A program made the translations under genes and the position numbers. This document shows positions 1-64,000 of a stretch of 64,000 nt of DNA, in pieces. A model generated the notes under the pieces. It saw nothing but the letters and a program-made list of their open reading frames with translations, did not search any database and was not told the origin of the DNA. The stretch comes from Clostridia bacterium (GTDB taxonomy: Bacteria; Bacillota; Clostridia; Oscillospirales; Acutalibacteraceae): NCBI GenBank assembly GCA_017407995.1, contig JAFQVM010000014.1, forward strand, positions 112,711 to 176,710, read 5' to 3'. Numbering within the stretch: the first letter of the stretch is position 1; every line of letters begins with the position of its first letter.

Positions 1-1769
1 TTGACAACATACTCCATTCCTTCTTTTACGCAGTCTATCGCATATTTTGAAACGCCTGTTTCAAGCACGACCTTAGGTGATTTTTCAAGTATGGTCTGAG
101 TATAATCGGCACTCTTTATGGATTTTACAAAGTGCTGCTCATAGCGTGTGCCGCCGTTTGCTATGGTAGCCGTATAGTTCAACATCTGAATGGGCGTAAA
201 TAGGTTTCCCGCCTGGCCGATAGATGACTGAATAAGATAACCGGGCAACCAAGTCTGTCCTATACTCTCACGGTATTCGGGACTGTCCAGCACGCCGTCA
301 GCCTCCGTAAGCTCCACACCGGACTTAACACCCAGGCCGAGCATTGAGCGGTATTCATTGAGCTTGCTGACGCCCAACTGTTCGCCGCAGGTGAAGAAAT
401 ACGTGTTGCAAGAATCCTGCAATGCCGTGCGCAGTGTTTCGCTTCTTGTGCTGTGGTTTACCTGACAGACATAAGTCTGGTCAAGGAACGGATAACTGCC
501 GCTGCAGTGAATTACTCTGTCTCTGTCTGCTATGCCCTCCTCTATGGCGGCTATGCCGACAGACGGTTTGGATGTTGAGCCGATAGCATATGTGCTTCGA
601 AGAGCTCTGTTCCAAAGCGGTGCACGCTCGTTTTTGAGAAGCGCCACAACATCCTGTTTATAGGTCGACAAGTCATATGACGGATAACTTACACAGGCAA
701 GAATCTCACCTGTGTTCGGGTCGTTTACAATAACCGCTCCCGCAGCCTTAATTCCGTGTTTATTGCTCGAAGACGCAGCGTACGACTCTGTCTGCTTCTC
801 AAAAACATCCTGTGCTATTTTCTGCATATCAATATCAATGGTCAGCACAATGGTGCGTCCCTGGACGGGCTCTTTTGTGACCTCAACGGAAACATTTCCG
901 TCCGCATCGGTGGTGATTATCTTCTCGCCGTCCTTGCCCCTGAGATACTCTTCAAAAGCGTACTCAATTCCGCTCTTTCCGAGCATATCGTTCATGCCGT
1001 AGCCTTTTTCTTTAAGCTCCTTGTACTCCTCGGCATTGATTTTATCAACATAACCGATAATGTGCGGCGCCAGCGTGCCGTCAACATACTCTCTGTACGG
1101 CACAATCTCAACATCAACGCCTTTAAAAACAGCGCTGTTCTCCTTTACCTTAGCAACCATAACATCGCTGACATCCTCAGCGAAAGTATACGGATTGCCG
1201 ATGCCGAAGAAATTCAAAATCATCTGATATCGTACAGCCGCTATTTTCAGTGTATCCTTTTGGGAATAGCCCTGTATCTCAAACTTTTCAACAAGTCTGT
1301 CATAGCAGTTCTGGGCAGTGGCGTAGGCATTGAGGTCGAGCATATCCTTGCTCTTCATCATCTCGATTTCGCTCTCGCTGTCCGCCTTGTAGACCACTTT
1401 GCCTGAGGAGTTTATAACAAGAGGTAAATCATTTGTCCATTCAACGTTGTTTTTTTCAAACAGGTTTATAAGCGACAGGATAATCTTGTTGCGCTCTGCC
1501 TGTTCTGAAGATTTCGGGAAGAAAGAATAGTCAAAAACAATGGAATAACCCTGACGGTTTACAACAATCGGTTTTCCGTTACGGTCAACAATTTCGCCTC
1601 TTGCAGCCTTAATGGTGACGGTACGCTGAGCTGCGGTGTTTGCGGCAGAGGCATATTCCTCACCGTCCACAAGCTGGATTTTTATAAGTGCGCCAACAAA
1701 GATACCGATAACCAAAAGCATGGCACCCGTACAAACCAAGCGTCTTATAAAAAGTTTCTTGCTGTCCAT
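1..1769 (-). CDS. mrdA: Penicillin-binding protein 2, elongasome transpeptidase (partial, C-terminus beyond window)
   Basis: Class B penicillin-binding protein that cross-links peptidoglycan during side-wall elongation, anchored in the membrane and acting outside it. A single N-terminal membrane segment lies at about residues 8-28. A pedestal (dimerisation) domain follows, then the transpeptidase domain. The catalytic SxxK motif reads STSK with Ser at residue 398, and the SxN motif reads SCN at 453-455. The KTG motif is expected past the left edge, so the gene is cut at base 1. The ATG at 1769 has an AAAGGAG-type site just upstream. It is the last visible gene of a minus-strand mreB-mreC-mreD-PBP2 series, the classical cell-shape order, which supports PBP2 over a division PBP3. 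The pedestal region is longer than in E. coli PBP2, as is common in Firmicutes. Family assignment is secure; the exact paralogue is inferred from context. Confidence 0.93.
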   Translation of the reverse strand, partial: MDSKKLFIRRLVCTGAMLLVIGIFVGALIKIQLVDGEEYASAANTAAQRTVTIKAARGEIVDRNGKPIVVNRQGYSIVFDYSFFPKSSEQAERNKIILSLINLFEKNNVEWTNDLPLVINSSGKVVYKADSESEIEMMKSKDMLDLNAYATAQNCYDRLVEKFEIQGYSQKDTLKIAAVRYQMILNFFGIGNPYTFAEDVSDVMVAKVKENSAVFKGVDVEIVPYREYVDGTLAPHIIGYVDKINAEEYKELKEKGYGMNDMLGKSGIEYAFEEYLRGKDGEKIITTDADGNVSVEVTKEPVQGRTIVLTIDIDMQKIAQDVFEKQTESYAASSSNKHGIKAAGAVIVNDPNTGEILACVSYPSYDLSTYKQDVVALLKNERAPLWNRALRSTYAIGSTSKPSVGIAAIEEGIADRDRVIHCSGSYPFLDQTYVCQVNHSTRSETLRTALQDSCNTYFFTCGEQLGVSKLNEYRSMLGLGVKSGVELTEADGVLDSPEYRESIGQTWLPGYLIQSSIGQAGNLFTPIQMLNYTATIANGGTRYEQHFVKSIKSADYTQTILEKSPKVVLETGVSKYAIDCVKEGMEYVV

Positions 1770-1807
1770 TGTGTCAACTCCTTTCCCATAGATTTAAAGT
1801 GTCCTGT

Positions 1808-2347
1808 CTATCTGTTCACATCAACAGGGAAGCATTTGAAAATAAATCTGACTATCGCAAACAAAAGCGGTACGAAAACAATAGTGTATATAAACGACGG
1901 CAGGTAAAACGTAAAAAACAGACCTATCGCACCGTCAACACCCGATATAACCACCGTTACAAGCCAATGCACGCTTTCATATATCAGCAGAGCCGCTGAG
2001 GAAAACAGTAAAGCCGTAAAGACGTTGTTTCGGATAAGGTTATTTACAAGCAGACCGCAGAAATATCCGAATGTTGTCAAAAGAATGGCATTGATGCCTT
2101 GTGTGCCTCCTGTGACATCCAGCAGTACTCCTGCAAAAAGTCCGAAAAACAAGCCGCATAACTCACGTTCACACATAGCTATGCATACAACGATAATAAC
2201 TACTCCCAGCTGCCTTGCTCCAAACGGCTCAGGCAACGCCCCGGGAGTATTCTGTATAACGGCGCACACAACCAAGAGCACTGCATAAAGTGCCCGACGA
2301 ACTATGAGCTTTTTGTTTTCAGGAGTAAGGCTCATCTCAGCCGCCAT
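1808..2347 (-). CDS. mreD: Rod-shape-determining protein MreD
   Basis: Small integral membrane protein of the elongasome that connects MreC to the PBP2/RodA synthase. The 179 residues form roughly five hydrophobic segments (for example residues 19-36, 48-74, 85-104, 109-134 and 140-168) with a short basic end, typical MreD length and topology. It lies between mreC (41 bases upstream) and the PBP2 gene (38 bases downstream). The start is not certain: the ATG at 2347 lacks a close Shine-Dalgarno sequence, while an AAAGGA sits about 25 bases upstream, so a non-ATG start a few codons earlier (an in-frame CTG near 2371) or the Met at residue 5 is possible. MreD sequences are poorly conserved, so the name rests on topology and gene order. 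Confidence 0.9.
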   Translation of the reverse strand: MAAEMSLTPENKKLIVRRALYAVLLVVCAVIQNTPGALPEPFGARQLGVVIIVVCIAMCERELCGLFFGLFAGVLLDVTGGTQGINAILLTTFGYFCGLLVNNLIRNNVFTALLFSSAALLIYESVHWLVTVVISGVDGAIGLFFTFYLPSFIYTIVFVPLLFAIVRFIFKCFPVDVNR

Positions 2348-2388
2348 ACGATGCAGACATCTTGATGTCAGCTACCGTTCCTTTCGTT

Positions 2389-3243
2389 TTATTGTTGAGC
2401 AGAAGCGCCCTGCCCTTCAAACTCTGTTATAATAAACACATCTGTAAGTGCTCCGAAATCCACCGGAGTTTCAATTGTGGCACTTGCCGAAATATCAGTC
2501 GTGGAATCCGTCACCTTTGCGACAGTTCCGATTATAAGGTCACGGGGATAAATTCCTCCGACACCGGAAGTGCATACCATTCCGCCGGGAGATATCGCAG
2601 TGGTGTCCGGAAGTCCGGGCATTATGCAAAAACCGTCTTTTGCAAGCGCAGGAGTGCTCGTTACAAAGCCGAGGTCTCTCGTCCTCACCTCATAGGCGCT
2701 GACATTGACATCCGGATTCATTATCGTCTTTATCGTGCACTGAGTAAGTGATACGGACGTCACCACACCCACAAGATATTTTCCGTATATAACAGGGTCG
2801 TTTACAGAAACATCGTCTGTGCTTCCCTTGTTTAAAACAAAGGTTGATAGCGGATTTGCCGAATCCCTGCCTATAACAGCAGCTTCCGAAAACTTATAGT
2901 CGGGATTATCTTCCTTGAGCTCTAAAAACTCACGGTACAGCTCGTTTTGATTTTTCATCTGCTCATAGTCGATAAGCTGTGCACGAAGTTCCTCAATCTC
3001 GGCATTAAGTTCATCCACCTGCTTCGAGAGTGTCGCAGAAGACTTAAAGTTTATGGAAAACTCCGACAGCTTTTGTGACAAGAATGAAGATGCTCGCTGA
3101 AGCGGAGAAAAAATTGTGCTCACCACAGAATTTGCAGGCGAGGTATTAGAATGTAAAACTGCCGCAGTCACCGCACCAAGAATCAGCACAGCGATAACGG
3201 CCGTAAATATTTTAAATGTTTTTGTTCTGTAAAATCGGTTCAA
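2389..3243 (-). CDS. mreC: Rod-shape-determining protein MreC
   Basis: Elongasome scaffold protein that binds PBP2 and MreD on the outer face of the membrane. The 284 residues show the family layout: a short basic N-terminus, one membrane segment at about residues 11-30, a coiled coil at about 65-105 rich in Leu/Glu/Gln, and a beta-rich MreC core from about 120 to 270 containing the typical VIGRD and NKGS segments. The ATG at 3243 opens MNRFYRTKT. It is separated from mreB by 222 bases that hold a strong inverted repeat, so its expression may differ from that of mreB. The C-terminus is short and lacks any added domain. Confident by sequence and gene order. Confidence 0.95.
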   Translation of the reverse strand: MNRFYRTKTFKIFTAVIAVLILGAVTAAVLHSNTSPANSVVSTIFSPLQRASSFLSQKLSEFSINFKSSATLSKQVDELNAEIEELRAQLIDYEQMKNQNELYREFLELKEDNPDYKFSEAAVIGRDSANPLSTFVLNKGSTDDVSVNDPVIYGKYLVGVVTSVSLTQCTIKTIMNPDVNVSAYEVRTRDLGFVTSTPALAKDGFCIMPGLPDTTAISPGGMVCTSGVGGIYPRDLIIGTVAKVTDSTTDISASATIETPVDFGALTDVFIITEFEGQGASAQQ

Positions 3244-3465
3244 CGCATCCGCCTGCCTTTTCTTCGTTAAAATACTATCAAATACGACTCCCCGAAAATC
3301 ACCGAAAAGGCTCGCTTTCGGGCAAGTTCGGATTGCTCACGTCACCCTAATGAAACGCAAAAATCCCGCTGGTTTGCAAAAGCCCCGTACACACGAAGCT
3401 TTTGCAAGCCGGCGAGACCGCAGGTATTTTGCAGATATGTCTGCAAAATACCTGCGAAACTATAA
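3244..3465. repeat. Inverted-repeat-rich gap between mreB and mreC
   Basis: No gene seen. Two hairpin-forming repeats are present. The stronger is a perfect 16-base stem (3420-3435 against 3440-3455) with the 4-base loop TATG, starting 10 bases after the mreB stop in the transcript direction. The second is an imperfect 13-base pair of arms (3371-3383 against 3398-3410, one mismatch) built on GCAAAAGC/GCTTTTGC. Neither is followed by a run of T on the minus strand, so they do not look like ordinary intrinsic terminators. They may act as an RNA-processing or stabilising structure between mreB and mreC, or be remnants of a small palindromic repeat family. Confidence 0.8.
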
Positions 3466-4458
3466 TCAGCCGTTAAGCGGACGCTCCAGGCACATACCTG
3501 TTCCGTCTGCAACGCAGTCAAGCGGATTCTCAGCTACAAGAACAGGGATTCTCGTCTCAGCAGAGATGAGCTTGTCAAGACCTCTGAGAAGAGCGCCGCC
3601 GCCTGTGAGCATAATGCCGTGGTCGATGATATCCGCAGCAAGCTCCGGAGGAGTCTTTTCAAGAGTTGCTCTGATAACATCAAGAATCTGATTAACGGAA
3701 TCTGAGAGAGCCTCTCTGATTTCCTCAGATGTAATCTCAATGTTCTTGGGCAGACCGTCCATAAGGTTACGACCCTTAATGTTCATTGCGCCCTCACCCT
3801 CATAAGGATAAGCAGAACCGATTTTAATCTTGATATCCTCAGCAGTTCTTTCACCGATAAGAAGATTGTACTTCTTCTTGATATAGTTAATAATGGACTC
3901 GTCGAAATTGTCGCCTGCAACTCTTGCAGAGTTTGAAGTAACAACATCGCCCAGAGAGATAACAGCAACCTCACTTGTACCGCCGCCGATATCAACAACC
4001 ATGCTACCTGTAGGCTCAGAAACAGGAAGACCCGCACCGATAGCTGCTGCCATGGGCTCCTCAATAAGGCTTACATACTTAGCGCCTGCACTTCTTGCAG
4101 CGTCATTAACAGCGTTACGCTCAACACCTGTAACGCCCGAAGGAATACAAATCATAACTCTTACTCTTGCAAGAGGAGAGTTCTTTGTAATCTTTTTAAT
4201 AAAAGCCTTGAGCATATCCGCAGTAATATCAAAGTCTGCGATAACACCGTCCTTAAGAGGGCGGACTGCGGTGATGGAACCGGGGGTTCTGCCTATCATC
4301 TCCTTAGCCTCTGTTCCGACAGCGACAACCTTGGGCGGATTGTACTTCTGGTCGACAGCAACGACTGAAGGCTCTCTTATGACGATACCCTTTCCCTTAA
4401 CGAATACGAGTGTGTTTGCGGTACCGAGGTCGATACCGATATCGAGTGAAAATAACAT
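3466..4458 (-). CDS. mreB: Rod-shape-determining protein MreB, bacterial actin
   Basis: Cytoplasmic actin homologue that polymerises on the membrane with ATP and orients the cell-wall elongation machinery. The nucleotide-binding signatures are intact: phosphate 1 DLGTANT at residues 10-16, phosphate 2 DIGGGTSEV at 156-164, and adenosine motif GGGALLRG at 286-293. The hydrophobic N-terminus MLFSL fits the membrane-binding role. Length (330 residues) is normal. The start ATG at 4458 is preceded by GAAAGGAG with good spacing. It has its own promoter upstream (4598-4626) and is the first gene of the shape operon. An Mbl-type paralogue cannot be excluded from sequence alone, but the mreC and mreD neighbours favour mreB. 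Confidence 0.97.
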
Positions 4459-4597
4459 GTTGTTCTCCTTTCAACAGCGTCCAATATTTTCTTTTATTTA
4501 AACGATATTAACCTGATTATTAACTCAAACCCGTAATATCCTTTTAAACATCTTTGTACTTTAAAGCAGTATTATTATTACAGCTTTCGTAAATTTC

Positions 4598-4626
4598 ATT
4601 ATAACATTATCGGTGCTTTTTTTCAA
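4598..4626 (-). promoter_or_regulatory. Promoter of mreB
   Basis: On the minus strand TTGAAA (-35, 4626-4621) and TATAAT (-10, 4603-4598) are 17 bases apart, a near-consensus vegetative promoter starting right after the kinase stop codon. It would give a leader of about 130 bases before mreB. Confidence 0.75.
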
Positions 4627-4628
4627 GT

Positions 4629-6230
4629 TTAACCGTTCAATGCTGCAAAATTTGCTTTGTTACACTTATAAAGCCTTTTGTAGACCTCATAGTTCTTGTC
4701 ATAGACAGCCTTATTCTCGGGATTTGGAATAAAGGTCTTTCTTGCAGGAATAAGCTTTTTAGCGTCAAGCATACTGTCTATCAGACCGAGGCCGACGGAT
4801 GAAACAACCGCTGCACCTACAGCTCCGACGTTCTGCGGGCTTGAAACGGTCTCTACGGTTCTGCCCATGCAATCGGCAAGAATCTGGCAAGTGACATCTG
4901 AAAGTGCACCTCCGCCGACAAAGCGGATAACATTGGATGTTTTAACCTTTTTATCCTGGGTCTCAACAAACCATCTCAGATGCATACAGGTTCCCTCAAC
5001 AACTGCTCTTATCAGCTCTGTCTTGCCTGTCTCAAGGCTGATATTGAAGAACATTCCTCTGGCGTTGGGGTCCTCAAACGGGCATCTGTTTCCGTGAAGC
5101 CACGGAGTGAATATAACGCCGCCGCAGCCCACGGGAGTTTTCTTTATAACCTCGGACATATAGTCGTAAAGATTTGTATAAATTGACTCCTTGGAAGCCG
5201 CAACATCTGTCTTTTCAAGGAAGATGCCTATCTCGTCGAGTGCAAGGTGGTCCTTTACCCACTCAAGGCACTTGCCTGCTGTTTCAAGCTCTGCAAAGTA
5301 GTTGAAATAACCGTCCTGAGCGCCGACGATAGCAGCAATCATTGCGCTGGTGTCAACGATGTTCTTATCAACAACGGTTGAAGCCCAGCCGGAGGTTCCG
5401 GAATAGATATGTGTGTCACCCAGAGCTACCGAACCCGCTCCGACACCGATGAGCGAGGCATCTCCGCCGCCGCCGAATACGGGAGTGCCCTCTGAGAGAC
5501 CAAGCTCCTTTGCAGCCTTATCTGTAAGTCCGCCGACCATGTCACAGCAGTCTATTATATCGGCAAGATGAGACATATCAACGCCGAGCATCTTACACAT
5601 CTCTTTGCTCCAGCCCTCTTTACCCTTGCGCACATCATAAATAAGTGTTGCAAAAGCAGAGTCCTTTGTCATGACGAATTTATCAGTCATACGACAGATT
5701 ATGTACTCTTTAACATCGAGCCACTTGTGAACTCTCTTAAAGTTCTCAGGCTCATTTTCCTCTACCCATTTGTATTTATATACAGGGTCCTTAACGCTCG
5801 CAGCAACCGCACCGGTTATCTGTAAAGATTTAAGGAGCTTAAACACGTTCGCACCGGCAATCTGAATACCGTGAGCAATACCCTCCTTAACCTGCTTTTT
5901 AGCTCTCTGGTCCATGTAGCTCATAGCTTTTCTGACGGGCACGCCGTTGCTGTCAACAAGAACAAGCCCCTGCATCTGAGAGCAGAAAGAAATACCTGCA
6001 ATCTGGTCTGCAGTTATATCTGTAGAGCTCATGAGCTTGTTGGTAGTGTTCTTGATGGCAGCCCACCACTCATCGGGGTCCTGCTCGGCACCGCCGTCAG
6101 GATAGACGGTCAGAGAATAGCCCTCCATCTCAGCAGCGATAAGCTTTATCTCATTCTCCACTTCAAACAGGCAGGTCTTGACTCCCGTTGTTCCTATGTC
6201 GTATGACATTACATATGTTCTGTCAGCCAT
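4629..6230 (-). CDS. xylB: FGGY-family carbohydrate kinase, probable xylulokinase
   Basis: Cytoplasmic sugar kinase that transfers phosphate from ATP to a pentulose or related sugar; xylulose is the likeliest substrate. The 533 residues contain the N-terminal FGGY phosphate loop DIGTTGVKT (11-19), the catalytic Gly-Gly-Gly-Gly-Asp segment at 253-257 (Asp257 as base) and a C-terminal ATP-binding GGGALSD segment followed by SSPQNVGAVGAA. In typical xylulokinases the sugar-binding segment reads GQMHG; here it is SQMQG (84-88), with His replaced by Gln, so the exact sugar is uncertain. The ATG at 6230 has GAAGGGAG upstream. It stands alone between its own promoter and the mreB promoter. The nearby GH3 enzyme has features of beta-xylosidases, which fits pentose use, but the two are separated by a terminator. 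Confidence 0.82.
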   Translation of the reverse strand: MADRTYVMSYDIGTTGVKTCLFEVENEIKLIAAEMEGYSLTVYPDGGAEQDPDEWWAAIKNTTNKLMSSTDITADQIAGISFCSQMQGLVLVDSNGVPVRKAMSYMDQRAKKQVKEGIAHGIQIAGANVFKLLKSLQITGAVAASVKDPVYKYKWVEENEPENFKRVHKWLDVKEYIICRMTDKFVMTKDSAFATLIYDVRKGKEGWSKEMCKMLGVDMSHLADIIDCCDMVGGLTDKAAKELGLSEGTPVFGGGGDASLIGVGAGSVALGDTHIYSGTSGWASTVVDKNIVDTSAMIAAIVGAQDGYFNYFAELETAGKCLEWVKDHLALDEIGIFLEKTDVAASKESIYTNLYDYMSEVIKKTPVGCGGVIFTPWLHGNRCPFEDPNARGMFFNISLETGKTELIRAVVEGTCMHLRWFVETQDKKVKTSNVIRFVGGGALSDVTCQILADCMGRTVETVSSPQNVGAVGAAVVSSVGLGLIDSMLDAKKLIPARKTFIPNPENKAVYDKNYEVYKRLYKCNKANFAALNG

Positions 6231-6262
6231 TATTGTTGTCTCCCTTCAAAAATTCAACGGAG

Positions 6263-6288
6263 AGGGTCCAAAACTATAAATTGACCCT
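6263..6288. promoter_or_regulatory. Inverted repeat in the leader of the FGGY kinase gene
   Basis: AGGGTC (6263-6268) and GACCCT (6283-6288) are exact inverted arms 14 bases apart, between the -10 element and the ribosome binding site. It could be an operator for a local sugar regulator or just a weak hairpin. No regulator gene lies beside it. Confidence 0.35.
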
Positions 6289-6301
6289 ATTTTACTTATC
6301 A

Positions 6302-6330
6302 ATTATATAGCAAAATTTTACAGATTACAA
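6302..6330 (-). promoter_or_regulatory. Promoter of the FGGY kinase gene
   Basis: TTGTAA (6330-6325) and TATAAT (6307-6302) on the minus strand with a 17-base spacer, about 70 bases upstream of the start codon. Confidence 0.7.
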
Positions 6331-6384
6331 TGTAATGAGTAAAAAATTTATAAACTTTTATTTAAACAAAGTCGTTGACAAACA

Positions 6385-6420
6385 AAAACGCCCGTCAAAA
6401 AATTTTGACGGGCGTTTTTT
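6385..6420 (-). terminator. Intrinsic terminator after the aldo/keto reductase gene
   Basis: A 13-base stem (6388-6400 against 6403-6415) with a tiny loop, GC-rich at its base, followed on the minus strand by a T run. It begins six bases after the reductase stop codon. The plus side also carries a T run, so it could work in both directions. Confidence 0.88.
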
Positions 6421-6425
6421 CACTG

Positions 6426-7565
6426 CTATTCTATTCCAAGCTCAGCGTTTAGCGCTTTCATATTTTCCATTATCTCAATGATACCGATGTTCTGCGGACA
6501 AAGACTTTCACACGAACCGCAACCTATACATTGTGCAGCACGGGCATCTGCCTCGACCTTAAGATAGTTGTTCTTATAGCTCTCTGCTTTCTTCTCGAGT
6601 CTCCATCTGCTCCATATGCGAAGCATCTCAGGAATATCAATGCCCTGCGGACAGTCCTTTACGCAGTAGCGGCATTTTGTGCAAGGTACGGTAAAGTACT
6701 TGCGGAATATTTCAACAGCGCTGTCAATAGCCTTTGAATCCTGCTCATCAAGCGGCTCAAAATTGCTCATTGTCGCAATATTATCCTCAACCTGCTCCAT
6801 GTTGCTCATACCGCTGAGTACGGTTAAAACATTAGGTTGCGATGCCGCAAAACGAATCGCCCACGATGCTATGCTGCTGTCAGGTCTTACACCTTTGAGT
6901 ATATCGTTCGCTTCATCGCACAGATTGGCAAGCGCACCGCCTCTGACGGGCTCCATAATGATACACGGTATGCCCTTTGACGCAATAATGTCATACTCCT
7001 TTTGTGCGTTGGAGTTTACGCAGTCAAGATAGTTGTACTGTATCTGTGCAAAATCCCACTCGTGGTCTGCGAGAATCCTCTCAAGGGTCGGTATATCACC
7101 GTGGAAAGAGAATCCCAAACGTCGAATCTTGCCCTGACGCTTCATTTCGTCAAGAAACTCATATGCACCAAAGTCCTCAAGCTTGTCATAATTCTCTTGC
7201 GTAAGGTTATGTTCAAGATAGAAATCAAAGTATTCAACACCGCACTTTTGAAGCTGTTCGTTGAATACCCGCTCAACATCTTCCTTCTCTTTCAAAACCC
7301 ACGCCGGCAGCTTATCCGCTAAATAAAAGCTCTCTCTCGGATATCTGCTCAGAGCCTTGCCGATAAACAGCTCAGACTGCCCTGAATGATATCCGTACGC
7401 TGTATCAAAATAGTTGACGCCATTCTTATAAGCGTAATATATCGCAGCAGCGGCGGCATCATAGTCTATCTTACCGTCATCACCGTCAACGGTAGGCATT
7501 CTCATACAGCCAAATCCCAAAAGGGATACATCATAACCTATGTTATCAAAATGTCTTTTTTTCAT
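6426..7565 (-). CDS. Aldo/keto reductase with C-terminal ferredoxin-like [4Fe-4S] domain
   Basis: NAD(P)H-dependent oxidoreductase of the aldo/keto reductase superfamily fused to a two-cluster ferredoxin domain, a common form in anaerobes, probably linking carbonyl reduction to low-potential electron carriers. From the chosen start (379 residues) the barrel carries the catalytic tetrad Asp54, Tyr59, Lys85 and His119 (segments FDTAYGY, LADKLP, LEHNL). The tail has two cysteine sets, CTKCRYCVKDCP (295-306) and CIGCGSCESLCP (346-357). I chose the ATG at 7565 because AAGG lies eight bases before it; a GTG at 7574 and an ATG at 7571 overlap that site. It follows the GH3 gene by 15 bases and is probably cotranscribed. 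The physiological substrate is unknown. Confidence 0.9.
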   Translation of the reverse strand: MKKRHFDNIGYDVSLLGFGCMRMPTVDGDDGKIDYDAAAAAIYYAYKNGVNYFDTAYGYHSGQSELFIGKALSRYPRESFYLADKLPAWVLKEKEDVERVFNEQLQKCGVEYFDFYLEHNLTQENYDKLEDFGAYEFLDEMKRQGKIRRLGFSFHGDIPTLERILADHEWDFAQIQYNYLDCVNSNAQKEYDIIASKGIPCIIMEPVRGGALANLCDEANDILKGVRPDSSIASWAIRFAASQPNVLTVLSGMSNMEQVEDNIATMSNFEPLDEQDSKAIDSAVEIFRKYFTVPCTKCRYCVKDCPQGIDIPEMLRIWSRWRLEKKAESYKNNYLKVEADARAAQCIGCGSCESLCPQNIGIIEIMENMKALNAELGIE

Positions 7566-7580
7566 TTTCATCACCTTGAA

Positions 7581-9683
7581 TTACTGAATCTCAATTTTCT
7601 GACATTCGTCGCCTAAAAGTGTGTTGCTCATGTTATCAGGCTGATGCCCGCCGACAAAGAGCGTAATTTTTCCGTCCGGGTCAACACGGCTTCCGTCATC
7701 TGTGACAGCCTTTACCCAGTAGCGGTCGATTTCAAAAGCAACCTCTGCCTTTTCTCCCACCTCAAGCTCCACTGCCTTTACACCGCAAAGCTGGAAGTGC
7801 GGTGTGTATGTTCTGCTGTCAGTAAATGATGCGTACACCTGTGCTCTCTCTATGCCCTTCATGTCGCCGACATTTGTAATCTCAGCACTTACGGTTATGG
7901 TGTACTCATTCTCGGATACAAGTTTTACGTTGTCATAGGCAAATTTTGTATAGGACAGACCGTAGCCAAACGGATAAAGAGCATCACCCTCGATGTATCT
8001 GTATGTTCTGCCAAACATACTGTAATCAAGGAAATCAGGCACATTGTGGTCGCCTCTGTAGATTGTAACAGGAAGCTTTCCGCTGGGGGAAACCTCTCCC
8101 GCAAGGAGATTTGCAACCGCAAGTCCGCCCAAGGAACCGGGGTACCATGCGTGAATAATAGCTTTTGCGTGATTGCGCACTTTATCGCCTAAATCGATAG
8201 AGCTGCCGCACACAAGCACAACTACTACGTTGTCGCACACGTCACAAACTGCCTCGGCAAGCTTCTGCTGTGTTTTGGGAAGATAGAGCGACCTCTTGTC
8301 GCCACAGGCGGTGTAATCATCGTCAAAGCCTGTATCTTCGCCCTCAACAGAGCAATCAAGTCCGAGAGCCAAAACAGTAATATCAGCCTCAGATGCTGCA
8401 GCTATTCCGTCGCTGAGCATATTACCGAAACCGCTCCAATCGTTCGGTCTTTCAATGCAGTAGTTTGCGCCCTTTTCAACGCTTATCGAAGCATCAGCAA
8501 ACACTCTGCGTATACCGTCTGCAACGGTAATATACTCTGAAGCATAGCCGTTGTAATTACCCTCAAGAGCTGTTACAGACAGAGAGTTCGGACCGACTAC
8601 GGCAATTCTCTTTGTTGTATTCTTGTCAAGCGGCAGGAATGACTTGTCATTCTTAAGAAGAACAAGACACTGCTCTGCTGTCTTTAAGTTTAATTCCCTG
8701 TGCTCCTTGCAGTCGAGCTTTGAGAAAGGAATATCTGAGTACGGTCTGTTTTCCTCGAACTCGCCGAGAAGAAAACGTATGGTATATACTCTCTCTGCCG
8801 CTGCAGTAATCTCTTCCTCTGTTATGAGGTCCTGCTCATAGGCATCAATGAGAGCCTCGTATGTCTCACCGCAGTTTAAGTCGCATGTGCTCTTTAAAGC
8901 GACTGCTGCAGCTTCAGCTTTTGTATCGGTGAAATGATGGTCGGTATATATATCTTTCAATGCTCCGCAGTCTGAAACTATGTATCCGTCAAAGTTCCAC
9001 TGCTTACGCAGAATATCCAAAAGAAGATATGAGTGTGCACAGCACGGCTCGCCGTTTGTACGGTTATATGCTCCCATAACTCCTGTAACGCCCGATTTTA
9101 CGGTCTTTTCAAAAGCGGGAAGATAGGTTTCAAAAAGGTCGTGAGCATTAGTCTTTGCATCAAAACCGTGTCTGTCCTTTTCGGGGCCTGAGTGAACTGC
9201 AAAGTGCTTTGAGCAAGCAGATGCCTTTAAAAACTCACCGTCACCCTGGATTCCCTTTATGAAAGACATTCCGAGCGTAGCGGTTAAGAACGGGTCTTCG
9301 CCGAAGGTCTCCTGTCCACGACCCCAGCGTGGGTCACGGAAAATATTGATATTCGGAGCCCAAAAAGTAAGACCCTTGAAAATGTCATAGTCGTTGAACT
9401 TAACGTGCTTGTTATATTTCGCACGGCCCTCTGTTGAGATAACATCGGCAACCGTGTTGACAAGCTCAGGGTCAAAAGTTGCAGCCATAGCAATAGCATG
9501 CGGAAACACGGTTGCAGTTCCGGCACGTGCAACACCGTGCGAGCCCTCGTTCCACCAGTTATATTCTTTTATACCAAGTCTCTCAATTGCTGCAGATGTG
9601 TAGAGAAGCTGAGATATTTTCTCCTCAACCGTCATCTTAGCTACAAGACTTTTGGCCTTTTCCCTTGCTTCGTTTTTCGTCAT
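7581..9683 (-). CDS. Glycoside hydrolase family 3 beta-glycosidase (beta-glucosidase or beta-xylosidase)
   Basis: Retaining exo-glycosidase that trims beta-linked glucose or xylose from oligosaccharides; no signal peptide, so it acts inside the cell on imported sugars. From the start at 9683 it has 700 residues: an N-terminal TIM-barrel domain with the nucleophile Asp238 in VSDCGA, a middle alpha/beta sandwich domain, and a C-terminal fibronectin-III-like domain. The segment NWWNEGSHGVA near residue 43 resembles the WWNEALHGV of GH3 beta-xylosidases. The start was set at MTKNEAR because AAAGGAGA lies seven bases upstream; the longer frame would place that site inside the gene. The aldo/keto reductase follows closely. 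A TTGACT with a poor -10 lies about 80 bases upstream. Substrate cannot be fixed from sequence. Confidence 0.92.
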   Translation of the reverse strand: MTKNEAREKAKSLVAKMTVEEKISQLLYTSAAIERLGIKEYNWWNEGSHGVARAGTATVFPHAIAMAATFDPELVNTVADVISTEGRAKYNKHVKFNDYDIFKGLTFWAPNINIFRDPRWGRGQETFGEDPFLTATLGMSFIKGIQGDGEFLKASACSKHFAVHSGPEKDRHGFDAKTNAHDLFETYLPAFEKTVKSGVTGVMGAYNRTNGEPCCAHSYLLLDILRKQWNFDGYIVSDCGALKDIYTDHHFTDTKAEAAAVALKSTCDLNCGETYEALIDAYEQDLITEEEITAAAERVYTIRFLLGEFEENRPYSDIPFSKLDCKEHRELNLKTAEQCLVLLKNDKSFLPLDKNTTKRIAVVGPNSLSVTALEGNYNGYASEYITVADGIRRVFADASISVEKGANYCIERPNDWSGFGNMLSDGIAAASEADITVLALGLDCSVEGEDTGFDDDYTACGDKRSLYLPKTQQKLAEAVCDVCDNVVVVLVCGSSIDLGDKVRNHAKAIIHAWYPGSLGGLAVANLLAGEVSPSGKLPVTIYRGDHNVPDFLDYSMFGRTYRYIEGDALYPFGYGLSYTKFAYDNVKLVSENEYTITVSAEITNVGDMKGIERAQVYASFTDSRTYTPHFQLCGVKAVELEVGEKAEVAFEIDRYWVKAVTDDGSRVDPDGKITLFVGGHQPDNMSNTLLGDECQKIEIQ

Positions 9684-9782
9684 AGGGGTATCTCCTTTTA
9701 TCAATTAATCGCTCTTTTCAACGAGCTATCACTCTTAAATAATATAAACTAAAAAACGGGGCATAGTCAAGGCTTTTACCCA

Positions 9783-9820
9783 TAATAAAAAAGAAAACCA
9801 CGTCCAAAAGACGTGGTTTA
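9783..9820 (-). terminator. Intrinsic terminator after glnN
   Basis: Ten-base stem (9795-9804 against 9810-9819) with a CAAAA loop, followed on the minus strand by a run of T; it lies 14 bases after the glutamine synthetase stop. Confidence 0.85.
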
Positions 9821-9833
9821 AATCAACTTAAAA

Positions 9834-11921
9834 TCAAACGCTGAAAAGCAGCTCGCCATAAGTCGGGTAAGGCAAAAACTTTTTCGCAATGCTCGCTTCA
9901 AGTTTATCTGCATAATAGCGGAGAGCTTCCATGGCAGGAAGAAGTGAATCTCTGCAGTATTCTGCCTGCGTCTGTGCATCTTCAGCCTTGTCGAGAGCGC
10001 CGATGAGCTTTTTAAGGTCACTTATAGCAGCATAGAGAGAGTCGTTAATTTTAGAAAGTTCTTTAATGAGGTTTACCTCTGCGCTGTCTGATATATCATC
10101 CACAAACGCAGCCTTAAGAGTTGCTCCCTCCGACAGCTCCTTGACATAGTTTGTGCCTGCGGGAAGAATCTCCTGCATAGCCATCTCAAGCATAGTCAAT
10201 GCCTCTATGCGCAAGGTTTTAACATAGTTTTCAAGCATAATCTCACATCTCGAACACACTTCTGACCTCTTAAAAATATTAAACTTCTCAAACAGCTCAA
10301 TATTTTTCTCACTCTTGAACAGCGGAACCGCATCAGCAGTTGTTCTGAGATTGAGCAAGCCTCTTTTTTCGGCCTCCTCAACCCATTCGGCAGCGTAGTT
10401 GTTGCCGTTGAATATAATCTTTTTGTGCTTAGAGAGCGTCTTTTTGATAAGCGCTCTGCAATCGTCTTCAAAATTCTCAGAGCCCTCGAGCTCGTCTGCA
10501 AACTCACACAGAGCCTCTGCAACAATTGTATTTATTATGATATTGGTTTCAGCTATCGATGAAGCAGAGCCCAGCATACGGAACTCAAACTTGTTTCCTG
10601 TGAAAGCAAATGGCGAAGTTCTGTTTCTGTCTGTCTTATCTTTCTTAAAGTCAGGCAAAACATGAACACCTGTTTTCATCTCACTGCTCGCAACGCCCGA
10701 AAAGCTCTTGCCGCTCTCTATGGCATCAAGCACTGACTCAAGTTCGTCGCCGAGGAATATTGAAACAATTGCAGGCGGTGCCTCGTTAGCACCCAAACGA
10801 TGGTCGTTGCCCGCACTTGCAACCGAGATTCGAAGCAGGTCCTGATGTTCATCAACAGCCTTAATAACCGCCATAAGGAACGTCAAAAACTGCAGGTTGT
10901 CATACGGTGAGGACCCCGGGTCAAGCAGATTTTCACCCTTATCAGTTGAAATTGACCAGTTGTTATGCTTACCACTACCGTTAACCCCGTTAAACGGCTT
11001 TTCGTGCAGAATACAGACCAGACCGTGCTGAAGAGCAATCTTCTTCATCATCTCCATGGTGAGCTGATTGTGGTCAGTCGCTATATTTGTGTTTGAATAT
11101 ATCGGTGCCAACTCATGCTGTGCGGGAGCTGCCTCGTTATGCTCTGTCTTTGCAAGCACACCGAGCTTCCAAAGCTCCTCATCAAGGTCACGCATATATT
11201 CAGACACCCTCGGCTTTATCGCTCCGAAATAGTGGTCCTCAAGCTCCTGACCTTTTGGCGGTGCTGCTCCGAAAAGCGTTCTTCCTGTAACAACAAGGTC
11301 TTTTCTCTTCTCGTAAAGTTCCTTATCAACAAGAAAATACTCCTGTTCGGGGCCGACAGTCGTAACAACTCTCGAAATTCGTTTGCCGAAAAGACGCAGC
11401 ATTCTTACAGCCTGCTCACCGATAGCCTCGGTAGAACGCAGAAGCGGTGTCTTTTTATCAAGCACCTCGCCGCTGTATGAACAGAAAGCGGTAGGGATGC
11501 AGAGTGTATTATCTTTTATAAATGCAGGAGATGTCGGGTCCCATGCGGTATACCCTCTCGCCTCAAATGTTGCACGAAGTCCGCCCGACGGAAATGATGA
11601 AGCGTCAGGCTCGCCCTTTATCAGCTCTTTACCGGAGAACTCCATGATTATACCGCTGTCGTCTTTGGGGGATATAAAGCTGTCATGCTTCTCGGCGGTG
11701 ATATCCGTCATCGGCTGGAACCAGTGAGTATAGTGTGTGGCGCCGTGGTCTATCGCCCAATCCTTCATGACGTTTGCCACAACATTTGCAACCGCAAGGT
11801 CGAGGTCCTTACCCTTTTTAATTGTTGCGTTGAGTATCTTATAGGTATCTTTTGGCAGACGCTCCCTCATGGTGGCGTCATTGAATACGTTAATGCCGAA
11901 TATCTCTGTAGTTTTACTCAT
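9834..11921 (-). CDS. glnN: Type III glutamine synthetase (GSIII)
   Basis: Makes glutamine from glutamate, ammonia and ATP in the cytoplasm, the main route of ammonia assimilation. The 695 residues match the long GSIII form found in Bacteroides, cyanobacteria and Clostridia rather than the 440-470 residue GSI. Visible signatures are the N-terminal [10 protein letters not shown] segment, the EQEYFLVDK segment with metal-binding Glu, [12 protein letters not shown] with the conserved His, and the ANEAPPAI segment, plus the extended helical C-terminus. The ATG at 11921 follows GGGAGG. It is transcribed alone from a consensus promoter (11977-12005), and two copies of a TTTTGCAAAACT element lie upstream, possibly for nitrogen control. 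No nitrogen regulator gene (glnB, glnR) is adjacent. Confidence 0.96.
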
Positions 11922-11976
11922 CGTCTTCCTCCCGATAAAATATCCGCCGTCAAACAGCCTTTCGTTTTACACCGAG

Positions 11977-12005
11977 ATTTTATACCTTTCATGTAAACTT
12001 GTCAA
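11977..12005 (-). promoter_or_regulatory. Promoter of glnN
   Basis: TTGACA (12005-12000) and TAAAAT (11982-11977) on the minus strand, spacer 17. A near-perfect vegetative promoter about 55 bases before the start codon. Confidence 0.82.
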
Positions 12006-12009
12006 TATT

Positions 12010-12090
12010 TTTTGCAAAACTGCTTCAAAAATCACGTTTTGATGCTTTTTTAACACATTTAGCAGACAAAAAGAGAAGTTTTGCAAAACT
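12010..12090. promoter_or_regulatory. Two copies of a TTTTGCAAAACT element upstream of glnN
   Basis: The 12-base sequence TTTTGCAAAACT occurs at 12010-12021, just upstream of the glnN -35 box, and at 12079-12090, where it is part of the perfect 14-base palindrome AGTTTTGCAAAACT (12077-12090). Their positions 69 bases apart suggest paired binding sites for a regulator acting on glnN, and perhaps on the divergent nad operon. The motif is not the GlnR or TnrA consensus (TGTNAN7TNACA). Confidence 0.55.
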
Positions 12091-12138
12091 CTCAGCTTTA
12101 TATTTGCGTTTCGGGCGCCTTATTTAAAAGGGTATATA

Positions 12139-12167
12139 TTGTAATATCAGGTAAAACATGCTATAAT
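12139..12167 (+). promoter_or_regulatory. Promoter of the nadABC operon
   Basis: TTGTAA (12139-12144), a 17-base spacer and a perfect TATAAT (12162-12167), 39 bases before the nadA start codon. Confidence 0.75.
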
Positions 12168-12206
12168 TTTGTCTAATTAAATTGATTTCATAGCGAGGTT
12201 TTGTTC

Positions 12207-13121
12207 ATGGATAAAATTAAACTCATTGAACAGATAAAACAACTCAAAGGCGAGGACACATTAATTCTCGCCCACACATATCAACCGCCCGAAATTATAG
12301 ATGCTGCAGACATCACGGGAGACAGCTTTGCTCTCTCTGTTGCAGCCTCAAAAACACAGGCGAAACGAGTTATCATGTGCGGTGTACGCTTTATGGCGGA
12401 GACTGTAAAGATTCTCTCCCCCGAAAAGCAAGTTATCCTCGCTGCCCCTCAGGCAACCTGCCCGATGGCTGACCAGATTTCACCCGAAAGAGTCAGAAAA
12501 TTTAAAGAGGAAAATCCCGATATACCCGTAGTTGTCTACATAAACACAAACTCCGCACTCAAAGCTGAGTGCGACGTGTGTGTCACCTCTTCCTCTGCCG
12601 TAAAAATAGTATCTCAGCTCCCGCAAAAGGATATTCTTTTTATACCCGACCAAAACCTCGGCGCATGGGTACAAAAGAAGCTGCCCGATAAAAATATTAT
12701 TCTCTGGGACGGTTTTTGTCCGATTCACAGCAAGATGACTGCCTCTGATGTACTGTCAGCCAAGGCGGAGCACCCGAAAGCAAAGCTTGCAATGCACCCC
12801 GAATGCCCCGCAGAAGCACTCCAATATGCCGACGTTATCGGCTCCACAAAGGCTATTATCGACTTTGCTCTGTCAACAGACGAGCCCGTCATTCTCGGAA
12901 CGGAACGTGGTGTCGCCGACTACCTTATAGAAAAGTACCCCGAAAAGCAGTTTTATCATCTGTGTCCCGACCGCCTTATCTGTCCCGACATGAAGATGAC
13001 CACTCTCGACGGACTTCTTGAGTGTGTCAAGGGCAACGGCGGTGAAGAGATAGTTCTCGACCCGCAGACTTCAGAAAAAGCTGCTGTTTGCATAGACAAT
13101 ATGCTCAAATACGGAGGATAA
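12207..13121 (+). CDS. nadA: Quinolinate synthase A
   Basis: Iron-sulphur enzyme that condenses iminoaspartate with dihydroxyacetone phosphate to quinolinate, the second step of de novo NAD synthesis. The 304 residues show the three NadA repeats with the cluster cysteines in MCGVRFMAET, in the CVTSSSAV region, and in CPDRLICPDMK. The ATG at 12207 is chosen because GCGAGG lies eight bases upstream; a TTG two codons earlier is also in frame. It begins a tight operon with nadB (3 bases later) and nadC. The cluster is oxygen-sensitive, in keeping with an anaerobe. Confidence 0.96.
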   Translation: MDKIKLIEQIKQLKGEDTLILAHTYQPPEIIDAADITGDSFALSVAASKTQAKRVIMCGVRFMAETVKILSPEKQVILAAPQATCPMADQISPERVRKFKEENPDIPVVVYINTNSALKAECDVCVTSSSAVKIVSQLPQKDILFIPDQNLGAWVQKKLPDKNIILWDGFCPIHSKMTASDVLSAKAEHPKAKLAMHPECPAEALQYADVIGSTKAIIDFALSTDEPVILGTERGVADYLIEKYPEKQFYHLCPDRLICPDMKMTTLDGLLECVKGNGGEEIVLDPQTSEKAAVCIDNMLKYGG

Positions 13122-13124
13122 ACC

Positions 13125-14594
13125 ATGAGCAAGCTCCTCAAAAATTATGATATTCTCATTGTCGGCAGCGGAATTGCAGGTCTCTATTCTTCCCTGCAGT
13201 TTGACAGCAACACAAGCGTTGCCGTTGTTTCCAAAGGCAACGAGGGCATCTGTGGCAGTTCCCTGGCGCAGGGCGGTGTTGCGGCTGTGCTTCAGCATGA
13301 AAATGACAGCTTCGATTTTCATGTGAAGGACACTCTCATTGCAGGCGGTTATAAAAACGACCCCCTTTCCGTGGAAACCCTTATCCAAGAGGGTCCCGAA
13401 GATGTCAAAAAGATTATAGACCTTGGCGTTGATTTTGACAGCGACAAAAACGGCGAGCTTATGATGACGCTCGAAGGCGGTCATTCACGTCGCAGAATCG
13501 TGCATCATCGTGACCAGACAGGACGTGAAATGGTCGAGAAGCTTACAGCTACTGTAGAGCAACGACCAAACATCACGCTATGCTATAACACTCTGATTTT
13601 TAATATAGAACAGGTTCTCGGCGGTTTTCGTGCCGACCTGATAAATGCCGACGGCGAGCCTCAAAGTATATTTGCACGTTTCGTCATTCTTGCCACGGGC
13701 GGAATAGGCAGAGTTTACCGCTATACCACCAACCCCGTCATTTCAACGGGCGACGGTGTGTACCTTGCCTCAAAGCTCGGTGCAAGAATAAAAAATCTTC
13801 ACTACATACAGTTTCATCCGACCGCATTCAATTCACCCGATTGCTCTGAGCAGTTCCTCATCAGCGAAGCGGTACGGGGTGAGGGAGCAAAGTTACTAAA
13901 CTGCAACCTCGAACAGTTTATGCACCGCTATGACGAGCGGCTTGAACTCGCACCACGTGATGTTGTTTCCCGCTCGATAATCGCTGAATCGAAGCGTACA
14001 AACAGCAACAAATTCTATCTTGATATCACACACAAGGGTGCCGATTTTATACGTGAGCGTTTCCCCGCAATTACTGCCGCTTGCCTTGAGCGTGGATATG
14101 ATATAACAAAAGAGCCCGTGCCCATTTTTCCGTGTCAGCACTACCTGATGGGTGGCATAGATGTTGACTTGAATGCACGCACAACCGTGCCAAGGCTCTA
14201 CGCCGCAGGCGAGTGCGCTCACACAGGCGTACACGGCGGCAACCGTTTAGCTTCAAACTCTCTGCCTGAGGCTCTCGTCTTTGGAAGAAGAGCTGCACAG
14301 GACATAAAAAGATACCTTGCACAACGTCTCGGAGAGGTAGAAGTAAGCGATATCCCTCCTGACATTTCAGGCGAAGAATATAAAGAAAATTACTCTGATG
14401 AAATCCGTGAAATAATGCAACAGGCATATTTTGTCATGCCTGACAGAGATAAGATGATTTCGGGACTTCACAGGGCAATTGAAATAGAAAAAGAGCTTGA
14501 CAGTCGCAAATATGCTGTCAGCTATAAATACTGTGAGGCGAAAAGCCTTGCCTGCGTTGCAAAAACAGTTCTTGAAGGAGCGCTTAAGGAATGA
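13125..14594 (+). CDS. nadB: L-aspartate oxidase
   Basis: FAD enzyme that oxidises L-aspartate to iminoaspartate for NadA; in anaerobes fumarate probably serves as electron acceptor. The 489 residues begin with the FAD-binding GSGIAG loop (13-18), followed by GSSLAQGGVAA and the active-site region GGHSRRRIVHHRD, and later GGIDVD and GNRLASNSLPEA, all characteristic of NadB and related to fumarate reductase flavoproteins. It is somewhat shorter than E. coli NadB (540) because of a reduced C-terminal helical domain. The start at 13125 has GGAGG eight bases upstream. Its end overlaps the nadC start by four bases (ATGA), a sign of translational coupling. Confidence 0.95.
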   Translation: MSKLLKNYDILIVGSGIAGLYSSLQFDSNTSVAVVSKGNEGICGSSLAQGGVAAVLQHENDSFDFHVKDTLIAGGYKNDPLSVETLIQEGPEDVKKIIDLGVDFDSDKNGELMMTLEGGHSRRRIVHHRDQTGREMVEKLTATVEQRPNITLCYNTLIFNIEQVLGGFRADLINADGEPQSIFARFVILATGGIGRVYRYTTNPVISTGDGVYLASKLGARIKNLHYIQFHPTAFNSPDCSEQFLISEAVRGEGAKLLNCNLEQFMHRYDERLELAPRDVVSRSIIAESKRTNSNKFYLDITHKGADFIRERFPAITAACLERGYDITKEPVPIFPCQHYLMGGIDVDLNARTTVPRLYAAGECAHTGVHGGNRLASNSLPEALVFGRRAAQDIKRYLAQRLGEVEVSDIPPDISGEEYKENYSDEIREIMQQAYFVMPDRDKMISGLHRAIEIEKELDSRKYAVSYKYCEAKSLACVAKTVLEGALKE

Positions 14595-15424
14595 ACAAAT
14601 TTTATATTGACAGCATAATCAAAACCGCCATCGACGAGGATGTAAACTATCTTGATATATCCTCAGAATATATTTTTTCTCCTGAACACCGCAGTGAAGC
14701 CTACTTCCTTGCAAAAGCGAGCGGTGTGCTTTCGGGTATCGATGTTGCAATGAGAGTTTTTGAACTGCTCGACGACACTTTTGAATACACCGTTTTCAAA
14801 AAAGACGGCGAGGAGATAAAAAACGGCGATGTTATTGTTGAGTTTTCAGGCTCAACCACAGCCTTGCTCAAAGGCGAGCGCACGGCGTTAAACCTTATCC
14901 AGCACATGTCAGGTATAGCTACCGCTACGGCACAGGCAGTAAAAGCGGTTGAGGGAACAAAGGTTTCTATCGCCGACACAAGGAAGACCTTGCCGGGTCT
15001 GCGTGCACTGCAAAAATACGCAGTTACCTGCGGAGGTGGCAAAAATCACCGCTTCAACCTCTCCGACGCCGCCATGCTCAAAGATAACCACATCGATGCG
15101 GCGGGCGGTATAACAGCCGCTGTGACAGCGCTTAGAAAAAAGTGCGGTCACATGGTAAACATCGAAGTTGAGACCCGCAACCTTGACGAGGTCAAAGAGG
15201 CTCTTGAGGCAGGCGCTTCAATAATAATGCTCGACAACATGACAAACGAGCAGATGTCACAGGCTGTAGAGCTCGTTGACGGCAGAGCGCTTCTTGAAGC
15301 CAGCGGCAATATTACTGCCGAGAATCTGAGAGAAAAAGCCCTCACGGGAGTTGACATTATATCTATGGGAGCGCTCACACACTCCGTTAAGGCTTTTGAT
15401 ATTTCAATGAAATTCAGAAAGTGA
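14591..15424 (+). CDS. nadC: Nicotinate-nucleotide pyrophosphorylase (carboxylating)
   Basis: Quinolinate phosphoribosyltransferase: converts quinolinate and PRPP to nicotinate mononucleotide, CO2 and pyrophosphate, the third step of the pathway. At 277 residues it has the normal two-domain layout, with TRKTLPGLR and GGKNHR as the phosphate- and quinolinate-binding segments and KDNHI, VEVETRNLDE, MLDNM and EASGNIT along the barrel strands. It overlaps nadB by four bases, so the three biosynthetic enzymes are made from one message. Confidence 0.96.
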   Translation: MNKFYIDSIIKTAIDEDVNYLDISSEYIFSPEHRSEAYFLAKASGVLSGIDVAMRVFELLDDTFEYTVFKKDGEEIKNGDVIVEFSGSTTALLKGERTALNLIQHMSGIATATAQAVKAVEGTKVSIADTRKTLPGLRALQKYAVTCGGGKNHRFNLSDAAMLKDNHIDAAGGITAAVTALRKKCGHMVNIEVETRNLDEVKEALEAGASIIMLDNMTNEQMSQAVELVDGRALLEASGNITAENLREKALTGVDIISMGALTHSVKAFDISMKFRK

Positions 15425-15433
15425 GTTGATTTT

Positions 15434-15907
15434 ATGCAGCTTTATATCAAACAAAAAGTTTTTGCTATGTCACCCAAGTTCACCATAAAAGACGAAACAG
15501 GCGAAGACAAATATTTTGTTGAGGGCGAATTTTTCTCGTTAAGCTCCAAAATGCACATCTACAACTCCGCACATGAAGAAATAGCTCTCATATACAGAAA
15601 ACTGATGAAATTTTTGCCTCGCTTTGTCCTTGAGGTCAACGGTCAGCAGATAGCTGAAATCGTTAAGGAAGTTACATTCTTTAAGCAAAGCTACACCCTC
15701 GAAAACACCACTCTGCATGTCGAGGGAGATTTCCTTGCACACGAGTATTCACTCTTTGATTCAGGCCGCAAGGTCATGGATATCCACAAAGAGTGGCTCA
15801 CATGGGGCGACAGCTATGTGCTTGACATTCTCGACCCCGCATACGAGTTGATATCTCTCGGCGTAGTCCTCGCCATTGATACAGTTATGCAGTCGAACAA
15901 AAACTGA
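15434..15907 (+). CDS. LURP-one-related (DUF567) family protein
   Basis: A 157-residue protein of the LURP-one-related family (Tubby-like beta-barrel fold, YxjI group). Segments FTIKDETGEDKYFVEGE, FFKQSYTL and VHIKEWLTW-like DIHKEWLTWGDSYVLDI match the family pattern of paired beta hairpins. Bacterial members have no established activity; related Tubby-like folds bind membrane phospholipids. No signal peptide or membrane segment. It starts nine bases after nadC and could be cotranscribed with the nad genes, though no link to NAD is evident. Confidence 0.8.
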   Translation: MQLYIKQKVFAMSPKFTIKDETGEDKYFVEGEFFSLSSKMHIYNSAHEEIALIYRKLMKFLPRFVLEVNGQQIAEIVKEVTFFKQSYTLENTTLHVEGDFLAHEYSLFDSGRKVMDIHKEWLTWGDSYVLDILDPAYELISLGVVLAIDTVMQSNKN

Positions 15908-15924
15908 TATTCAGGAGGCACAGA

Positions 15925-16443
15925 ATGCTCGTCGTTTCAGCCCGCTCTAAAAATGACTATAAATCCTATGTAAAGTATGTAAGATATACCGACCGGAAGA
16001 AATCCCGCTTCGCTTCTCCTGCCGTAACGTTGGGACTTATTGCAGCTTGCACAGCAGCTGTTATTGCAGCATTCTTTGTCATGGGCGGAAACATCTTTCT
16101 CTATGTTGTGCTCGCAACGGATATCTTGTGTGCGCTGGCTTTTTTGTTCGTGCGGTTTATAGCTCCGAGGATTGAATATAAAAAGCTCGGACCCCAATTT
16201 TCAGCTTTACAAACCTTCGACTTTTATGACCATATTTTAGAACTTATAATCAGCGGTGAAAAAGACACCCTTTCACGCATCCCCTATGCCAAGATAGTGC
16301 GCATTATAGATACCCCCGATGCGTTTTACATCTACGTCACCAATGACAAAGCGCTGATTTTGAACAAAACATCTCTGACAAAACACGAGACGGAAAAACT
16401 TCTTGCTCTATTTAAGGAAAAAGGAATTAAAGTTACAAATTAA
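15925..16443 (+). CDS. YcxB-like membrane protein
   Basis: A 172-residue protein with two adjacent membrane segments (about residues 34-54 and 57-80) and a C-terminal beta-rich domain whose pattern, PYAKIVRIIDTPDAFYIY then a short NKTSLTKHE turn, is that of the YcxB-like domain. Function unknown. It follows the DUF567 gene by 17 bases with an AGGAGG site and is the last gene before a strong terminator, so it probably belongs to the nad transcript. Confidence 0.72.
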   Translation: MLVVSARSKNDYKSYVKYVRYTDRKKSRFASPAVTLGLIAACTAAVIAAFFVMGGNIFLYVVLATDILCALAFLFVRFIAPRIEYKKLGPQFSALQTFDFYDHILELIISGEKDTLSRIPYAKIVRIIDTPDAFYIYVTNDKALILNKTSLTKHETEKLLALFKEKGIKVTN

Positions 16444-16447
16444 TATG

Positions 16448-16489
16448 AACACCGGGTGATACAACAACTTGTATCACCCGGTGTTTTTC
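16448..16489 (+). terminator. Terminator closing the nadABC transcript
   Basis: A 16-base perfect stem (16449-16464 against 16469-16484) with a CAAC loop and a T5 tail on the plus strand. It lies in the convergent gap with rsmA; the minus side has no T run. Confidence 0.9.
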
Positions 16490-17349
16490 TATATTCTTTT
16501 TAACAAACTTTCGCTAAGCTGTGCTAAACCTTGCATATCAAGGCTCTCTGCCCTGACCGTCGGTTCAAAACCGGCATCGGCTATTGCATCGTTAACTTTA
16601 TCTTTTGACATTCCAAGCCCTGAGCTCAACGAGTTCGAAGCGGTCTTTCTGCGCTGACCGAATGCCGCTTTGATAACCTTAAAGAAAAACTTTTCGTCGC
16701 TGACCTCAACAGGTGGTTCAGGTCTTATGTTCAAGCGGATAACACTACTGTCCACCTTGGGCGCAGGCATAAACGAGCCCGCAGAAACATCGAACAGCTT
16801 TTGAGCTTTTGCGTAGTAATTAACTGCAGCAGTTACCGCTCCTGCATCTCTGCTGCCAACAGGAGCACAAAGCCTTGCCGCTGCCTCTTTTTGCACCATA
16901 ACCGTCACCGCATCAACGGGTATACGGCTCTCAAGCAGAGCCATTATAACGGGCGATGTGATATAATACGGCAAGTTGGCGCACACTACAACGTGCATAC
17001 CGCTAAAATACTCTTCAATCAACTTGTTCAAGTCAACCTTGAGAATGTCAGCATTAAGTACCTCGACGTTGTCAAACTCCTCAAGTGTTTGAGCAAGCAC
17101 GGGTATAAGCCGAGTATCAAGCTCAACCGAAACCACCTTCTTAGCTCGCTTTGCAAGCTCCGCTGTCAAAACACCGATTCCTGCACCGATTTCAAGAACA
17201 CCTGTCTCCTCATTCGCACCGCACGCCTCTGCCATTCTCGGGCACACGCTCGGATTTATGAGAAAGTTCTGTCCCAGCGACTTCGAAAAAGTAAATCCGT
17301 GCTCACCGAGTATTTTTTTTATGACGGATATATCCGATAGATTCTGCAT
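16489..17349 (-). CDS. rsmA: 16S rRNA dimethyladenosine methyltransferase (KsgA)
   Basis: Dimethylates two adjacent adenosines in helix 45 of 16S rRNA during small-subunit assembly, using S-adenosylmethionine. The chosen frame has 286 residues with the family motifs: SLGQNFL near the N-terminus, the SAM-binding GAGIGVLT, and catalytic NLPYYITS (IV). The C-terminal helical domain carries FGQRRKT. I start at the ATG at 17349 because GGAAAGGA lies seven bases before it; a longer reading to 17394 lacks such a site. The HD-domain gene lies 62 bases upstream on the same strand. Confidence 0.95.
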   Translation of the reverse strand: MQNLSDISVIKKILGEHGFTFSKSLGQNFLINPSVCPRMAEACGANEETGVLEIGAGIGVLTAELAKRAKKVVSVELDTRLIPVLAQTLEEFDNVEVLNADILKVDLNKLIEEYFSGMHVVVCANLPYYITSPVIMALLESRIPVDAVTVMVQKEAAARLCAPVGSRDAGAVTAAVNYYAKAQKLFDVSAGSFMPAPKVDSSVIRLNIRPEPPVEVSDEKFFFKVIKAAFGQRRKTASNSLSSGLGMSKDKVNDAIADAGFEPTVRAESLDMQGLAQLSESLLKRI

Positions 17350-17411
17350 ATTAAAATCCTTTCCGATTTTGTTCTGCGTCGCAGTATCACGCAAAATTTC
17401 AAAGTCTGATA

Positions 17412-18071
17412 TTAAAGAAGCCTTGTTTCGTTAATAATCAACTCAAAGCTGCAGCCAAGTCTTGCTGCCGACTTTTTACAAAGCACCATACGCTCTAAGA
17501 AAATCTCAAAATACTCCATAACGGGACAGATATCGTTATCGATTTTCAGGCGGAGAATAATCACCTTTTCTGTTTCGTCTATCTCAAGTTCAGAGTTGAA
17601 AACCGCATAGTTTACCCTGTCATGTATGTCGGTAGTGACAGTCTTGCTGTTGCGTACTCGGCTGCGGCGGACATCACTCTTATCAGCTAAAATAAGCGCT
17701 GCGGCAATAGGACTTATCGGAGCTGCCGTTTTCTCATCGTGGTGCCCTATCGCTCCGACTATCAATGCGATATCTTTCGGATTAACCTCCATGCTGCGTA
17801 ATATATCAAAAGCCATAAGCGCTCCGCTCTGCGCATGGTCATAACGGTTTACCATATTGCCGATATCATGCATATATCCCGCTACCATAGCAAGCTCACA
17901 CTCGTGGTCACTGTATCCCAGGCGGGACAAAATCTCATACGAAAGCTTCGACACCGTTCCCGCGTGAGCAAGTCCGTGTTCAGTGTACCCTATTTCACCG
18001 AGCACTCTGTTGCCTGCGAGAATATACGTTTTCAGCTCTTCATTTTCATGAATTCTGTCATAAAGTTCCAT
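17412..18071 (-). CDS. HD-domain phosphohydrolase
   Basis: Metal-dependent phosphohydrolase of the HD superfamily, 219 residues. The metal-binding His of the helix GLAHAGTV, the HD pair in GYMHDIGN and a following GHHDEK segment are visible, then an ADKSDVRRSR segment typical of a clade of clostridial HD proteins. The C-terminal quarter is beta-rich and not assigned. The start ATG at 18071 has AAAGG eight bases upstream. Substrate unknown; similarity to YedJ or nucleotidase-type HD proteins suggests a small phosphate ester or nucleotide. Confidence 0.8.
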   Translation of the reverse strand: MELYDRIHENEELKTYILAGNRVLGEIGYTEHGLAHAGTVSKLSYEILSRLGYSDHECELAMVAGYMHDIGNMVNRYDHAQSGALMAFDILRSMEVNPKDIALIVGAIGHHDEKTAAPISPIAAALILADKSDVRRSRVRNSKTVTTDIHDRVNYAVFNSELEIDETEKVIILRLKIDNDICPVMEYFEIFLERMVLCKKSAARLGCSFELIINETRLL

Positions 18072-18193
18072 TAAAATCACCTTTCAACATCATACACAAT
18101 ACAAAAATATAATAAAAAAGTTTTTTCCTCTTTTCTTTTACATATCATATGAGTTATAATATAAAAGATAAAGTAATCAGAGGGGTGGATAAC

Positions 18194-19207
18194 ATGTCAA
18201 TTCTTGTTACCGGCGGTGCGGGATTTATCGGCTCGCACACCTGTGTTGAACTGCTCAATGCAGGGTATGATATTATTATACTCGATAATTTTGCCAACAG
18301 CAAGCCCGAAAGCCTTAAAAGAATAAAAGAGCTTACAGGCAAAGATTTTAAATTCTATGAGGCTGATATCAGAGATGCCGAAGCTCTCCAGAAAATCTTT
18401 TCAGAGAACAAAATAGAGGCTGTTATTCACTTTGCGGGACTTAAATCTGTTCCTCAGAGCATCAGCCAGCCGCTCGAATACTATGACAACAACATCGCAG
18501 GTACTGTTTGCCTTTGCGACGTCATGAGCAAAAACGGCTGTAAAAAGATGGTTTTCAGCTCCTCTGCAACGGTATACGGCAGTAAGAACCCGTCACCACT
18601 CAAAGAGGATATGCCCACAGGCGGCACAACTAACCCCTATGGCACAACCAAATATTTTATTGAGAATATTCTTAAAGACCTCTGCGTACCCGATAAGGAT
18701 TGGGGAGTTACAATCTTGCGTTACTTTAATCCCATCGGCGCACACAAGAGCGGCCGCATAGGTGAGGACCCCAACGGCATCCCCGGAAACCTTATGCCCT
18801 ATATTACTCAGGTTGCTATCGGCAAGCTGCCTCACCTCAATGTGTGCGGTAACGATTATCCGACTCCCGACGGCACAGGTGTGCGTGACTACATACACGT
18901 TGTCGACCTGGCTCTCGGCCATGTTAAGGCTCTGGAAAGACTGCTCAGAACAAACGGCTGTGAAGTTTATAACCTTGGCACAGGCAAGGGCTACAGCGTG
19001 CTTGACGTTGTCCACGCTTTTGAAAAAGCTGCCGGCATGAAAGTCAACTACAAAATAGCGCCCCGCAGGGAAGGCGATATCGCCTGTTGCTACTCCGACC
19101 CGTCAAAAGCCAAAGAGATTCTCGGTTGGGAGGCCAAATACGGCATTGAAGAGATGTGCGAGGACTCCTGGAGATGGCAGTCGCAAAACCCCAACGGGCT
19201 CAATTAA
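18194..19207 (+). CDS. galE: UDP-glucose 4-epimerase
   Basis: NAD-dependent epimerase that interconverts UDP-glucose and UDP-galactose for galactose use and surface polysaccharides. The 337 residues begin with the Rossmann loop GGAGFIG (7-13); the catalytic Ser-Tyr-Lys set appears as FSSSATVYG and NPYGTTK; RYFNPIGAH and VRDYIHVVDLA are GalE signatures. The start ATG at 18194 follows AGAGGGGTGG; the reading frame is open further upstream but without a ribosome site. A TATAAT at 18155-18160 probably serves it, with a poor -35. No other gal genes are adjacent. Confidence 0.95.
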   Translation: MSILVTGGAGFIGSHTCVELLNAGYDIIILDNFANSKPESLKRIKELTGKDFKFYEADIRDAEALQKIFSENKIEAVIHFAGLKSVPQSISQPLEYYDNNIAGTVCLCDVMSKNGCKKMVFSSSATVYGSKNPSPLKEDMPTGGTTNPYGTTKYFIENILKDLCVPDKDWGVTILRYFNPIGAHKSGRIGEDPNGIPGNLMPYITQVAIGKLPHLNVCGNDYPTPDGTGVRDYIHVVDLALGHVKALERLLRTNGCEVYNLGTGKGYSVLDVVHAFEKAAGMKVNYKIAPRREGDIACCYSDPSKAKEILGWEAKYGIEEMCEDSWRWQSQNPNGLN

Positions 19208-19248
19208 CACCGGGCAATGCCCTACTTCATTTACAGGTTGGGATATAA

Positions 19249-20499
19249 TTGGCACAATTTTTTGAAAATACACAAAAGCCTGAATCCGCTCTCCTTGTGG
19301 GAGTGGATTCGGGCGATTTTGATTGCGAAGTTTCGCTCGACGAATTAGCTGAGCTTGCAAAAACAGCCGGCGCAGAGGTTATTGCAAAGGTCACGCAAAA
19401 GCGTGAAAAGCCCGATGCCGCAACCTACATCGGTAGAGGCAGGCTCGACGAGATAAAAGACTTTTGTAAAGAAAATGAAGTAGACCTTCTTATCTTCGAT
19501 TGCGAGCTGACACCCTCTCAGCAGAGAAACATTGAGGATATTACCGATGTGCGTGTCATTGACCGCACGGAGTTGATACTCGACATTTTTGCCTTGCGGG
19601 CACGCAGCGGAGAAGGCAAGTTGCAAGTAGAACTTGCACAGCTCAAATACTCTCTGCCTCGACTTGGCGGAAAAGGCACGAGCCTTTCACGTCTTGGCGG
19701 AGGAATAGGTACAAGAGGACCGGGTGAAACAAAGCTTGAAACCGACCGCCGTCATATAAGGCGCCGAATCAAAAACCTTGAAGATAACCTTGAAGCCCTC
19801 TCACGTCGCAGAAAGCTTGCACGTACACGCCGTGAAAAAGACGGCGCTCAGACAATTGCTATTGTCGGCTACACGAATGCCGGAAAGTCAACACTTATGA
19901 ACACGCTCACAAAAGCCGGTGTTCTCGCCGAGGACAAGCTTTTTGCAACTCTCGACCCCACAGCACGTGCACTCACCCTGCCCGACGGCAGAAAAGTTAT
20001 GCTCATAGACACCGTCGGATTTATCCGCAGACTTCCTCACGGATTGGTAGAAGCGTTCAAGTCAACGCTTGAGGAGGCTGTTTCGGCAACGCTGATACTA
20101 AATGTCTGCGATGCATCGTCACCCGATTGCGCTGAGCATTTAGATGTCACTAACAGGCTTCTCGATGAGCTCGGCTGTGCGGGCAAGCCCACCATTGCGG
20201 TTTTCAATAAATGCGATATTGCACCCGACACAGGCTGGCTGACAGCAGGCCTCAGAAGTGTAAAAATCTCCGCACTCAGCGGAGAGGGACTTGATAATCT
20301 CCTCAATGAGATAGTCAAAGCGCTGCCACCGACCAGAAAAAAGGTATCACTTTTGTTACCGTACAACATGGGCTCAGATGCTGCACTTTTGAGAAATGAC
20401 GGAGCTGTTGAAGTCGAGGAATATCGCCCGGACGGACTGTTTATGACGGTTACGGCTGATATAAATTTGTTGGAGAGATATCAGGATTATATAGTGTAA
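19249..20499 (+). CDS. hflX: Ribosome-associated GTPase HflX
   Basis: GTPase that binds the large subunit and splits stalled or hibernating ribosomes, including under heat stress. The 416 residues show the HflX N-terminal domain with YIGRGRLDEI and the glycine-rich GGKGTSLSRLGGGIGTRGPGE-type linker, a short coiled coil, then the GTPase domain with G1 GYTNAGKST (207-215), G3 DTVGF and G4 NKCD. Translation appears to start at a TTG (19249), as there is no ATG before the conserved domain. The HIT gene follows with only ten bases between, so they likely share a transcript. Confidence 0.93.
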   Translation: MAQFFENTQKPESALLVGVDSGDFDCEVSLDELAELAKTAGAEVIAKVTQKREKPDAATYIGRGRLDEIKDFCKENEVDLLIFDCELTPSQQRNIEDITDVRVIDRTELILDIFALRARSGEGKLQVELAQLKYSLPRLGGKGTSLSRLGGGIGTRGPGETKLETDRRHIRRRIKNLEDNLEALSRRRKLARTRREKDGAQTIAIVGYTNAGKSTLMNTLTKAGVLAEDKLFATLDPTARALTLPDGRKVMLIDTVGFIRRLPHGLVEAFKSTLEEAVSATLILNVCDASSPDCAEHLDVTNRLLDELGCAGKPTIAVFNKCDIAPDTGWLTAGLRSVKISALSGEGLDNLLNEIVKALPPTRKKVSLLLPYNMGSDAALLRNDGAVEVEEYRPDGLFMTVTADINLLERYQDYIV

Positions 20500-20509
20500 G
20501 GTGTGGACA

Positions 20510-20980
20510 ATGAATTGTTTGATTTGTGATAGAATCAAATTAATAGAGGAAAACAATAACCCGTATTTTGTAACAGAACTCGAAACGGGCTATGTAGTCT
20601 TGGGCGACCATCAACGGTTCAAAGGATACACACTGTTTCTATGTAAGAAACATGTAACGGAACTACATCATCTTGAACATCAAAATAAAATGAAGTTTTT
20701 AGAGGAAATGTCGCTTATTGCCCAAGCAGTGCAACAAGCCTTTAACGCAGAAAAGATGAACTATGAGCTTTTAGGTAACGGCGATACTCATCTGCATTGG
20801 CACCTGTTTCCAAGAAATAGCGGTGATACACCAACAAAAGGTCCTGTCTGGTGGTTGCCCAAAGAAGAACTGTGGAATGATAAATACAGACCTTCAAAAG
20901 AGGAGTTAGATGTTCTTAAAGAAAAGCTTAAAGTTGAAATTGAAAAGCTAAAAAATAATACGATACAGTCTATCATATAA
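20510..20980 (+). CDS. HIT-family nucleotide hydrolase or transferase
   Basis: Histidine-triad protein of 156 residues, predicted to act on nucleoside 5-prime phosphoramidates or dinucleoside polyphosphates. An N-terminal CLIC pair resembles zinc-binding forms of the family, and the triad reads HLHWHLFPR, the HxHxH catalytic loop. The C-terminal 35 residues are charged and helical. The ATG at 20510 has AAGGTG upstream; a GTG three codons earlier is also possible. It lies directly behind hflX. Codon use is more A/T-rich than in hflX. Confidence 0.85.
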   Translation: MNCLICDRIKLIEENNNPYFVTELETGYVVLGDHQRFKGYTLFLCKKHVTELHHLEHQNKMKFLEEMSLIAQAVQQAFNAEKMNYELLGNGDTHLHWHLFPRNSGDTPTKGPVWWLPKEELWNDKYRPSKEELDVLKEKLKVEIEKLKNNTIQSII

Positions 20981-21283
20981 AGAAATTTTCTTTTTTGCCC
21001 TTTAAGCATTTTCTTTTTATGTGAAAAAGAAAACGCTCGCAAAAGAAAAGCACACTCAGAACTGCGTTCCGAGACCTCCCTGATAACCGCTTCACCGCAA
21101 CACGAACTTTGTGCCATACAAAAAGTTGCTCGGCACATTCGCCCGTAAACTCGCTGCCGCTCAAGCAAGTACGGTCTCGTGCGGGTTGCTTTGCAACCCG
21201 TTCCCTCGCACTACCAATTCACTTGCTTCGTTGCGGCTCAGCTTGTGGTAGTCTGTTATATGATATTAGTAACATTTATAACA
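20981..21283. other. Gene-free stretch with nested inverted repeats
   Basis: No gene is supported here. The stretch contains TTTTCTTTTT/AAAAAGAAAA arms (21009-21018, 21024-21033), an inner CGGGTTGC/GCAACCCG hairpin with a TTT loop (21182-21189, 21193-21200) and outer arms AAGCAAGT/ACTTGCTT (21163-21170, 21221-21228) extended by GCCGC/GCGGC. Together they could form a large cruciform between about 21155 and 21240. Base composition is richer in G and C than flanking spacers. It has the look of a decayed non-autonomous repeat element, but no second copy is seen in this window. Confidence 0.55.
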
Positions 21284-21326
21284 AACAGCGACATCAACTG
21301 TAGTTGATGTCGCTGTTGATTTTTAT
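21284..21326 (+). terminator. Terminator between the HIT and DUF1846 genes
   Basis: Sixteen-base perfect stem (21284-21299 against 21302-21317) with a two-base loop, followed by GATTTTTATTT on the plus strand. The minus side is also T-rich, so it may serve both converging genes. Confidence 0.8.
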
Positions 21327-22807
21327 TTATGATAAAGCTTCTTTATCTGATAGTGCGGTTCGCAGGTGAGGTTTATACCTAACTTACGGTAAACATCCGC
21401 ATCTACGGGTGAGAGTATGACGCTCGAATGAGCTTCACATCCTCTGAGTAACGGCAGACTGTCAACCGCTTTTTTAGCCGCATCGTTCTGGGTTGCGCTG
21501 ATTGAAAGTGCCACGAGCACCTCATCAGTGTGCAGTCGAGGATTCTTGTTGCCGAGAACGCCTGTCTTTAATGCCTGAATAGGCTCGATAACGCTCGGGT
21601 CTATAAGCAACTGTTCCTTTGGTTGGCCGCTTATAAGCTTGACGGCGTTGAGAAGTGCTGCGGAGCTGGCTCCAAGCAGAGCACTTGTTTTACCCGTAAT
21701 TATTCTGCCGTCCGTTAACTCAATCGCCACAGCAGGATTTTCGGTTTCTTTTGCACGGTCAAGTGCAGGACGTACACATCTTCTGTATTCTTCTGTTATA
21801 CCTGCCTGATTCATCAGACTTTCAATCTTCTGTATCTCCCCGTCGCCGGAAAGACCCTTGCGCCTGTCACACATAGCCGCAAAGTAACGTCTGACAATTT
21901 CATTGAGCGAAGCATCCTTTGCCGCATCTTCGTCGACTATGCAGTAGCCCGCCATGTTGACACCCATATCGGTAGGTGATTTATACGGACTCTTGCCCTC
22001 TATCTTCTCAAAAATAGCATTTAGAACCGGAAAAACCTCAACATCTCTGTTGTAGTTGACTGTGGTTGTGCCGTAAGCCTCAAGGTGGTATGGGTCAATA
22101 ACATTTACGTCATTTAAGTCCGCAGTTGCAGCCTCGTAAGCAAGGTTTACGGGATGTTTGAGCGCAAGATTCCATATCGGGAATGTCTCAAACTTCGCAT
22201 AACCCGCCTTCACCCCACGCAGATTATCGTGGTAAAGCTGCGACAGACACGTTGCCATCTTTCCACTTCCGGGACCCGGTGCGGTGATAACGACAAGCGG
22301 GCGTTCGGTTTCTATATACTCATTTTTACCAAATCCGTTTTCGCTGACTATATGGGGAATATTATAAGGATAACCCTCTATCATATAGTGGATATAAACC
22401 TTAACTCCGAGTTCGTTTAAGCGGTTTTTAAACGCAAGCGCCGCCGGCTGACCGCTGTACTGATTGATAACTACACTGCCCACAAACAAGCCTATCGAAC
22501 GGAAAGCGTCGATAAGACGAAGCACGTCGCTGTCATAGGTTATGCCCAGGTCACGGCGAATCTTATTGTTCTCGATATCGCCGGCATTTATGACGATGAC
22601 TATTTCAACATCTGAGCCGATATTCTTAAGCATCTGAAGCTTACTATCCGGCTTAAAGCCCGGCAGTACTCGGGATGCATGATAATCGTCAAAAAGCTTG
22701 CCGCCGAACTCAAGATACAGCTTGCCGCCAAACTCCTGAATCCTCTTGCTTATCTGCTCAGACTGCTTTTTTATGTATAAGTCATTGTCAAATCCAATCT
22801 TAAACAC
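21323..22807 (-). CDS. DUF1846 family protein
   Basis: A 494-residue cytoplasmic protein that matches the DUF1846 (UPF0371) family, conserved in Firmicutes and Actinobacteria. The opening GFDNDLYIKKQ and the later TAPGPGSGKMATCLSQ segment are characteristic; the latter looks like a phosphate-binding loop but no Walker B site is clear. Family members adopt a Rossmann-like fold; no activity is established. Translation seems to start at GTG (22807), six bases after GGAGGA. The gene is 39 bases downstream of the GH130 phosphorylase and probably shares its transcript, which might hint at a role around sugar phosphates, but that is only context. Confidence 0.85.
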   Translation of the reverse strand: MFKIGFDNDLYIKKQSEQISKRIQEFGGKLYLEFGGKLFDDYHASRVLPGFKPDSKLQMLKNIGSDVEIVIVINAGDIENNKIRRDLGITYDSDVLRLIDAFRSIGLFVGSVVINQYSGQPAALAFKNRLNELGVKVYIHYMIEGYPYNIPHIVSENGFGKNEYIETERPLVVITAPGPGSGKMATCLSQLYHDNLRGVKAGYAKFETFPIWNLALKHPVNLAYEAATADLNDVNVIDPYHLEAYGTTTVNYNRDVEVFPVLNAIFEKIEGKSPYKSPTDMGVNMAGYCIVDEDAAKDASLNEIVRRYFAAMCDRRKGLSGDGEIQKIESLMNQAGITEEYRRCVRPALDRAKETENPAVAIELTDGRIITGKTSALLGASSAALLNAVKLISGQPKEQLLIDPSVIEPIQALKTGVLGNKNPRLHTDEVLVALSISATQNDAAKKAVDSLPLLRGCEAHSSVILSPVDADVYRKLGINLTCEPHYQIKKLYHK

Positions 22808-22846
22808 AGTTCTTCCTCCACAGACTATTTTTCGCTGTCGTTTATT

Positions 22847-23797
22847 TTATTTATTAAGGTCATGCTCTTTAACAAAAGAAATTACCTCATCAACAGTAGT
22901 AAACGCAAGGGCTACCACCGTATCAGCACCGCCGTAGTATATCGCAATTTTTCCGCTTTCACTGTCAGCAAGAGCGGCACACGGGAACACTACGTTGGGA
23001 ACATCGCCGACACACTCATAAAGCTCATGCGGTGCAAGCAGGAAACAATCTGCTCTGTGTTTGACTATCCAAGGTTTTTCCAAATCAAGAATAGCTGCAC
23101 CCATACTGTAAGTAAAACCATTACAGCTGGTCAGAACACCGTGATAGAACATCAGCCAGCCCTCGTCGGTCTCTATAGGAGTCGGACCCGCTCCGACCTT
23201 TGTCATCTCCCAGTTTTTCTGCGGTGACATGACGAACCTGTGCTTGCCCCAGTATGTCAAATCCTTGCTATGACTCAAAAATATATCTCCGTAAGGAGTG
23301 TGTCCTCTGTCACACGGACGGATAAGAAGCAAAAATTCATCGTTAACTTTTCTCGGAAACAAAACTCCGTTTCTCGCCACAGGATAACACGCATCTTCAA
23401 GCTGTGTCCAATTCTCAAAATCAGTAGTATATGCTATGCCGATAGTTGTTCCGTGAGGAGTGAGATTCACCCACGAAAGATAGTACTTACCGTCAATCTC
23501 GCAAAGGCGGGGGTCATAGCCTCTGAAAATAACCTTTTCTTTAAGCTCCCAGTTGACAGCATCCTTGCTGTATCCCACTACAAGAGTATGGTCTCTGCAG
23601 ATATCGTCCACTCTGAAAACTCCTGCAAAACCGTCTTTGTACGGTACAACTGCTGAGTTGAAAATGCTGTTTGCTCCAAAAAGATTGTCCCTCGTGATAA
23701 CAGGGTTACCGCTGTAACGCCATACAGGATACTTATATCCTTCAGGTTTTTCCTGCCACGGAATATTAGGAATTGCCGCACCTATTATCTTTGACAT
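22847..23797 (-). CDS. GH130 glycoside phosphorylase (mannoside phosphorylase type)
   Basis: Inverting phosphorylase of family GH130 that cleaves beta-mannosides with inorganic phosphate to give mannose 1-phosphate. The 316 residues fold as a five-bladed propeller; segments GVFRVD, YDPRLCEIDGKYY, ARNGVLFPRK, KVGAGPTPIETDEGW, FYHGV and YYGGAD match the family, including the phosphate-binding Arg/Lys/His residues and the acid Asp in the FRVD region. No signal peptide, so it works on imported mannobiose, mannooligosaccharides or mannosyl-N-acetylglucosamine. The precise substrate cannot be told from sequence. It has its own promoter (23833-23861) and an AGGAGGG-type ribosome site. Confidence 0.9.
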   Translation of the reverse strand: MSKIIGAAIPNIPWQEKPEGYKYPVWRYSGNPVITRDNLFGANSIFNSAVVPYKDGFAGVFRVDDICRDHTLVVGYSKDAVNWELKEKVIFRGYDPRLCEIDGKYYLSWVNLTPHGTTIGIAYTTDFENWTQLEDACYPVARNGVLFPRKVNDEFLLLIRPCDRGHTPYGDIFLSHSKDLTYWGKHRFVMSPQKNWEMTKVGAGPTPIETDEGWLMFYHGVLTSCNGFTYSMGAAILDLEKPWIVKHRADCFLLAPHELYECVGDVPNVVFPCAALADSESGKIAIYYGGADTVVALAFTTVDEVISFVKEHDLNK

Positions 23798-23832
23798 AAC
23801 AGCCCTCCGCCAAATTTATTTATATCTAATTT

Positions 23833-23861
23833 ATTATACAGTAAAAGCAAACCGATTTCAA
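23833..23861 (-). promoter_or_regulatory. Promoter of the GH130-DUF1846 pair
   Basis: TTGAAA (23861-23856) and TATAAT (23838-23833) on the minus strand with a 17-base spacer, 36 bases before the GH130 start codon. Confidence 0.75.
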
Positions 23862-23954
23862 CATTCGAAACAGCTTTTTATGATGTATTTTTTTGTTTTA
23901 TAGCTCGTGTCAAAGCTATAACATATTACAGCCTTGACCGTTGCAGCTACTGTA

Positions 23955-23997
23955 AAAAAGCAAAAACGGAAAACCCGCTAAAAGGTTTTCCGTTTTT
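23955..23997 (-). terminator. Terminator after the zinc-ribbon membrane protein gene
   Basis: Fourteen-base stem (23962-23975 against 23984-23997) with T-rich flank on the minus strand, 18 bases after the stop codon at 24016. Confidence 0.85.
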
Positions 23998-24015
23998 AGT
24001 TTTTTCTTTTTCAGA

Positions 24016-24552
24016 TTACTTGAGAATCTTAAACTTACCGACAACCGGCAGCTCCTTTGCCTTACCGTTAGCGGCATTAATAATACCGATAATTGTAAGA
24101 ACAAGGAACAAGATGCTAACAAGGCCGAGAATTGAGGCGATAAAGCCGAGATGAATAGCACCGAGAATAGCGGAAACAATTGAATAAGCTACTCCCCAGA
24201 TAACCTCTGCTATAGCCAGAACTAAGCCCTGGTTTGTATGGAAACGTGCAAACTTTGAATCTTTCGCTGCAAGAAGCGGAATTAGAACAAGCCATGAGAG
24301 ATATGCCAATATCGCCATAACCTTATTCTTATCAATGTCCTCCTGCTCAAACTCAGCCGTTGTATCCGCTGTATCGTTAAGAGCAGATATTTTTGCTGAA
24401 AAGTCGTTCTTCTGTTCGGGAGCTGCCTGCTGAGGAGCCTCCTGTGCAGGTGCTGCCTGCTCAACTGCGGGTGCTTCAGTCGGTGCGCCACAGCTGGGAC
24501 AGAATTTTGCATTCTCCTCTATTTGCGCTCCGCATTTGCCACAAAATGCCAT
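24016..24552 (-). CDS. Zinc-ribbon protein with DUF4870-like membrane domain
   Basis: A 178-residue protein with an N-terminal zinc ribbon (CGKCG then CPSCG, residues 4-19), an Ala/Gln/Pro/Glu-rich linker (about 25-55) and a membrane domain of about three or four segments (85-105, 115-140, 143-165) resembling DUF4870/Tic20-like proteins. Function unknown; such proteins are common in gut Clostridia and are thought to be membrane stress or envelope proteins. Start at 24552 has AGGAGG upstream. A second zinc-ribbon membrane protein lies immediately upstream on the same strand. Confidence 0.78.
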   Translation of the reverse strand: MAFCGKCGAQIEENAKFCPSCGAPTEAPAVEQAAPAQEAPQQAAPEQKNDFSAKISALNDTADTTAEFEQEDIDKNKVMAILAYLSWLVLIPLLAAKDSKFARFHTNQGLVLAIAEVIWGVAYSIVSAILGAIHLGFIASILGLVSILFLVLTIIGIINAANGKAKELPVVGKFKILK

Positions 24553-24665
24553 AATATTTTCCTCCTGTAAAATCATTTATTCTATCGGTGAGCTTTCGCC
24601 AGCCGGTTTGAATCTGTTGCATTGGTGTAACCAATAACTAAAAATCGCTTGTCTTTAAAATGAAC

Positions 24666-25226
24666 CTACCACACCAGATTATCGGGCAACGCAAACGATT
24701 CGTTTGATTCGCCAAAATCGCTATGTGCATCATCAAAATCACTATATGCATCGTCAAAGTCATCATAAGCATCAAGATCATTGTATGAATCTGAGATTTC
24801 ATTAATCGGAAGGCCTGTGATATCACCCACGCTTTCTGTCAGAACATCGGCAAACAATATACCGAAAGCACAAAGAATACCAACCAGAATCACTGCAATA
24901 ATCGTCCATATCAGAATCGCACGTGCAAAATTCTTTAAGCTTTTGTTTTCGGGTGCAAACGCTGTGATTATGCAGGCGATAAAACCGATAACCGGTATCG
25001 AAAACAAAAGCATTAAGCCAAAATATGCACCGATGCTTACAGTCTTGGATTGATTTGCTGCGGGCGCAAAATTCTGCTGATAAACAGGCTGAACAGATTG
25101 CTGATAAACGGGCTGCTGCACAGGCGGCGCCGCAGGCTCTGCCTTTTCAACTTTCGCTCCGCAAGAAGTACAGAATGTTACTCCGTCAGCTATTTCCTGT
25201 CCGCATGATTGACAAGATGTTGCCAT
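24666..25226 (-). CDS. Zinc-ribbon membrane protein with acidic C-terminal repeat
   Basis: A 186-residue protein: zinc ribbon CQSCG/CTSCG (residues 5-23), a linker with repeated PVYQQ units (about 38-51), two hydrophobic segments (about 66-90 and 100-130) and a tail with repeats of the type DDFDDAYSDFDDAHSDFG (about 155-172). The architecture is that of the zinc-ribbon DUF4190-like group. Function unknown. The start at 25226 follows a GGGGG site. The tail is encoded by near-repeated codons, which may expand or contract by slippage. It is not a duplicate of its neighbour: the membrane domains differ. Confidence 0.72.
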   Translation of the reverse strand: MATSCQSCGQEIADGVTFCTSCGAKVEKAEPAAPPVQQPVYQQSVQPVYQQNFAPAANQSKTVSIGAYFGLMLLFSIPVIGFIACIITAFAPENKSLKNFARAILIWTIIAVILVGILCAFGILFADVLTESVGDITGLPINEISDSYNDLDAYDDFDDAYSDFDDAHSDFGESNESFALPDNLVW

Positions 25227-25336
25227 TGTATGTATCCCCCTTTTCTCTTTTCTTCTTTTAGCTACAATAGCTACAATAACAATTATAACTATAATTACAA
25301 AAATTGCAAGCCTAACAAGTTAACAGTTCTTCACAC

Positions 25337-26281
25337 TTATAAGCTGTTAAGAATGTCAAGTACGCATTTAAGCTCCTCGGGTTTTACCTTTTCCACGGGA
25401 AGGTCATTTCTGACACAGTTCGCAAAGTAATTTATCTCATTCGCATAAGCATCGCTTTTTGGAAGATTTATGCTGCCCGTGTCACCCTCAGACTGCTGTG
25501 ACAGGTCAATTTTTTCATCGTCCCTGAGGTAGATAATCGTTTTTCCGTTTTCCCAAGCAACTACTGCGTTTTCAAACTGGAAGCGGAATTCTGCAGTAAA
25601 AGGATAGCTCGTTGAATACCACGAAGCCTCCGTGTTTATCGAGAAATCGCCGAAATCATAAACCACGCTCATATAATCCTGGTCGGGAAGCTTTGAACGG
25701 TATTGGTGCGCAACTTTCGGTGCGCCGAAGGCGTATACCATAAAGTCAAGGTCGTGGATATGCAGGTCAAAAGGAACAAGTCCGCTGCGCTTCTCGTCCA
25801 TCATCCAGCCATCCCAGCTCCAGCGGGGATAACAGCCCAACCTTGTCATTGTACCCGAAAGAAGTCTGCCGTATCTTTTTGAATCGTATATCTCTTTGAG
25901 CAGCTCATATTCAGGCCAGAATCTCAAAACCTGAGCCACCATAAATTTAACATTATTCTTCTGTGCGGCAGAGTAAACACGCTCAACATCAGCTTCTTTT
26001 AACGAAATCGGCTTTTCGCTGATTACATTTATACCACGCTCCATAGCCTTAATCGCAAAGTCTGCGTGCAAGTATGTAGGAAGACAAATGTCAAGAATAT
26101 CAAGTTCCTCGTTTTTAAGCATCTCATCAAAATCTGTGTAGCAGCGTTTATCGCTATACTTTTCCATGCGCTCTGTGCGTATATCGCAAAGAGCTACAAG
26201 TTCAGCATCCTCCATCGCCTCCCATGCGGGAATATGTGCGCCGCTTATTCCGCCAACACCTACAAGACCAACTTTAAGCAT
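25337..26281 (-). CDS. Gfo/Idh/MocA family oxidoreductase
   Basis: NAD(P)-dependent dehydrogenase, 314 residues, likely acting on a sugar, inositol or sugar acid. The N-terminal Rossmann domain has GLVGVGGISG at residues 4-13; the EKPISL segment carries the catalytic Lys characteristic of the family; the C-terminal alpha/beta domain holds a HIHDLD segment with the His residue expected in the active site. The ATG at 26281 is preceded by GAGGAGG. It appears to be transcribed alone. Substrate unknown. Confidence 0.88.
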   Translation of the reverse strand: MLKVGLVGVGGISGAHIPAWEAMEDAELVALCDIRTERMEKYSDKRCYTDFDEMLKNEELDILDICLPTYLHADFAIKAMERGINVISEKPISLKEADVERVYSAAQKNNVKFMVAQVLRFWPEYELLKEIYDSKRYGRLLSGTMTRLGCYPRWSWDGWMMDEKRSGLVPFDLHIHDLDFMVYAFGAPKVAHQYRSKLPDQDYMSVVYDFGDFSINTEASWYSTSYPFTAEFRFQFENAVVAWENGKTIIYLRDDEKIDLSQQSEGDTGSINLPKSDAYANEINYFANCVRNDLPVEKVKPEELKCVLDILNSL

Positions 26282-26356
26282 AAAAATCCTCCTCAAGGGT
26301 TTATTAAAGATACAAAAATTGTATCATAATTTATTTTGATATTCAACAAAAACAGG

Positions 26357-26959
26357 TCACTCTCTGCAATCTGCCGACAACCAATCGGGCATCGCCCCAA
26401 AAGAAACCGTCTCTCCCTGATACGGGAATGTTATTTTACAGGAGAACAGCATCGGCGCAGTTGCCACATCACGTGAGCCGTATTTGTGGTCGCCTACAAG
26501 CGGAAAGCCTCTGCTTGCAAACTGCACACGGATTTGATGACTGCGACCTGTATGCAGACGGATTCTCACCTGAGATGTCTCACCCGCACAAAGACGAACA
26601 AAATCCAGCCGTGCCTTCTTTACGCCGCCACGCATCCGCTTTACAACGAACACTTTGTTTTTTCTTGAATCTTTCCAGAGCAGGTCCTCCCAGTCACCGC
26701 TTTCAGGCGGTGTGCCGTGGACTGCTGCCACATACTCCTTTATCATGGTGCCTTCCTGCACAGCACGTGAAAGCGCCGCTGCCGCCTGCTTTGTGCGTGC
26801 GTATACCATTACTCCGCCTACATTCAGGTCAAGTCGGTGAACGGTAAAAATCTCTCCCTGAAGCTGTGTCTTCAACTGCTCCGGAACTTGTCTTTCCGAA
26901 TCAAGCCCTACAGGTTTTATGCAGACAACTATATTCTTATCGGAGTACAAAATTTCCAT
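26357..26959 (-). CDS. RluA-family pseudouridine synthase
   Basis: Isomerises uridine to pseudouridine in rRNA or tRNA. The chosen frame is 200 residues, short for RluA-type enzymes because it lacks an N-terminal S4 domain. The catalytic Asp lies in VHRLDLNVGGVMVYA; KEYVAAVHG and GRSHQIRVQFASRG are further family motifs. The start ATG at 26959 has GGGAGG upstream; a longer frame to 27085 has no ribosome site. Target position unknown. Confidence 0.88.
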   Translation of the reverse strand: MEILYSDKNIVVCIKPVGLDSERQVPEQLKTQLQGEIFTVHRLDLNVGGVMVYARTKQAAAALSRAVQEGTMIKEYVAAVHGTPPESGDWEDLLWKDSRKNKVFVVKRMRGGVKKARLDFVRLCAGETSQVRIRLHTGRSHQIRVQFASRGFPLVGDHKYGSRDVATAPMLFSCKITFPYQGETVSFGAMPDWLSADCRE

Positions 26960-27114
26960 GTGTGCCTCCCAAAAAATTTCTGCGATAATTATATCACAGT
27001 TATTTGCAGAATAAAAGTGCGAGATTCGCTCCTGCTTTTGCCCACAACACTTGAGTAATCGTTTCATGTAAGCTCTCTGAAACACAAGCGGAAAATACGT
27101 CTGCGAAGTTTGAT

Positions 27115-27152
27115 ATATAACAAAAAGGTGCCGTCCAAGACGGCACCTTTTT
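27115..27152 (-). terminator. Terminator after the FakA-like domain gene
   Basis: Fourteen-base stem (27122-27135 against 27139-27152) with a CAA loop, directly after the stop codon at 27155, and a T run on the minus strand. Confidence 0.88.
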
Positions 27153-27154
27153 AA

Positions 27155-27406
27155 TCAGCCCTTAAGCCCATTCTCCTGACGCTCCATATTTTCAACGACT
27201 ATGTCGTGAATGTCACCTATCGAGGCGGCATATTCAAGAACTTTCCACGGTGTATTGGTGTGGAAATGAATCTTTATCAGGTCTTCATCACCAAACGCAA
27301 GCAGACAGTCTCCCTCAAAGTTCTCCATTATATAATCGTGTATAACGTCTTCATCGAGGTCCTCCCCCGCTATAAGAAGCTGCGTATCAAATTTATATTC
27401 AAGCAT
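27155..27406 (-). CDS. Stand-alone domain resembling the middle domain of fatty acid kinase FakA/YloV
   Basis: An 83-residue protein that aligns by eye with the central DAK-fused domain of FakA/YloV: DTQLLIAGEDLDEDVI, GDCLLAFGDEDLIKIHFHTN, PWKVLEYAASIGDI and VENMERQ are recognisable. FakA phosphorylates fatty acids bound to FakB; its middle domain carries zinc-binding residues. Here the HxH pair of that site is kept (HFHT), while the Cys expected in the YCTEF-like segment is Asp in FDTQL. The kinase and C-terminal domains are absent. The start has AAAGGAG upstream and overlaps the end of the preceding hydrolase gene by eight bases, so it looks translated rather than a fragment. Role unknown; it could bind a FakA or DegV partner. 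Confidence 0.72.
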   Translation of the reverse strand: MLEYKFDTQLLIAGEDLDEDVIHDYIMENFEGDCLLAFGDEDLIKIHFHTNTPWKVLEYAASIGDIHDIVVENMERQENGLKG

Positions 27407-28388
27407 TTTCTGATTCTCCTTTGATTTTATGTATATCCTTTGTAAGGCAAAGCGTGCCGTTCTCAGCAAAGGTTACAATCACACCGTCATTTTCAACGGT
27501 TGAATACAACTTGCCGTCGCTGTTGAGCATACATTCACCAAGAATCTGATGAGGAATATCACAAGCGCTGTTTGTCGCAATCATAACCTCGGGAGAAAAT
27601 GCTTTAATCGTATCCTTTGAAAGTACAGCTTGTCCGTGGCACGGAAGCTGAAGGACATCTACCCTGCCAAAAAGATTTGCAAGACGGGCAAGGTCGCCTG
27701 TATCATTCACCATGTCACCCGTAAGCAGAAGTTTCTTATCGCCTTTCGAAATAAGCAGACCGAGCGAATTGTCGTTTTCACTGACTCCGATATGATAGTT
27801 GTCCGGCTCGGTGTTGACAAACCTGAGTCTGAATGAACCAAAATCAAAGTAGTCCGCAGGTATTTCGCTGACAAGCTTTATGCCGGCCTGTCTCACAGCG
27901 TCGACACAAGTTTTAAAAAGCTCTGCACTGCTGTGCAGCTGACGCTCGACATCGCTGAATTTATCATCACAGAGAGGCTTAATATACACCGTATCAACAG
28001 AAATTTTACCGTCCGACAAAAGCTGTTTAACGCCTCCCATATGTCCTTCATGGGCATGGGTAACTGCCAAAAAATCAAGGTGTACAACACCGTTTTCATC
28101 GCCAGCAACCTTCTTAAGATAGTCTGTAACGGTATGTATATGCTGTTCATCGGAACAGTCGACAAGTGCAAAATGACCGTTGCTCTGAATCAGAATACAG
28201 TCGGAGCGTCCGGTGTTGAGAAAATGCACCCTGTCCCCTCCCGAAACAAACAGTGCTTCGGCAACTATGGGTGCCGTGTCATTTTTTTCGGACGGCTTTG
28301 CAGCAGAGATAAAGCCTGCAGCAACTCCGGCTTTCTTAAGCAGAGGGATACTCTTTTTTATTGTCGATATCGAAAGCTTCATCCCCAT
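27399..28388 (-). CDS. ComEC/Rec2-like metallo-beta-lactamase-fold hydrolase
   Basis: A 329-residue protein with the metallo-beta-lactamase fold as found in the C-terminal domain of ComEC/Rec2. FLNTGRSDCILIQ is the first strand pair, THAHEGHMGG the main metal loop, LLLTGDM the conserved Asp, and LPCHGQ a later His. The metal motif is HAHEGH where the family usually has HxHxDH, so the second metal-site Asp is replaced by Gly. The N-terminus is a basic, weakly hydrophobic helix that could hold it to the membrane; there is no competence channel domain, so it is not ComEC itself. Start chosen at 28388, five bases after AAAGGA. It lies between tadA and the FakA-like gene with tight spacing. Confidence 0.8.
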   Translation of the reverse strand: MGMKLSISTIKKSIPLLKKAGVAAGFISAAKPSEKNDTAPIVAEALFVSGGDRVHFLNTGRSDCILIQSNGHFALVDCSDEQHIHTVTDYLKKVAGDENGVVHLDFLAVTHAHEGHMGGVKQLLSDGKISVDTVYIKPLCDDKFSDVERQLHSSAELFKTCVDAVRQAGIKLVSEIPADYFDFGSFRLRFVNTEPDNYHIGVSENDNSLGLLISKGDKKLLLTGDMVNDTGDLARLANLFGRVDVLQLPCHGQAVLSKDTIKAFSPEVMIATNSACDIPHQILGECMLNSDGKLYSTVENDGVIVTFAENGTLCLTKDIHKIKGESENA

Positions 28389-28406
28389 TTGCATCCTTTC
28401 AAAATT

Positions 28407-28868
28407 TTACTTCTCCCGTTTTGACTGCCTGAGTTGTGCAAAAAAACTTTTGAGCAGATTTGCACATTCATCCTCCATAAAGCCACCCACAAGAGCAGGT
28501 GAATGATTATACGGAAAATCAAAAAGATTGTTGAGCGTCCCGCAAGACCCCGCTTTCGGGTCATAGGCGCCAAAAACCACACGGCGTATGCGTGAGTTTA
28601 TTATGGCCCCTGCACACATAGGACAAGGTTCAAGTGTTACAAAAAGCTCACATTCCCAAAGACGCCAGCCACCCAAAGCTTTACAGGCTGCATTTATCGC
28701 TTCAATCTCGGCATGAGCGAGAGCATTTTTATCCCTTTCCCTGCGGTTTCGTCCTGTTGCGACAACCTCTCCGTTACGTGCGACAACAGCACCGACGGGG
28801 ACTTCTCCGTCAGCAGCAGCCTCTTTTGCAAGGTCTATTGCGACCGCCATAAGCTCATTGTCAGTCAA
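28407..28868 (-). CDS. tadA: tRNA adenosine(34) deaminase
   Basis: Deaminates adenosine to inosine at the wobble position of tRNA-Arg(ACG). The 153 residues contain the zinc site and catalytic Glu in LAHAEIEAI and the two zinc Cys in LEPCPMCAGAI. The start is a TTG (28868), five bases after AGGAGG; the ribosome site overlaps the end of the CPBP gene, so the two are translationally close. A GTG upstream of that site (28889) would place the site inside the gene and is less likely. Confidence 0.93.
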   Translation of the reverse strand: MTDNELMAVAIDLAKEAAADGEVPVGAVVARNGEVVATGRNRRERDKNALAHAEIEAINAACKALGGWRLWECELFVTLEPCPMCAGAIINSRIRRVVFGAYDPKAGSCGTLNNLFDFPYNHSPALVGGFMEDECANLLKSFFAQLRQSKREK

Positions 28869-28881
28869 AGCAAACCTCCTG

Positions 28882-29889
28882 TTAAACACGGCTTACATAC
28901 TGAGATGTAGAGTATATAAGATAAATGATAGCGATAATCATCGGAATGTTTATAATATAGGCGCCAAATCTCGCAGCCGGTTTATTTAGGACTGCGGGCT
29001 TTTTAAATCTTATCGGAATTTGTTTTTTGTTTGCACGTTGTATAAACAGCGCTGTGCACACTATTCCCGAAGCAAAAAATACGATAACACATATATAGTA
29101 AACGATGTTTACTTGCGTCTCAGACGTATAGTCGTAAAGCAACGTGATAACGCAGGAAAAAAGATTGTTAAAAAAGTGAATTATAACACCCGTCCACATA
29201 CTGCCTGTGGTAATTGCGAGGTATCCCAATCCAAGTCCTACAATGAAAGCAAAGGTCGCCTGAATAATGTTTCCGTGCATGAGTCCAAAAATCAGTGCGG
29301 ACACAACTATCGCAAAAGCGTTGCCGTATTTTCGAAGCGGCATCATGACAACGCCACGAATAGCGAACTCCTCAACAAGAGCGGGAACAAAAGCCACCTG
29401 AAGAAAAAACGCCATCATACCGAGAGGCGATGTTGGTGTCTGCAAATCCGGCGACTCAAAAACGATACCGAAAGCGTTTTCAAAAAACAGAGAAATATAA
29501 TTTGTAACAAAATTGCCTATCATGCAAATCATCATGCCTATCGGAACGGCATAGAGCATCAGCTTTGAATCGTAGGGCTTGCCGAAGTTAAGACAGGCTC
29601 TTTTTTTATCTTTGAGGCAAATCCAAATCAGAAAAAACGGGACAAATATTGAAAAAATTGATATAAGAGTGCCTATTGAATAAGTTATATTCCTGTCATA
29701 ATAGTACTCATCTTTCAGACCCGTTATGACAAGAAAGAGCACTGACAAAAGCTGAAAGGCAATAAACAACATCAAAGCTGCACCCGCAAGGGTGCCGAGC
29801 TTCCTGAGCTCCTTTTTCTCCAGCCGTTTATTTTCATATGTCACAGCACTGTTCTGCATAGGATTAATGTTATTATACAATCTTTCCAC
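28882..29889 (-). CDS. CPBP family intramembrane glutamic endopeptidase
   Basis: Polytopic membrane protein of 335 residues with about eight membrane segments, related to Rce1 and bacteriocin-immunity CAAX proteases. The catalytic Glu pair is in VEEFAIRG (Glu173-Glu174) and the partner His in GLMHGN (His205). Start uncertain: GTG at 29889 is used here, but ATG at 29859 opens MQNSAV and is possible. It precedes tadA and the hydrolase gene on the same strand. No bacteriocin genes are near, so an immunity role is not supported. Confidence 0.85.
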   Translation of the reverse strand: MERLYNNINPMQNSAVTYENKRLEKKELRKLGTLAGAALMLFIAFQLLSVLFLVITGLKDEYYYDRNITYSIGTLISIFSIFVPFFLIWICLKDKKRACLNFGKPYDSKLMLYAVPIGMMICMIGNFVTNYISLFFENAFGIVFESPDLQTPTSPLGMMAFFLQVAFVPALVEEFAIRGVVMMPLRKYGNAFAIVVSALIFGLMHGNIIQATFAFIVGLGLGYLAITTGSMWTGVIIHFFNNLFSCVITLLYDYTSETQVNIVYYICVIVFFASGIVCTALFIQRANKKQIPIRFKKPAVLNKPAARFGAYIINIPMIIAIIYLIYSTSQYVSRV

Positions 29890-30027
29890 CTGCCTGATAT
29901 TGGTTTATCTGCTTTTAATTATACCCTACGAAAAACTTTTTAACAATAGTGTCTGAATATAATTCAATTTAAGTTTACAAATGCTTTACGGGGTTTGCCT
30001 TTCGTTGGTATTCTTTTCATTTTTTAG

Positions 30028-30056
30028 TTGCATGTAATTCTAAATAGAGATATAAT
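30028..30056 (+). promoter_or_regulatory. Promoter of the SGNH-metallophosphoesterase-PrsW operon
   Basis: TTGCAT (30028-30033), 17-base spacer, TATAAT (30051-30056), 25 bases before the SGNH start codon, so the leader is very short. Confidence 0.75.
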
Positions 30057-30081
30057 CTTAGAAAAGGATGGTGACTTAATC

Positions 30082-30711
30082 ATGAGAAAAATCAGAGTTC
30101 TTTTCCAGGGTGACAGTATAACCGATGCAGGCAGAGACAGGAGCGACATAAGAAACATGGGTCTGGGCTATCCGCTGTTTGCCTCGTCTGTTTATAAGGC
30201 AGAAAACCCCTGTGCCGAGGTCGACTTTTTAAATCTCGGCATCAGCGGCGACAGAGTAGTAAACCTTCAAAGCCGCTGGCAGGAGGATTGTATCGGCTTA
30301 CAGCCTGACGTACTGTCTATTCTTATAGGCATCAACGACACATGGCGCAGATACGACCAGAATCTCATTACCTCTTGCGAGCAGTTTGAGAGCATATATG
30401 CCGATATCTTAGAGCAGGTTAAAACCAATCTGCCAAACACAAAGATAATTCTCATGGAGCCCTTTGTTCTGCCGACTCCGCAGGACAGAAATGCGTGGCG
30501 TGAGGATTTAGACCCCAAAATTCACGCTGTACGCAGGTTGGCGGCAAAGTATGCTGATGCGTTTATCCCGCTTGACGGAATTATGGCAGCTGCAGCTATC
30601 GACACTTATCCCGAACAGTGGGCAGCAGACGGAGTTCATCCGACTTCAGACGGTGCAGCGCTCATCGCAAAACATTGGGTTGCAGCGTTCAAAAATGTAA
30701 TCAGTGAATAA
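30082..30711 (+). CDS. SGNH/GDSL-type hydrolase
   Basis: Serine esterase of the SGNH superfamily, 209 residues, no signal peptide. Block I is GDSIT with the nucleophile Ser, block II Gly in LGISGDRV, block III Asn in IGINDT, and block V DGVHPT with the Asp-His pair. Members of this clade deacetylate sugars or xylan oligosaccharides; intracellular location suggests trimming of imported acetylated sugars. ATG at 30082 is chosen at the start of the conserved fold; the ribosome site GGATGGTG is modest. First gene of a three-gene operon. Confidence 0.88.
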   Translation: MRKIRVLFQGDSITDAGRDRSDIRNMGLGYPLFASSVYKAENPCAEVDFLNLGISGDRVVNLQSRWQEDCIGLQPDVLSILIGINDTWRRYDQNLITSCEQFESIYADILEQVKTNLPNTKIILMEPFVLPTPQDRNAWREDLDPKIHAVRRLAAKYADAFIPLDGIMAAAAIDTYPEQWAADGVHPTSDGAALIAKHWVAAFKNVISE

Positions 30712-30726
30712 AGGAGCAAATTTTAC

Positions 30727-31956
30727 ATGGCATTTGATATAAATTTTAAGCCGACAGTTCGTTTTATGGTTATAAGCGACATCCACATTAAAGATGACCC
30801 CTGCATTGAGGAGGAAAGGCTTGAGAAGGCTATAAATATAGCCTACAGGCTCTCCGATTCCGACAGCCGTTACAACAGTCTTGATGCGTTATTTGTTGTT
30901 GGCGATTTTGCTACAAGAGGTTCCGAGCTGCAGATGACAAAGTTCAAGGCGATAACCGACCGTCTGCTGCGTGACAGCACAGAACTTGTTATGACGCTCG
31001 CAAGCCATGAGTTTATGGCTGATGACGGCGGAGAAGCAAAGGCTCTTGAGCGTTTTGGCAGAATTTTCGGACTTCAGCCCGACACTCATACGGTGATAAA
31101 CGGATTTCACTGCATAGCCGTCACCTGCACAAAGGGCTGCCATTTTGACGACGCCAAACGTGAGTTTGCCGCAAAGGAACTCAGACTCGCAGCGGATGAA
31201 GGCGGTAAAAAGCCCATATTCTTCTTCCAGCATCCTCACATAACAGATACGGTTCACGGCAGTATCAACTGGGGTGAAGACGAGCTTACCGACATTCTTA
31301 TGGACTTCCCGCAGATAATAGACTTTTCAGGTCATTCACACGCTCCCATAAACGACCCTCGTTCAATTCATCAACGTCATTTTACCTCGTTGGGAACAGG
31401 CACTTTGAGCTATTTTGAGCTCGACGAGTTTGACAAAACGCACGGCACAATTCCGCCCGAAAAGGACAGTGCCGCTCAGATGCTCATAGTCGAAGCGGAC
31501 AAGGACGGCAGAGTGCGCATCTACCCGTATGATGTTTTGACAGATAACTTTTTCCCGTTTGTATGGGAAATAGACGAAGCGTGGAATCCCGCAAGCTTTA
31601 AATATACTGCACAAAGATATAAAACCGAAGAAAAGCCGTATTTTTCAGTGGATGCAGGTCTTGTTATAAGCGACATCACTGCCGACGGTTGCAACATAAC
31701 TTTCACTCAGGCAGAATCCGAGCAAGATTATGTTGACAGCTATGACATCTTTGTCACAGATATCTCCGACGGGCTTATTAAGAAACACTTGAACATAACT
31801 TCCCGTTTTTATCTTTACGATATGCCCAAGACCTTGAGCCAGAATATACAGGGTCTCAAGGCCGGTCACGATTATGAGGTTAAGGTTTCGGCGAACAGCT
31901 TTTGGAACACCGCCTGCGACAATCCGTTAACTGCAAAGTTTAAAACTTTGGACTAA
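30727..31956 (+). CDS. Calcineurin-like metallophosphoesterase with C-terminal beta-sandwich domain
   Basis: Cytoplasmic 409-residue protein. The phosphoesterase domain (about 1-270) has SDIH, VGDFA, LASHEF, QHPH and GHSHAPI, the usual five metal-binding motifs. The third motif is normally GNH(E/D); here it is ASHE, with the metal-ligand Asn replaced by Ser. A fibronectin-III-like domain follows (about 300-405). No signal peptide is seen. AAAGGAG precedes the start, 16 bases after the SGNH gene. Substrate unknown; cell-surface phosphodiesters or nucleotides are typical for the family. Confidence 0.85.
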   Translation: MAFDINFKPTVRFMVISDIHIKDDPCIEEERLEKAINIAYRLSDSDSRYNSLDALFVVGDFATRGSELQMTKFKAITDRLLRDSTELVMTLASHEFMADDGGEAKALERFGRIFGLQPDTHTVINGFHCIAVTCTKGCHFDDAKREFAAKELRLAADEGGKKPIFFFQHPHITDTVHGSINWGEDELTDILMDFPQIIDFSGHSHAPINDPRSIHQRHFTSLGTGTLSYFELDEFDKTHGTIPPEKDSAAQMLIVEADKDGRVRIYPYDVLTDNFFPFVWEIDEAWNPASFKYTAQRYKTEEKPYFSVDAGLVISDITADGCNITFTQAESEQDYVDSYDIFVTDISDGLIKKHLNITSRFYLYDMPKTLSQNIQGLKAGHDYEVKVSANSFWNTACDNPLTAKFKTLD

Positions 31957-31974
31957 CTCCAAGGAGAAAAAGAT

Positions 31975-32694
31975 ATGTTTTTTACGCTGCCTGCAGTAGC
32001 AATTAATTTAATATACATAGTTGCCGCAGTTTTACCCGCTGTATTTCTGATGAGATATATATACAAGCACGACACCGTCGAAAAAGAGCCTGCCGGCATG
32101 CTAATCTCTTTGTTGGCGATGGGTCTGCTTTCTGCGCTGGCATCAATTGTATTCGAAACCATAGGCCAAACCGTTTTGGATATGACCGTCAGCAAAGATG
32201 ACACAAGCTACACCATAATTTTGGCTTTTGTGGTTGTCGCAATGGTTGAAGAGGGTACAAAGCTTATTTTTCTAAAGCTTCGCACATGGAGAAGTTCTCA
32301 CTTTAACTATCGCTTTGACGGTATGGTATACGCTGTTTTTGTTTCTCTGGGATTTGCCGCATTCGAGAATGTCGGTTATGTTTTCACATACGGTCTTTCC
32401 GTTGCGCTTCCCAGAGCACTTATGGCAGTACCCGCTCATATGGGCTTTGCCGTATTTATGGGTCTTTTCTACGGCAGAGCCAAGCTTTTTCAAAAGGACG
32501 GAAAAAAAGGCGCAAAAAATGCAAACCTGCTCGCCGGTTATGCCATGGCTGTTTTTCTCCACGGCTTCTACGATGCGTGTGCCATGATAGGAAACGTCCT
32601 TGCGACGGTGTTGTTTATCCTGTTTGTTATAATAATGTACATAGTTGTAATTTGTGTCATAAAGCGTGAGTCAAAGAGCGATATCAAGGTTTAA
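31975..32694 (+). CDS. PrsW-family intramembrane metalloprotease
   Basis: Membrane protein of 239 residues with about eight hydrophobic segments. The PrsW motifs are all present: EEGTK (92-96), FDGMVYAVFVSLGFAAFEN, PAHMGFAVFMG and LHGFYD, giving the Glu and His residues of the proposed metal site. In Bacillus, PrsW cleaves anti-sigma factor RsiW; no sigma or anti-sigma gene is adjacent here, so its target is unknown. AAGGAG precedes the start and the gene follows the metallophosphoesterase by 18 bases. Confidence 0.88.
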   Translation: MFFTLPAVAINLIYIVAAVLPAVFLMRYIYKHDTVEKEPAGMLISLLAMGLLSALASIVFETIGQTVLDMTVSKDDTSYTIILAFVVVAMVEEGTKLIFLKLRTWRSSHFNYRFDGMVYAVFVSLGFAAFENVGYVFTYGLSVALPRALMAVPAHMGFAVFMGLFYGRAKLFQKDGKKGAKNANLLAGYAMAVFLHGFYDACAMIGNVLATVLFILFVIIMYIVVICVIKRESKSDIKV

Positions 32695-32740
32695 TTTATT
32701 TAAAGTTTATATTTGTAATAAATGTTTAACCGTTTTGATA

Positions 32741-32770
32741 TTGACCCTTTGCCTATTTTTGGATTAAAAT
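32741..32770 (+). promoter_or_regulatory. Promoter of lipoprotein gene, shared design with the one at 59739
   Basis: TTGACC (32741-32746), 18-base spacer, TAAAAT (32765-32770). The surrounding block TGATATTGACC ... GGATTAAAATAT recurs upstream of the paralogous lipoprotein at 59.8 kb. Confidence 0.65.
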
Positions 32771-32801
32771 ATTAGGCATGATTGACATAAGGAGCAACAT
32801 T

Positions 32802-33713
32802 ATGAAATTGAGGAAAATAGCGGCTTTTTTGATAGCCATAGTTATGGTTATCTCTTTTGCCGCTTGCGATAATAATAAAAAGGTAAACGAGGACACCACT
32901 TCCTCTCAGGGCGAAACCGTTGCCAATACTGTTCAGCAGGATAATAAAGTTAAGACCACTTTACCTGCACAGGACACTGCGCAACCGGACGGTGAGCCTG
33001 TAAGCGAAAAAGACGCTGAAAACTCAGAAGACGGGTCTTCTGTTAAACCTATAGATACAAAAAACGGCTTGAATTCAACCGATACAAAAACTGTTCTTGA
33101 CTTCTATAAATTCGCTGCGACTAAGACGGATACAATTGATGCAACTCAACACATGAGCATTGAAAGTATCGATTTTGCCCCGAAAAACGATTTTCAAAAG
33201 AGTCTGTTATCCCTTTTCAGAGGCCTCGCTGATGTCGCACTCAAAGCAAACTCAACTCCCAGAACAGATGTGCCGGGCTTTTACCAGAATCTTGAGACCG
33301 GCGACCTCAACTCTGCCAACGCTATTGTAAGCGACAACTACACAATAGTTACTCTCAACGTTAAGTCTCAGGAAGAAACCGAGGATACAACAGATTGGGA
33401 ATCCGGTCCCGTAGGTCATGCCGTAGGTACTCTGGGTGATTTTAGTCTCGTATTGGAAGCGTTTAAGCCCGCCATCTCCTTTGACCACTCAGCCGGAGAC
33501 GTTACCCTGCGTTACGATAACTGCAAAGTCGTTGTCAAGATAAACAACAAAACAGGCAAGATTGAAACAGGCACATGGGGATACACGGTTAACGTAACCC
33601 TTAACAACATATATGCGGATTTCGCTGACAGTGATAATTTTTGGCTTAACAACATGGGCGGTTCGGTAAAGTTTGACGTTAAAACAAACGACCATAAGGA
33701 AGTAAGTAAGTAA
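32802..33713 (+). CDS. Secreted lipoprotein, paralogue of the 59810 gene
   Basis: Predicted lipoprotein of 303 residues: signal peptide with lipobox SFAAC (Cys near residue 22), a Thr/Ser/Glu/Asp-rich linker (about 25-85), then a globular domain beginning with GLNSTDTKTVLDFYK. No known family recognised. It is clearly a paralogue of the 59810 gene: both have RTDVPG, SGDLNSANA/SGDITSANA, YTIVTLNVK, GPVGHAVGTLGD and KIDNNTGKI-like segments in the same order. Start at 32802 follows AAGGAG. The fold may be a beta-rich binding domain exposed at the cell surface. Function unknown. Confidence 0.82.
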   Translation: MKLRKIAAFLIAIVMVISFAACDNNKKVNEDTTSSQGETVANTVQQDNKVKTTLPAQDTAQPDGEPVSEKDAENSEDGSSVKPIDTKNGLNSTDTKTVLDFYKFAATKTDTIDATQHMSIESIDFAPKNDFQKSLLSLFRGLADVALKANSTPRTDVPGFYQNLETGDLNSANAIVSDNYTIVTLNVKSQEETEDTTDWESGPVGHAVGTLGDFSLVLEAFKPAISFDHSAGDVTLRYDNCKVVVKINNKTGKIETGTWGYTVNVTLNNIYADFADSDNFWLNNMGGSVKFDVKTNDHKEVSK

Positions 33714-33715
33714 CA

Positions 33716-33753
33716 ACACCCCACAGATTAAAATCTGTGGGGTGTATTTTTTA
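33716..33753 (+). terminator. Terminator after the lipoprotein gene
   Basis: Fourteen-base stem (33716-33729 against 33732-33745) with a two-base loop and a T6 tail, starting two bases after the stop codon; lies in the convergent gap with rmuC. Confidence 0.9.
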
Positions 33754-35091
33754 TCAGTCAAGGTCTGCCTCATTAGTCTCTGCAATGCCAAGATACTCGT
33801 CTGCTTCGGCTGAATCCATACTCTCGATACCTTTAAGCTTGTTGCGCATGATACGGTTTCTGTCCTGTGCGGCGGTAAGCGTACGTCCCGCCTCGTCAAT
33901 CTTTTTCTTAGCCTTGTCAAGCACATCGCCGAACTTGTCATACTGTGCTTTGGCAACAGACAGAAGCTGACGTACTTCGTTGGCTTTTTCGTTTATTGCC
34001 ACAGCCTTAAAGCCCATGGACAGCGAGTTCAGAAGAGCGGTTATCGTTGTGGGGCCTGCTATCATTATGTTGTACTCCGATTGTATGCGCTCTGCGATTC
34101 CGCTGCGTGAGGATGCGATTTCCGCATACAGGCCTTCAGTGGCAAGGTACATTATAGCAAACGGTGTTGTTGTAGGCACGTTTATGTACTTTCTTATAGT
34201 CTTTGCTTCAGAGAGCACTCTGTCCTCCAGAGCCTTTCTTGCACGGGCTACCTCGTCAGCATTCGCATTGTCCGCCGCATCGCAAAGACGTACATAGTCC
34301 TCCATCGGGAATTTCGAGTCGATAGGCAGATATGAGAGCTCGCCTGTATCGCTTGCGGGAATGCGTATTGCAAATTCAACCCTTTCAGCTGAGCCTGAAT
34401 GTGTGGCAAAATTCTTCTCATACATATTCGGAATTGTCTGGTCGAGTATTCCTTCAAGCTGAACCTCTGCCCAAGTTCCTCTGGTTTTAACATTGGTAAG
34501 CACCCTGTTTAAGTTGGTGACGTTGGTCGTAACCCCTGTCGACAGCTCCTTCATCTCGCCGAGTGACTTGTAGACATTCTCAAGCTGCTCGGATACAGTC
34601 TTAAACGAACTGTCAAGACGAGTGGTAAGCGTTGCAGAGAGCTTCTCGTCTACCGTTGCACGCATTTCATCGAGCTTCTTTTCGTTGCTCTGCTGCATTT
34701 TTTCTATGGACTCTGCAATAATTTTGCTCTGGCGGTCGTTTTGTTCAGTGTTGTTGCGGCGTATTGTATCAAGCGACTGCGAAAAAGTATTTGTAAGCTG
34801 CTGCTGATGCTCAAAGTTTGCCTTCGTCATCTGCGACAGACGTTCGTTCATTGCATTTAGTGATTGCGTCATCTCCGCACGCATATCCTTTTGATAGCTG
34901 CCGCTCTCACGTCTGCTGCGCTCAAACTCATCCTTAAGCTGTGACTGAAGCTCCGAAGTTTTCTTTTCAAGCATGGCAAGCTGCATTCTTTGCTCCTGCG
35001 AGTTTACGGATTTAAGCTTTATGAGCACTACGATGAGAAGTATCATGCACAAAATGCTCAAACCTAACGTTATATAAATAAAAATATCCAT
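33754..35091 (-). CDS. rmuC: DNA recombination protein RmuC
   Basis: RmuC family protein of 445 residues. An N-terminal membrane segment (about 5-25) is followed by a long coiled coil (about 30-190, heptads of Leu/Glu/Gln) and a nuclease-like C-terminal core with GTWAEVQLEGILDQ, LPIDSKFPMEDY and ATEGLYAEI. In E. coli loss of RmuC raises inversion at short inverted repeats; biochemical activity is uncertain. Start ATG at 35091 has AAAGGG upstream; own promoter at 35121-35149. Confidence 0.93.
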   Translation of the reverse strand: MDIFIYITLGLSILCMILLIVVLIKLKSVNSQEQRMQLAMLEKKTSELQSQLKDEFERSRRESGSYQKDMRAEMTQSLNAMNERLSQMTKANFEHQQQLTNTFSQSLDTIRRNNTEQNDRQSKIIAESIEKMQQSNEKKLDEMRATVDEKLSATLTTRLDSSFKTVSEQLENVYKSLGEMKELSTGVTTNVTNLNRVLTNVKTRGTWAEVQLEGILDQTIPNMYEKNFATHSGSAERVEFAIRIPASDTGELSYLPIDSKFPMEDYVRLCDAADNANADEVARARKALEDRVLSEAKTIRKYINVPTTTPFAIMYLATEGLYAEIASSRSGIAERIQSEYNIMIAGPTTITALLNSLSMGFKAVAINEKANEVRQLLSVAKAQYDKFGDVLDKAKKKIDEAGRTLTAAQDRNRIMRNKLKGIESMDSAEADEYLGIAETNEADLD

Positions 35092-35120
35092 AGTCTATCC
35101 CTTTCACTTTTGTTAAAAAT

Positions 35121-35149
35121 ATTATAGCAGATTTAAATGCCTGTTACAA
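35121..35149 (-). promoter_or_regulatory. Promoter of rmuC
   Basis: TTGTAA (35149-35144), 17-base spacer, TATAAT (35126-35121) on the minus strand. Confidence 0.72.
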
Positions 35150-35207
35150 TGTTCTTTTTGCTCGGATATTTCAACCTTGTGCGCAACAATATTCTTACTT
35201 TTTACGG

Positions 35208-35242
35208 TTGCACGTCAAACCGGTTGTGTGATATGATATAAT
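35208..35242 (+). promoter_or_regulatory. Promoter of the peptide-binding lipoprotein gene
   Basis: TTGCAC (35208-35213) with TATGAT (35232-35237) at an 18-base spacing; an overlapping TATAAT (35237-35242) is five bases further and may be the alternative -10. Confidence 0.55.
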
Positions 35243-35284
35243 GTGTTCATGTAAGTATGTTTTAAAAGAAAACGGAGGAAGGAA

Positions 35285-36922
35285 ATGAAGACCTTTAAAA
35301 AGATAGCAGCCGTTGTTTTGGCTGCAACTATGATTTTTTCTCTCTCCGCCTGTAAGGATGACGGTACAGGCGCAGTTTTGCGCTATCCGATAGATGAAGA
35401 ACCCACCTGTCTTGACCCGCAGATAGTTGAGGGAGCAGCCGGAAAAACTACTGTCATCAACTGCTTTGAGGGTCTTGTAAGATATGATGAAAACGGAGAG
35501 ATTGTCCCCGGTGTGGCACAGAGTTGGAGCTATGACAGCTCCTCAAAAACCTTCACTTTTACTCTCCGCCAGGATGCAAAGTGGATGATAATGAAAAAAT
35601 CATTTGCTCCGCTGCTCGGCGAGGACTGTGAAAAGACTTTTGACAACCGTGTAACGGCAAACGACTTTGTTTTCGGCTTTCGCCGTGCCGTTTCGGCGCA
35701 AACCCATGCACCCGAAGCTGCAAGCCTTTATGTTATAAAAAACGCCAAAGCCGTACACGAGGGTAAGCTTGACAGCTCTCACCTCGGTGTTTCAGCCAAC
35801 GGAGACTATGAACTTAAAATAACACTTGAAAACACCTCAGTTTCGCAGGACAGCTTTTTAGCTCTGCTGACAGAACCCATCTGTATGCCCTGCAACGAGA
35901 CATTTTTTAATGCCACAAAGGGCAGATACGGTCTTGACTTTTCCACCCTGCTTTGCAACGGTCCGTTCTATCTTTCATATTGGACCCGTGAGGCTTCGCT
36001 TACACTTAAAGCAAACGAAGTATATAAAGGTAACGCAGAAGTAAAACCCGCCTCCGTCACTCTGTTTATAAACAATGACAACAATTCAAGGCTGGAAAAA
36101 CTTTTGGACGGTTCATACTGTGCGGCTTCGCTCGGAACCGTTGTTGCCGATGAGTCAACCGGACTCGCCGTAACAAAAAGCTATGATACGGTTTGGTCGC
36201 TGTGTTTCAACTGCGCTGACCCCGCTCTGTCAAACGCCGATTTAAGACGTGCGCTTTGCGGCTCTGTAGACTCGCAGAACATAATTATGGACAGCGACGA
36301 CCTCCAAAAGACTCATTCCATAATCCCGCTGTCCTGTATTGTTCCGCAGGCTGATATGTCAAGCGTGCCGGTGACTATCCTCGGCTATGACACAAAGAAA
36401 GCCGCTGACCGTTGGAGCAAGGCTACCGAAGCCCTCTCAATAGGAACTGTAAAGCTTGAACTTATCTGTATCCCCGAACACGAGACGGCTATGCGTCACA
36501 TGATACAAAGTTGGCAAAAGACTTTTGGGTTAGGTATAAATGTATCAATAACAGCCGTTGAGCGTGAAGAGCTCGATGACCGTGTGTCATCCGGCGATTA
36601 CCAAATTGCATTAGCACCCGTCCATGCGGATTCTTCTTCTGCCTCCGGCTTCCTACAGTCGCTGACTTCAAACGGCATTAACAACGTTTTTAACTTCAAA
36701 AGCGAATCCTTTGATTCGGCGGTAAATAAAGCTCTGTCGCTAAGCGGCGGCGAACAGCTTAAAGCCTGCCGTGATGCAGAAGCGGAATTTATAGTCAATG
36801 GTGTTGCCCTGCCTTTGTTCTGCTCACCCAGTTACTTTGCTCTTGGCGAGGGTGTCAGCGGACTGTTTGTAAATCCCGAAAACTCAACAGTCAGCTTCTC
36901 TGCAGTCACAAGAGAAGATTAA
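35285..36922 (+). CDS. Peptide ABC transporter substrate-binding lipoprotein (SBP family 5)
   Basis: Extracellular binding lipoprotein of 545 residues for oligopeptide or dipeptide import. Signal peptide ends at lipobox SLSAC. The mature part shows the OppA/DppA pattern: PTCLDPQIV, NCFEGLVRYDENGEIVPGVA-type opening, FTFTLRQDAKW, TANDFVFGFRRAV. No permease or ATPase genes are adjacent, so it must work with a transporter encoded elsewhere or act as an orphan sensor. A VanZ gene follows 14 bases later. Confidence 0.9.
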   Translation: MKTFKKIAAVVLAATMIFSLSACKDDGTGAVLRYPIDEEPTCLDPQIVEGAAGKTTVINCFEGLVRYDENGEIVPGVAQSWSYDSSSKTFTFTLRQDAKWMIMKKSFAPLLGEDCEKTFDNRVTANDFVFGFRRAVSAQTHAPEAASLYVIKNAKAVHEGKLDSSHLGVSANGDYELKITLENTSVSQDSFLALLTEPICMPCNETFFNATKGRYGLDFSTLLCNGPFYLSYWTREASLTLKANEVYKGNAEVKPASVTLFINNDNNSRLEKLLDGSYCAASLGTVVADESTGLAVTKSYDTVWSLCFNCADPALSNADLRRALCGSVDSQNIIMDSDDLQKTHSIIPLSCIVPQADMSSVPVTILGYDTKKAADRWSKATEALSIGTVKLELICIPEHETAMRHMIQSWQKTFGLGINVSITAVEREELDDRVSSGDYQIALAPVHADSSSASGFLQSLTSNGINNVFNFKSESFDSAVNKALSLSGGEQLKACRDAEAEFIVNGVALPLFCSPSYFALGEGVSGLFVNPENSTVSFSAVTRED

Positions 36923-36936
36923 CAAACGGAGAGCCT

Positions 36937-37443
36937 ATGAATAATTGTGTATATCTGAAATACAATTTTAAAATTAAAAATTCTGCTCGCACGGTTTTTG
37001 CTGTGACATTATGGATATTGACCGCTCTTTGCCTCGTGGCAATTTTCCTGTTTTCTAACCAGTCGGGTGATGAATCACAGCAGCTGAGCGACGGTCTGTT
37101 GGGCTTTTTATTAAAACTTTTGGGTCCGCTTATTGACAGCTTTATCGTGAGAAAAATTGCGCACTTTTTTGAGTTTCTTGTATTGGCTTTCTGCTTAAGC
37201 GGTGCACTGTTTTTTACAAAAAAGCGGTTTTTACCCCTTGCAGCCTTTATTTCAGGTGTGCTTTACGCCGTCAGCGATGAGCTTCATCAGTACTTTGTGC
37301 CCGAGCGTGCGTGTCGCTTATTTGATGTTTTTGTTGACTCATGCGGTGTTCTGACAGGAGTTCTGATTTTCGCAGGTCTTTTGGCGCTGTTTAATTTTGT
37401 TTTGCTTAAAAGAAGAAATAAAAGAAAAGTCTCGGTTATATAA
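36937..37443 (+). CDS. VanZ-family membrane protein
   Basis: Membrane protein of 168 residues with about four membrane segments and the VanZ motifs FLFSNQSGDES, KIAHFFEFLVLAF and SDELHQYFVPERACRLFDVFVDS-type region. VanZ proteins affect teicoplanin resistance in enterococci and have been proposed to flip or bind lipids; no van genes are near, so a general envelope role is more likely. The last seven codons and stop form the left arm of the terminator hairpin. Confidence 0.88.
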   Translation: MNNCVYLKYNFKIKNSARTVFAVTLWILTALCLVAIFLFSNQSGDESQQLSDGLLGFLLKLLGPLIDSFIVRKIAHFFEFLVLAFCLSGALFFTKKRFLPLAAFISGVLYAVSDELHQYFVPERACRLFDVFVDSCGVLTGVLIFAGLLALFNFVLLKRRNKRKVSVI

Positions 37444-37465
37444 CCGAGACTTTTCTTTTTAAAAC
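37420..37465. terminator. Terminator overlapping the end of the VanZ gene
   Basis: Nineteen-base stem (37420-37438 against 37441-37459) with a two-base loop; the left arm is coding sequence and the stop codon begins the right arm. A T run follows on the plus strand; the minus side is T/C-rich so it may also stop the facing aldolase transcript. Confidence 0.85.
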
Positions 37466-37497
37466 GGGGGCAAGAAGATAGTGGTTGTCAAAATTAA

Positions 37498-38700
37498 TTA
37501 TTCTGCCTGCTTTGAATACTTCTTGAGATAAATAACTCTCATAAGCAGACACTCAACAGGATTAATTGGCTTCTGCTTGCCGAAAAGGCCTGAGCCTATG
37601 TATGTCATACAGCTTTTCTCTGCAATCATTTCAACCGCACCGGCATTGCTCTCATTTGAACCGCAGCAGAGTGCTCCGCCGTCTTTAATAAGCACGCCGT
37701 GACGTCCCTTAAGTGCCTTTACAACCTTGTCAGGAGAATCATCCTTTGCACACTTGAAAGTTCTTCCGATAATCTGTGCGCTGTCATCAAGCTGAGGACG
37801 GATTGCCTTGCCCTTCGATGCAACAGCCACAACCTCGGGAGCCTTTGAGTAAAGGATAGAATTGATATCTTCACGTGCCTTGTAGATAGCACAATGGGTT
37901 GCAGCCATGGGAACACAGCCGTCACCGCTGATTTTACCGGTCGAAAGGTCCATTGTAAGAGTCAAATCCTTATTGCCTGCCGGATAGAAAACAACTTTTC
38001 CGTCGGCATCTCTATATGAGTTGTTATAGCAATCGTTTTCATCATTCACAAGAGCTTTATCGCCCTTTCCTGCCCACAAAGTGCACATTTCGCTCAAATC
38101 TTCAGCCTTTTTGGAAACGGTCTTTTCAAACTTGTCGAGAATATAAAGAGCGCTTTCTCTTTCGAGAGTTGCAGAAACGTTGAACGCTTCCTCGCTGTCA
38201 GCACCGAAGCATACAGCGCCGTGATGCGCCATAATAACAGCCTTTGAATTCTTGTCTGCATTAAGGGCAGCAATTACGCCTTTCTTGAGCTTCTTTGTGC
38301 CCGGCAGACCGTAGGAAGCAAGCAAAACTCGCTCGCCGATAACCTCACGTCCCTTTTCAGAGAGCATGGGGATTCCGTCTGCAGTAGCGCTGACGATTGA
38401 AGCAAACTTCTGGTGAGTATGTATAACAAAACCTGCTTCGGGGTGTGCCTTATAAACCTCAGCGTGAACGCCCTTTTCAGAAGAGGGCTTGACATCTCCG
38501 CTATACTCAAGAGTGTCTATGGACACCTCAACTATATCATCAGGGGTAAGTCCGTCATAGGCTTTTCCGCTCGGGGTGATAACAAAGCTCTTATCGTTTA
38601 CACGGCAGCTTACATTTCCCCAGGTTCTTGCAATAAGGCCTGTTGCAACAAGCTTTTTACCGGCTTCGATAACTTCTTTTTTTGCAGTCAAAATATCCAT
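37498..38700 (-). CDS. Class II aldolase/adducin-like protein with a degenerate second copy of the domain
   Basis: A 400-residue protein with two class II aldolase/adducin-type halves. The first (about 1-200) has the family active site: Glu76 in SSEKGVH, metal ligands His94 and His96 in IHTHQK, and His159/160 in AHHGAV, as in L-fuculose- or L-ribulose-phosphate enzymes. The second (about 250-400) repeats the fold but has YSK where HTH should be and KDGGAL in place of AHHGAV, so it probably cannot bind metal. Substrate unknown; a sugar phosphate is expected. Start at 38700 follows AAAGGA. It has its own promoter and a leader with two overlapping hairpins. Confidence 0.85.
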   Translation of the reverse strand: MDILTAKKEVIEAGKKLVATGLIARTWGNVSCRVNDKSFVITPSGKAYDGLTPDDIVEVSIDTLEYSGDVKPSSEKGVHAEVYKAHPEAGFVIHTHQKFASIVSATADGIPMLSEKGREVIGERVLLASYGLPGTKKLKKGVIAALNADKNSKAVIMAHHGAVCFGADSEEAFNVSATLERESALYILDKFEKTVSKKAEDLSEMCTLWAGKGDKALVNDENDCYNNSYRDADGKVVFYPAGNKDLTLTMDLSTGKISGDGCVPMAATHCAIYKAREDINSILYSKAPEVVAVASKGKAIRPQLDDSAQIIGRTFKCAKDDSPDKVVKALKGRHGVLIKDGGALCCGSNESNAGAVEMIAEKSCMTYIGSGLFGKQKPINPVECLLMRVIYLKKYSKQAE

Positions 38701-38718
38701 GAAGACCATCCTTTCAAC

Positions 38719-38754
38719 CCTTGCTTTTTGAAGCAAGGAGTATTTTTGTACTCC
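38719..38754 (-). promoter_or_regulatory. Two overlapping hairpins in the leader of the aldolase-like gene
   Basis: Arms TACTCC/GGAGTA (38737-38742 and 38749-38754) and CCTTGCTT/AAGCAAGG (38719-38726 and 38731-38738) share two bases, so the RNA could form one or the other at full length. Neither has a T tail. Possibly a regulatory switch, possibly chance. Confidence 0.4.
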
Positions 38755-38760
38755 GGTTCA

Positions 38761-38790
38761 ATTATAGCTCATAATACGCAGAAAAGTCAA
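38761..38790 (-). promoter_or_regulatory. Promoter of the aldolase-like gene
   Basis: TTGACT (38790-38785), 18-base spacer, TATAAT (38766-38761) on the minus strand. Confidence 0.72.
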
Positions 38791-38794
38791 TATA

Positions 38795-38827
38795 TAAAAC
38801 ACAGCCGATGATTAGTATCATCGGCTG
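38795..38827 (-). terminator. Terminator after the polysaccharide deacetylase gene
   Basis: Eleven-base stem (38802-38812 against 38817-38827) with a TAGT-type loop and T-rich flank on the minus strand, 10 bases beyond the stop codon. Confidence 0.85.
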
Positions 38828-38836
38828 AAATCATGT

Positions 38837-39859
38837 TCATTTGGGAAACTGAGTAAGTGCACGGAACTCATATCCCTGCTGTCTTGCCCAGTCTATTATA
38901 TCCCCCAGCGCTTCTGCATTGTCGGGAGACACGGAGTGCAGAAGTATAATAGCACCGGGATGAAGCCTTGAAGTAACCGTTTTGAAAGCATATTCCTTGC
39001 CCTTGATGTCGCTTACATCCCAGTCCGCATAGGCTACTGACCAGAACACAGACTTAAATCCGACAGAAGAAACCAAGTCAAGTGCCGAATCACTGTAAGA
39101 CCCCGCAGGGAATCGGAAAAACTTAGAGGTATATCCGAAATGCTCACGCAGATAGTTATCGCACTCCTCAATTTCCTTTGCCATCTGAGTGCGGTCGATT
39201 TTTGAAAAATCAGGGTGCGTAGTCGAGTGGTTTCCGACTATATGGCCCTCCTTTATCATTCGGGCTGTAAGCTCCGGCTCAGCTTTGATATTTGACAATG
39301 TGCAGAAAAAAGCAGCAGGAACTTGTTTTTCCTTAAGAGTATTAAGCACTTTCGACGTATAACCGTTTTCCCATCCGCAGTCAAAAGTGAGATACAAAAC
39401 TTTTTCCTTAGTTTTTGTATCTATTGAAACAGCATCAAACTTTTTTTCAATAAAATACTTCTGTGCGTTTAATGAGTTGTCGTGCGGCACGCCGTTTTGT
39501 GATACGCCGTAGCTGTATCCTACGGTAGTGGTGGACAGACCACGTGTGTTATTCGGGTCAGAAGCAGTCAGCGTTATTTTCGGCAGCGGCGCATAGCCTG
39601 TATAGGTTTTTGACGAGGAATCGGGCTTTCCGGTAACGCCGTTGGAGTTTGCTTTCGCTGTGGTGGTTTCAGGCTTGGCAACAACAGTTGTTTCAGGCAA
39701 AGTGGTAGAATCGTTTTCCGTCTTTTTCTCCCCGGTAACAGGAGCGTTGCCCTGAGTGATATCGCTTGTGTCAGCCATGTTGCCGTCTAAAGTGCATGAA
39801 CACAAAACAGCGCAAAGCGCAAGACACAGAGCTATAATTGCAAGAGTCTGTTTTTTCAT
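38837..39859 (-). CDS. Polysaccharide deacetylase lipoprotein, PdaA-like
   Basis: Secreted, lipid-anchored NodB-type deacetylase of 340 residues. Signal peptide ends at LCSC; a Thr/Ser-rich linker runs to about residue 90; the NodB domain spans about 155-335. Motifs are TFDCGWENGYT (motif 1 with catalytic base and metal Asp), GHIVGNHSTTHPD (motif 2 with two His), FRFPAGSYSD (motif 3) and ILLHS (motif 5). The TFDCGWENG variant is that of PdaA, which deacetylates N-acetylmuramic acid in making spore-cortex muramic delta-lactam, so this may be a sporulation or cell-wall maturation enzyme. Start has GAAAGGA upstream. Confidence 0.9.
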   Translation of the reverse strand: MKKQTLAIIALCLALCAVLCSCTLDGNMADTSDITQGNAPVTGEKKTENDSTTLPETTVVAKPETTTAKANSNGVTGKPDSSSKTYTGYAPLPKITLTASDPNNTRGLSTTTVGYSYGVSQNGVPHDNSLNAQKYFIEKKFDAVSIDTKTKEKVLYLTFDCGWENGYTSKVLNTLKEKQVPAAFFCTLSNIKAEPELTARMIKEGHIVGNHSTTHPDFSKIDRTQMAKEIEECDNYLREHFGYTSKFFRFPAGSYSDSALDLVSSVGFKSVFWSVAYADWDVSDIKGKEYAFKTVTSRLHPGAIILLHSVSPDNAEALGDIIDWARQQGYEFRALTQFPK

Positions 39860-39985
39860 AAACTTACATTCCTTTCACTTTAAACCTCCGGAAAATCCTC
39901 CGTACGGTTTGATGTTTTATTGTCATCAATTTCATAGTTTATTATGTGTCAAAAAACATGAAAGGTGCAAAATTTTTAATATTTT

Positions 39986-40462
39986 TTAAAGATACATTTC
40001 CATTAAGCCAACCGTAAACGGAAGCTGTTTAAAAAGTTTTGTTTTCTTAAAAACAAACCCGTTTTTTCTATACCAATTTTTTAAAACTGTGTTTTCATCT
40101 ATTATACCAATTTCAATTTTTTTGCCTGCATAAGAAACAGCAACTTTCCGTCCGTGCTCAATAAGCTTTGACCCAATTCCGCAATGGCGAAACTCAGGCA
40201 ACACGCAGAGTTTTTCAAATTCAAATATGCCTTTTCCTTTTGGCAAGATTGCCATAAACCCCACAGGAGTGCCGTCATATACATAAACAAACATCTCACC
40301 ACCGTTTTTTGAAATATCAAAAAGTTTATCGGCGGTTATAAATGCTGGATTTGACGGACAGTTTTCAGGCGTAATCGAGAACTTTTCTGCTATATCCGCA
40401 AACGCTTTTCTGATAAGCTGAACACAACTGTCTATATCATTGTCAGTTACAGGTTTTATCAT
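39986..40462 (-). CDS. GNAT family N-acetyltransferase
   Basis: Acetyl-CoA dependent N-acetyltransferase of 158 residues. The acetyl-CoA loop is FEKLCVLPEFRHCGIGSKL (R-x-x-G-x-G/S type) and the C-terminal WYRKNGFVF segment is typical. Substrate unknown. Start ATG at 40462 follows AAGGTGGAG. It may be cotranscribed with the membrane protein gene 18 bases upstream. Confidence 0.87.
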   Translation of the reverse strand: MIKPVTDNDIDSCVQLIRKAFADIAEKFSITPENCPSNPAFITADKLFDISKNGGEMFVYVYDGTPVGFMAILPKGKGIFEFEKLCVLPEFRHCGIGSKLIEHGRKVAVSYAGKKIEIGIIDENTVLKNWYRKNGFVFKKTKLFKQLPFTVGLMEMYL

Positions 40463-40480
40463 AGCTCCACCTTTTTATCG

Positions 40481-41293
40481 TTAATCAGGATTCAGATATC
40501 CTATTTTATCAAGAATTTTATTGACCTCATTTTTATCTTCAGCATCACAGTATGCATACACCGCAGTGTGTCCGACATACAGCGCAACATTATATTTTTC
40601 AAACGCTTCTATCGAATAAAAACAGTAATTTGCCACCCTGTGTTCTATCTCTATTGCATGTGCACTGTTATACTCTCCGATAATTTTTTTATACGCCTGA
40701 GTGTATATGTTTTGTGCGCCGCCGTCGTCTTTAAACTCAAAAAACTCAAAGTGTATACCGTCTTTTTCAAAGGCTATACACTGAATAAGATTTTTCTCAA
40801 AACCCTTGTCCTTACTTATATAAACATCCGTTACATCTACCGGTGTATATCCCTGCTCAACAACGGCATCCCATGTCTGGTCGGATGTGGCAACGGCTTT
40901 TGGTTCTGTGGTGAATTTGAGTATCACAAATATAAACAGTACAAAAGCACCAAGAATGATTACCGCCCTTATAATATCTTTAGGTCCGGTTTTTACTTTC
41001 GGACGTGAATATCCCCTTGTCGTTCTGTAACTTCCTCTGGGCACCTCATAAGTTTCAGATTCCACTGCGTCTGCGGAACGACGTTCCCATCTTTTCTGAA
41101 CAAATTTAACCATACCGCCTGACATCGCCCAGACAAGAACGCCTGCAAAAAGAGACATGAATATTGTGATAGCAACACCTTGAAGAATCGGCATAGGTAC
41201 ATCGGGCGTGGTAAGGATGTTATACCAATTTACGAATATAAACACGACTGCAAAACCGATTACAAGAATTTGTCCGATATTTTTTCTAATCAT
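40481..41293 (-). CDS. Uncharacterised membrane-anchored protein
   Basis: A 270-residue protein not recognised as a known family. It has three hydrophobic segments (about residues 7-24, 33-56 and 109-128), a basic Arg/Ser/Tyr-rich cytoplasmic loop between the second and third, and a soluble C-terminal domain of about 130 residues with alternating strands (CIAFEKDGIHFEFFEF, YTQAYKKIIGEY, YNVALYVGHTAVYAYC). The end LDKIGYLNPD resembles small secreted domains that bind nothing known. Start set at the second ATG, six bases after AAGGAG. A possible short leader RNA with its own terminator lies upstream. Confidence 0.65.
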   Translation of the reverse strand: MIRKNIGQILVIGFAVVFIFVNWYNILTTPDVPMPILQGVAITIFMSLFAGVLVWAMSGGMVKFVQKRWERRSADAVESETYEVPRGSYRTTRGYSRPKVKTGPKDIIRAVIILGAFVLFIFVILKFTTEPKAVATSDQTWDAVVEQGYTPVDVTDVYISKDKGFEKNLIQCIAFEKDGIHFEFFEFKDDGGAQNIYTQAYKKIIGEYNSAHAIEIEHRVANYCFYSIEAFEKYNVALYVGHTAVYAYCDAEDKNEVNKILDKIGYLNPD

Positions 41294-41349
41294 CATATAC
41301 TCCTTATAAAAAGCTTTATCTGACAAATAATATTTTTCGGTGTCAAGAA

Positions 41350-41387
41350 TAAAAAACCACGTGAAACTGAATTTTTCATTTCACGTG
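41350..41387 (-). terminator. Terminator-like hairpin in the leader of the membrane-anchored protein gene
   Basis: Arms CACGTGAAA/TTTCACGTG (41358-41366, 41379-41387) followed on the minus strand by a T6 run. It lies 57 bases upstream of the gene it faces and about 85 bases after a promoter, so it would act as an attenuator or end a small RNA of about 115 bases. Confidence 0.55.
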
Positions 41388-41471
41388 TTATATCATGACA
41401 AACCTGATTAAAAAGACTGTTGTTTTCTCAAAAAGAACAGAAAATCTTACAGTTGGGAAATACCAATTTAT

Positions 41472-41499
41472 ATTATATCACAATAACCAATAAAATCAA
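41472..41499 (-). promoter_or_regulatory. Minus-strand promoter upstream of the hairpin
   Basis: TTGATT (41499-41494), 16-base spacer, TATAAT (41477-41472). Confidence 0.55.
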
Positions 41500-41541
41500 T
41501 CCCTTATTGCCAAATTTTGACTTTGTGCGCCGCATTTTACA

Positions 41542-41571
41542 TTGACATTATGCAGTCGCATGGGATATAAT
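41542..41571 (+). promoter_or_regulatory. Promoter of the CofE-like and GMP synthase genes
   Basis: Perfect TTGACA (41542-41547) and perfect TATAAT (41566-41571) separated by 18 bases. Probably the strongest promoter in the window. Confidence 0.85.
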
Positions 41572-41682
41572 TTATAAGTGTTGGATTTTTTATGCAGATG
41601 CAAAAAACAGCATCCGTATATCAATCAAATTGCTATTTTTGCGGCTGTGTTTTGCAGCCCTTAAAGAAAGGACTTATAGATA

Positions 41683-42882
41683 ATGGACAAGAAAGAACGT
41701 AAAGTCGGTACATTGTCAATGGGTATTCGTTGCCCCATCATTCGCCAGGGTGATGACCTTGCTCAGATTGTTACAAACAGCGTCCTTGAAGCTGCTGAGT
41801 CAGAGGGCTTCGCTCTTCGTGACAGAGATGTAATTTCAATTACTGAGTCTATCGTCGCAAGAGCACAGGGCAACTACGTATCAATTGAAAACATCGCTAC
41901 TGATGTTAAGGCAAAAACAGGCGGAGAAACCGTCGGTGTTATTTTCCCGATTCTCTCCCGTAACCGTTTTGCAATTTGTCTTAAGGGTATCGCCAGCGGA
42001 GTTAAGAAGGTAGTTCTTATGCTCAGCTATCCTTCAGACGAGGTTGGTAATGAGCTTGTAAGCCTTGATAAAATCGATGCAGCGGGTGTTAATCCCTACA
42101 GTGATGTTCTTTCTCTTGAAAAATACCGTGAGCTGTTCGGCAAGAATCTTCATGAGTTCACAGGTGTTGACTATGTCGAGTACTACGGCGACATTGTCCG
42201 TTCGTGCGGCGCAGAGGTAGAATTCGTTTTCGCAAATCAGGCAAAAACAATTCTTGACTACACAGACTGTGTTATTAACTGTGATATTCACACTCGTGCC
42301 CGTACAAAGAGAATTCTCAAAGCTGCAGGCGCTAAGACAGTTCTTGGCCTTGATGAAATAATGACCGCTCCTATTGACGGCAGCGGCTATAATGAGAACT
42401 ACGGTCTTCTCGGCTCAAACAAGTCAACTGAGGATACAGTTAAGCTCTTCCCCAGAGACTGCAAACAGCTTGTTCTTGATATTCAGGAAAATGTCCTCAA
42501 GGCAACGGGCAAGCACGTTGAGGTAATGGTCTACGGCGACGGTGCTTTTAAGGACCCCAAAGGAAAGATTTGGGAACTTGCAGACCCGGTTGTATCCCCT
42601 GCTTTTACAGACGGTCTTGTCGGAACACCCAACGAGCTTAAGCTTAAGTACCTCGCAGATAACGATTTCAAAGACCTCTCCGGCGAAGAGCTTAAAAAGG
42701 CTATCTCCGAATCCATTAAAGAAAAGCAGAGCAATCTTGTCGGCAATATGGCTTCGCAGGGAACAACTCCTCGTCAGCTGACTGACCTTATCGGTTCTCT
42801 TTGTGACCTTACGAGCGGTTCTGGCGATAAGGGTACTCCTGTTGTTCTTGTTCAGGGTTACTTTGATAACTATACAAACTAA
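41683..42882 (+). CDS. CofE-like (coenzyme F420-0:L-glutamate ligase family) protein
   Basis: A 399-residue protein of the F420-0 gamma-glutamyl ligase superfamily. DVISITESIVARAQGNYVS-type segment, SRNRFAICLKGIA and VMVYGDGAFKDPKG match the family, with acidic metal-binding residues around the YGDG and DYTDCV segments. CofE adds glutamate to coenzyme F420, a cofactor not known in Clostridia; members in Firmicutes are longer than archaeal CofE (about 250) and their substrate is unknown. Here it is driven by a near-perfect promoter and sits 30 bases before a GMP synthase subunit, so a role in nucleotide or amide-bond chemistry is possible. Start at 41683 has AAAGGA upstream. Confidence 0.8.
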   Translation: MDKKERKVGTLSMGIRCPIIRQGDDLAQIVTNSVLEAAESEGFALRDRDVISITESIVARAQGNYVSIENIATDVKAKTGGETVGVIFPILSRNRFAICLKGIASGVKKVVLMLSYPSDEVGNELVSLDKIDAAGVNPYSDVLSLEKYRELFGKNLHEFTGVDYVEYYGDIVRSCGAEVEFVFANQAKTILDYTDCVINCDIHTRARTKRILKAAGAKTVLGLDEIMTAPIDGSGYNENYGLLGSNKSTEDTVKLFPRDCKQLVLDIQENVLKATGKHVEVMVYGDGAFKDPKGKIWELADPVVSPAFTDGLVGTPNELKLKYLADNDFKDLSGEELKKAISESIKEKQSNLVGNMASQGTTPRQLTDLIGSLCDLTSGSGDKGTPVVLVQGYFDNYTN

Positions 42883-42912
42883 TATATATGCACCCCTTAA
42901 GGAGGAGTTAAA

Positions 42913-43893
42913 ATGGATACAAACAAAAGACCGGATTCCATGGAAAGAATTACTACCGCTGAATTAGCGAGCGCTTTTATTGACGAGCAGGTCAAGGCTG
43001 TTCGTGAGCAGGTGGGCGACAAAAAAGTTCTTCTTGCACTTTCAGGCGGCGTCGATTCTTCTGTTGTGGCAGCACTTCTCATAAAGGCTATCGGCAAGCA
43101 GCTTGTCTGCGTTCATGTTAACCACGGCCTGATGCGTAAGGGTGAAAGCGAAGAGGTTATCGAGGTTTTCCGCAATCAGCTTGATGCAAACCTTATTTAT
43201 GTCGATGCTACAGACCGCTTCCTCAGCCTTCTCGAAAATGTTGAGGCTCCTGAAACAAAGAGAAAAATTATCGGCGGCGAGTTTATAAAAGTTTTTGACG
43301 AAGAAGCAAGTAAGCTTGAGGGCATCTCTTTCCTCGCACAGGGCACTATCTACCCCGACATCTTAGAGTCTGACGGAGTTAAGGCTCACCACAATGTCGG
43401 CGGTCTGCCTGAAGATATGGCTATGGAGCTTGTCGAGCCCGTAAAGCTTCTCTATAAAGACGAAGTAAGAGTTGTCGGCGAAGCGCTCGGCCTTCCCCAT
43501 GCAATGGTCTACCGTCAGCCGTTCCCCGGCCCCGGACTCGGAGTCCGCTGCCTTGGCGCTATCACTCGTGACCGACTTCACGCTCTTCGTGAGGCAGATG
43601 CTATTCTCCGTGAGGAGTTCGACAATTGCGGACTTGCAGAAAAGGTATGGCAGTACTTTATCGCAGTTCCCGACATGAAGAGTGTCGGCGTTAAGGACAG
43701 TAAGAGATATGAAGGCTGGCCGGCAATCATTCGTGCTGTCAACACCACAGACGCTATGACCGCAACAATTGAAGAAATTCCCTACGACGTTCTTCATAAA
43801 ATTACAGACAGAATTACACATGAGGTAGACGGCATCAACCGTGTCCTCTTTGACCTCACTCCAAAGCCCATAGGCACAATTGAGTGGGAATAA
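42913..43893 (+). CDS. guaA: GMP synthase, ATP-pyrophosphatase subunit (subunit B, no glutaminase domain)
   Basis: Converts XMP to GMP by ATP activation and amination. The 326 residues comprise only the ATP-pyrophosphatase domain, with PP-loop SGGVDSS (44-50), and the C-terminal dimerisation domain ending KPIGTIEWE. The N-terminal glutamine amidotransferase domain of the usual 510-residue bacterial GuaA is absent; the protein starts cleanly with AAGGAGG upstream, so it is not a truncation within this window. This is the two-subunit arrangement known from Archaea. Its glutaminase partner is not in the window; otherwise free ammonia would be needed. Motifs QGTIYPD and PFPGPGLGVR are intact. Confidence 0.92.
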   Translation: MDTNKRPDSMERITTAELASAFIDEQVKAVREQVGDKKVLLALSGGVDSSVVAALLIKAIGKQLVCVHVNHGLMRKGESEEVIEVFRNQLDANLIYVDATDRFLSLLENVEAPETKRKIIGGEFIKVFDEEASKLEGISFLAQGTIYPDILESDGVKAHHNVGGLPEDMAMELVEPVKLLYKDEVRVVGEALGLPHAMVYRQPFPGPGLGVRCLGAITRDRLHALREADAILREEFDNCGLAEKVWQYFIAVPDMKSVGVKDSKRYEGWPAIIRAVNTTDAMTATIEEIPYDVLHKITDRITHEVDGINRVLFDLTPKPIGTIEWE

Positions 43894-43997
43894 TAGTAAT
43901 TGGCTTACAATTGCCCGAAAACGCTTATGAACAAATGGGTTTTTGGGCAAATTTTGTTTTTTGGGTGTTTCTACCACACCAAAAAAGGAGTTTTTCT

Positions 43998-44681
43998 ATG
44001 AGCACAAAGTTGATAATATATCTGATTATTTTGTTCTTTGCCCTTTTGTTTCTTGGCTTTGGTTGCAATTTCCTCTTGTTCCGGCAGGATAGAGATGAAA
44101 AAAAAAGCAAGCATTTCTTTACCAGCGAGCGGCTACTCGTCTTTTTCATTGAGATTTTGATTGCGGTCATCGGTTTTGGTGTTACACTATTCATCACCAA
44201 CGCCTACGAAAGACAAGTTGAAAAAGATAAGGCGCTACAGATGCTGGAGCAGGTCGTTGTCTATACGGAAAATCAAGTCATCGACGAAAGAAATTATTTG
44301 AGGATGTACGACAAAGGCGAAATTAAAGCCAATGTATTCTTAAATAGCAGTGTGGTCAACACAGATTATTACGAAAGCATTTTGACCAACGAGTTTATTC
44401 TACAGAACGCAAACATGAAAACCCACGGTGAGATTATGCGGTATCTCGTCTGGATAGAGCAATCCACCACCCTGGCTAAGGAAGCAACCGACGAAAGCTA
44501 TATGCGGGCAGAAATGTACTGGCGGTATGCATATTTTTTAAAGTTTTACAATCTGTTGGCCATCAGTTATGATGAACTGAACTCAACTATTACGGAGGAA
44601 GAAGCAGCAGAACTGTGTGAAAAAATTTGTCAGCGTTCGTTAAATGATGAAATCAAAGTGTATGAAAGCGCAAAAAAATAA
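43998..44681 (+). CDS. Uncharacterised membrane protein
   Basis: A 227-residue protein with two N-terminal membrane segments (about 4-28 and 47-70) and a helical cytoplasmic or external part of about 150 residues rich in Glu, Tyr and Leu. No family recognised. The start at 43998 follows AAAAAAGGAG. Codon use differs from its neighbours (more varied, less biased to the C-ending codons of the flanking housekeeping genes), hinting at recent arrival or low expression. It follows the GMP synthase gene after 104 bases. Confidence 0.68.
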   Translation: MSTKLIIYLIILFFALLFLGFGCNFLLFRQDRDEKKSKHFFTSERLLVFFIEILIAVIGFGVTLFITNAYERQVEKDKALQMLEQVVVYTENQVIDERNYLRMYDKGEIKANVFLNSSVVNTDYYESILTNEFILQNANMKTHGEIMRYLVWIEQSTTLAKEATDESYMRAEMYWRYAYFLKFYNLLAISYDELNSTITEEEAAELCEKICQRSLNDEIKVYESAKK

Positions 44682-44776
44682 TCTTATACATAAACCCAAA
44701 CAGCACAAGCGTTGACATGCCTCAATTTTGAGGTTTCAGAAATGCTCCGTGACAACATTTGAATTATATAAAAGTT

Positions 44777-44816
44777 AAGAGCTAACCGATTTTATAGTCA
44801 GTTAGCTCTTTTTGTT
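44777..44816 (+). terminator. Terminator after the uncharacterised membrane protein gene
   Basis: Ten-base arms (44777-44786, 44801-44810) with a 14-base loop and a T-rich tail on the plus strand; convergent with the AraC-type gene. Confidence 0.75.
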
Positions 44817-44820
44817 TTGC

Positions 44821-45702
44821 TTATTTTGTTACAGGGATTGCGATTCTTGCTCCGACTTTAGTCTGTGCTCCGAAATTAAAAAAGGGCGCAATATTATCTG
44901 CAACTTTATAGCCATAACGTTCAAAATTATAGTTATCTTTTGCTTTGAAAACCTGACCGATATAAAAACCGAAATCATCAGGATTTTCAAAAGGTTCACT
45001 TTGGAAATAAAGCATTATGCATTCCGGAAGCTCTGCGATTTTATATTCTTTTGGCAGTGGTTTATCGTAATCGAACGGCACTTCAACGCCCGAAGCCGTT
45101 TCGCTGAACCCTTCTTCGTGTAAAAACTCGGGTAAATCAAGAAGTGCCGCCGTATCAAGTTTTTCGGGTATGCTGTTAAGCAACCCTTCCCAATCGCAGC
45201 CGACTTCTTCGCAATATGATAAATAACCAGTTGCCGATTTTGACGGCAGATAAATCAGTTTTCTTTTTGGTCTGTTTACAGGTGTGACCGTACAGATTGA
45301 GGTTTTTTCCATTGGTTGTCCTTCTTTCAGAATACGGTAATGATTTGCAGGGTACTGTATAAACAACGGAATAGCAATTTTGCTTTTTCGGTATTCGTCG
45401 GGAGTTACGGAAAATTTCTTTGCAAAAGACCGTGCATATCCCTCATGAGAGTTGTAATGACTGTCCAAAGCGATATCAAGAATTTTGTTATCTGTGTTAA
45501 TCAGCTTTGTGGCACTTTCACTCAAAACAACGGCATTTATATACTCATAAAGAGTTGTTTGCAAATATTTGTTAAATAATCTGTCAAGCTGGCGGCGTGA
45601 ATAACCAACAGCATCGCAAACGCTTTCAATACTGAAATTATTGTCGTTATGATGTGCCCTTATAAGCTCCTGTGTAGCAACAACTATTTCTAAACCGTTC
45701 AT
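44821..45702 (-). CDS. AraC-family transcriptional regulator with GyrI-like effector domain
   Basis: DNA-binding regulator of 293 residues. The N-terminal AraC-type double helix-turn-helix (about 1-105) includes FSIESVCDAVGYSRRQLDRLFNK and the FAKKFSVTPDEYRK end motif. The C-terminal half (about 125-293) is of the GyrI-like/effector-binding type (as in Rob and SoxS-related proteins), ending VGARIAIPVTK. Such regulators often respond to small hydrophobic compounds. The adjacent acetyltransferase gene upstream may be part of the same unit. Confidence 0.88.
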   Translation of the reverse strand: MNGLEIVVATQELIRAHHNDNNFSIESVCDAVGYSRRQLDRLFNKYLQTTLYEYINAVVLSESATKLINTDNKILDIALDSHYNSHEGYARSFAKKFSVTPDEYRKSKIAIPLFIQYPANHYRILKEGQPMEKTSICTVTPVNRPKRKLIYLPSKSATGYLSYCEEVGCDWEGLLNSIPEKLDTAALLDLPEFLHEEGFSETASGVEVPFDYDKPLPKEYKIAELPECIMLYFQSEPFENPDDFGFYIGQVFKAKDNYNFERYGYKVADNIAPFFNFGAQTKVGARIAIPVTK

Positions 45703-45763
45703 TTGGCACCCTTAAATATAGTAACTCACCATCATTACTTTTTCTTGATTTATGTGGACAAAT

Positions 45764-46297
45764 TTAAAGCGTTATCCAATATCTTTTAATAAAACTTCTA
45801 TCTACTTCAACTTCTTTTTCAAAAACTCCTCCGTTAGCAATTATTGTTTTCTCACTTGCGATATTGTCTCTATTGCAGGTCAGCAAAACCTTGTCCATAC
45901 CTCTGTTACGGCAATTTTGCAAATTAAGACGAAGCATCTCTTTTGCATAGCCTTTGTTTCGTTCCGACGGTCTGACTGTGTATCCTATATGACCGCCCCA
46001 AATGCTCAATATGGGATGGTTTATATGGTGGCGCAAATCAATTATGCCAACAATTCTATTATCAGAAACACGAATTGCAATATAAACATCAGACGAAACT
46101 CTGCCCTTGGGACAAGTATCCTCGTTTTCCGTTATTGCAAGATTTTTCAGCCATTCTTCGGCAGTTGTATAGTTTTTTAAACGTCCACACCCGTCAAAAG
46201 CATCTTCTTCACCTGCCGTTAAAAGCTCCTTGCGAAAAGCCATTATATCATCGCCATATTGGATTGTAGGTTTTATTAACTTGATTTCATCCAACAT
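45764..46297 (-). CDS. GNAT family N-acetyltransferase (RimJ/RimL-like)
   Basis: Acetyltransferase of 177 residues. VRPSERNKGYAKEMLRL is the acetyl-CoA loop; KVLLTCNRDNIASEKTIIANGG matches the RimJ/RimL-like pattern. Substrate unknown. The start is uncertain: the ATG at 46297 is used, with a weak GGTGAT site, but ATG at 46306 is also possible. It is transcribed towards the AraC-type gene, 61 bases away. Confidence 0.85.
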   Translation of the reverse strand: MLDEIKLIKPTIQYGDDIMAFRKELLTAGEEDAFDGCGRLKNYTTAEEWLKNLAITENEDTCPKGRVSSDVYIAIRVSDNRIVGIIDLRHHINHPILSIWGGHIGYTVRPSERNKGYAKEMLRLNLQNCRNRGMDKVLLTCNRDNIASEKTIIANGGVFEKEVEVDRSFIKRYWITL

Positions 46298-46350
46298 AAT
46301 CACCATTATTATTTAATTACTAAAACTGTTAAAAATTAATTTTTCCGTCT

Positions 46351-47292
46351 TTACACCATCAACTGTATGAGTTTCTCAATAAATAAGTTTTCATCAACCT
46401 CTGTTATGACCTCTGCATTTGCCTTGTACATATCGGAAACTGCCTCATACGTTCTGTCTTGTCGATAAAAAATTACCTGCCCGTGCGTCTCATTCCTTTG
46501 GGTACAGCATTTGCAGTAGCAGTTTACACTGTCAAGAACAAAGCCGTCCCACAGGGCCGCTGCCATGGCAAGGGCATCCGGCAAATCTACCATATATGTC
46601 TGCCGTGTATTCAATTTAAATTGTAAGAGTTGGGATGTTGCTCTTTCAAGGAACTTTCCAATCTTATTTCCTCCAGCAAGAGCTGCAAGTTCCTTCTTGC
46701 CAAGCCCTGTTTTTCCTGTGCAAAGGTCAAAACCGGCTATTGTAATCGGTATGCCGGACTCAAGCATTACAGCATAGGCTTCGGCATCAATAAAAACATT
46801 GAACTCTGCTACCGGTGTTGCGTTACCAGGGCCAAAGCCCGGTGTGCCCATTGACCAGATGTGCTTTGCTTTTTTCATTGTTTCTCGGTCTGTAAGAACA
46901 GCCAGCGCAATATTTGTGGCAGGTCCAAGAACGACAAGCTCAACCTCATCAGGATATTCGCTTACTGTGTCGAGAATAAAATCAACCGCTCTTTTGGTTT
47001 GTGCTGAACGTTTCGGATTAATTATTCCACAGTCGCCCATGCCGTCTGCACCGTGGACGCTGATGGTTTCTTTTCTTTCGCTTAAAAGCGGACATCCGGC
47101 TCCGATATATACAGGAGCATCAGCTTCACAGACTTCCAGAGTCATCAAAGCGTTTTTAGTAGCCTGCTCAACCGAAACGTTGCCCGCAACAGTAGTTACT
47201 CCAAGCAAGTCAATATTCCTGTTCAGCGCAGCAATAATAATGGCGGCGGCATCATCGCTGCCTGTATCTGTATCAATAATAAACTTTCTCAC
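46351..47292 (-). CDS. Nucleoside hydrolase (IunH family), second copy
   Basis: N-ribohydrolase fold protein of 313 residues, paralogue of the C-terminal domain of the upstream gene. The calcium-binding N-terminal motif DTDTGSDDA is intact (residues 7-15). Where typical IU-type hydrolases have a catalytic His-Asp pair, it has a VDLPDALAMA segment: the Asp is kept but the preceding residue is Pro. A Cys-rich segment CYCKCCT near residue 267 is unusual and echoed in the paralogue. Starts with GTG (47292), eight bases after AGAGGA, inside the end of the upstream gene, so the two are translationally coupled. Substrate unknown; a ribosyl compound other than inosine or uridine is possible. Confidence 0.85.
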   Translation of the reverse strand: MRKFIIDTDTGSDDAAAIIIAALNRNIDLLGVTTVAGNVSVEQATKNALMTLEVCEADAPVYIGAGCPLLSERKETISVHGADGMGDCGIINPKRSAQTKRAVDFILDTVSEYPDEVELVVLGPATNIALAVLTDRETMKKAKHIWSMGTPGFGPGNATPVAEFNVFIDAEAYAVMLESGIPITIAGFDLCTGKTGLGKKELAALAGGNKIGKFLERATSQLLQFKLNTRQTYMVDLPDALAMAAALWDGFVLDSVNCYCKCCTQRNETHGQVIFYRQDRTYEAVSDMYKANAEVITEVDENLFIEKLIQLMV

Positions 47293-48814
47293 CGTCAAGT
47301 TCCTCTCTCATGCCTATTGACTCCTTAAGGCGTTTTTTAAACCTTTCGGGGTCGATTTTTTTTACTACTGTAGAAAAGGTTTCGGGAATATCGTATTTAA
47401 CAGAAAAAGGGGCGCTTATATCGCAGATTATAACCTGACCGTACGACGGCACCTCTTTTGTGCAGCAATAGCAATGCGCTGTAACAGTTTCAAGAACCAC
47501 ATCCGGCCAGATTGCCGCAGCCATAGCAACAGCATCAGGTAGGTCAACATACGGCACGCCTGTCAGATTTTCGTTATAGGCCAATCTTGTTTTGTTGCAG
47601 TCAACAATGAATTTTCCAAGCCGTGATACCGACAGCTCAGCAAGGTCATCGGGATTAAGTGCAGCATCGCCAAGACAAAGGTCAAAGCCTGCAATAGTTA
47701 TAGGGATTCCACTGTCAAGCAAAACAGAATAGCTCTCTGCATCAACAAAAACGTTGAACTCTGCTACGGGAGTTATATTTCCCGGACCGAAACCGCTTGT
47801 GCCCATTGACCAGATATGTTTTACCTTTTTCATGGTCTTACGGTCTTTCATTATCGCAAGCGCAATGTTTGTGACCGGACCGAGAGCAACAAGCTCTATT
47901 TCATCGGGGTTTGCTGCAACGGTTTCCAGTATAAAATCAACTGCTCTCTTTTTTTCGGGCATGCGTGAGGGATGAATCAGACCCATGTCACCCATGCCGT
48001 CAGCACCGTGAACATTATCGGCTGTTACAAGCTCCCGCATAAGAGGTTTTGAAGCACCGGGATAAACAGGAATAACCGCTCCGCATTCCTCAACTGTTTG
48101 AAGAGCGTTTTTGGTTGTTTGCTCCAACGGGATATTTCCGCCGATGGTTGTTATACCAAGAACATCAATATCGGACTCCAAAACAGCCATAATGAGAGCC
48201 ACAGCATCATCACTGCCCGTATCTGTATCAATAATAAACTTTCTCATGGTTACTCCCTGCCTTATATTGTCACTTGAAACGCTGTCCGTTTTTAGTGACA
48301 AATTGTACTTCACTCTACAAATAAAAAATGCTCGGCTTTGCCTATAAAGATTTAGTATTTCAATTTTTGTTTTAGCATACCCTACTGTTTGAGCTGTTCC
48401 TCCGTTACCGCCGTCATAGTAGCAAATAATTAGAGAGGAATTATCCACCATATATTTGTTTCTGTCAAAATAACATCCCGGACAATAATGTTCATGCATA
48501 ACTATTACTTCATCGCATTGGGTAAGTGTATCTTTATACTTTTGACGCAAATTCTCTCCCCAGCGGTTCTCTTGACCTTTAAACGGAACAACCGCAATAA
48601 GACATATCTCGTTCTCTTTTTTTAATTTTAACACCTGACTCGCTGCTATTAAATCAAAACCAAAACAAGCACCAAAAAGAAAAGTATGGAATCCGTTACT
48701 GATTGCTTTACGAATCTCCATGTTCAAATCCTTTTCAAGTTTCTTTAATTTCTCTCCTTTAGGCAACCGATTTGTTCTATGGCCATTAAAACAGACAGTT
48801 TTATTTTGCTCCAT
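47273..48814 (-). CDS. SLOG (DUF1273/YpsA-like) domain fused to a nucleoside hydrolase
   Basis: A 513-residue open frame with two domains. Residues 1 to about 160 form a SLOG/DUF1273 domain: TVCFNGHRTN, FGACFGFDLIAA, AVVPFKGQENRW, RNKYMVDNSSLIICYYDG and GGTAQT match the family, which binds nucleotides or ADP-ribose-like ligands. After a 30-residue linker, residues 190-513 are a nucleoside hydrolase with DTDTGSDDA, VDLPDAVAMA and a CYCCT segment. An internal ATG at 48247 has its own CAGGGAG site, so a separate 324-residue hydrolase could also be made. Start at 48814 follows GGGAGTG. A second hydrolase gene overlaps its end; a divergent HTH gene and two operator-like palindromes lie upstream. 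No fusion of this kind is known to me. Confidence 0.8.
   Translation of the reverse strand: MEQNKTVCFNGHRTNRLPKGEKLKKLEKDLNMEIRKAISNGFHTFLFGACFGFDLIAASQVLKLKKENEICLIAVVPFKGQENRWGENLRQKYKDTLTQCDEVIVMHEHYCPGCYFDRNKYMVDNSSLIICYYDGGNGGTAQTVGYAKTKIEILNLYRQSRAFFICRVKYNLSLKTDSVSSDNIRQGVTMRKFIIDTDTGSDDAVALIMAVLESDIDVLGITTIGGNIPLEQTTKNALQTVEECGAVIPVYPGASKPLMRELVTADNVHGADGMGDMGLIHPSRMPEKKRAVDFILETVAANPDEIELVALGPVTNIALAIMKDRKTMKKVKHIWSMGTSGFGPGNITPVAEFNVFVDAESYSVLLDSGIPITIAGFDLCLGDAALNPDDLAELSVSRLGKFIVDCNKTRLAYNENLTGVPYVDLPDAVAMAAAIWPDVVLETVTAHCYCCTKEVPSYGQVIICDISAPFSVKYDIPETFSTVVKKIDPERFKKRLKESIGMREELDGEKVYY
48245..48260 (-). promoter_or_regulatory. Internal ribosome binding site and start codon inside the SLOG-hydrolase fusion
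   Basis: CAGGGAG (48259-48253) is five bases before ATG (48247-48245), in frame, at the exact start of the hydrolase domain. It would permit separate translation of a 324-residue nucleoside hydrolase. Confidence 0.6.
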
Positions 48815-48833
48815 AAAAATCACTCCCAGAACA

Positions 48834-48877
48834 TTCTATGCATTTTCTGCATAGAAGTCAATATGCAGTTATTGCAT
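48834..48877. promoter_or_regulatory. Two operator-like palindromes between the SLOG-hydrolase and HTH genes
   Basis: Site 1: TTCTATGCA / TGCATAGAA (48834-48842, 48848-48856), 9-base arms with a 5-base spacer. Site 2: ATGCA / TGCAT (48863-48867, 48873-48877), also with a 5-base spacer. Their centres are 25 bases apart. The same core TATGCA-N5-TGCAT in both, placed between divergent genes one of which encodes an XRE-type repressor, makes these likely binding sites of that protein. Confidence 0.65.
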
Positions 48878-48903
48878 GACATAAAATAGCTATGGTGATT
48901 TTT

Positions 48904-49095
48904 ATGTATAAAAGGATACGGGATTTGCGGGAAGATAATGACTTGAGTCAGGCTCAAGTTGCAGAAATTATAAATGTAAGTCAATCAACCTATTCAAGAT
49001 ATGAGAGCGGCTTTTTAGACATCCCAAGCGAAGTTTTAATTAAGCTTTCAAAATATTATGATGTTACGGTAGGTTACTTGCTTGGTGTGGAATAA
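48904..49095 (+). CDS. XRE-family helix-turn-helix regulator
   Basis: A 63-residue Cro/CI-type DNA-binding protein consisting of the HTH domain only: LREDNDLSQAQVAEIINVS then QSTYSRYESG (recognition helix region) and a closing helix KLSKYYDVTVGYLLG. It has no effector domain, so its control must be by its own level or by a partner. ATG at 48904 is used; an ATG four codons earlier (48892) is possible. It is divergent from the SLOG-hydrolase gene and probably binds the two palindromes in between. Confidence 0.88.
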   Translation: MYKRIRDLREDNDLSQAQVAEIINVSQSTYSRYESGFLDIPSEVLIKLSKYYDVTVGYLLGVE

Positions 49096-49098
49096 TTG

Positions 49099-49134
49099 AA
49101 AAAGGTATGAGTTGTTCAGCTCATACCTTTTTAT
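49099..49134 (+). terminator. Terminator after the HTH gene
   Basis: Thirteen-base stem (49099-49111 against 49120-49132) with an eight-base loop and T run on the plus strand; lies in the gap converging with the ABC permease gene. Confidence 0.85.
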
Positions 49135-49135
49135 A

Positions 49136-49993
49136 TTATTTCCTTCTTTTTCTGCTTAATACAAGAATTGCTAAAGCGTAGAACACCACACCTGAACCAA
49201 CCAGCACCGCAACGTGTACCCAAGGTTCAGCTATGTATGAGCCGTACTGGAACTCGACACCCATAAACGTAGAGAAATAGGACATCTGGTCCGGAAAAAC
49301 CTGAAGCATTTCTTCCATTGGTTCTTTTATGACTATCTGACGCAACAATGCAGTTGCGTGAGCTACGGGACACATTTTCACCACCATATGAACAGGCTCA
49401 GGAAGAAATCCGTTGGGAAGATAATTTCCGCTCAAAAAGCCCATCAGCGTTCCGAGCACCAAACTACAGGCGGTATATGCGTTATTATTTTTAAACAGTC
49501 CTGCCAAGAACAGCGTCAGACCCGCTCCCGAAAAAGTAGCTATGACTATAACACCCAGAATTAAAATATATTGTTTGAGCGTAAACAGGCTTCCGCCGTT
49601 TATCAGCAGATAAATCTGCGTTACCACCAAAAGTGCACAGGTCATAATTATGCCTACCACAAATGCGGACAGCAGATATCCGCCTGTAATCTTCCAGCGG
49701 GCAACGGGTGCTGAATAAAAATCTTTATAATGTTTTTGTCTTCTGTCATCTACCAGCACCCAGAGAGAACCCAAGGGCACCGTAACTGTCGGAGCTGCCA
49801 GAACACCGCTTATAGCCCATATATCCGTTAAGCTTCGGATATCACCTATGCCGAACAACATCCCTGTGCCGTAGAGGTTACGAAAAACGGCGATATAAAG
49901 CAAAAATGTTATCAAAGCCGCCATAAGTGAAAAAACAACGGAAGTTTTGTCACGAAAATACAACATAAGATTTCGTTTTGTAAACTTAATCAT
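49136..49993 (-). CDS. ABC-2 type transporter permease
   Basis: Membrane protein of 285 residues with six membrane segments in the ABC-2 pattern; the short loop KHYKDFYSAPVARWKI and the central VIATFSGAGLTLFLAG helix are typical. It forms an exporter with the ATPase encoded just upstream; the two genes overlap by four bases (ATGA). Cargo unknown: drugs, lipids or polysaccharides are usual for the family. Confidence 0.9.
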   Translation of the reverse strand: MIKFTKRNLMLYFRDKTSVVFSLMAALITFLLYIAVFRNLYGTGMLFGIGDIRSLTDIWAISGVLAAPTVTVPLGSLWVLVDDRRQKHYKDFYSAPVARWKITGGYLLSAFVVGIIMTCALLVVTQIYLLINGGSLFTLKQYILILGVIVIATFSGAGLTLFLAGLFKNNNAYTACSLVLGTLMGFLSGNYLPNGFLPEPVHMVVKMCPVAHATALLRQIVIKEPMEEMLQVFPDQMSYFSTFMGVEFQYGSYIAEPWVHVAVLVGSGVVFYALAILVLSRKRRK

Positions 49994-50910
49994 TTTTGCA
50001 GCCCCTTTCCTGTAATAGCAATAAATGCATCATCCATAGTACCTGCAACAACTTCAAAGCCCTCAAGGCTTTCCTGAAGTTCATTGACTATGGGAAGCGC
50101 ATCCATTGTAGAGTCAAGTGTCGCTATCAGATTTCCGCCCTCTTGTTTAAAGGCAATCTGCTTTTCCTCCAAAAAGGCGCTGACGTTCTTTTCCTCCTCG
50201 GGCTTACAATGAAGATACAGTGTATCTTTAGAATATTCCTCTCTGAGCTCGGCGGGTGTACCGCAAGCGGAAATCTCTCCGTCAACAATTGTAACCACAT
50301 AGTCCGCCTTAGCTGCCTCTTCCATATAATGCGTTGTCAAAAAGACTGTCATATTGGTGTTCTGCTGCATTGTGCGGATTGTTTCCCATATGCTTTTGCG
50401 GGACTGCGGGTCAAGTCCGGTAGTCGGCTCATCCAAAAACAGTATTTTCGGGGAGTGCATCAGCGCACGTGCTATATCTGCACGGCGTCTTTGACCGCCC
50501 GACAGATTCATATACTTTCTCTTAAGAATATCCGCTGCTCCTGTATTCTCCGCCGCAAAGCGTATAGCTTCATCAAGCGCCTCGCCTTTCAGTCCGTAAA
50601 AAGAGCCTCTGATTTTCAAGTTCTCTTCAACAGTCAGCAGCTCATCAAGCAGGTTGTTCTGAAAAACAACACCGATAGACGAACGGATTTCTTTATCCTC
50701 TTTGCCCAGAGTATATCCGTCAATCAAAACGGTTCCGCCGTCCGGCTCAAGCAGAGTACACAGCATCTCAACGCTCGTAGATTTTCCTGCGCCGTTGGGG
50801 CCAAGAAACGCAAACAGCTGTCCTGTCTTTACGTGAAAGTCTATTCCTTTAACCGCATGAATATTGCCGTATGACTTTTTAAGACCCGAAACTTCTATGA
50901 TATGTTCCAT
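49990..50910 (-). CDS. ABC transporter ATP-binding protein (ABC-2 exporter type)
   Basis: ATPase of 306 residues: Walker A GPNGAGKST (37-45), Q-loop VVFQNN, signature LSGGQ (136-140), Walker B ILFLDEP (156-162), H-loop FLTTHY, and a C-terminal DUF4162-like extension (about 225-306) found in drug- or antibiotic-export ATPases such as DrrA. Start ATG at 50910 follows GGGAGG. Pairs with the overlapping permease gene. Confidence 0.92.
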   Translation of the reverse strand: MEHIIEVSGLKKSYGNIHAVKGIDFHVKTGQLFAFLGPNGAGKSTSVEMLCTLLEPDGGTVLIDGYTLGKEDKEIRSSIGVVFQNNLLDELLTVEENLKIRGSFYGLKGEALDEAIRFAAENTGAADILKRKYMNLSGGQRRRADIARALMHSPKILFLDEPTTGLDPQSRKSIWETIRTMQQNTNMTVFLTTHYMEEAAKADYVVTIVDGEISACGTPAELREEYSKDTLYLHCKPEEEKNVSAFLEEKQIAFKQEGGNLIATLDSTMDALPIVNELQESLEGFEVVAGTMDDAFIAITGKGLQK

Positions 50911-51004
50911 GTTTAACCGGCCTCCCAAACAATAAATATTGCTTTTAAAAATCCGCAACAAAACCATTTATATGTTTTTATTGTATCATGGAATGTAATT
51001 TCTG

Positions 51005-51043
51005 GCAAGAAAAAACACGGGAAACTAATGTTTCCCGTGTTTT
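51005..51043 (-). terminator. Terminator after the 51056 gene
   Basis: Fourteen-base stem (51012-51025 against 51030-51043) with a four-base loop and T-rich minus-strand flank, 12 bases past the stop. Confidence 0.85.
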
Positions 51044-51055
51044 GAAACTTTTGAT

Positions 51056-51862
51056 TTACTGGACATATGAACCGACCAGCATCATATACTCACCAAGCTG
51101 AGCGCCGAATTCGGGTGCGCCCTCCATGATAAGCTTTTCAGCCTTAACGGACTCAAGCATATCGTCAATGCTCATAAGGATACCGAGTGCGCTGTCAAGA
51201 TTGTTGAAACGCATGGTGAAGAAAGGCATTGCCCTCTTATAAACGCCTCTGCCCGCTCTGGACTTGCCTGCCTTTATACGAAGGTAAGCAGATATCTCCT
51301 CATGACCGTCAACAGCCCATGAGTAAACTCTGTCAGGGCTCTTGAGAGTCCAGCCGTGAACATCGGGATGTCCGAGCTTGTTGAGCTGGCTGATACCGCT
51401 CGAAAGCAGGTAGAAATAGCACTTTGTAAGCAAGAGCTTTGTGTCCTCATCCTCAGGGATAGACTTAGCTGTAAGTAAAGAAGACATCTTAAGAAGAACC
51501 ATCATAAACGACACGAACAATCCGGTATGCTTTGCGATACCCTTCATCTTCGGCAATGTTTTCGGGCCGATTGAGCCCTTGAAAAATGCGTTCATTGTCT
51601 CAATGCTCTTAAACTCAAGCTCCACATGAGGATTAGCGTCAACCTTATCATTATGTACAACCCACTCACCGGAGTTGACAACATAGTGCGTTGCAACCTT
51701 GCCCTCAGGGCTCTCAGGGTCAAGTGCGCTGACCTGAATAACTGCGTGTGCGTGCTCAAACTTCTTTTTAAGCGACGGAACATCGTTTGCTATAACCTTG
51801 ATGAGCGGAAGAACTGCGTTGAGAAAAAGTTTATTTGTGTAAATCTCATCTCTTGAAGCCAT
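51056..51862 (-). CDS. Double SCP2-like protein, last gene of the transketolase set
   Basis: Protein of 268 residues with no signal peptide, built of two halves that each resemble an SCP2 (sterol carrier protein 2-like) domain joined by a helical middle. Half 1 ends in VDANPHVELEFKSIETMNAFFKG (the strand-helix pattern of SCP2), half 2 in MRFNNLDSALGILMS; the middle (about 110-165) contains a hydrophobic helix FVSFMMVLLKMSSLL that may line a lipid pocket. It shares this layout with the 55299 gene. Bound ligand unknown; SCP2 domains bind acyl chains, sterols or hydrophobic intermediates. It follows the transketolase C-subunit gene by 36 bases on the same strand. Confidence 0.6.
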   Translation of the reverse strand: MASRDEIYTNKLFLNAVLPLIKVIANDVPSLKKKFEHAHAVIQVSALDPESPEGKVATHYVVNSGEWVVHNDKVDANPHVELEFKSIETMNAFFKGSIGPKTLPKMKGIAKHTGLFVSFMMVLLKMSSLLTAKSIPEDEDTKLLLTKCYFYLLSSGISQLNKLGHPDVHGWTLKSPDRVYSWAVDGHEEISAYLRIKAGKSRAGRGVYKRAMPFFTMRFNNLDSALGILMSIDDMLESVKAEKLIMEGAPEFGAQLGEYMMLVGSYVQ

Positions 51863-51898
51863 ATAATCATTCCTTTCCTGGGAAATCGGGGTTAACTG

Positions 51899-52909
51899 TT
51901 AAACCTCGTCGTCCCAATCATCATCAAGCTCAAAGTCTTTGCCCATAACCTCACGGACAGCGTCGATAATACCGTTGGAATCGATGCCGAGAATAGACAT
52001 GATATCCTCATGAAGGCCGATAGGTGCAAACTGGTCGGGGATACCGAGCTGTTTGAATGCACAGCCCTTACCGGACTCGATAACGACCTCTGCAACTGCG
52101 CTGCCAAGACCGCCTACTACGTTGTGGTCCTCAACTGTGATGATACGGCGAGTATCGGAAACAGCCTTGAGGATAGCCTCACGGTCGATAGGTTTAATGG
52201 TGTGCATATTGAGAACACGAACTTTAAGTCCGTCAGCATTCTCAAGGAAGTTTGCAGCCTGGAGTGCCTGGAATGCACATGAGCCGCAAGCGATAATTGT
52301 AAGGTCTGTACCCTCTTTAAGAGTTACTGCCTTGCCCACTTCAAAGCCGTAGTCACTGCTGGGATAGAGAACACGGTCAAAGCCTCTGTTGATTCTGATA
52401 TAGAACGGACCGGGTGTCTCATAAGCGGCACGGACAGCGTTAACTGTCTCCATACCGTCTGCAGGGCAGATAACTGTAAGGTTGGGCATTGCACGTGCAA
52501 CAGCCATATCGTTGATAGCATGGTGTGTTGAGCCTGCCTGACCGAAAGATGTACCTGCGTGTGTAGCGATAATCTTAGCATTGACATTCTGATAGCAGAT
52601 ATCTGTCTGAAGCTGGTCAGCACTTCTCAGAGATGCGAAAACAGAGAAGGTTGAAAGGAAAGGTACAAGACCAGCCTTTGCCATACCTGCTGCCATACCA
52701 AACATGTTCTGCTCAGCGATACCGACGTTAAAGAATCTGTCCGGATAAGCCTGACCGAACATACCTATTTTTGTTGATTTACCGAGGTCAGCTGTAAGAG
52801 CGACTATCTCGGGATGCTCTGCCCCAAGTTCAACAAGAACCTTGCCGTAATATTCCGCAGTAGAAAAGTTAACGGAGTCAGCAGCTGTATAAGTCATTCC
52901 GCCTGCCAT
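51899..52909 (-). CDS. Transketolase, C-terminal subunit
   Basis: Second half of a split, thiamine-diphosphate transketolase: pyrimidine-binding and C-terminal domains, 336 residues. The catalytic Glu is in VGIAEQNMFG; THAGTSFGQAGSTHH, CPADGMETV and VEDHNVVGGLG are family motifs. The ATG at 52909 has GGAGGG upstream and is one base after the stop of the N-subunit gene, so the subunits are made together. Such split pairs occur for central transketolases and for specialised C2-transfer enzymes. The very acidic end (DDDWDDEV) is unusual. No other pentose-phosphate genes are near, which argues for a special role. Confidence 0.92.
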   Translation of the reverse strand: MAGGMTYTAADSVNFSTAEYYGKVLVELGAEHPEIVALTADLGKSTKIGMFGQAYPDRFFNVGIAEQNMFGMAAGMAKAGLVPFLSTFSVFASLRSADQLQTDICYQNVNAKIIATHAGTSFGQAGSTHHAINDMAVARAMPNLTVICPADGMETVNAVRAAYETPGPFYIRINRGFDRVLYPSSDYGFEVGKAVTLKEGTDLTIIACGSCAFQALQAANFLENADGLKVRVLNMHTIKPIDREAILKAVSDTRRIITVEDHNVVGGLGSAVAEVVIESGKGCAFKQLGIPDQFAPIGLHEDIMSILGIDSNGIIDAVREVMGKDFELDDDWDDEV

Positions 52910-52910
52910 A

Positions 52911-53783
52911 TTATTCGCCCTCCTTCTCTGCCCGTGCCTTACGAGCCTCGTAATAAGCCTCAAGGCTCTCTATAGCCTTGTTGTATTTTTCTTCGTCAAT
53001 TGCGCCGTAGTGCCAGAGGTAGTTGTCCTCCATAAAGTCAACACCTGCGCCCTTAATTGTGTTAGCAATAATCATAACAGGTGAATCGGTCTCATTAGCA
53101 AGAGCAAAGTCGATAGCCTCGCAAAGCTCCTTGAAGTTGTGACCGTCAACCTCTTTGACAATAAAGCCGAATGCTCTCCACTTATCAGCAAAAGGCTCAA
53201 GCTTCATGACTTCTTCTGTCGGACCGTCAATCATACACTTGTTGCGGTCAACAAAAGAAATAAGGTTTGTAGCCTTGAAGTGAGATGCTGCCATAGCTGC
53301 TTCCCAGTTTGAACCCTCATCGCACTCACCGTCGCCGAGGATACAGTAGGTCTTATAGTCCTTACCGAGAACTCTTGCAGCAAGAGCTGTGCCGAGTGCT
53401 ATCGGCAGACCGTGACCGAGTGAACCTGTAGAAGCGTCAACACCGATAACCTTGTTAGAGTCAAGATGGATACCCATCTTTGAGTTTGAGTGGTTGAAGG
53501 TCTTAAGCTGTTCGGGGTCGTTCCAACCGTAGTCAACAAGTACGGATGCAAGCGCTACGCCTGCGTGACCCTTACTGAGGATGAACCTGTCTCTGTCCTC
53601 CCAGTTGGGATTCTCAACATCAAGGTTGAGATACTTGTGATAAAGAACGGTCAGCATATCCATTGAACTCATACCGCCGCCGATGTGCGCACTGCCTGCC
53701 CAGTATGTAGTATCAAGGCAGAGTCTGCGCAGCTCGTGAGCCTTTTTCTCAAGAGCTAACCATTCCTGCTTTGTTAATGGCAT
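52911..53783 (-). CDS. Transketolase, N-terminal subunit
   Basis: First half of the split transketolase, 290 residues, binding the diphosphate of thiamine diphosphate through GDGECDEGSNWEA and a later Asn in DRNKCM. SKGHAGVAL, GSLGHGLPIALG and NTIKGAGVDFMED carry the conserved His and Lys residues. The final WHYGAI segment differs slightly from the usual WHGKAP. Start ATG at 53783 with AAGGAGG upstream. It is preceded by a 170-base leader with a hairpin (53821-53847) and by the terminator of the aminotransferase gene, so it starts a second transcript. Confidence 0.92.
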   Translation of the reverse strand: MPLTKQEWLALEKKAHELRRLCLDTTYWAGSAHIGGGMSSMDMLTVLYHKYLNLDVENPNWEDRDRFILSKGHAGVALASVLVDYGWNDPEQLKTFNHSNSKMGIHLDSNKVIGVDASTGSLGHGLPIALGTALAARVLGKDYKTYCILGDGECDEGSNWEAAMAASHFKATNLISFVDRNKCMIDGPTEEVMKLEPFADKWRAFGFIVKEVDGHNFKELCEAIDFALANETDSPVMIIANTIKGAGVDFMEDNYLWHYGAIDEEKYNKAIESLEAYYEARKARAEKEGE

Positions 53784-53820
53784 TTACTTTTCCTCCTTGC
53801 AGAAAATATTTATTATCTGA

Positions 53821-53847
53821 GTGATGCGTCACTCTTTAACGCATCAC
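53821..53847. promoter_or_regulatory. Hairpin in the leader of the transketolase genes
   Basis: Nine-base arms GTGATGCGT/ACGCATCAC (53821-53829, 53839-53847) with a nine-base loop, 36 bases before the start codon. No T run on the minus strand. May be a regulatory or protein-binding structure. Confidence 0.5.
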
Positions 53848-53954
53848 AAAGCTTCCGAAAACTAATTCTATGCCGAAATTGCCCGTCACAGAACAAATTG
53901 CATAAATCAAATAAGACAATCCTTGAAAATTATGTTCTATGTGTATTATATTAA

Positions 53955-53997
53955 CACAAAAAACCCCGTCTTGTAAAGCACAAGGCGGGGTTTTTAA
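53955..53997 (-). terminator. Terminator after the aminotransferase gene
   Basis: Stem with AACCCCG/CGGGGTT ends and one G-T pair (about 53962-53973 against 53981-53992), followed by a T6 run on the minus strand. It separates the aminotransferase transcript from the transketolase transcript. Confidence 0.8.
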
Positions 53998-54023
53998 CAA
54001 TTAATTTTAACTCATTTAGAAAA

Positions 54024-55286
54024 TTATCCAAGCTCAGGATGATTTTTGCGTACAACCGAGAATGCTTCCTCTGCAACCTCAACTGTATGAGCGATATCCT
54101 CGTCGGTAAGAGAGGCGTTCATGAAGTGGTTGTGGTGGCTGGTAACAAAGATTCCTCTCTTTACCATCTCAGCAACCCACTCCTGATGCATCATCAGAGA
54201 ATCGTCATCCGCCAAACGCAGATAGAACAATGCCGGCTCGCCGGAAACTACAAGATTCAAACCGTTGTTAGCAGCTGCAGCCTTAAGTCCGTTTGTAAGC
54301 TTTAAGCCCTTCTCTCGGAAGAGAGCGGGTGTATTGAGCTGCTTCATCTTGTTGATGCAGGCGATACCTGCAGCAAACGGAACAGCACTGAGCCAATAGC
54401 TACCTGTATATGAAAGTCCGCTGATAGCTCCCTTGAGGAAGTCCTTACCGCAAAGAGCAGATACGTTCCAACCGTTAGCAAGTGCTTTACAGAAGCAGAT
54501 GAGGTCTGCATCAAAGCCGTAGTAGTGGTCGCTACCTGCAAGGTCAAGACGGAAGCCTGCACGCACGTCATCAATAATAAGAACTATGCCGTTCTTTGTG
54601 CAAAGCTCACGAATCTTCTGCCAATAACCGTCAGCAGGAAGCTCATTGTCAAGAAAGTTGCCGTGCATATAGGGAGTTGCGATAAATGCTGCTATCTCGC
54701 CGTCGTTCTCAGCGATAGCATTTTCAAAAGCTGAAACATCATTCCAGGGGATATAGATGTTGTTTGCAACATCCTCTTCGATAACACCCGGATAGTCAAC
54801 TTTCTGAGTCCACGGTGCAACACCGTGATAGAAACCGTTAACAAAAACTATCTTCTTGCGGTGAGTTGCGGCTCTTGCAGTCATTATAGCTGCGGTTGTA
54901 ACGTCGCCGCCGTTCTTTGCAAAGAATGCCCAGTCAGCACAGTTAACTGTATCAACAAGCAACTCTGCAAACTCTATCATCTTTGTAGACGGAGAAGTCG
55001 TGCAGTTACAGATTTTTGCCTGCTCCATAGCTGCAGCATCAACATCGGGGTCATTGTAACCCAAAACGTTCGGGCCGTATGCACACATATAGTCAATAAA
55101 TTTATTGCCGTCAACATCCCAGAAGTAGGAGCCCTGTGCTCTGTCACCGAAGAGCGGGAATGCGCTGACAGGAATAAAACAGCCTTCTGCCGGGCCGAGA
55201 TGTCCGTAAACGCCTGAGGGAATTACCTTTGCGGCTCTGTCAAACATCTCTCTGCTTTTTGTATAGTTGTTTATTTCAAAGCTCAT
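54024..55286 (-). CDS. Class III PLP-dependent aminotransferase (glutamate-1-semialdehyde aminomutase-like)
   Basis: Pyridoxal-phosphate enzyme of 420 residues. Catalytic Lys267 lies in CFCKALANGW; the Asp pair that binds the PLP ring nitrogen is in LIIDDVRAGFR (239-240); phosphate-binding AKNGGDVTTAA (124-134). The nearest known type is glutamate-1-semialdehyde 2,1-aminomutase, but the DD in place of the usual DE and the lack of other heme genes argue against HemL. It could move an amino group onto a ketone or aldehyde made by the transketolase. It follows the 55299 gene by 12 bases and ends in a terminator. Confidence 0.85.
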   Translation of the reverse strand: MSFEINNYTKSREMFDRAAKVIPSGVYGHLGPAEGCFIPVSAFPLFGDRAQGSYFWDVDGNKFIDYMCAYGPNVLGYNDPDVDAAAMEQAKICNCTTSPSTKMIEFAELLVDTVNCADWAFFAKNGGDVTTAAIMTARAATHRKKIVFVNGFYHGVAPWTQKVDYPGVIEEDVANNIYIPWNDVSAFENAIAENDGEIAAFIATPYMHGNFLDNELPADGYWQKIRELCTKNGIVLIIDDVRAGFRLDLAGSDHYYGFDADLICFCKALANGWNVSALCGKDFLKGAISGLSYTGSYWLSAVPFAAGIACINKMKQLNTPALFREKGLKLTNGLKAAAANNGLNLVVSGEPALFYLRLADDDSLMMHQEWVAEMVKRGIFVTSHHNHFMNASLTDEDIAHTVEVAEEAFSVVRKNHPELG

Positions 55287-55298
55287 TGCAGTCCCTCC

Positions 55299-56057
55299 TT
55301 AAGCCAAGTACAGAGCTACTCTGTCAAGCAGTCTGTTAAGATTATCTATCATCGAAATCATGCCCTTCATGGTAATGGCACCCGTACCTATGCAAGCGAC
55401 AGCGTTGATATTGCCGTCAAAGAGGTCTCTTGCAAGTTCAATAGATGCAAATTCCATGGCTGCACGGGGATTTTCGCTTGCCTGTTTTATTGTTATAAGG
55501 CGACCGTCCTTTGCACGGATAGTTGCAGCAGGACCGTTCTTTATGCTGAAGCCTATCTCACCGTTGACAATGTGGTCAGCGGAGAACTGGCCAATCTTAT
55601 CGTTGTTGGCTATCTGCGAAATAGCAACAGCGATAGTATAGAACATCAGCGTTGTGCTCTTTTCAAAGAAGTCCTTATTCTTAAGGTCCTTAGGGTCAGG
55701 ACGCATATACTTTGAAAGCAGGTCGGTAAGAGGAGTAAATGTCTTTAACAGGAACTTTATGTGCTGGAATCCCTTTGACGGAATAGGAGTCACCGTTCCG
55801 TCGATAAGACCGTTGAACTTTTCACAAGAGGAGAATGGCAGTTTAACGTCGCACTTGCTTACACCCTGTTCCATTCTGCATTTTCCGTTGTTAAAGGTTA
55901 TTGTTGCGCTGGGACCGTCCTTGACCTCAAAGCCTATTGAGATGGGCTTTGCGTTTGTAAGCATGGCGCTCGCCTCGGGAACAAGCTCGCAAAGATTCTC
56001 CAACGTTCCCAAAACAGCGTAAAGGTTTATGTATGCCAGTGTTTTTTGGTCAATCAA
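55299..56057 (-). CDS. Double SCP2-like protein, first gene of the aminotransferase set
   Basis: Protein of 252 residues with two SCP2-like halves. Half 1 (about 25-110) has the strand pattern IGFEVKDGPSATITFNNGKC; half 2 (about 165-252) has IGFSIKNGPAATIRAKDGRL, RAAMEFASIELARDLFDG and a final GAITMKGMISMIDNLNRLL helix, a clear SCP2 pattern. The two strand segments are alike, so the protein is probably an internal duplication. It is distantly related to the 51056 protein. Ligand unknown, likely a hydrophobic chain. It is first in a transcript with the aminotransferase, from a promoter at 56143-56171. Confidence 0.68.
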   Translation of the reverse strand: MIDQKTLAYINLYAVLGTLENLCELVPEASAMLTNAKPISIGFEVKDGPSATITFNNGKCRMEQGVSKCDVKLPFSSCEKFNGLIDGTVTPIPSKGFQHIKFLLKTFTPLTDLLSKYMRPDPKDLKNKDFFEKSTTLMFYTIAVAISQIANNDKIGQFSADHIVNGEIGFSIKNGPAATIRAKDGRLITIKQASENPRAAMEFASIELARDLFDGNINAVACIGTGAITMKGMISMIDNLNRLLDRVALYLA

Positions 56058-56142
56058 CCTTCATTCCTCCTTTATATAGATTAAAAGTATTGTTTTGCCG
56101 GCTGTTATAACACAAAACAGCCATTCTTTTATTTACCATAAT

Positions 56143-56171
56143 ATTTTATCAAAACAGGTCGACAAAGTCAA
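56143..56171 (-). promoter_or_regulatory. Promoter of the SCP2-aminotransferase genes
   Basis: TTGACT (56171-56166), 17-base spacer, TAAAAT (56148-56143) on the minus strand. Confidence 0.75.
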
Positions 56172-56222
56172 TTTAATTGACCCATTAGCTGTAGTTTGAT
56201 AAAAGCAACCGCCTTTGTCGAC
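56158..56222. promoter_or_regulatory. Operator-like palindromes overlapping the SCP2 promoter
   Basis: GTCAATT-T-AATTGAC (56167-56181) is a perfect palindrome with one central base that overlaps the -35 box. Outer arms GTCGACAAAG (56158-56167) and CTTTGTCGAC (56213-56222) form a second exact inverted repeat. Such placement fits control by a repressor; no regulator gene is adjacent. Confidence 0.5.
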
Positions 56223-56330
56223 TTTGTGGAGTAAATTTTTCTGTTTTTTTGTTGTTTTCCGAAATATTTTCGGTATAATTTCTTTAAAAACGTGTTTTGA
56301 CAAAAAACTTTTCTGTTTTATATGCAGTTA

Positions 56331-58502
56331 TCATTGTCTGAAAGTGCTCGTTCCGCTGCCGATTTCAACGCTCTTTTCACCCAAGATAACCGTAGCAGTA
56401 CAGCCATCGGGAACTGTAAATTCGTAGGTGGTTTCGCCGTTCTCCGTCACCCATTTTGAGCGCACCTCGCCAAAGCGGGAATCTATCGATGCATCTACCC
56501 AGGTGATACGGCTGTCTGTAAGCGGACGGAAAATTATATGCCTGAATGCAGGGTTTTCGGCATCGACATTTATTCCTGCCATTGCTCCGAACATCCAATC
56601 TGCAACAGCGCCGTAAGCGTAGTGGTTAAATGAGTTCATATCCTCCGACCACATACTGCCGTCGGGCTTGATTCCGTCCCAATGCTCCCACATGGTAGTA
56701 GCACCCTTTGTAATCGGATAGAGCCATGACGGATATTCACGTCTGAGCATAAGGTCATACGCCGTTTCAACATACCCACTCTCGCTGAGTGCATGAAGAA
56801 TATACGGTGTACCGACAAAGCCCGTCATCAAATGCCCGCTCTCTTTAACAAGCTCATTTAATTGCTTTGCGGTTTCCTGCGGATTGTCTGTCAGATTGAA
56901 ATATAATGCAAGCGCACAAGCTGTCTGTGTAGGTACTTTCAGACGTCCGTCCTCCATGTACTCACGTCTGAAAGCAGATGCTGCAAGTTCAGGCAGATAA
57001 GAATACTCTCTTGTGTCCTTACCGAGTATCTCGGCCATCTTTAAAAACAGAGCCGAAGAGTATGAGAAATATGCTGTTGCGATAAGGTTTTCGTCCGTAG
57101 ACCCTTTATAGCTACCCTCGTGTGCATCAAGACCAAGCCAGTCTCCGAAATGACCGTCTCTGTCACGAAGACCGTCCTTTGAGTGCTCGTGCATCCAGTC
57201 TATCCACTGCTTCATGGACTCATACTGGTCGGATATGATATCTCTGCTGCCATATGTCAGGTACATCTGCCAAGGACAGATAACAGCTGCATCCGCCCAT
57301 GCTGCAGAGGCTCCGTCATCAAAGTACGAAAAAGAATTCGGAATTATGTGGGGCACACGTCCGTCGTCAAACTGGTCTGCCGCAAGGTCGTGCAACCACT
57401 TTTTAAAGAAGCGCTCAACATCAAAATTATAGCTCGCTGTGCGCACAAAGACCTGTGCATCACCCGTCCAGCCAAGTCTCTCGTCACGCTGTGGACAGTC
57501 TGTCGGAATATCAAGGAAGTTTCCTTTTTGTCCCCAGATTATATTTTCATACAGCTTATTGAGCATATCATCGGAACATTTAAATTGTCCTGTACGGCGC
57601 ATTTCAGAGTGGACAACTATTGCTGTAAAGTTCTCTTTTTTAACCTCATCAGGCCAGTTTTCAAGTTTTATGTATCTGAAACCGAAGAAAGACAGTGCGG
57701 GCTTATAAACGTGGCGCTCGCCGTCACATATAAATCTGATTTCTGCCTTTGCGCCACGGTAGTTATCGGTGTAAAAATTACCGTCACGGTCAAGCACCTC
57801 AGCATGATATATGACAGCCTCATCGCCTGCCTTGCCTTGTATTGCAAACTCCACATAGCCAGTCAGATTCTGTCCGAAATCTATGACCGTTTCGCCCGAT
57901 GGGGTTGTTATTATCTCTTTTGCGGTGATGCGCTCGTTCTCAACTACCTTTTCGCCCTCCTGCGGAATAAGAAAATCTTTGGACATGGGTACCTCTATGG
58001 CAGGCAAAGCTTCGGATGCTGAGAAAGTTGCATCGTAAATATCGCCATTATATATGTTTGAGTAACGAAGCTTGCTCTCACGTACAAGCCATGATGAGTC
58101 AGTAATAACATCCTGTTCAGAGCCATCCTCATATTCTATATGTATACACGCAAGAAGCGCCATATCCCTGTGACCGAGATATTCATTCGACTCCCCCTTT
58201 GTACTGCGAAAACGCCAGCCTTGTCCCACAGTTATTTCAATAGAGTTGTTTTCCTTTATATATTCGGTTACATCATAGCTCTGTACTTGAAGTCGGTGCT
58301 CATAAGCAGTCCAACCCGGTGCAAGAACGAAGTCGCCTACTCTTTCGCCGTTAATATGTGCCTCGTACACACCCAGAGCAGTAACCTCCAACACAGCGCT
58401 TTTTATGTTTTTGTCACAAACAAAGTCTTTTTTGTAAACAGTTCCGCCGCAAAAACCACTGTATCTGTTTTTTATCCATTGTGTGTTCAAAATGTTCTTC
58501 AT
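56331..58502 (-). CDS. Alpha-L-rhamnosidase, GH78 family
   Basis: Inverting glycosidase of 723 residues that removes terminal alpha-L-rhamnose. An N-terminal lectin-like beta-sandwich (ALGVYEAHINGERVGD, APGWTAYEHRLQ) precedes a large helical (alpha/alpha)6 barrel with DCPQRDERLGWTGDAQVF, which holds the acid Glu, and a C-terminal beta-domain. No signal peptide, so it acts on imported oligosaccharides or flavonoid-type glycosides. Starts with ATG at 58502. No terminator with a clear T run was found after it, and it does not share a transcript with the SCP2 genes, which have their own promoter. Confidence 0.92.
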   Translation of the reverse strand: MKNILNTQWIKNRYSGFCGGTVYKKDFVCDKNIKSAVLEVTALGVYEAHINGERVGDFVLAPGWTAYEHRLQVQSYDVTEYIKENNSIEITVGQGWRFRSTKGESNEYLGHRDMALLACIHIEYEDGSEQDVITDSSWLVRESKLRYSNIYNGDIYDATFSASEALPAIEVPMSKDFLIPQEGEKVVENERITAKEIITTPSGETVIDFGQNLTGYVEFAIQGKAGDEAVIYHAEVLDRDGNFYTDNYRGAKAEIRFICDGERHVYKPALSFFGFRYIKLENWPDEVKKENFTAIVVHSEMRRTGQFKCSDDMLNKLYENIIWGQKGNFLDIPTDCPQRDERLGWTGDAQVFVRTASYNFDVERFFKKWLHDLAADQFDDGRVPHIIPNSFSYFDDGASAAWADAAVICPWQMYLTYGSRDIISDQYESMKQWIDWMHEHSKDGLRDRDGHFGDWLGLDAHEGSYKGSTDENLIATAYFSYSSALFLKMAEILGKDTREYSYLPELAASAFRREYMEDGRLKVPTQTACALALYFNLTDNPQETAKQLNELVKESGHLMTGFVGTPYILHALSESGYVETAYDLMLRREYPSWLYPITKGATTMWEHWDGIKPDGSMWSEDMNSFNHYAYGAVADWMFGAMAGINVDAENPAFRHIIFRPLTDSRITWVDASIDSRFGEVRSKWVTENGETTYEFTVPDGCTATVILGEKSVEIGSGTSTFRQ

Positions 58503-58632
58503 ACTTTATTCACCCGTATTATATAATATAATATGTCCTTACACGTCTTGATTTTAAATCAATATATACAAAAGTTCAATAGAGTTTTTCCTTTTTGTTA
58601 CAAAAATGTTATATTTTATGATATTAATTTTC

Positions 58633-58661
58633 TTGACTTTTTTCCCGTCATAATGTAAACT
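58633..58661 (+). promoter_or_regulatory. Promoter of the 58724 lipoprotein gene
   Basis: TTGACT (58633-58638), 17-base spacer, TAAACT (58656-58661). Confidence 0.55.
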
Positions 58662-58723
58662 GAAAACACTGTGAAATATTCTTCACAAAAACATTTTATA
58701 TTTATTAAAAAGGAGTAAAAGAA

Positions 58724-59626
58724 ATGAAGAAAATTCTTGCATTGATTATGGCTCTCGCAATGGTTTTCTGCCTTGCAGCATGTGGCGGAAACGGCGACAA
58801 GGATGAGACAACAACAGCTCCCGCCGGTGAGACTGTTGCAAACGCTGAGGGTACAGAGGCTGCTCCCGTAGACGGCACAGAGGCTGCTTCAGGTGACACA
58901 ACAGACGTTTCAGGCGATGCTTCCACAGAAGCTTCCACAGAGGCTGATGCTTCTGAGAATGACCCCGCAAACGATGCACCTGCTACAGGCGACCTTACAA
59001 AGGCTCAGTTTGTTGCTCTTCTCAACGCTGAGACTGCAAAGATTGCAAAGAGCGGCAGCTATTCTCTTAACAGAAACTGCACCTACATAAGAAATCTTGA
59101 TGTTGGTAAAAACACAGACAGACTTAATGACCTTATTAAGACTATCGATAAGAATTCTGACCTCAACAGCGTTGTCGGCGGATTCCTCGGTATAGGCACA
59201 AAGACCGCTAACCTCCCGAAGAACAAGGCTGATGTTGACAGCGATTATATAATCAAGGCTACTTCTCTTAGAGAGAGCGACCTTGCTACATTCAGCGGTT
59301 CTAACGGCGTTTACAAGTTCACACTTGCTGATGCTAAGAACCCGAAGAAGACAGGTGCTACACCTTTCTCAAGATTTACAAACGACTTCATCACACATGA
59401 AGAAGTTGTTACAAGCATCGCTGAATTCACACCGTTAATCAAGGTTAGCAGCTCAACAGTTAACTACACTAAGATTCAGGGTGAAGTTACTGTTAAGGAT
59501 GGCAAGATTACTAACATCAGCTATTCTTATACTTTCGATGCAGCTCTTACTCTTAAGCTTGTTGTTACCATCAACGGAAACGGTGCTGCTAAGACCACAA
59601 ATACATATTCAAACATCAAATACTAA
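58724..59626 (+). CDS. Secreted lipoprotein of unknown function
   Basis: Lipoprotein of 300 residues: signal peptide MKKILALIMALAMVFCLAAC with lipobox LAAC (Cys20), a long linker rich in Thr, Ala, Glu and Asp (about 24-88), then a globular domain with ITNISYSYTFDAALTLKL near the end. No family recognised. The layout (lipobox, GETVAN segment, acidic linker, beta-rich domain ending in a GKI-x5-Y strand) resembles the 32802 and 59810 lipoproteins, suggesting a distant relationship. AAGGAG precedes the ATG. Its codons are highly biased (GCT, AAG, ACA), suggesting strong expression. Confidence 0.78.
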   Translation: MKKILALIMALAMVFCLAACGGNGDKDETTTAPAGETVANAEGTEAAPVDGTEAASGDTTDVSGDASTEASTEADASENDPANDAPATGDLTKAQFVALLNAETAKIAKSGSYSLNRNCTYIRNLDVGKNTDRLNDLIKTIDKNSDLNSVVGGFLGIGTKTANLPKNKADVDSDYIIKATSLRESDLATFSGSNGVYKFTLADAKNPKKTGATPFSRFTNDFITHEEVVTSIAEFTPLIKVSSSTVNYTKIQGEVTVKDGKITNISYSYTFDAALTLKLVVTINGNGAAKTTNTYSNIKY

Positions 59627-59646
59627 TTTATAATTAGTAGCTTATT

Positions 59647-59680
59647 CCTCCGCATCCTCGGATGCGGAGGTTTTTTGTTT
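59647..59680 (+). terminator. Terminator after the 58724 lipoprotein gene
   Basis: Eleven-base GC-rich stem (59647-59657 against 59660-59670), two-base loop, and a T6 tail. Confidence 0.93.
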
Positions 59681-59738
59681 TTATACAACATGTTATTAAA
59701 AGTTTACAATTAAGTGCATAAAATTTATTATTCTGATA

Positions 59739-59768
59739 TTGACCTTTTGACCGTCTGAGGATTAAAAT
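59739..59768 (+). promoter_or_regulatory. Promoter of the 59810 lipoprotein gene
   Basis: TTGACC (59739-59744), 18-base spacer, TAAAAT (59763-59768), the same design and flanking bases as the promoter at 32741. Confidence 0.65.
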
Positions 59769-59809
59769 ATATATATACATTTTGAAAATATAGAATGGAG
59801 CAAAAAGAA

Positions 59810-60709
59810 ATGAAAATAAAAATTAAAAGACTTTCGGCACTTGTGCTTGCACTTGCACTTGTTTTTTCCTTTGCCGCTTGTAAAAACAACGGCAACGGCG
59901 ATGAGGAAAGCACTACAAATGCCGTAGGCGAGACTGTTGCCGCAGGCACAGAAGAAACCAATAATTCTTCAGACGATGAAACCACCGCCTCAACAGACAG
60001 CAGTGAGCCTTCAACAGAAGAAAACTCAACTGACGCAGGCAGCTCTGAGCAAAAGCCCGTTTCAAACGACACAACCTCCACGCAAAAGGGCTTAAACTCT
60101 ACCGACATTAAAAAGGTTGTTGCGTTTTATAAAGCCGCTGCTAAAAAGACCGGCAGCCTTGATGCTGAGCAGACCATGTCGCTCGCATATATAGACTGCA
60201 AACCTCGTAATAAAGCCGAAGAATATTTTATCGGAGCTTTCGAAGGCATTGCAAAAGCCGCTCTTAAAGCAAACTCCGTTGAGAGAACCGATGTTCCCGG
60301 AAATGACCAAGCTCTTGAGAGCGGCGACATTACCTCTGCAAATGCAGTTGTAAGCGGCGACTACACGATAGTCACCCTTAACGTCAAGACACAGGAAGAT
60401 AACCAGCATACAAAAGACAGCGGAATAGGTCCTGTCGGTCATGCTGTCGGCACGTTGGGCGATGTCACTTTGGCCCTCAACGAGATTCCCGCAGTTACAG
60501 TTGATTACTCTCAGGGAAGCATTATCCTCAAATACACCAACGCCAAGGTCGTTGCCAAGATTGACAACAACACCGGAAAAATCGTTTCCGGAACATGGGC
60601 TTACACCGTAACGGCTTCTCTTGCAAACCTGAAAGTAACCTTTTTAGGAATGGATATAGATATTGTCAGAATGGGCGGAGCAGTTGATTTTGTTGTTAAG
60701 ACAAAGTAA
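59810..60709 (+). CDS. Secreted lipoprotein, paralogue of the 32802 gene
   Basis: Predicted lipoprotein of 299 residues with lipobox SFAAC (Cys23), a Ser/Thr/Glu-rich linker (about 25-88), and a globular domain starting GLNSTDIKKVVAFYK. Closely similar over the whole domain to the 32802 protein, including RTDVPG, SGDITSANA, YTIVTLNVK, GPVGHAVGTLGD and the KIDNNTGKI-x5-W strand. Function unknown. ATG at 59810 is chosen because AATGGAG lies eight bases before it. The two genes are about 27 kb apart, so they are a dispersed rather than a tandem duplicate. Confidence 0.82.
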   Translation: MKIKIKRLSALVLALALVFSFAACKNNGNGDEESTTNAVGETVAAGTEETNNSSDDETTASTDSSEPSTEENSTDAGSSEQKPVSNDTTSTQKGLNSTDIKKVVAFYKAAAKKTGSLDAEQTMSLAYIDCKPRNKAEEYFIGAFEGIAKAALKANSVERTDVPGNDQALESGDITSANAVVSGDYTIVTLNVKTQEDNQHTKDSGIGPVGHAVGTLGDVTLALNEIPAVTVDYSQGSIILKYTNAKVVAKIDNNTGKIVSGTWAYTVTASLANLKVTFLGMDIDIVRMGGAVDFVVKTK

Positions 60710-60741
60710 TATTAACACCAATTATAAAAATTAAACTTAAA

Positions 60742-60780
60742 AAGACAGGCAAGCGTTCTGCTTGCCTGTCTTAATTTTTA
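60742..60780. terminator. Terminator between the 59810 lipoprotein and secA
   Basis: Thirteen-base stem (60742-60754 against 60760-60772) with a GTTCT loop and T-rich flanks on both sides; probably serves both converging genes. Confidence 0.85.
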
Positions 60781-63540
60781 CTGCTGATTATTCACGTTGC
60801 CGCAGCACTTCTTATACTTCTTGCCGCTGCCGCACGGACACGGGTCATTGGGACCGACCTTTGCCCCCTTGCGGACAGTTCTACCCTTTTCGCTGCCGTC
60901 AGAGCCGCCGCTTGTAGCAGTTATCTGCACAGTCTGCTGACGTTTTGTGTCCTCTTCGCTCTTGGGAATAAGGGTCATCATAAGACGGACGGTATCCTCA
61001 CGGATAGACATCGTCATCTCGTCAAACATATCGTAGCTCTCCTGACGGAATGCAACAACAGGGTCCTGCTGACCGTAGGAACGAAGTCCGATTCCTCGTT
61101 TGAGCTCTTCCATAGCATCAATATGGTCCATCCACTTGTTATCAACCATCTTTAAGAGAATCATTCTCTCAAGGCTGCGCATTATCGGCTGACCTTCATC
61201 GTCAAGACCTATCAGCTCTTCACGCTCGTCATATCTCTCATGACCACGCTTGATAAGCGCCTCTTTTTCGTCCTCACGGTCAAAGCCGTCCGTGAAATCT
61301 TCAGGAGTAGTCAGCCAGCCGAGGACCTTCTCACGCAGGCCTGCGATGTTCCAATCATCTTTATTAAGTGCCTTCGGGCAGTAGAAATCGACAGACTCAT
61401 CAATACACTCATCAAGCATCTTGAGGATAACCGGCTTGAGGTTTTCACCGTCAAGCACCTGGTCTCTCTGCTTGTAGATAAGCTCACGCTGACGGTTCAT
61501 GACATCGTCAAACCTCAAAACGTTCTTGCGTGATGCAAAGTTACGTGACTCAACACGCTTCTGTGAAGTTTCAATAACGCTCGATACCATGCGTGCTTCT
61601 ATCGGCATATCGTCCGGTGTTCTCAGAGTGTTCATTATTGTTGTAACACGGTCGCCGCCGAACAGACGCATAAGGTCGTCTTCAAGAGAGAGATAGAAGC
61701 GACTCTCACCGGGGTCTCCCTGACGTCCGGCACGGCCTCGAAGCTGGTTGTCTATACGGCGTGAATCGTGGCGCTCTGTGCCTATAATGCAAAGACCGCC
61801 TGCCTGACGAACTTGCTCTGCCTCGTCTGCAATCTCTTCCTTGTATTTCTTCTCAAGAGCAGTAAACTCGTTTCTCGCTTCAATAATATCGGGATTGTCG
61901 GTATCGCCGAAACCTGTAGACTCCGCTATCAACTCCTCGGCATATCCCTTGCGGCGCATCTCCGACTTTGCAAGGAACTCCGCATTACCGCCAAGCATAA
62001 TATCCGTTCCACGTCCTGCCATGTTGGTGGCTATTGTAACGGCGCCCAGCTTACCTGCCTGAGCAACAATCTCAGCTTCCTTGTCATGGTACTTAGCATT
62101 GAGCACCTCATGCTTTATACCACGCTTTTTAAGAAGCTTACTGAGAATCTCCGATTTTTCAATCGATACCGTACCGACAAGAACAGGCTGTCCCTTCTTA
62201 TGGCACTCCTCTATCTGGTCGATAACGGCATAAAACTTTGCCGGCTCTGTCTTGTATACAAGGTCATCCTTGTCTTTTCTTATCATCGGCTTGTTTGTGG
62301 GAATCTCCACAACGTCAAGCGAATATATCTCCTGGAACTCTTCGCTCTCGGTCATAGCCGTACCCGTCATACCGGAGAGCTTGTCGTAGAGTCTGAAATA
62401 GTTCTGGAATGTAATTGTGGCAAGGGTTTTGCTCTCATGCTCAACCTTTACACCCTCTTTTGCCTCAATAGCCTGATGCAATCCCTCGTTGTAACGTCTG
62501 CCGAGCATGATACGACCTGTAAATTCGTCAACGATAAGCACCTGACCGTCTTTAACAACGTAGTCAACGTCACGGCGCATAACACCGATTGCCTTTATCG
62601 CCTGGTTGATATGGTGCTGAATGGTTATGTTCGACGGGTCCATGAGGTTCTCAAGGTTAAAATACTTCTCAGCCTTGGCTATGCCCTTTTGTGTAAGCAC
62701 CGCCGTGCGTGCCTTTTCGTCTACAATAACCTCACAGTTCTCACTGACCTGCTCAGAAGTGTCCTCCAGACGTGAAGATGAGCGAATCTCTTTTATACGC
62801 TCCATTGTAAGAGTTCTTGCAAATGCATTTGCGTGTTTATAAAGGTCGGTAGAGCGGTCGCCTCTGCCCGAAATGATAAGCGGTGTTCTCGCCTCGTCGA
62901 TAAGTATGGAGTCAACCTCGTCGACGATAGCGAACGCATGACCACGTTGAACTTTGAGCTCCTTATAGGGAACCATGTTATCTCTCAGATAGTCAAAGCC
63001 CATCTCATTGTTAGTACCGTATGTGATATCGGCTCTGTATGCCTCACGGCGCTGGTCGTTATCCTTTTCATGGATAATAAGACCTACACTCAGTCCCATA
63101 AAACGGTAGACCTTGCCCATCCACTCGCTGTCACGTCTGGCAAGATAGTCGTTGACGGTGACGATGTGGACGCCATTGCCCGCAAGTGCGTTAAGATATG
63201 CAGGAAGAGTCGCCACAAGGGTTTTACCTTCACCTGTTTTCATTTCGGCAATACGTCCCTGATGCAGAACGATACCGCCGAGAATCTGAACGGGAAAGTG
63301 CTTCATTCCCAATACTCGCCACGACGCCTCTCGGCAGGCAGCAAACGCATCGGGTAAAATATCATCAAGAGTTTCACCGTTTGCCAATCTCTCTTTGAGC
63401 CAAGGAGTTTTTGCCTTGAGCTCCTCATCGGAGAGCTTAGAATATTCTTCCTCAAGAGCAAGCACCTTGTCCTTGATAGGATTGATTCGCTTGATTTCCT
63501 TCGTCGAATAATCTCCGAAGAGCTTCTTTAAAAGACCCAT
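60778..63540 (-). CDS. secA: Protein translocase ATPase SecA
   Basis: Motor of the Sec export pathway: binds preproteins and SecYEG at the inner membrane face and drives translocation with ATP. The 920 residues have MKTGEGKT (Walker A) in the first nucleotide-binding domain, [17 protein letters not shown] (Walker B), the preprotein-crosslinking domain, the second ATPase motor with TNMAGRGTD and GRAGRQGD, and a C-terminal zinc site [13 protein letters not shown] (SEC-C). It carries the long form with the Zn motif rather than a SecA2 form. Start ATG at 63540. Confidence 0.97.
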
Positions 63541-63565
63541 AAAGTCACCTCAAAAATTTTTCTTC

Positions 63566-63594
63566 TTGCCGAATCGGCGTATATATGTTAATAT
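63566..63594 (+). promoter_or_regulatory. Promoter of the dCMP deaminase gene
   Basis: TTGCCG (63566-63571), 17-base spacer, TAATAT (63589-63594). Confidence 0.5.
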
Positions 63595-63628
63595 CAAAAT
63601 GTTAAACAATGTAAAAGGAGTTGTTCGC

Positions 63629-64000
63629 ATGCCGAAAAGAAACGACTATATCTCGTGGGACGAGTATTTCATGGGTATTGCGCTGCTGTCCGCAAATCGC
63701 AGCAAAGACCCAAACACTCAGGTAGGTGCCTGTATAGTGAACGACCGCAACAGAATAATGTCCGTTGGCTACAACGGCTTCCCTGCAGGCTGCGACGATA
63801 ATAGTTTTCCGTGGGAGCGTAGCGGAGATGAATATGACACAAAGTATCCGTACGTCTGCCACGCAGAGCTCAACGCTATTCTTAACTGCTCCTATGACCT
63901 GCACGGATGCAGAATCTATGTCGCCCTTTTTCCCTGTAACGAGTGCGCCAAGGCGATAATCCAAAGCGGAATCAAAGAAGTCGTCTATATCAGTGACAAA
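63629..64000 (+). CDS. comEB: Deoxycytidylate deaminase (partial, C-terminus beyond window)
   Basis: Converts dCMP to dUMP in the supply of thymidylate, or belongs to the ComEB group of competence loci. The 124 visible residues show a zinc-dependent deaminase: [11 protein letters not shown] (His-Ala-Glu) and [10 protein letters not shown] (Pro-Cys-x-x-Cys), plus the dCMP-type [13 protein letters not shown] and [11 protein letters not shown] segments. It starts at ATG 63629, nine bases after AAAGGAG, divergently from secA, and runs off the right edge. The assignment as dCMP deaminase is firm at family level. Confidence 0.93.

Follow-up and report, generated by a model that had tools for sequence, protein, structure and literature searches.

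The window, i.e. the whole stretch of 64,000 nucleotides that was analysed, carries a five-gene cassette that is common to many anaerobic gut-type Clostridia and suggests a so far undescribed route for the synthesis or breakdown of sphingosine-like lipids. An ORF check found all five genes, SCP2a, AT, TkA, TkB and SCP2b, on the minus strand (Table 1): two proteins with a predicted double SCP2 fold enclose an aminotransferase and the two subunits of a split transketolase. Gene context strongly favours a predicted function in sphingoid-base metabolism, and the cassette appears to substitute for the enzymes that usually start sphingolipid synthesis, serine palmitoyltransferase (SPT) and 3-ketosphinganine reductase (KDSR). 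We tentatively read it, at somewhat below even probability, as a module for the metabolism of sphingoid-base-type compounds (long-chain 2-amino-1,3-diols) that works without SPT and is most likely biosynthetic. A literature search, in which subscription journals were little covered, returned no paper that links transketolase to sphingoid bases or to the gene set described here. SPT is a common genomic marker for recognising sphingolipid makers. Should there be a transketolase route, many Clostridia of gut and rumen type would have been overlooked as makers or consumers of bioactive sphingoid-like lipids. The cassette enzyme would then also be a natural transketolase for aliphatic aldehydes, which is a goal of enzyme engineering.

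Table 1. Genes and terminator hairpins of the cassette (positions within the window)
Feature	Positions	Strand	Details
SCP2a, double SCP2-fold lipid-carrier-like protein	55299..56057	-	252 aa
AT, class III PLP aminotransferase	54024..55286	-	PF00202 8.6e-37 (Pfam)
Intrinsic terminator hairpin, AT/TkA gap	53959..53995	-	-20 kcal/mol, z -5.2; T run after
TkA, ThDP-binding subunit of split transketolase	52911..53783	-	PF00456 7.4e-45 (Pfam)
TkB, pyrimidine-binding and C-terminal subunit of split transketolase	51899..52909	-	PF02779 1.3e-42, PF02780 1.2e-27 (Pfam, scored on the longer raw ORF)
SCP2b, second double SCP2-fold protein	51056..51862	-	268 aa
Intrinsic terminator past SCP2b	51012..51043	-	-20.8 kcal/mol, z -5.5

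SCP2a starts with a TTG codon that has a GGAGG motif 8 nt upstream, and the ATG at 52909, rather than position 52963, is the likely start of TkB, giving a product of 336 aa. The sequence-only reading had claimed two transcripts parted by a terminator. Hairpins were found both in the gap between AT and TkA and 3' of SCP2b, such that two transcription units are plausible in the genome of the window. Upstream of SCP2a the folding signal was unremarkable (z -1.1). In many relatives the AT-TkA gap measures about 30-100 bp.

The five genes stay together in relatives, a point on which the earlier proposal had been made to depend. All of them occur in the same order and on the same strand in 66 of 80 related loci, and a further 11 loci are interrupted by contig ends. 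The last three (L037, L105 and L107) hold SCP2a-AT, with no transketolase seen in the locus DNA examined. Conservation of the five-gene set is well above chance, and the surroundings of the cassette vary between loci. Two genomes, G313 and G052, carry the cassette as unlinked halves with both halves still present, the SCP2b of G313 having an identity of only 28%; in G657 SCP2a-AT is present and a cassette TkB was not found. SCP2a occurs in 11 of 295 genomes of the order sample and in 3 of 391 genomes of the class-level sample. Plasmid-borne spread was considered and rejected, as a tblastn search of PLSDB with SCP2a gave no match at E<=0.01. Among the neighbour clusters no recurrent aldehyde-forming, N-acylating or head-group gene was found beside the cassette.

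The best solved relative of AT is FumI (6hbs), matched with 302 bits across almost the entire length, followed by glutamate-1-semialdehyde aminomutase with 161 bits. By sequence AT is thus closest to FumI and not to the aminomutase. The NCBIfam profiles for glutamate-1-semialdehyde aminomutase likewise scored below their cut-offs, with 224.5 bits against 398 (NF000818) and 203.5 bits against 527.3 (TIGR00713). The PLP lysine, K267 of the CFCKA motif, is invariant in 11 of 11 sequences. FumI is described as a transaminase for which pyruvate accepts the amino group from C2 of a long-chain 2-amino-3-hydroxy compound, namely the sphinganine analogue aminopentol, i.e. hydrolysed fumonisin B1 (PMC2933618). 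It differs from AT in that it comes from Sphingopyxis and belongs to a fumonisin breakdown pathway; the activity of AT is a prediction.

For the two flanking proteins the SCP2-like assignment of the sequence-only reading held for models and structure searches, while Pfam cut-offs were not reached. SCP2a scored 20.2 bits against Pfam SCP2 (PF02036), below the cut-off of 21.3, and SCP2b had no match in the Pfam search. At E<=0.1, SCP2 was matched by 28 of 43 aligned relatives of SCP2a (best 2.9e-6) and by 1 of 36 relatives of SCP2b; a profile comparison with hhalign indicated homology between the two proteins (E 2.8e-7). AlphaFold2 models gave a double SCP2 fold for both SCP2a (pLDDT 92.7) and SCP2b (pLDDT 93.4). 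In a Foldseek search against the PDB the top match of SCP2a was UbiJ-SCP2 (E 2.5e-5), and the best solved structural matches of the SCP2b model were likewise SCP2 proteins. Judged by these models, both proteins have the SCP2 fold. A sequence-profile search of the PDB with SCP2a returned no SCP2 match and three weak xylanase matches (E 0.16-0.26), so that the fold assignment depends on the models together with the weak Pfam matches. UbiJ and UbiT are reported to bind a hydrophobic intermediate through their SCP2 domain, different SCP2 proteins serving alternative routes (PMC6747719). They share the SCP2 domain with the cassette proteins but have a single such domain each and serve ubiquinone synthesis, whereas the cassette proteins have two domains each and belong to an unrelated pathway. 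By analogy with UbiJ, SCP2a and SCP2b may hold acyl chains such that soluble enzymes reach the polar end.

The genome of the window holds another, ordinary split transketolase, such that the cassette enzyme is not the sole copy; a sole copy would have spoken against the earlier proposal. In the cassette enzyme the ThDP-binding (PF00456), pyrimidine (PF02779) and C-terminal (PF02780) domains all score above the Pfam cut-offs. The residues that we take, in role and numbering, to be catalytic are intact: the equivalents of E411 and H473 are kept in 84 of 84 distinct TkB sequences and those of H26, H66 and H100 in 87 of 87 distinct TkA sequences, and that of H261 in 86 of the 87, the remaining one not being aligned there. 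TkA has a tyrosine at the G262-equivalent and retains the catalytic histidine. The best solved relative of both TkA (242 bits) and TkB (280 bits) is the split-chain transketolase of Carboxydothermus hydrogenoformans (6yak/6yaj), which has the same two-subunit layout. At the positions of R358, E468 and D469 it has R, E and D; in the window these are A, Q and A.

Two of these differences, at the R358 and D469 positions, which recognise sugar-phosphate acceptors, recur across the cassette enzymes. The D469-equivalent is lost in all 84 distinct cassette TkB sequences (83 Ala, 1 Ser) and the R358-equivalent in 83 of them (71 Ala, 6 Ser, 6 Thr; one Arg), with Ala at both positions in the window. Other TkB copies have Arg at the R358-equivalent in 19 of 19 aligned cases (6 of 25 were not aligned). 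At the D469-equivalent they have Asp in 23 and Asn in 2 of 25, a set that includes L185 and L186 with the Asn and also L187, which has 26% identity in a 675-codon frame and could be a different ThDP enzyme, for instance DXS. In identity to the window TkB, cassette sequences reach at least 56% and other copies at most 44%. The R520-equivalent is Arg in 84 of 84 cassette TkB sequences, and the equivalents of S385 and H461 are also kept. Since the corresponding yeast residue, R528, is named as a phosphate ligand (PMC5573996), much of the phosphate site remains. According to the same source, D469E and D469T variants favour aliphatic aldehydes, yeast D477E raises activity on aliphatic aldehydes 50-100 fold, and polar or charged residues are stressed as helpful at D469 (PMC5573996). 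The cassette has Ala at this position, compared to Glu and Thr in the published variants. This Ala, the retained R520, H461 and S385 equivalents and the absence of recurrent lipid-pathway neighbours were counted against the proposed sphingoid-base module.

In other families the SCP2a-AT pair accompanies SPT-like and KDSR-like genes, which adjoin it in 5 genomes and lie elsewhere in 2 more; both kinds of match score below the NCBIfam cut-offs. SPT was found in none of the 20 genomes with a cassette-type TkB, the genome of the window included (E<=1e-20 and E<=1e-60; completeness 86% for the window genome and 60% for G052). These 20 comprise one genome, G332, without AT in the DNA examined and several others that show AT and not SCP2a. 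Conversely, the cassette transketolase was found in none of the 7 SPT genomes with SCP2a-AT. Over all such genomes the exclusion amounts to 20/0 versus 0/7 (Fisher 1.1e-6), and in the family sample alone (17 with transketolase, 3 with SPT, 0 with both, of 60) it was not significant (P(0) = 0.36). SPT-like genes also occur apart from an AT pair in G295, G327 and G334, and 6 of 10 f20 SPT genomes have no SCP2a; the SPT search covered genomes other than G657, and the AT search genomes other than these six. In the AT tree, whose rooting depends on a single, very long FumI branch and on weakly supported forks, the transketolase-linked ATs form one clade (97/88) beside the SPT-linked ATs, which suggests that the exclusion is close to a single evolutionary event. 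L107 groups with the SPT-type ATs, and L037 and L105 fall inside the transketolase clade. At the thresholds used, with stops unfiltered and with L037 and L105 counted in the transketolase group, only 3 alignment columns separate the ATs of the two contexts, such that AT probably catalyses the same reaction in both. Amination of a ketone by AT would be redundant next to SPT and KDSR, which also counts against the proposed module.

From the computed gene set, conservation, folds, residues, FumI kinship and SPT-KDSR swap we infer a long-chain acceptor, a reaction, its direction and a product. The split transketolase would extend a long-chain aldehyde by a two-carbon ketol unit, yielding a 1,3-dihydroxy-2-ketone, and the FumI-like AT would aminate its C2 to give the 2-amino-1,3-diol head. 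The sequence-only reading had put forward this formation of a 2-amino-1,3-diol without SPT. Its case has gained from the FumI kinship, the SPT-like and KDSR-like partners, the lack of a detected SPT and the loss of the R358- and D469-equivalents; the simple version is weakened by the occurrence of AT beside SPT as well, and chemistry, chain length and direction stay predictions. In a more specific version serine would be the amino donor and, as hydroxypyruvate, the ketol donor, with serine and aldehyde giving sphinganine and CO2 in sum, so that serine would contribute the same C2N unit as in the SPT reaction. Such a second, transketolase-based sphingoid origin, in which SPT and KDSR gave way to a transketolase that condenses a fatty aldehyde with hydroxypyruvate made by AT from serine, and the same AT then aminates the ketone, appears unlikely to us. 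Common sphinganine is 2S,3R, whereas the serine version would lead to an L-threo-type base if the cassette enzyme shares the 3-(S) selectivity of its kind. Ordinary transketolase products are given as 3-(S) (PMC5573996), and unless the cassette enzyme differs in this respect an unusual stereoisomer would result, a point against the main reading. Compared to the canonical route, the proposed one would serve the same SCP2a-AT pair and lead to the same predicted product class, but would form the C-C bond with a ThDP enzyme instead of the PLP enzyme SPT. Another non-canonical bacterial route, that of PfSgaAB to polyketide-synthase-derived sphingolipids, still uses an SPT-type alpha-oxoamine synthase, and the available text of the source mentions no transketolase (PMC12134224).

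The strongest alternative, which we consider somewhat unlikely, runs both proposed reactions in reverse. Sphingoid bases from the host, from food or from other microbes would be carried by the SCP2 proteins and deaminated by AT, as hydrolysed fumonisin is by FumI. The 1,3-dihydroxy-2-ketone would then act as ketol donor for the transketolase, which would release a long-chain aldehyde while an aldose, or its phosphate, accepts the C2 unit. In favour of this, FumI is a catabolic enzyme (PMC2933618), the kept S385-, H461- and R520-equivalents could still accommodate a sugar phosphate, and many cassette records name gut or rumen samples in their titles. A single AT direction would also suit both contexts if SPT genomes recycle their own base. 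However, the SPT-KDSR module that is replaced is biosynthetic, the aldose-phosphate site is weaker with the D469- and R358-equivalents gone, and the neighbour clusters, judged by eye, contain no recurrent transporter, aldehyde dehydrogenase or regulator. Breakdown by way of a transketolase would likewise be new.

Less probable again is a different amino-lipid, made from lipid-like carbonyl substrates, such as a C2-epimerised base, a keto-lipid end product or another amino-alcohol lipid, AT mainly setting the C2 configuration in both contexts. It accounts for AT beside both SPT-KDSR and transketolase, and the folds and the FumI kinship demand just a lipid substrate; more steps would, however, be required.

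Split transketolase and aminotransferase pairs are known from amino-sugar chemistry. A sugar-amine route of this kind (amino-sugar or AHBA-type), acting on short sugars with the SCP2-like folds binding something else, would agree with the partly kept phosphate site, but we regard it as very improbable given the lipid-carrier fold kept in both SCP2-like proteins, the FumI kinship, the SPT and KDSR partners and the altered D469 and R358 positions, all of which point away from sugars. An ordinary second transketolase linked by chance to unrelated genes would fit the intact catalytic residues and the normal copy elsewhere in the genome, but is ruled out for practical purposes by the gene order kept in 66 of 80 loci despite varied surroundings, the altered residues and the identity gap that sets cassette TkB apart.

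The double SCP2-fold, lipid-carrier-like proteins SCP2a and SCP2b, the class III aminotransferase AT and the two subunits of a split transketolase, TkA and TkB, are encoded by a conserved five-gene cassette. Contigs of GTDB genomes were scanned with an AT alignment, and the best 80 of at least 569 loci were compared. The order SCP2a-AT-TkA-TkB-SCP2b on one strand was found in 66 of these 80 loci and a partial cassette ended by the contig end in 11, while three (L037, L105 and L107) had SCP2a-AT without transketolase in the DNA examined. Clustering of neighbouring genes over the 80 loci and the window recovered each cassette gene in 66–72 loci; no other family beside the cassette occurred in more than 11, and no recurring aldehyde-source or head-group gene was found. 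The loci are named Clostridia, Clostridiales, Oscillospiraceae, Ruminococcaceae, Firmicutes or similar, and many stem from samples of rumen, caecum, colon or rectum. In the order sample, 11 of 295 genomes carried SCP2a, the window's own (1.67 Mb, 86% complete) included, and AT adjoined it in all 10 others. Cassette-type TkB was present in 17 of the 60 genomes of the family sample and was adjoined by TkA and SCP2b in every case (17/17). The SCP2b of one genome (G313) had an identity of only 28%. The window's genome also possesses another pair of split transketolase subunits, encoded on contig C1 (43–45% identity to the cassette pair), and a distant class III aminotransferase (33% identity).

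Features of the cassette and its surroundings in the window
Feature	Position	Strand	Remark
SCP2a	55299-56057	minus	cassette ORF
AT	54024-55286	minus	cassette ORF
TkA	52911-53783	minus	cassette ORF
TkB	51899-52909	minus	start likely later than in the raw ORF listing
SCP2b	51056-51862	minus	cassette ORF
Hairpin	53815-53905		strong, z -3.4
Alpha-L-rhamnosidase gene	56331-58502	cassette strand	directly upstream of the cassette
Two nucleoside-hydrolase-like ORFs	46351-48823		side by side (by eye)
Two tandem lipoprotein-like ORFs	58724-60709		~300 aa each; weak family matches only

The cassette consists of two modules, SCP2a-AT and TkA-TkB-SCP2b, because both halves are present on separate contigs in two genomes (G052 and G313) and one of the window's terminators, between AT and TkA, lies at the same border. 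The second terminator follows SCP2b. AT was seen in 19 of the 20 genomes with cassette TkB; in the remaining one (G332) TkA-TkB was seen, with no AT in the 9 kb upstream.

By alignment, the cassette transketolase is altered at sugar-contacting positions. In transketolase, R358 contacts phosphate and D469 contacts the acceptor hydroxyl. Equivalents (eq) of the E. coli residues were assigned from alignments plus characteristic motifs. Among 84 distinct cassette TkB sequences, D469eq was Ala in 83 and Ser in one, R358eq was Ala, Ser or Thr in 83 and Arg in one, and E468eq was Gln in 82; E411eq, S385eq, H461eq, H473eq and R520eq were unchanged in all 84. Other TkB-like copies from the relatives (25 distinct, of which that of L187 may be a different ThDP enzyme) had Asp (23) or Asn (2) at D469eq, and Arg at R358eq in all 19 aligned there. 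In TkA, G262eq was Tyr in 86 of 87 sequences (one not aligned), compared to Gly in 22 of 24 other copies. According to PMC5573996, the usual ketol donor is hydroxypyruvate, the products are 3-(S), and activity on aliphatic aldehydes is raised by D469E and D469T in the E. coli enzyme and 50–100 fold by D477E in the yeast enzyme; PMC6310800 has further D469T-based variants. The helpful substitutions at this place in PMC5573996 are polar or charged, unlike the Ala of the cassette. Since R520eq (yeast R528, a phosphate binder according to the same paper), H461eq and S385eq are all kept, one substrate may carry a phosphate.

In genomes of other families SCP2a-AT accompanies a different pair of enzymes, an alpha-oxoamine synthase and a short-chain dehydrogenase, which adjoin it in five genomes (G112, G126, G270, G737 and G745) and lie on a different contig in two (G036 and G041). 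For three synthase copies the best NCBIfam model was serine palmitoyltransferase (SPT; 516–536 bits, below the cut-off of 640), with the runner-up at 392–397 bits likewise an SPT model in two of them; one copy compared with the PDB was nearest to bacterial SPT (402 bits). Two dehydrogenase copies were nearest to 3-ketodihydrosphingosine reductase (KDSR; 218–229 bits, below the cut-off of 400). SPT was found in 0/20 genomes with cassette-type TkB (17 of the family sample plus G237, G265 and G052), and cassette-type TkB in 0/7 SPT genomes with SCP2a-AT; this split of 20/0 against 0/7 has a Fisher P of 1.1e-6. G657, with SCP2a-AT and no cassette TkB, is in neither count. Of the 63 genomes of family f20, 10 have SPT, and these include all 4 with SCP2a (P = 3.5e-4). 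The exclusion was not significant when family f1 was taken by itself. As the transketolase-linked ATs form a single clade in the AT tree (97/88, 22 rows), the exchange was probably one replacement rather than 27 independent events.

AT sequences from SPT contexts (7 rows) and transketolase contexts (86 rows, counting L037 and L105 although transketolase was not seen there) had a mean identity of 66%, and only three columns told the two groups apart at the thresholds applied (N/D94, F/V201, Y/F221). The best solved relative of AT is FumI (6hbs, 302 bits; next 161). According to PMC2933618, FumI acts on hydrolysed fumonisin B1, a long-chain compound with a 2-amino and a 3-hydroxy group, and passes the amino group at C2 to pyruvate. 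Judged from these similarities, AT probably performs the same reaction in both contexts. The main argument for a long-chain base is that one C2 transamination joins the 2-amino-1,3-diol of SPT-KDSR with the 1,3-dihydroxy-2-ketone expected from ketol transfer to an aldehyde.

The best reading of the cassette is a path from a long-chain aldehyde through a 1,3-dihydroxy-2-ketone to a 2-amino-1,3-diol. TkA/TkB would join the aldehyde and a ketol donor while SCP2b holds the chain, and AT would aminate C2 of the ketone with the chain held by SCP2a. We further infer that serine could be the amino donor, yielding hydroxypyruvate that can serve as ketol donor; with this loop TkA/TkB and AT would jointly do the work of SPT and the reductase. 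The main rival is sphingoid-base breakdown, which would employ the same enzymes in the reverse direction. Breakdown and synthesis alike offer no simple reason for AT being kept beside SPT-KDSR, for which base turnover or setting of the C2 configuration may be the explanation. In the literature searched, no paper was found on transketolase and sphingoid bases or on this gene set, and the non-canonical bacterial route in PMC12134224 differs in that it still uses an SPT-type enzyme. We place the locus in long-chain-base metabolism, as a previously undescribed version of it; the transketolase entry reaction, if shown, would make it more than a version.

SPT-like genes also occurred without AT, which was looked for, in G295, G327 and G334 (L153-L155) and without SCP2a in six f20 genomes (G747, G235, G116, G130, G076 and G748); sphingolipid synthesis in these Clostridia may follow the usual pathway. 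In the window, the hairpin just upstream of TkA is distinct from the terminator and possibly an operator or leader. The second nucleoside-hydrolase-like ORF is one long frame, read as a fusion with an upstream domain, and the N-terminal parts of the lipoprotein-like proteins are acidic and Ser/Thr-rich. Among the relatives, a second class III aminotransferase (29–31% identity to AT) lies on the opposite strand, no more than a few kb away from the cassette, in 10/80 loci (L045, L053, L054, L057, L058, L071, L074, L075, L076 and L084), and another (27%) at L019:15051-17894; in several loci a class II aldolase-like gene (by eye) is near it. SCP2b is followed by an NAD-dependent epimerase-like gene (by eye; no NCBIfam match at 1e-10) at L016:14502-15521 and, in 6/80 other loci, by a different downstream gene of ~430 aa.
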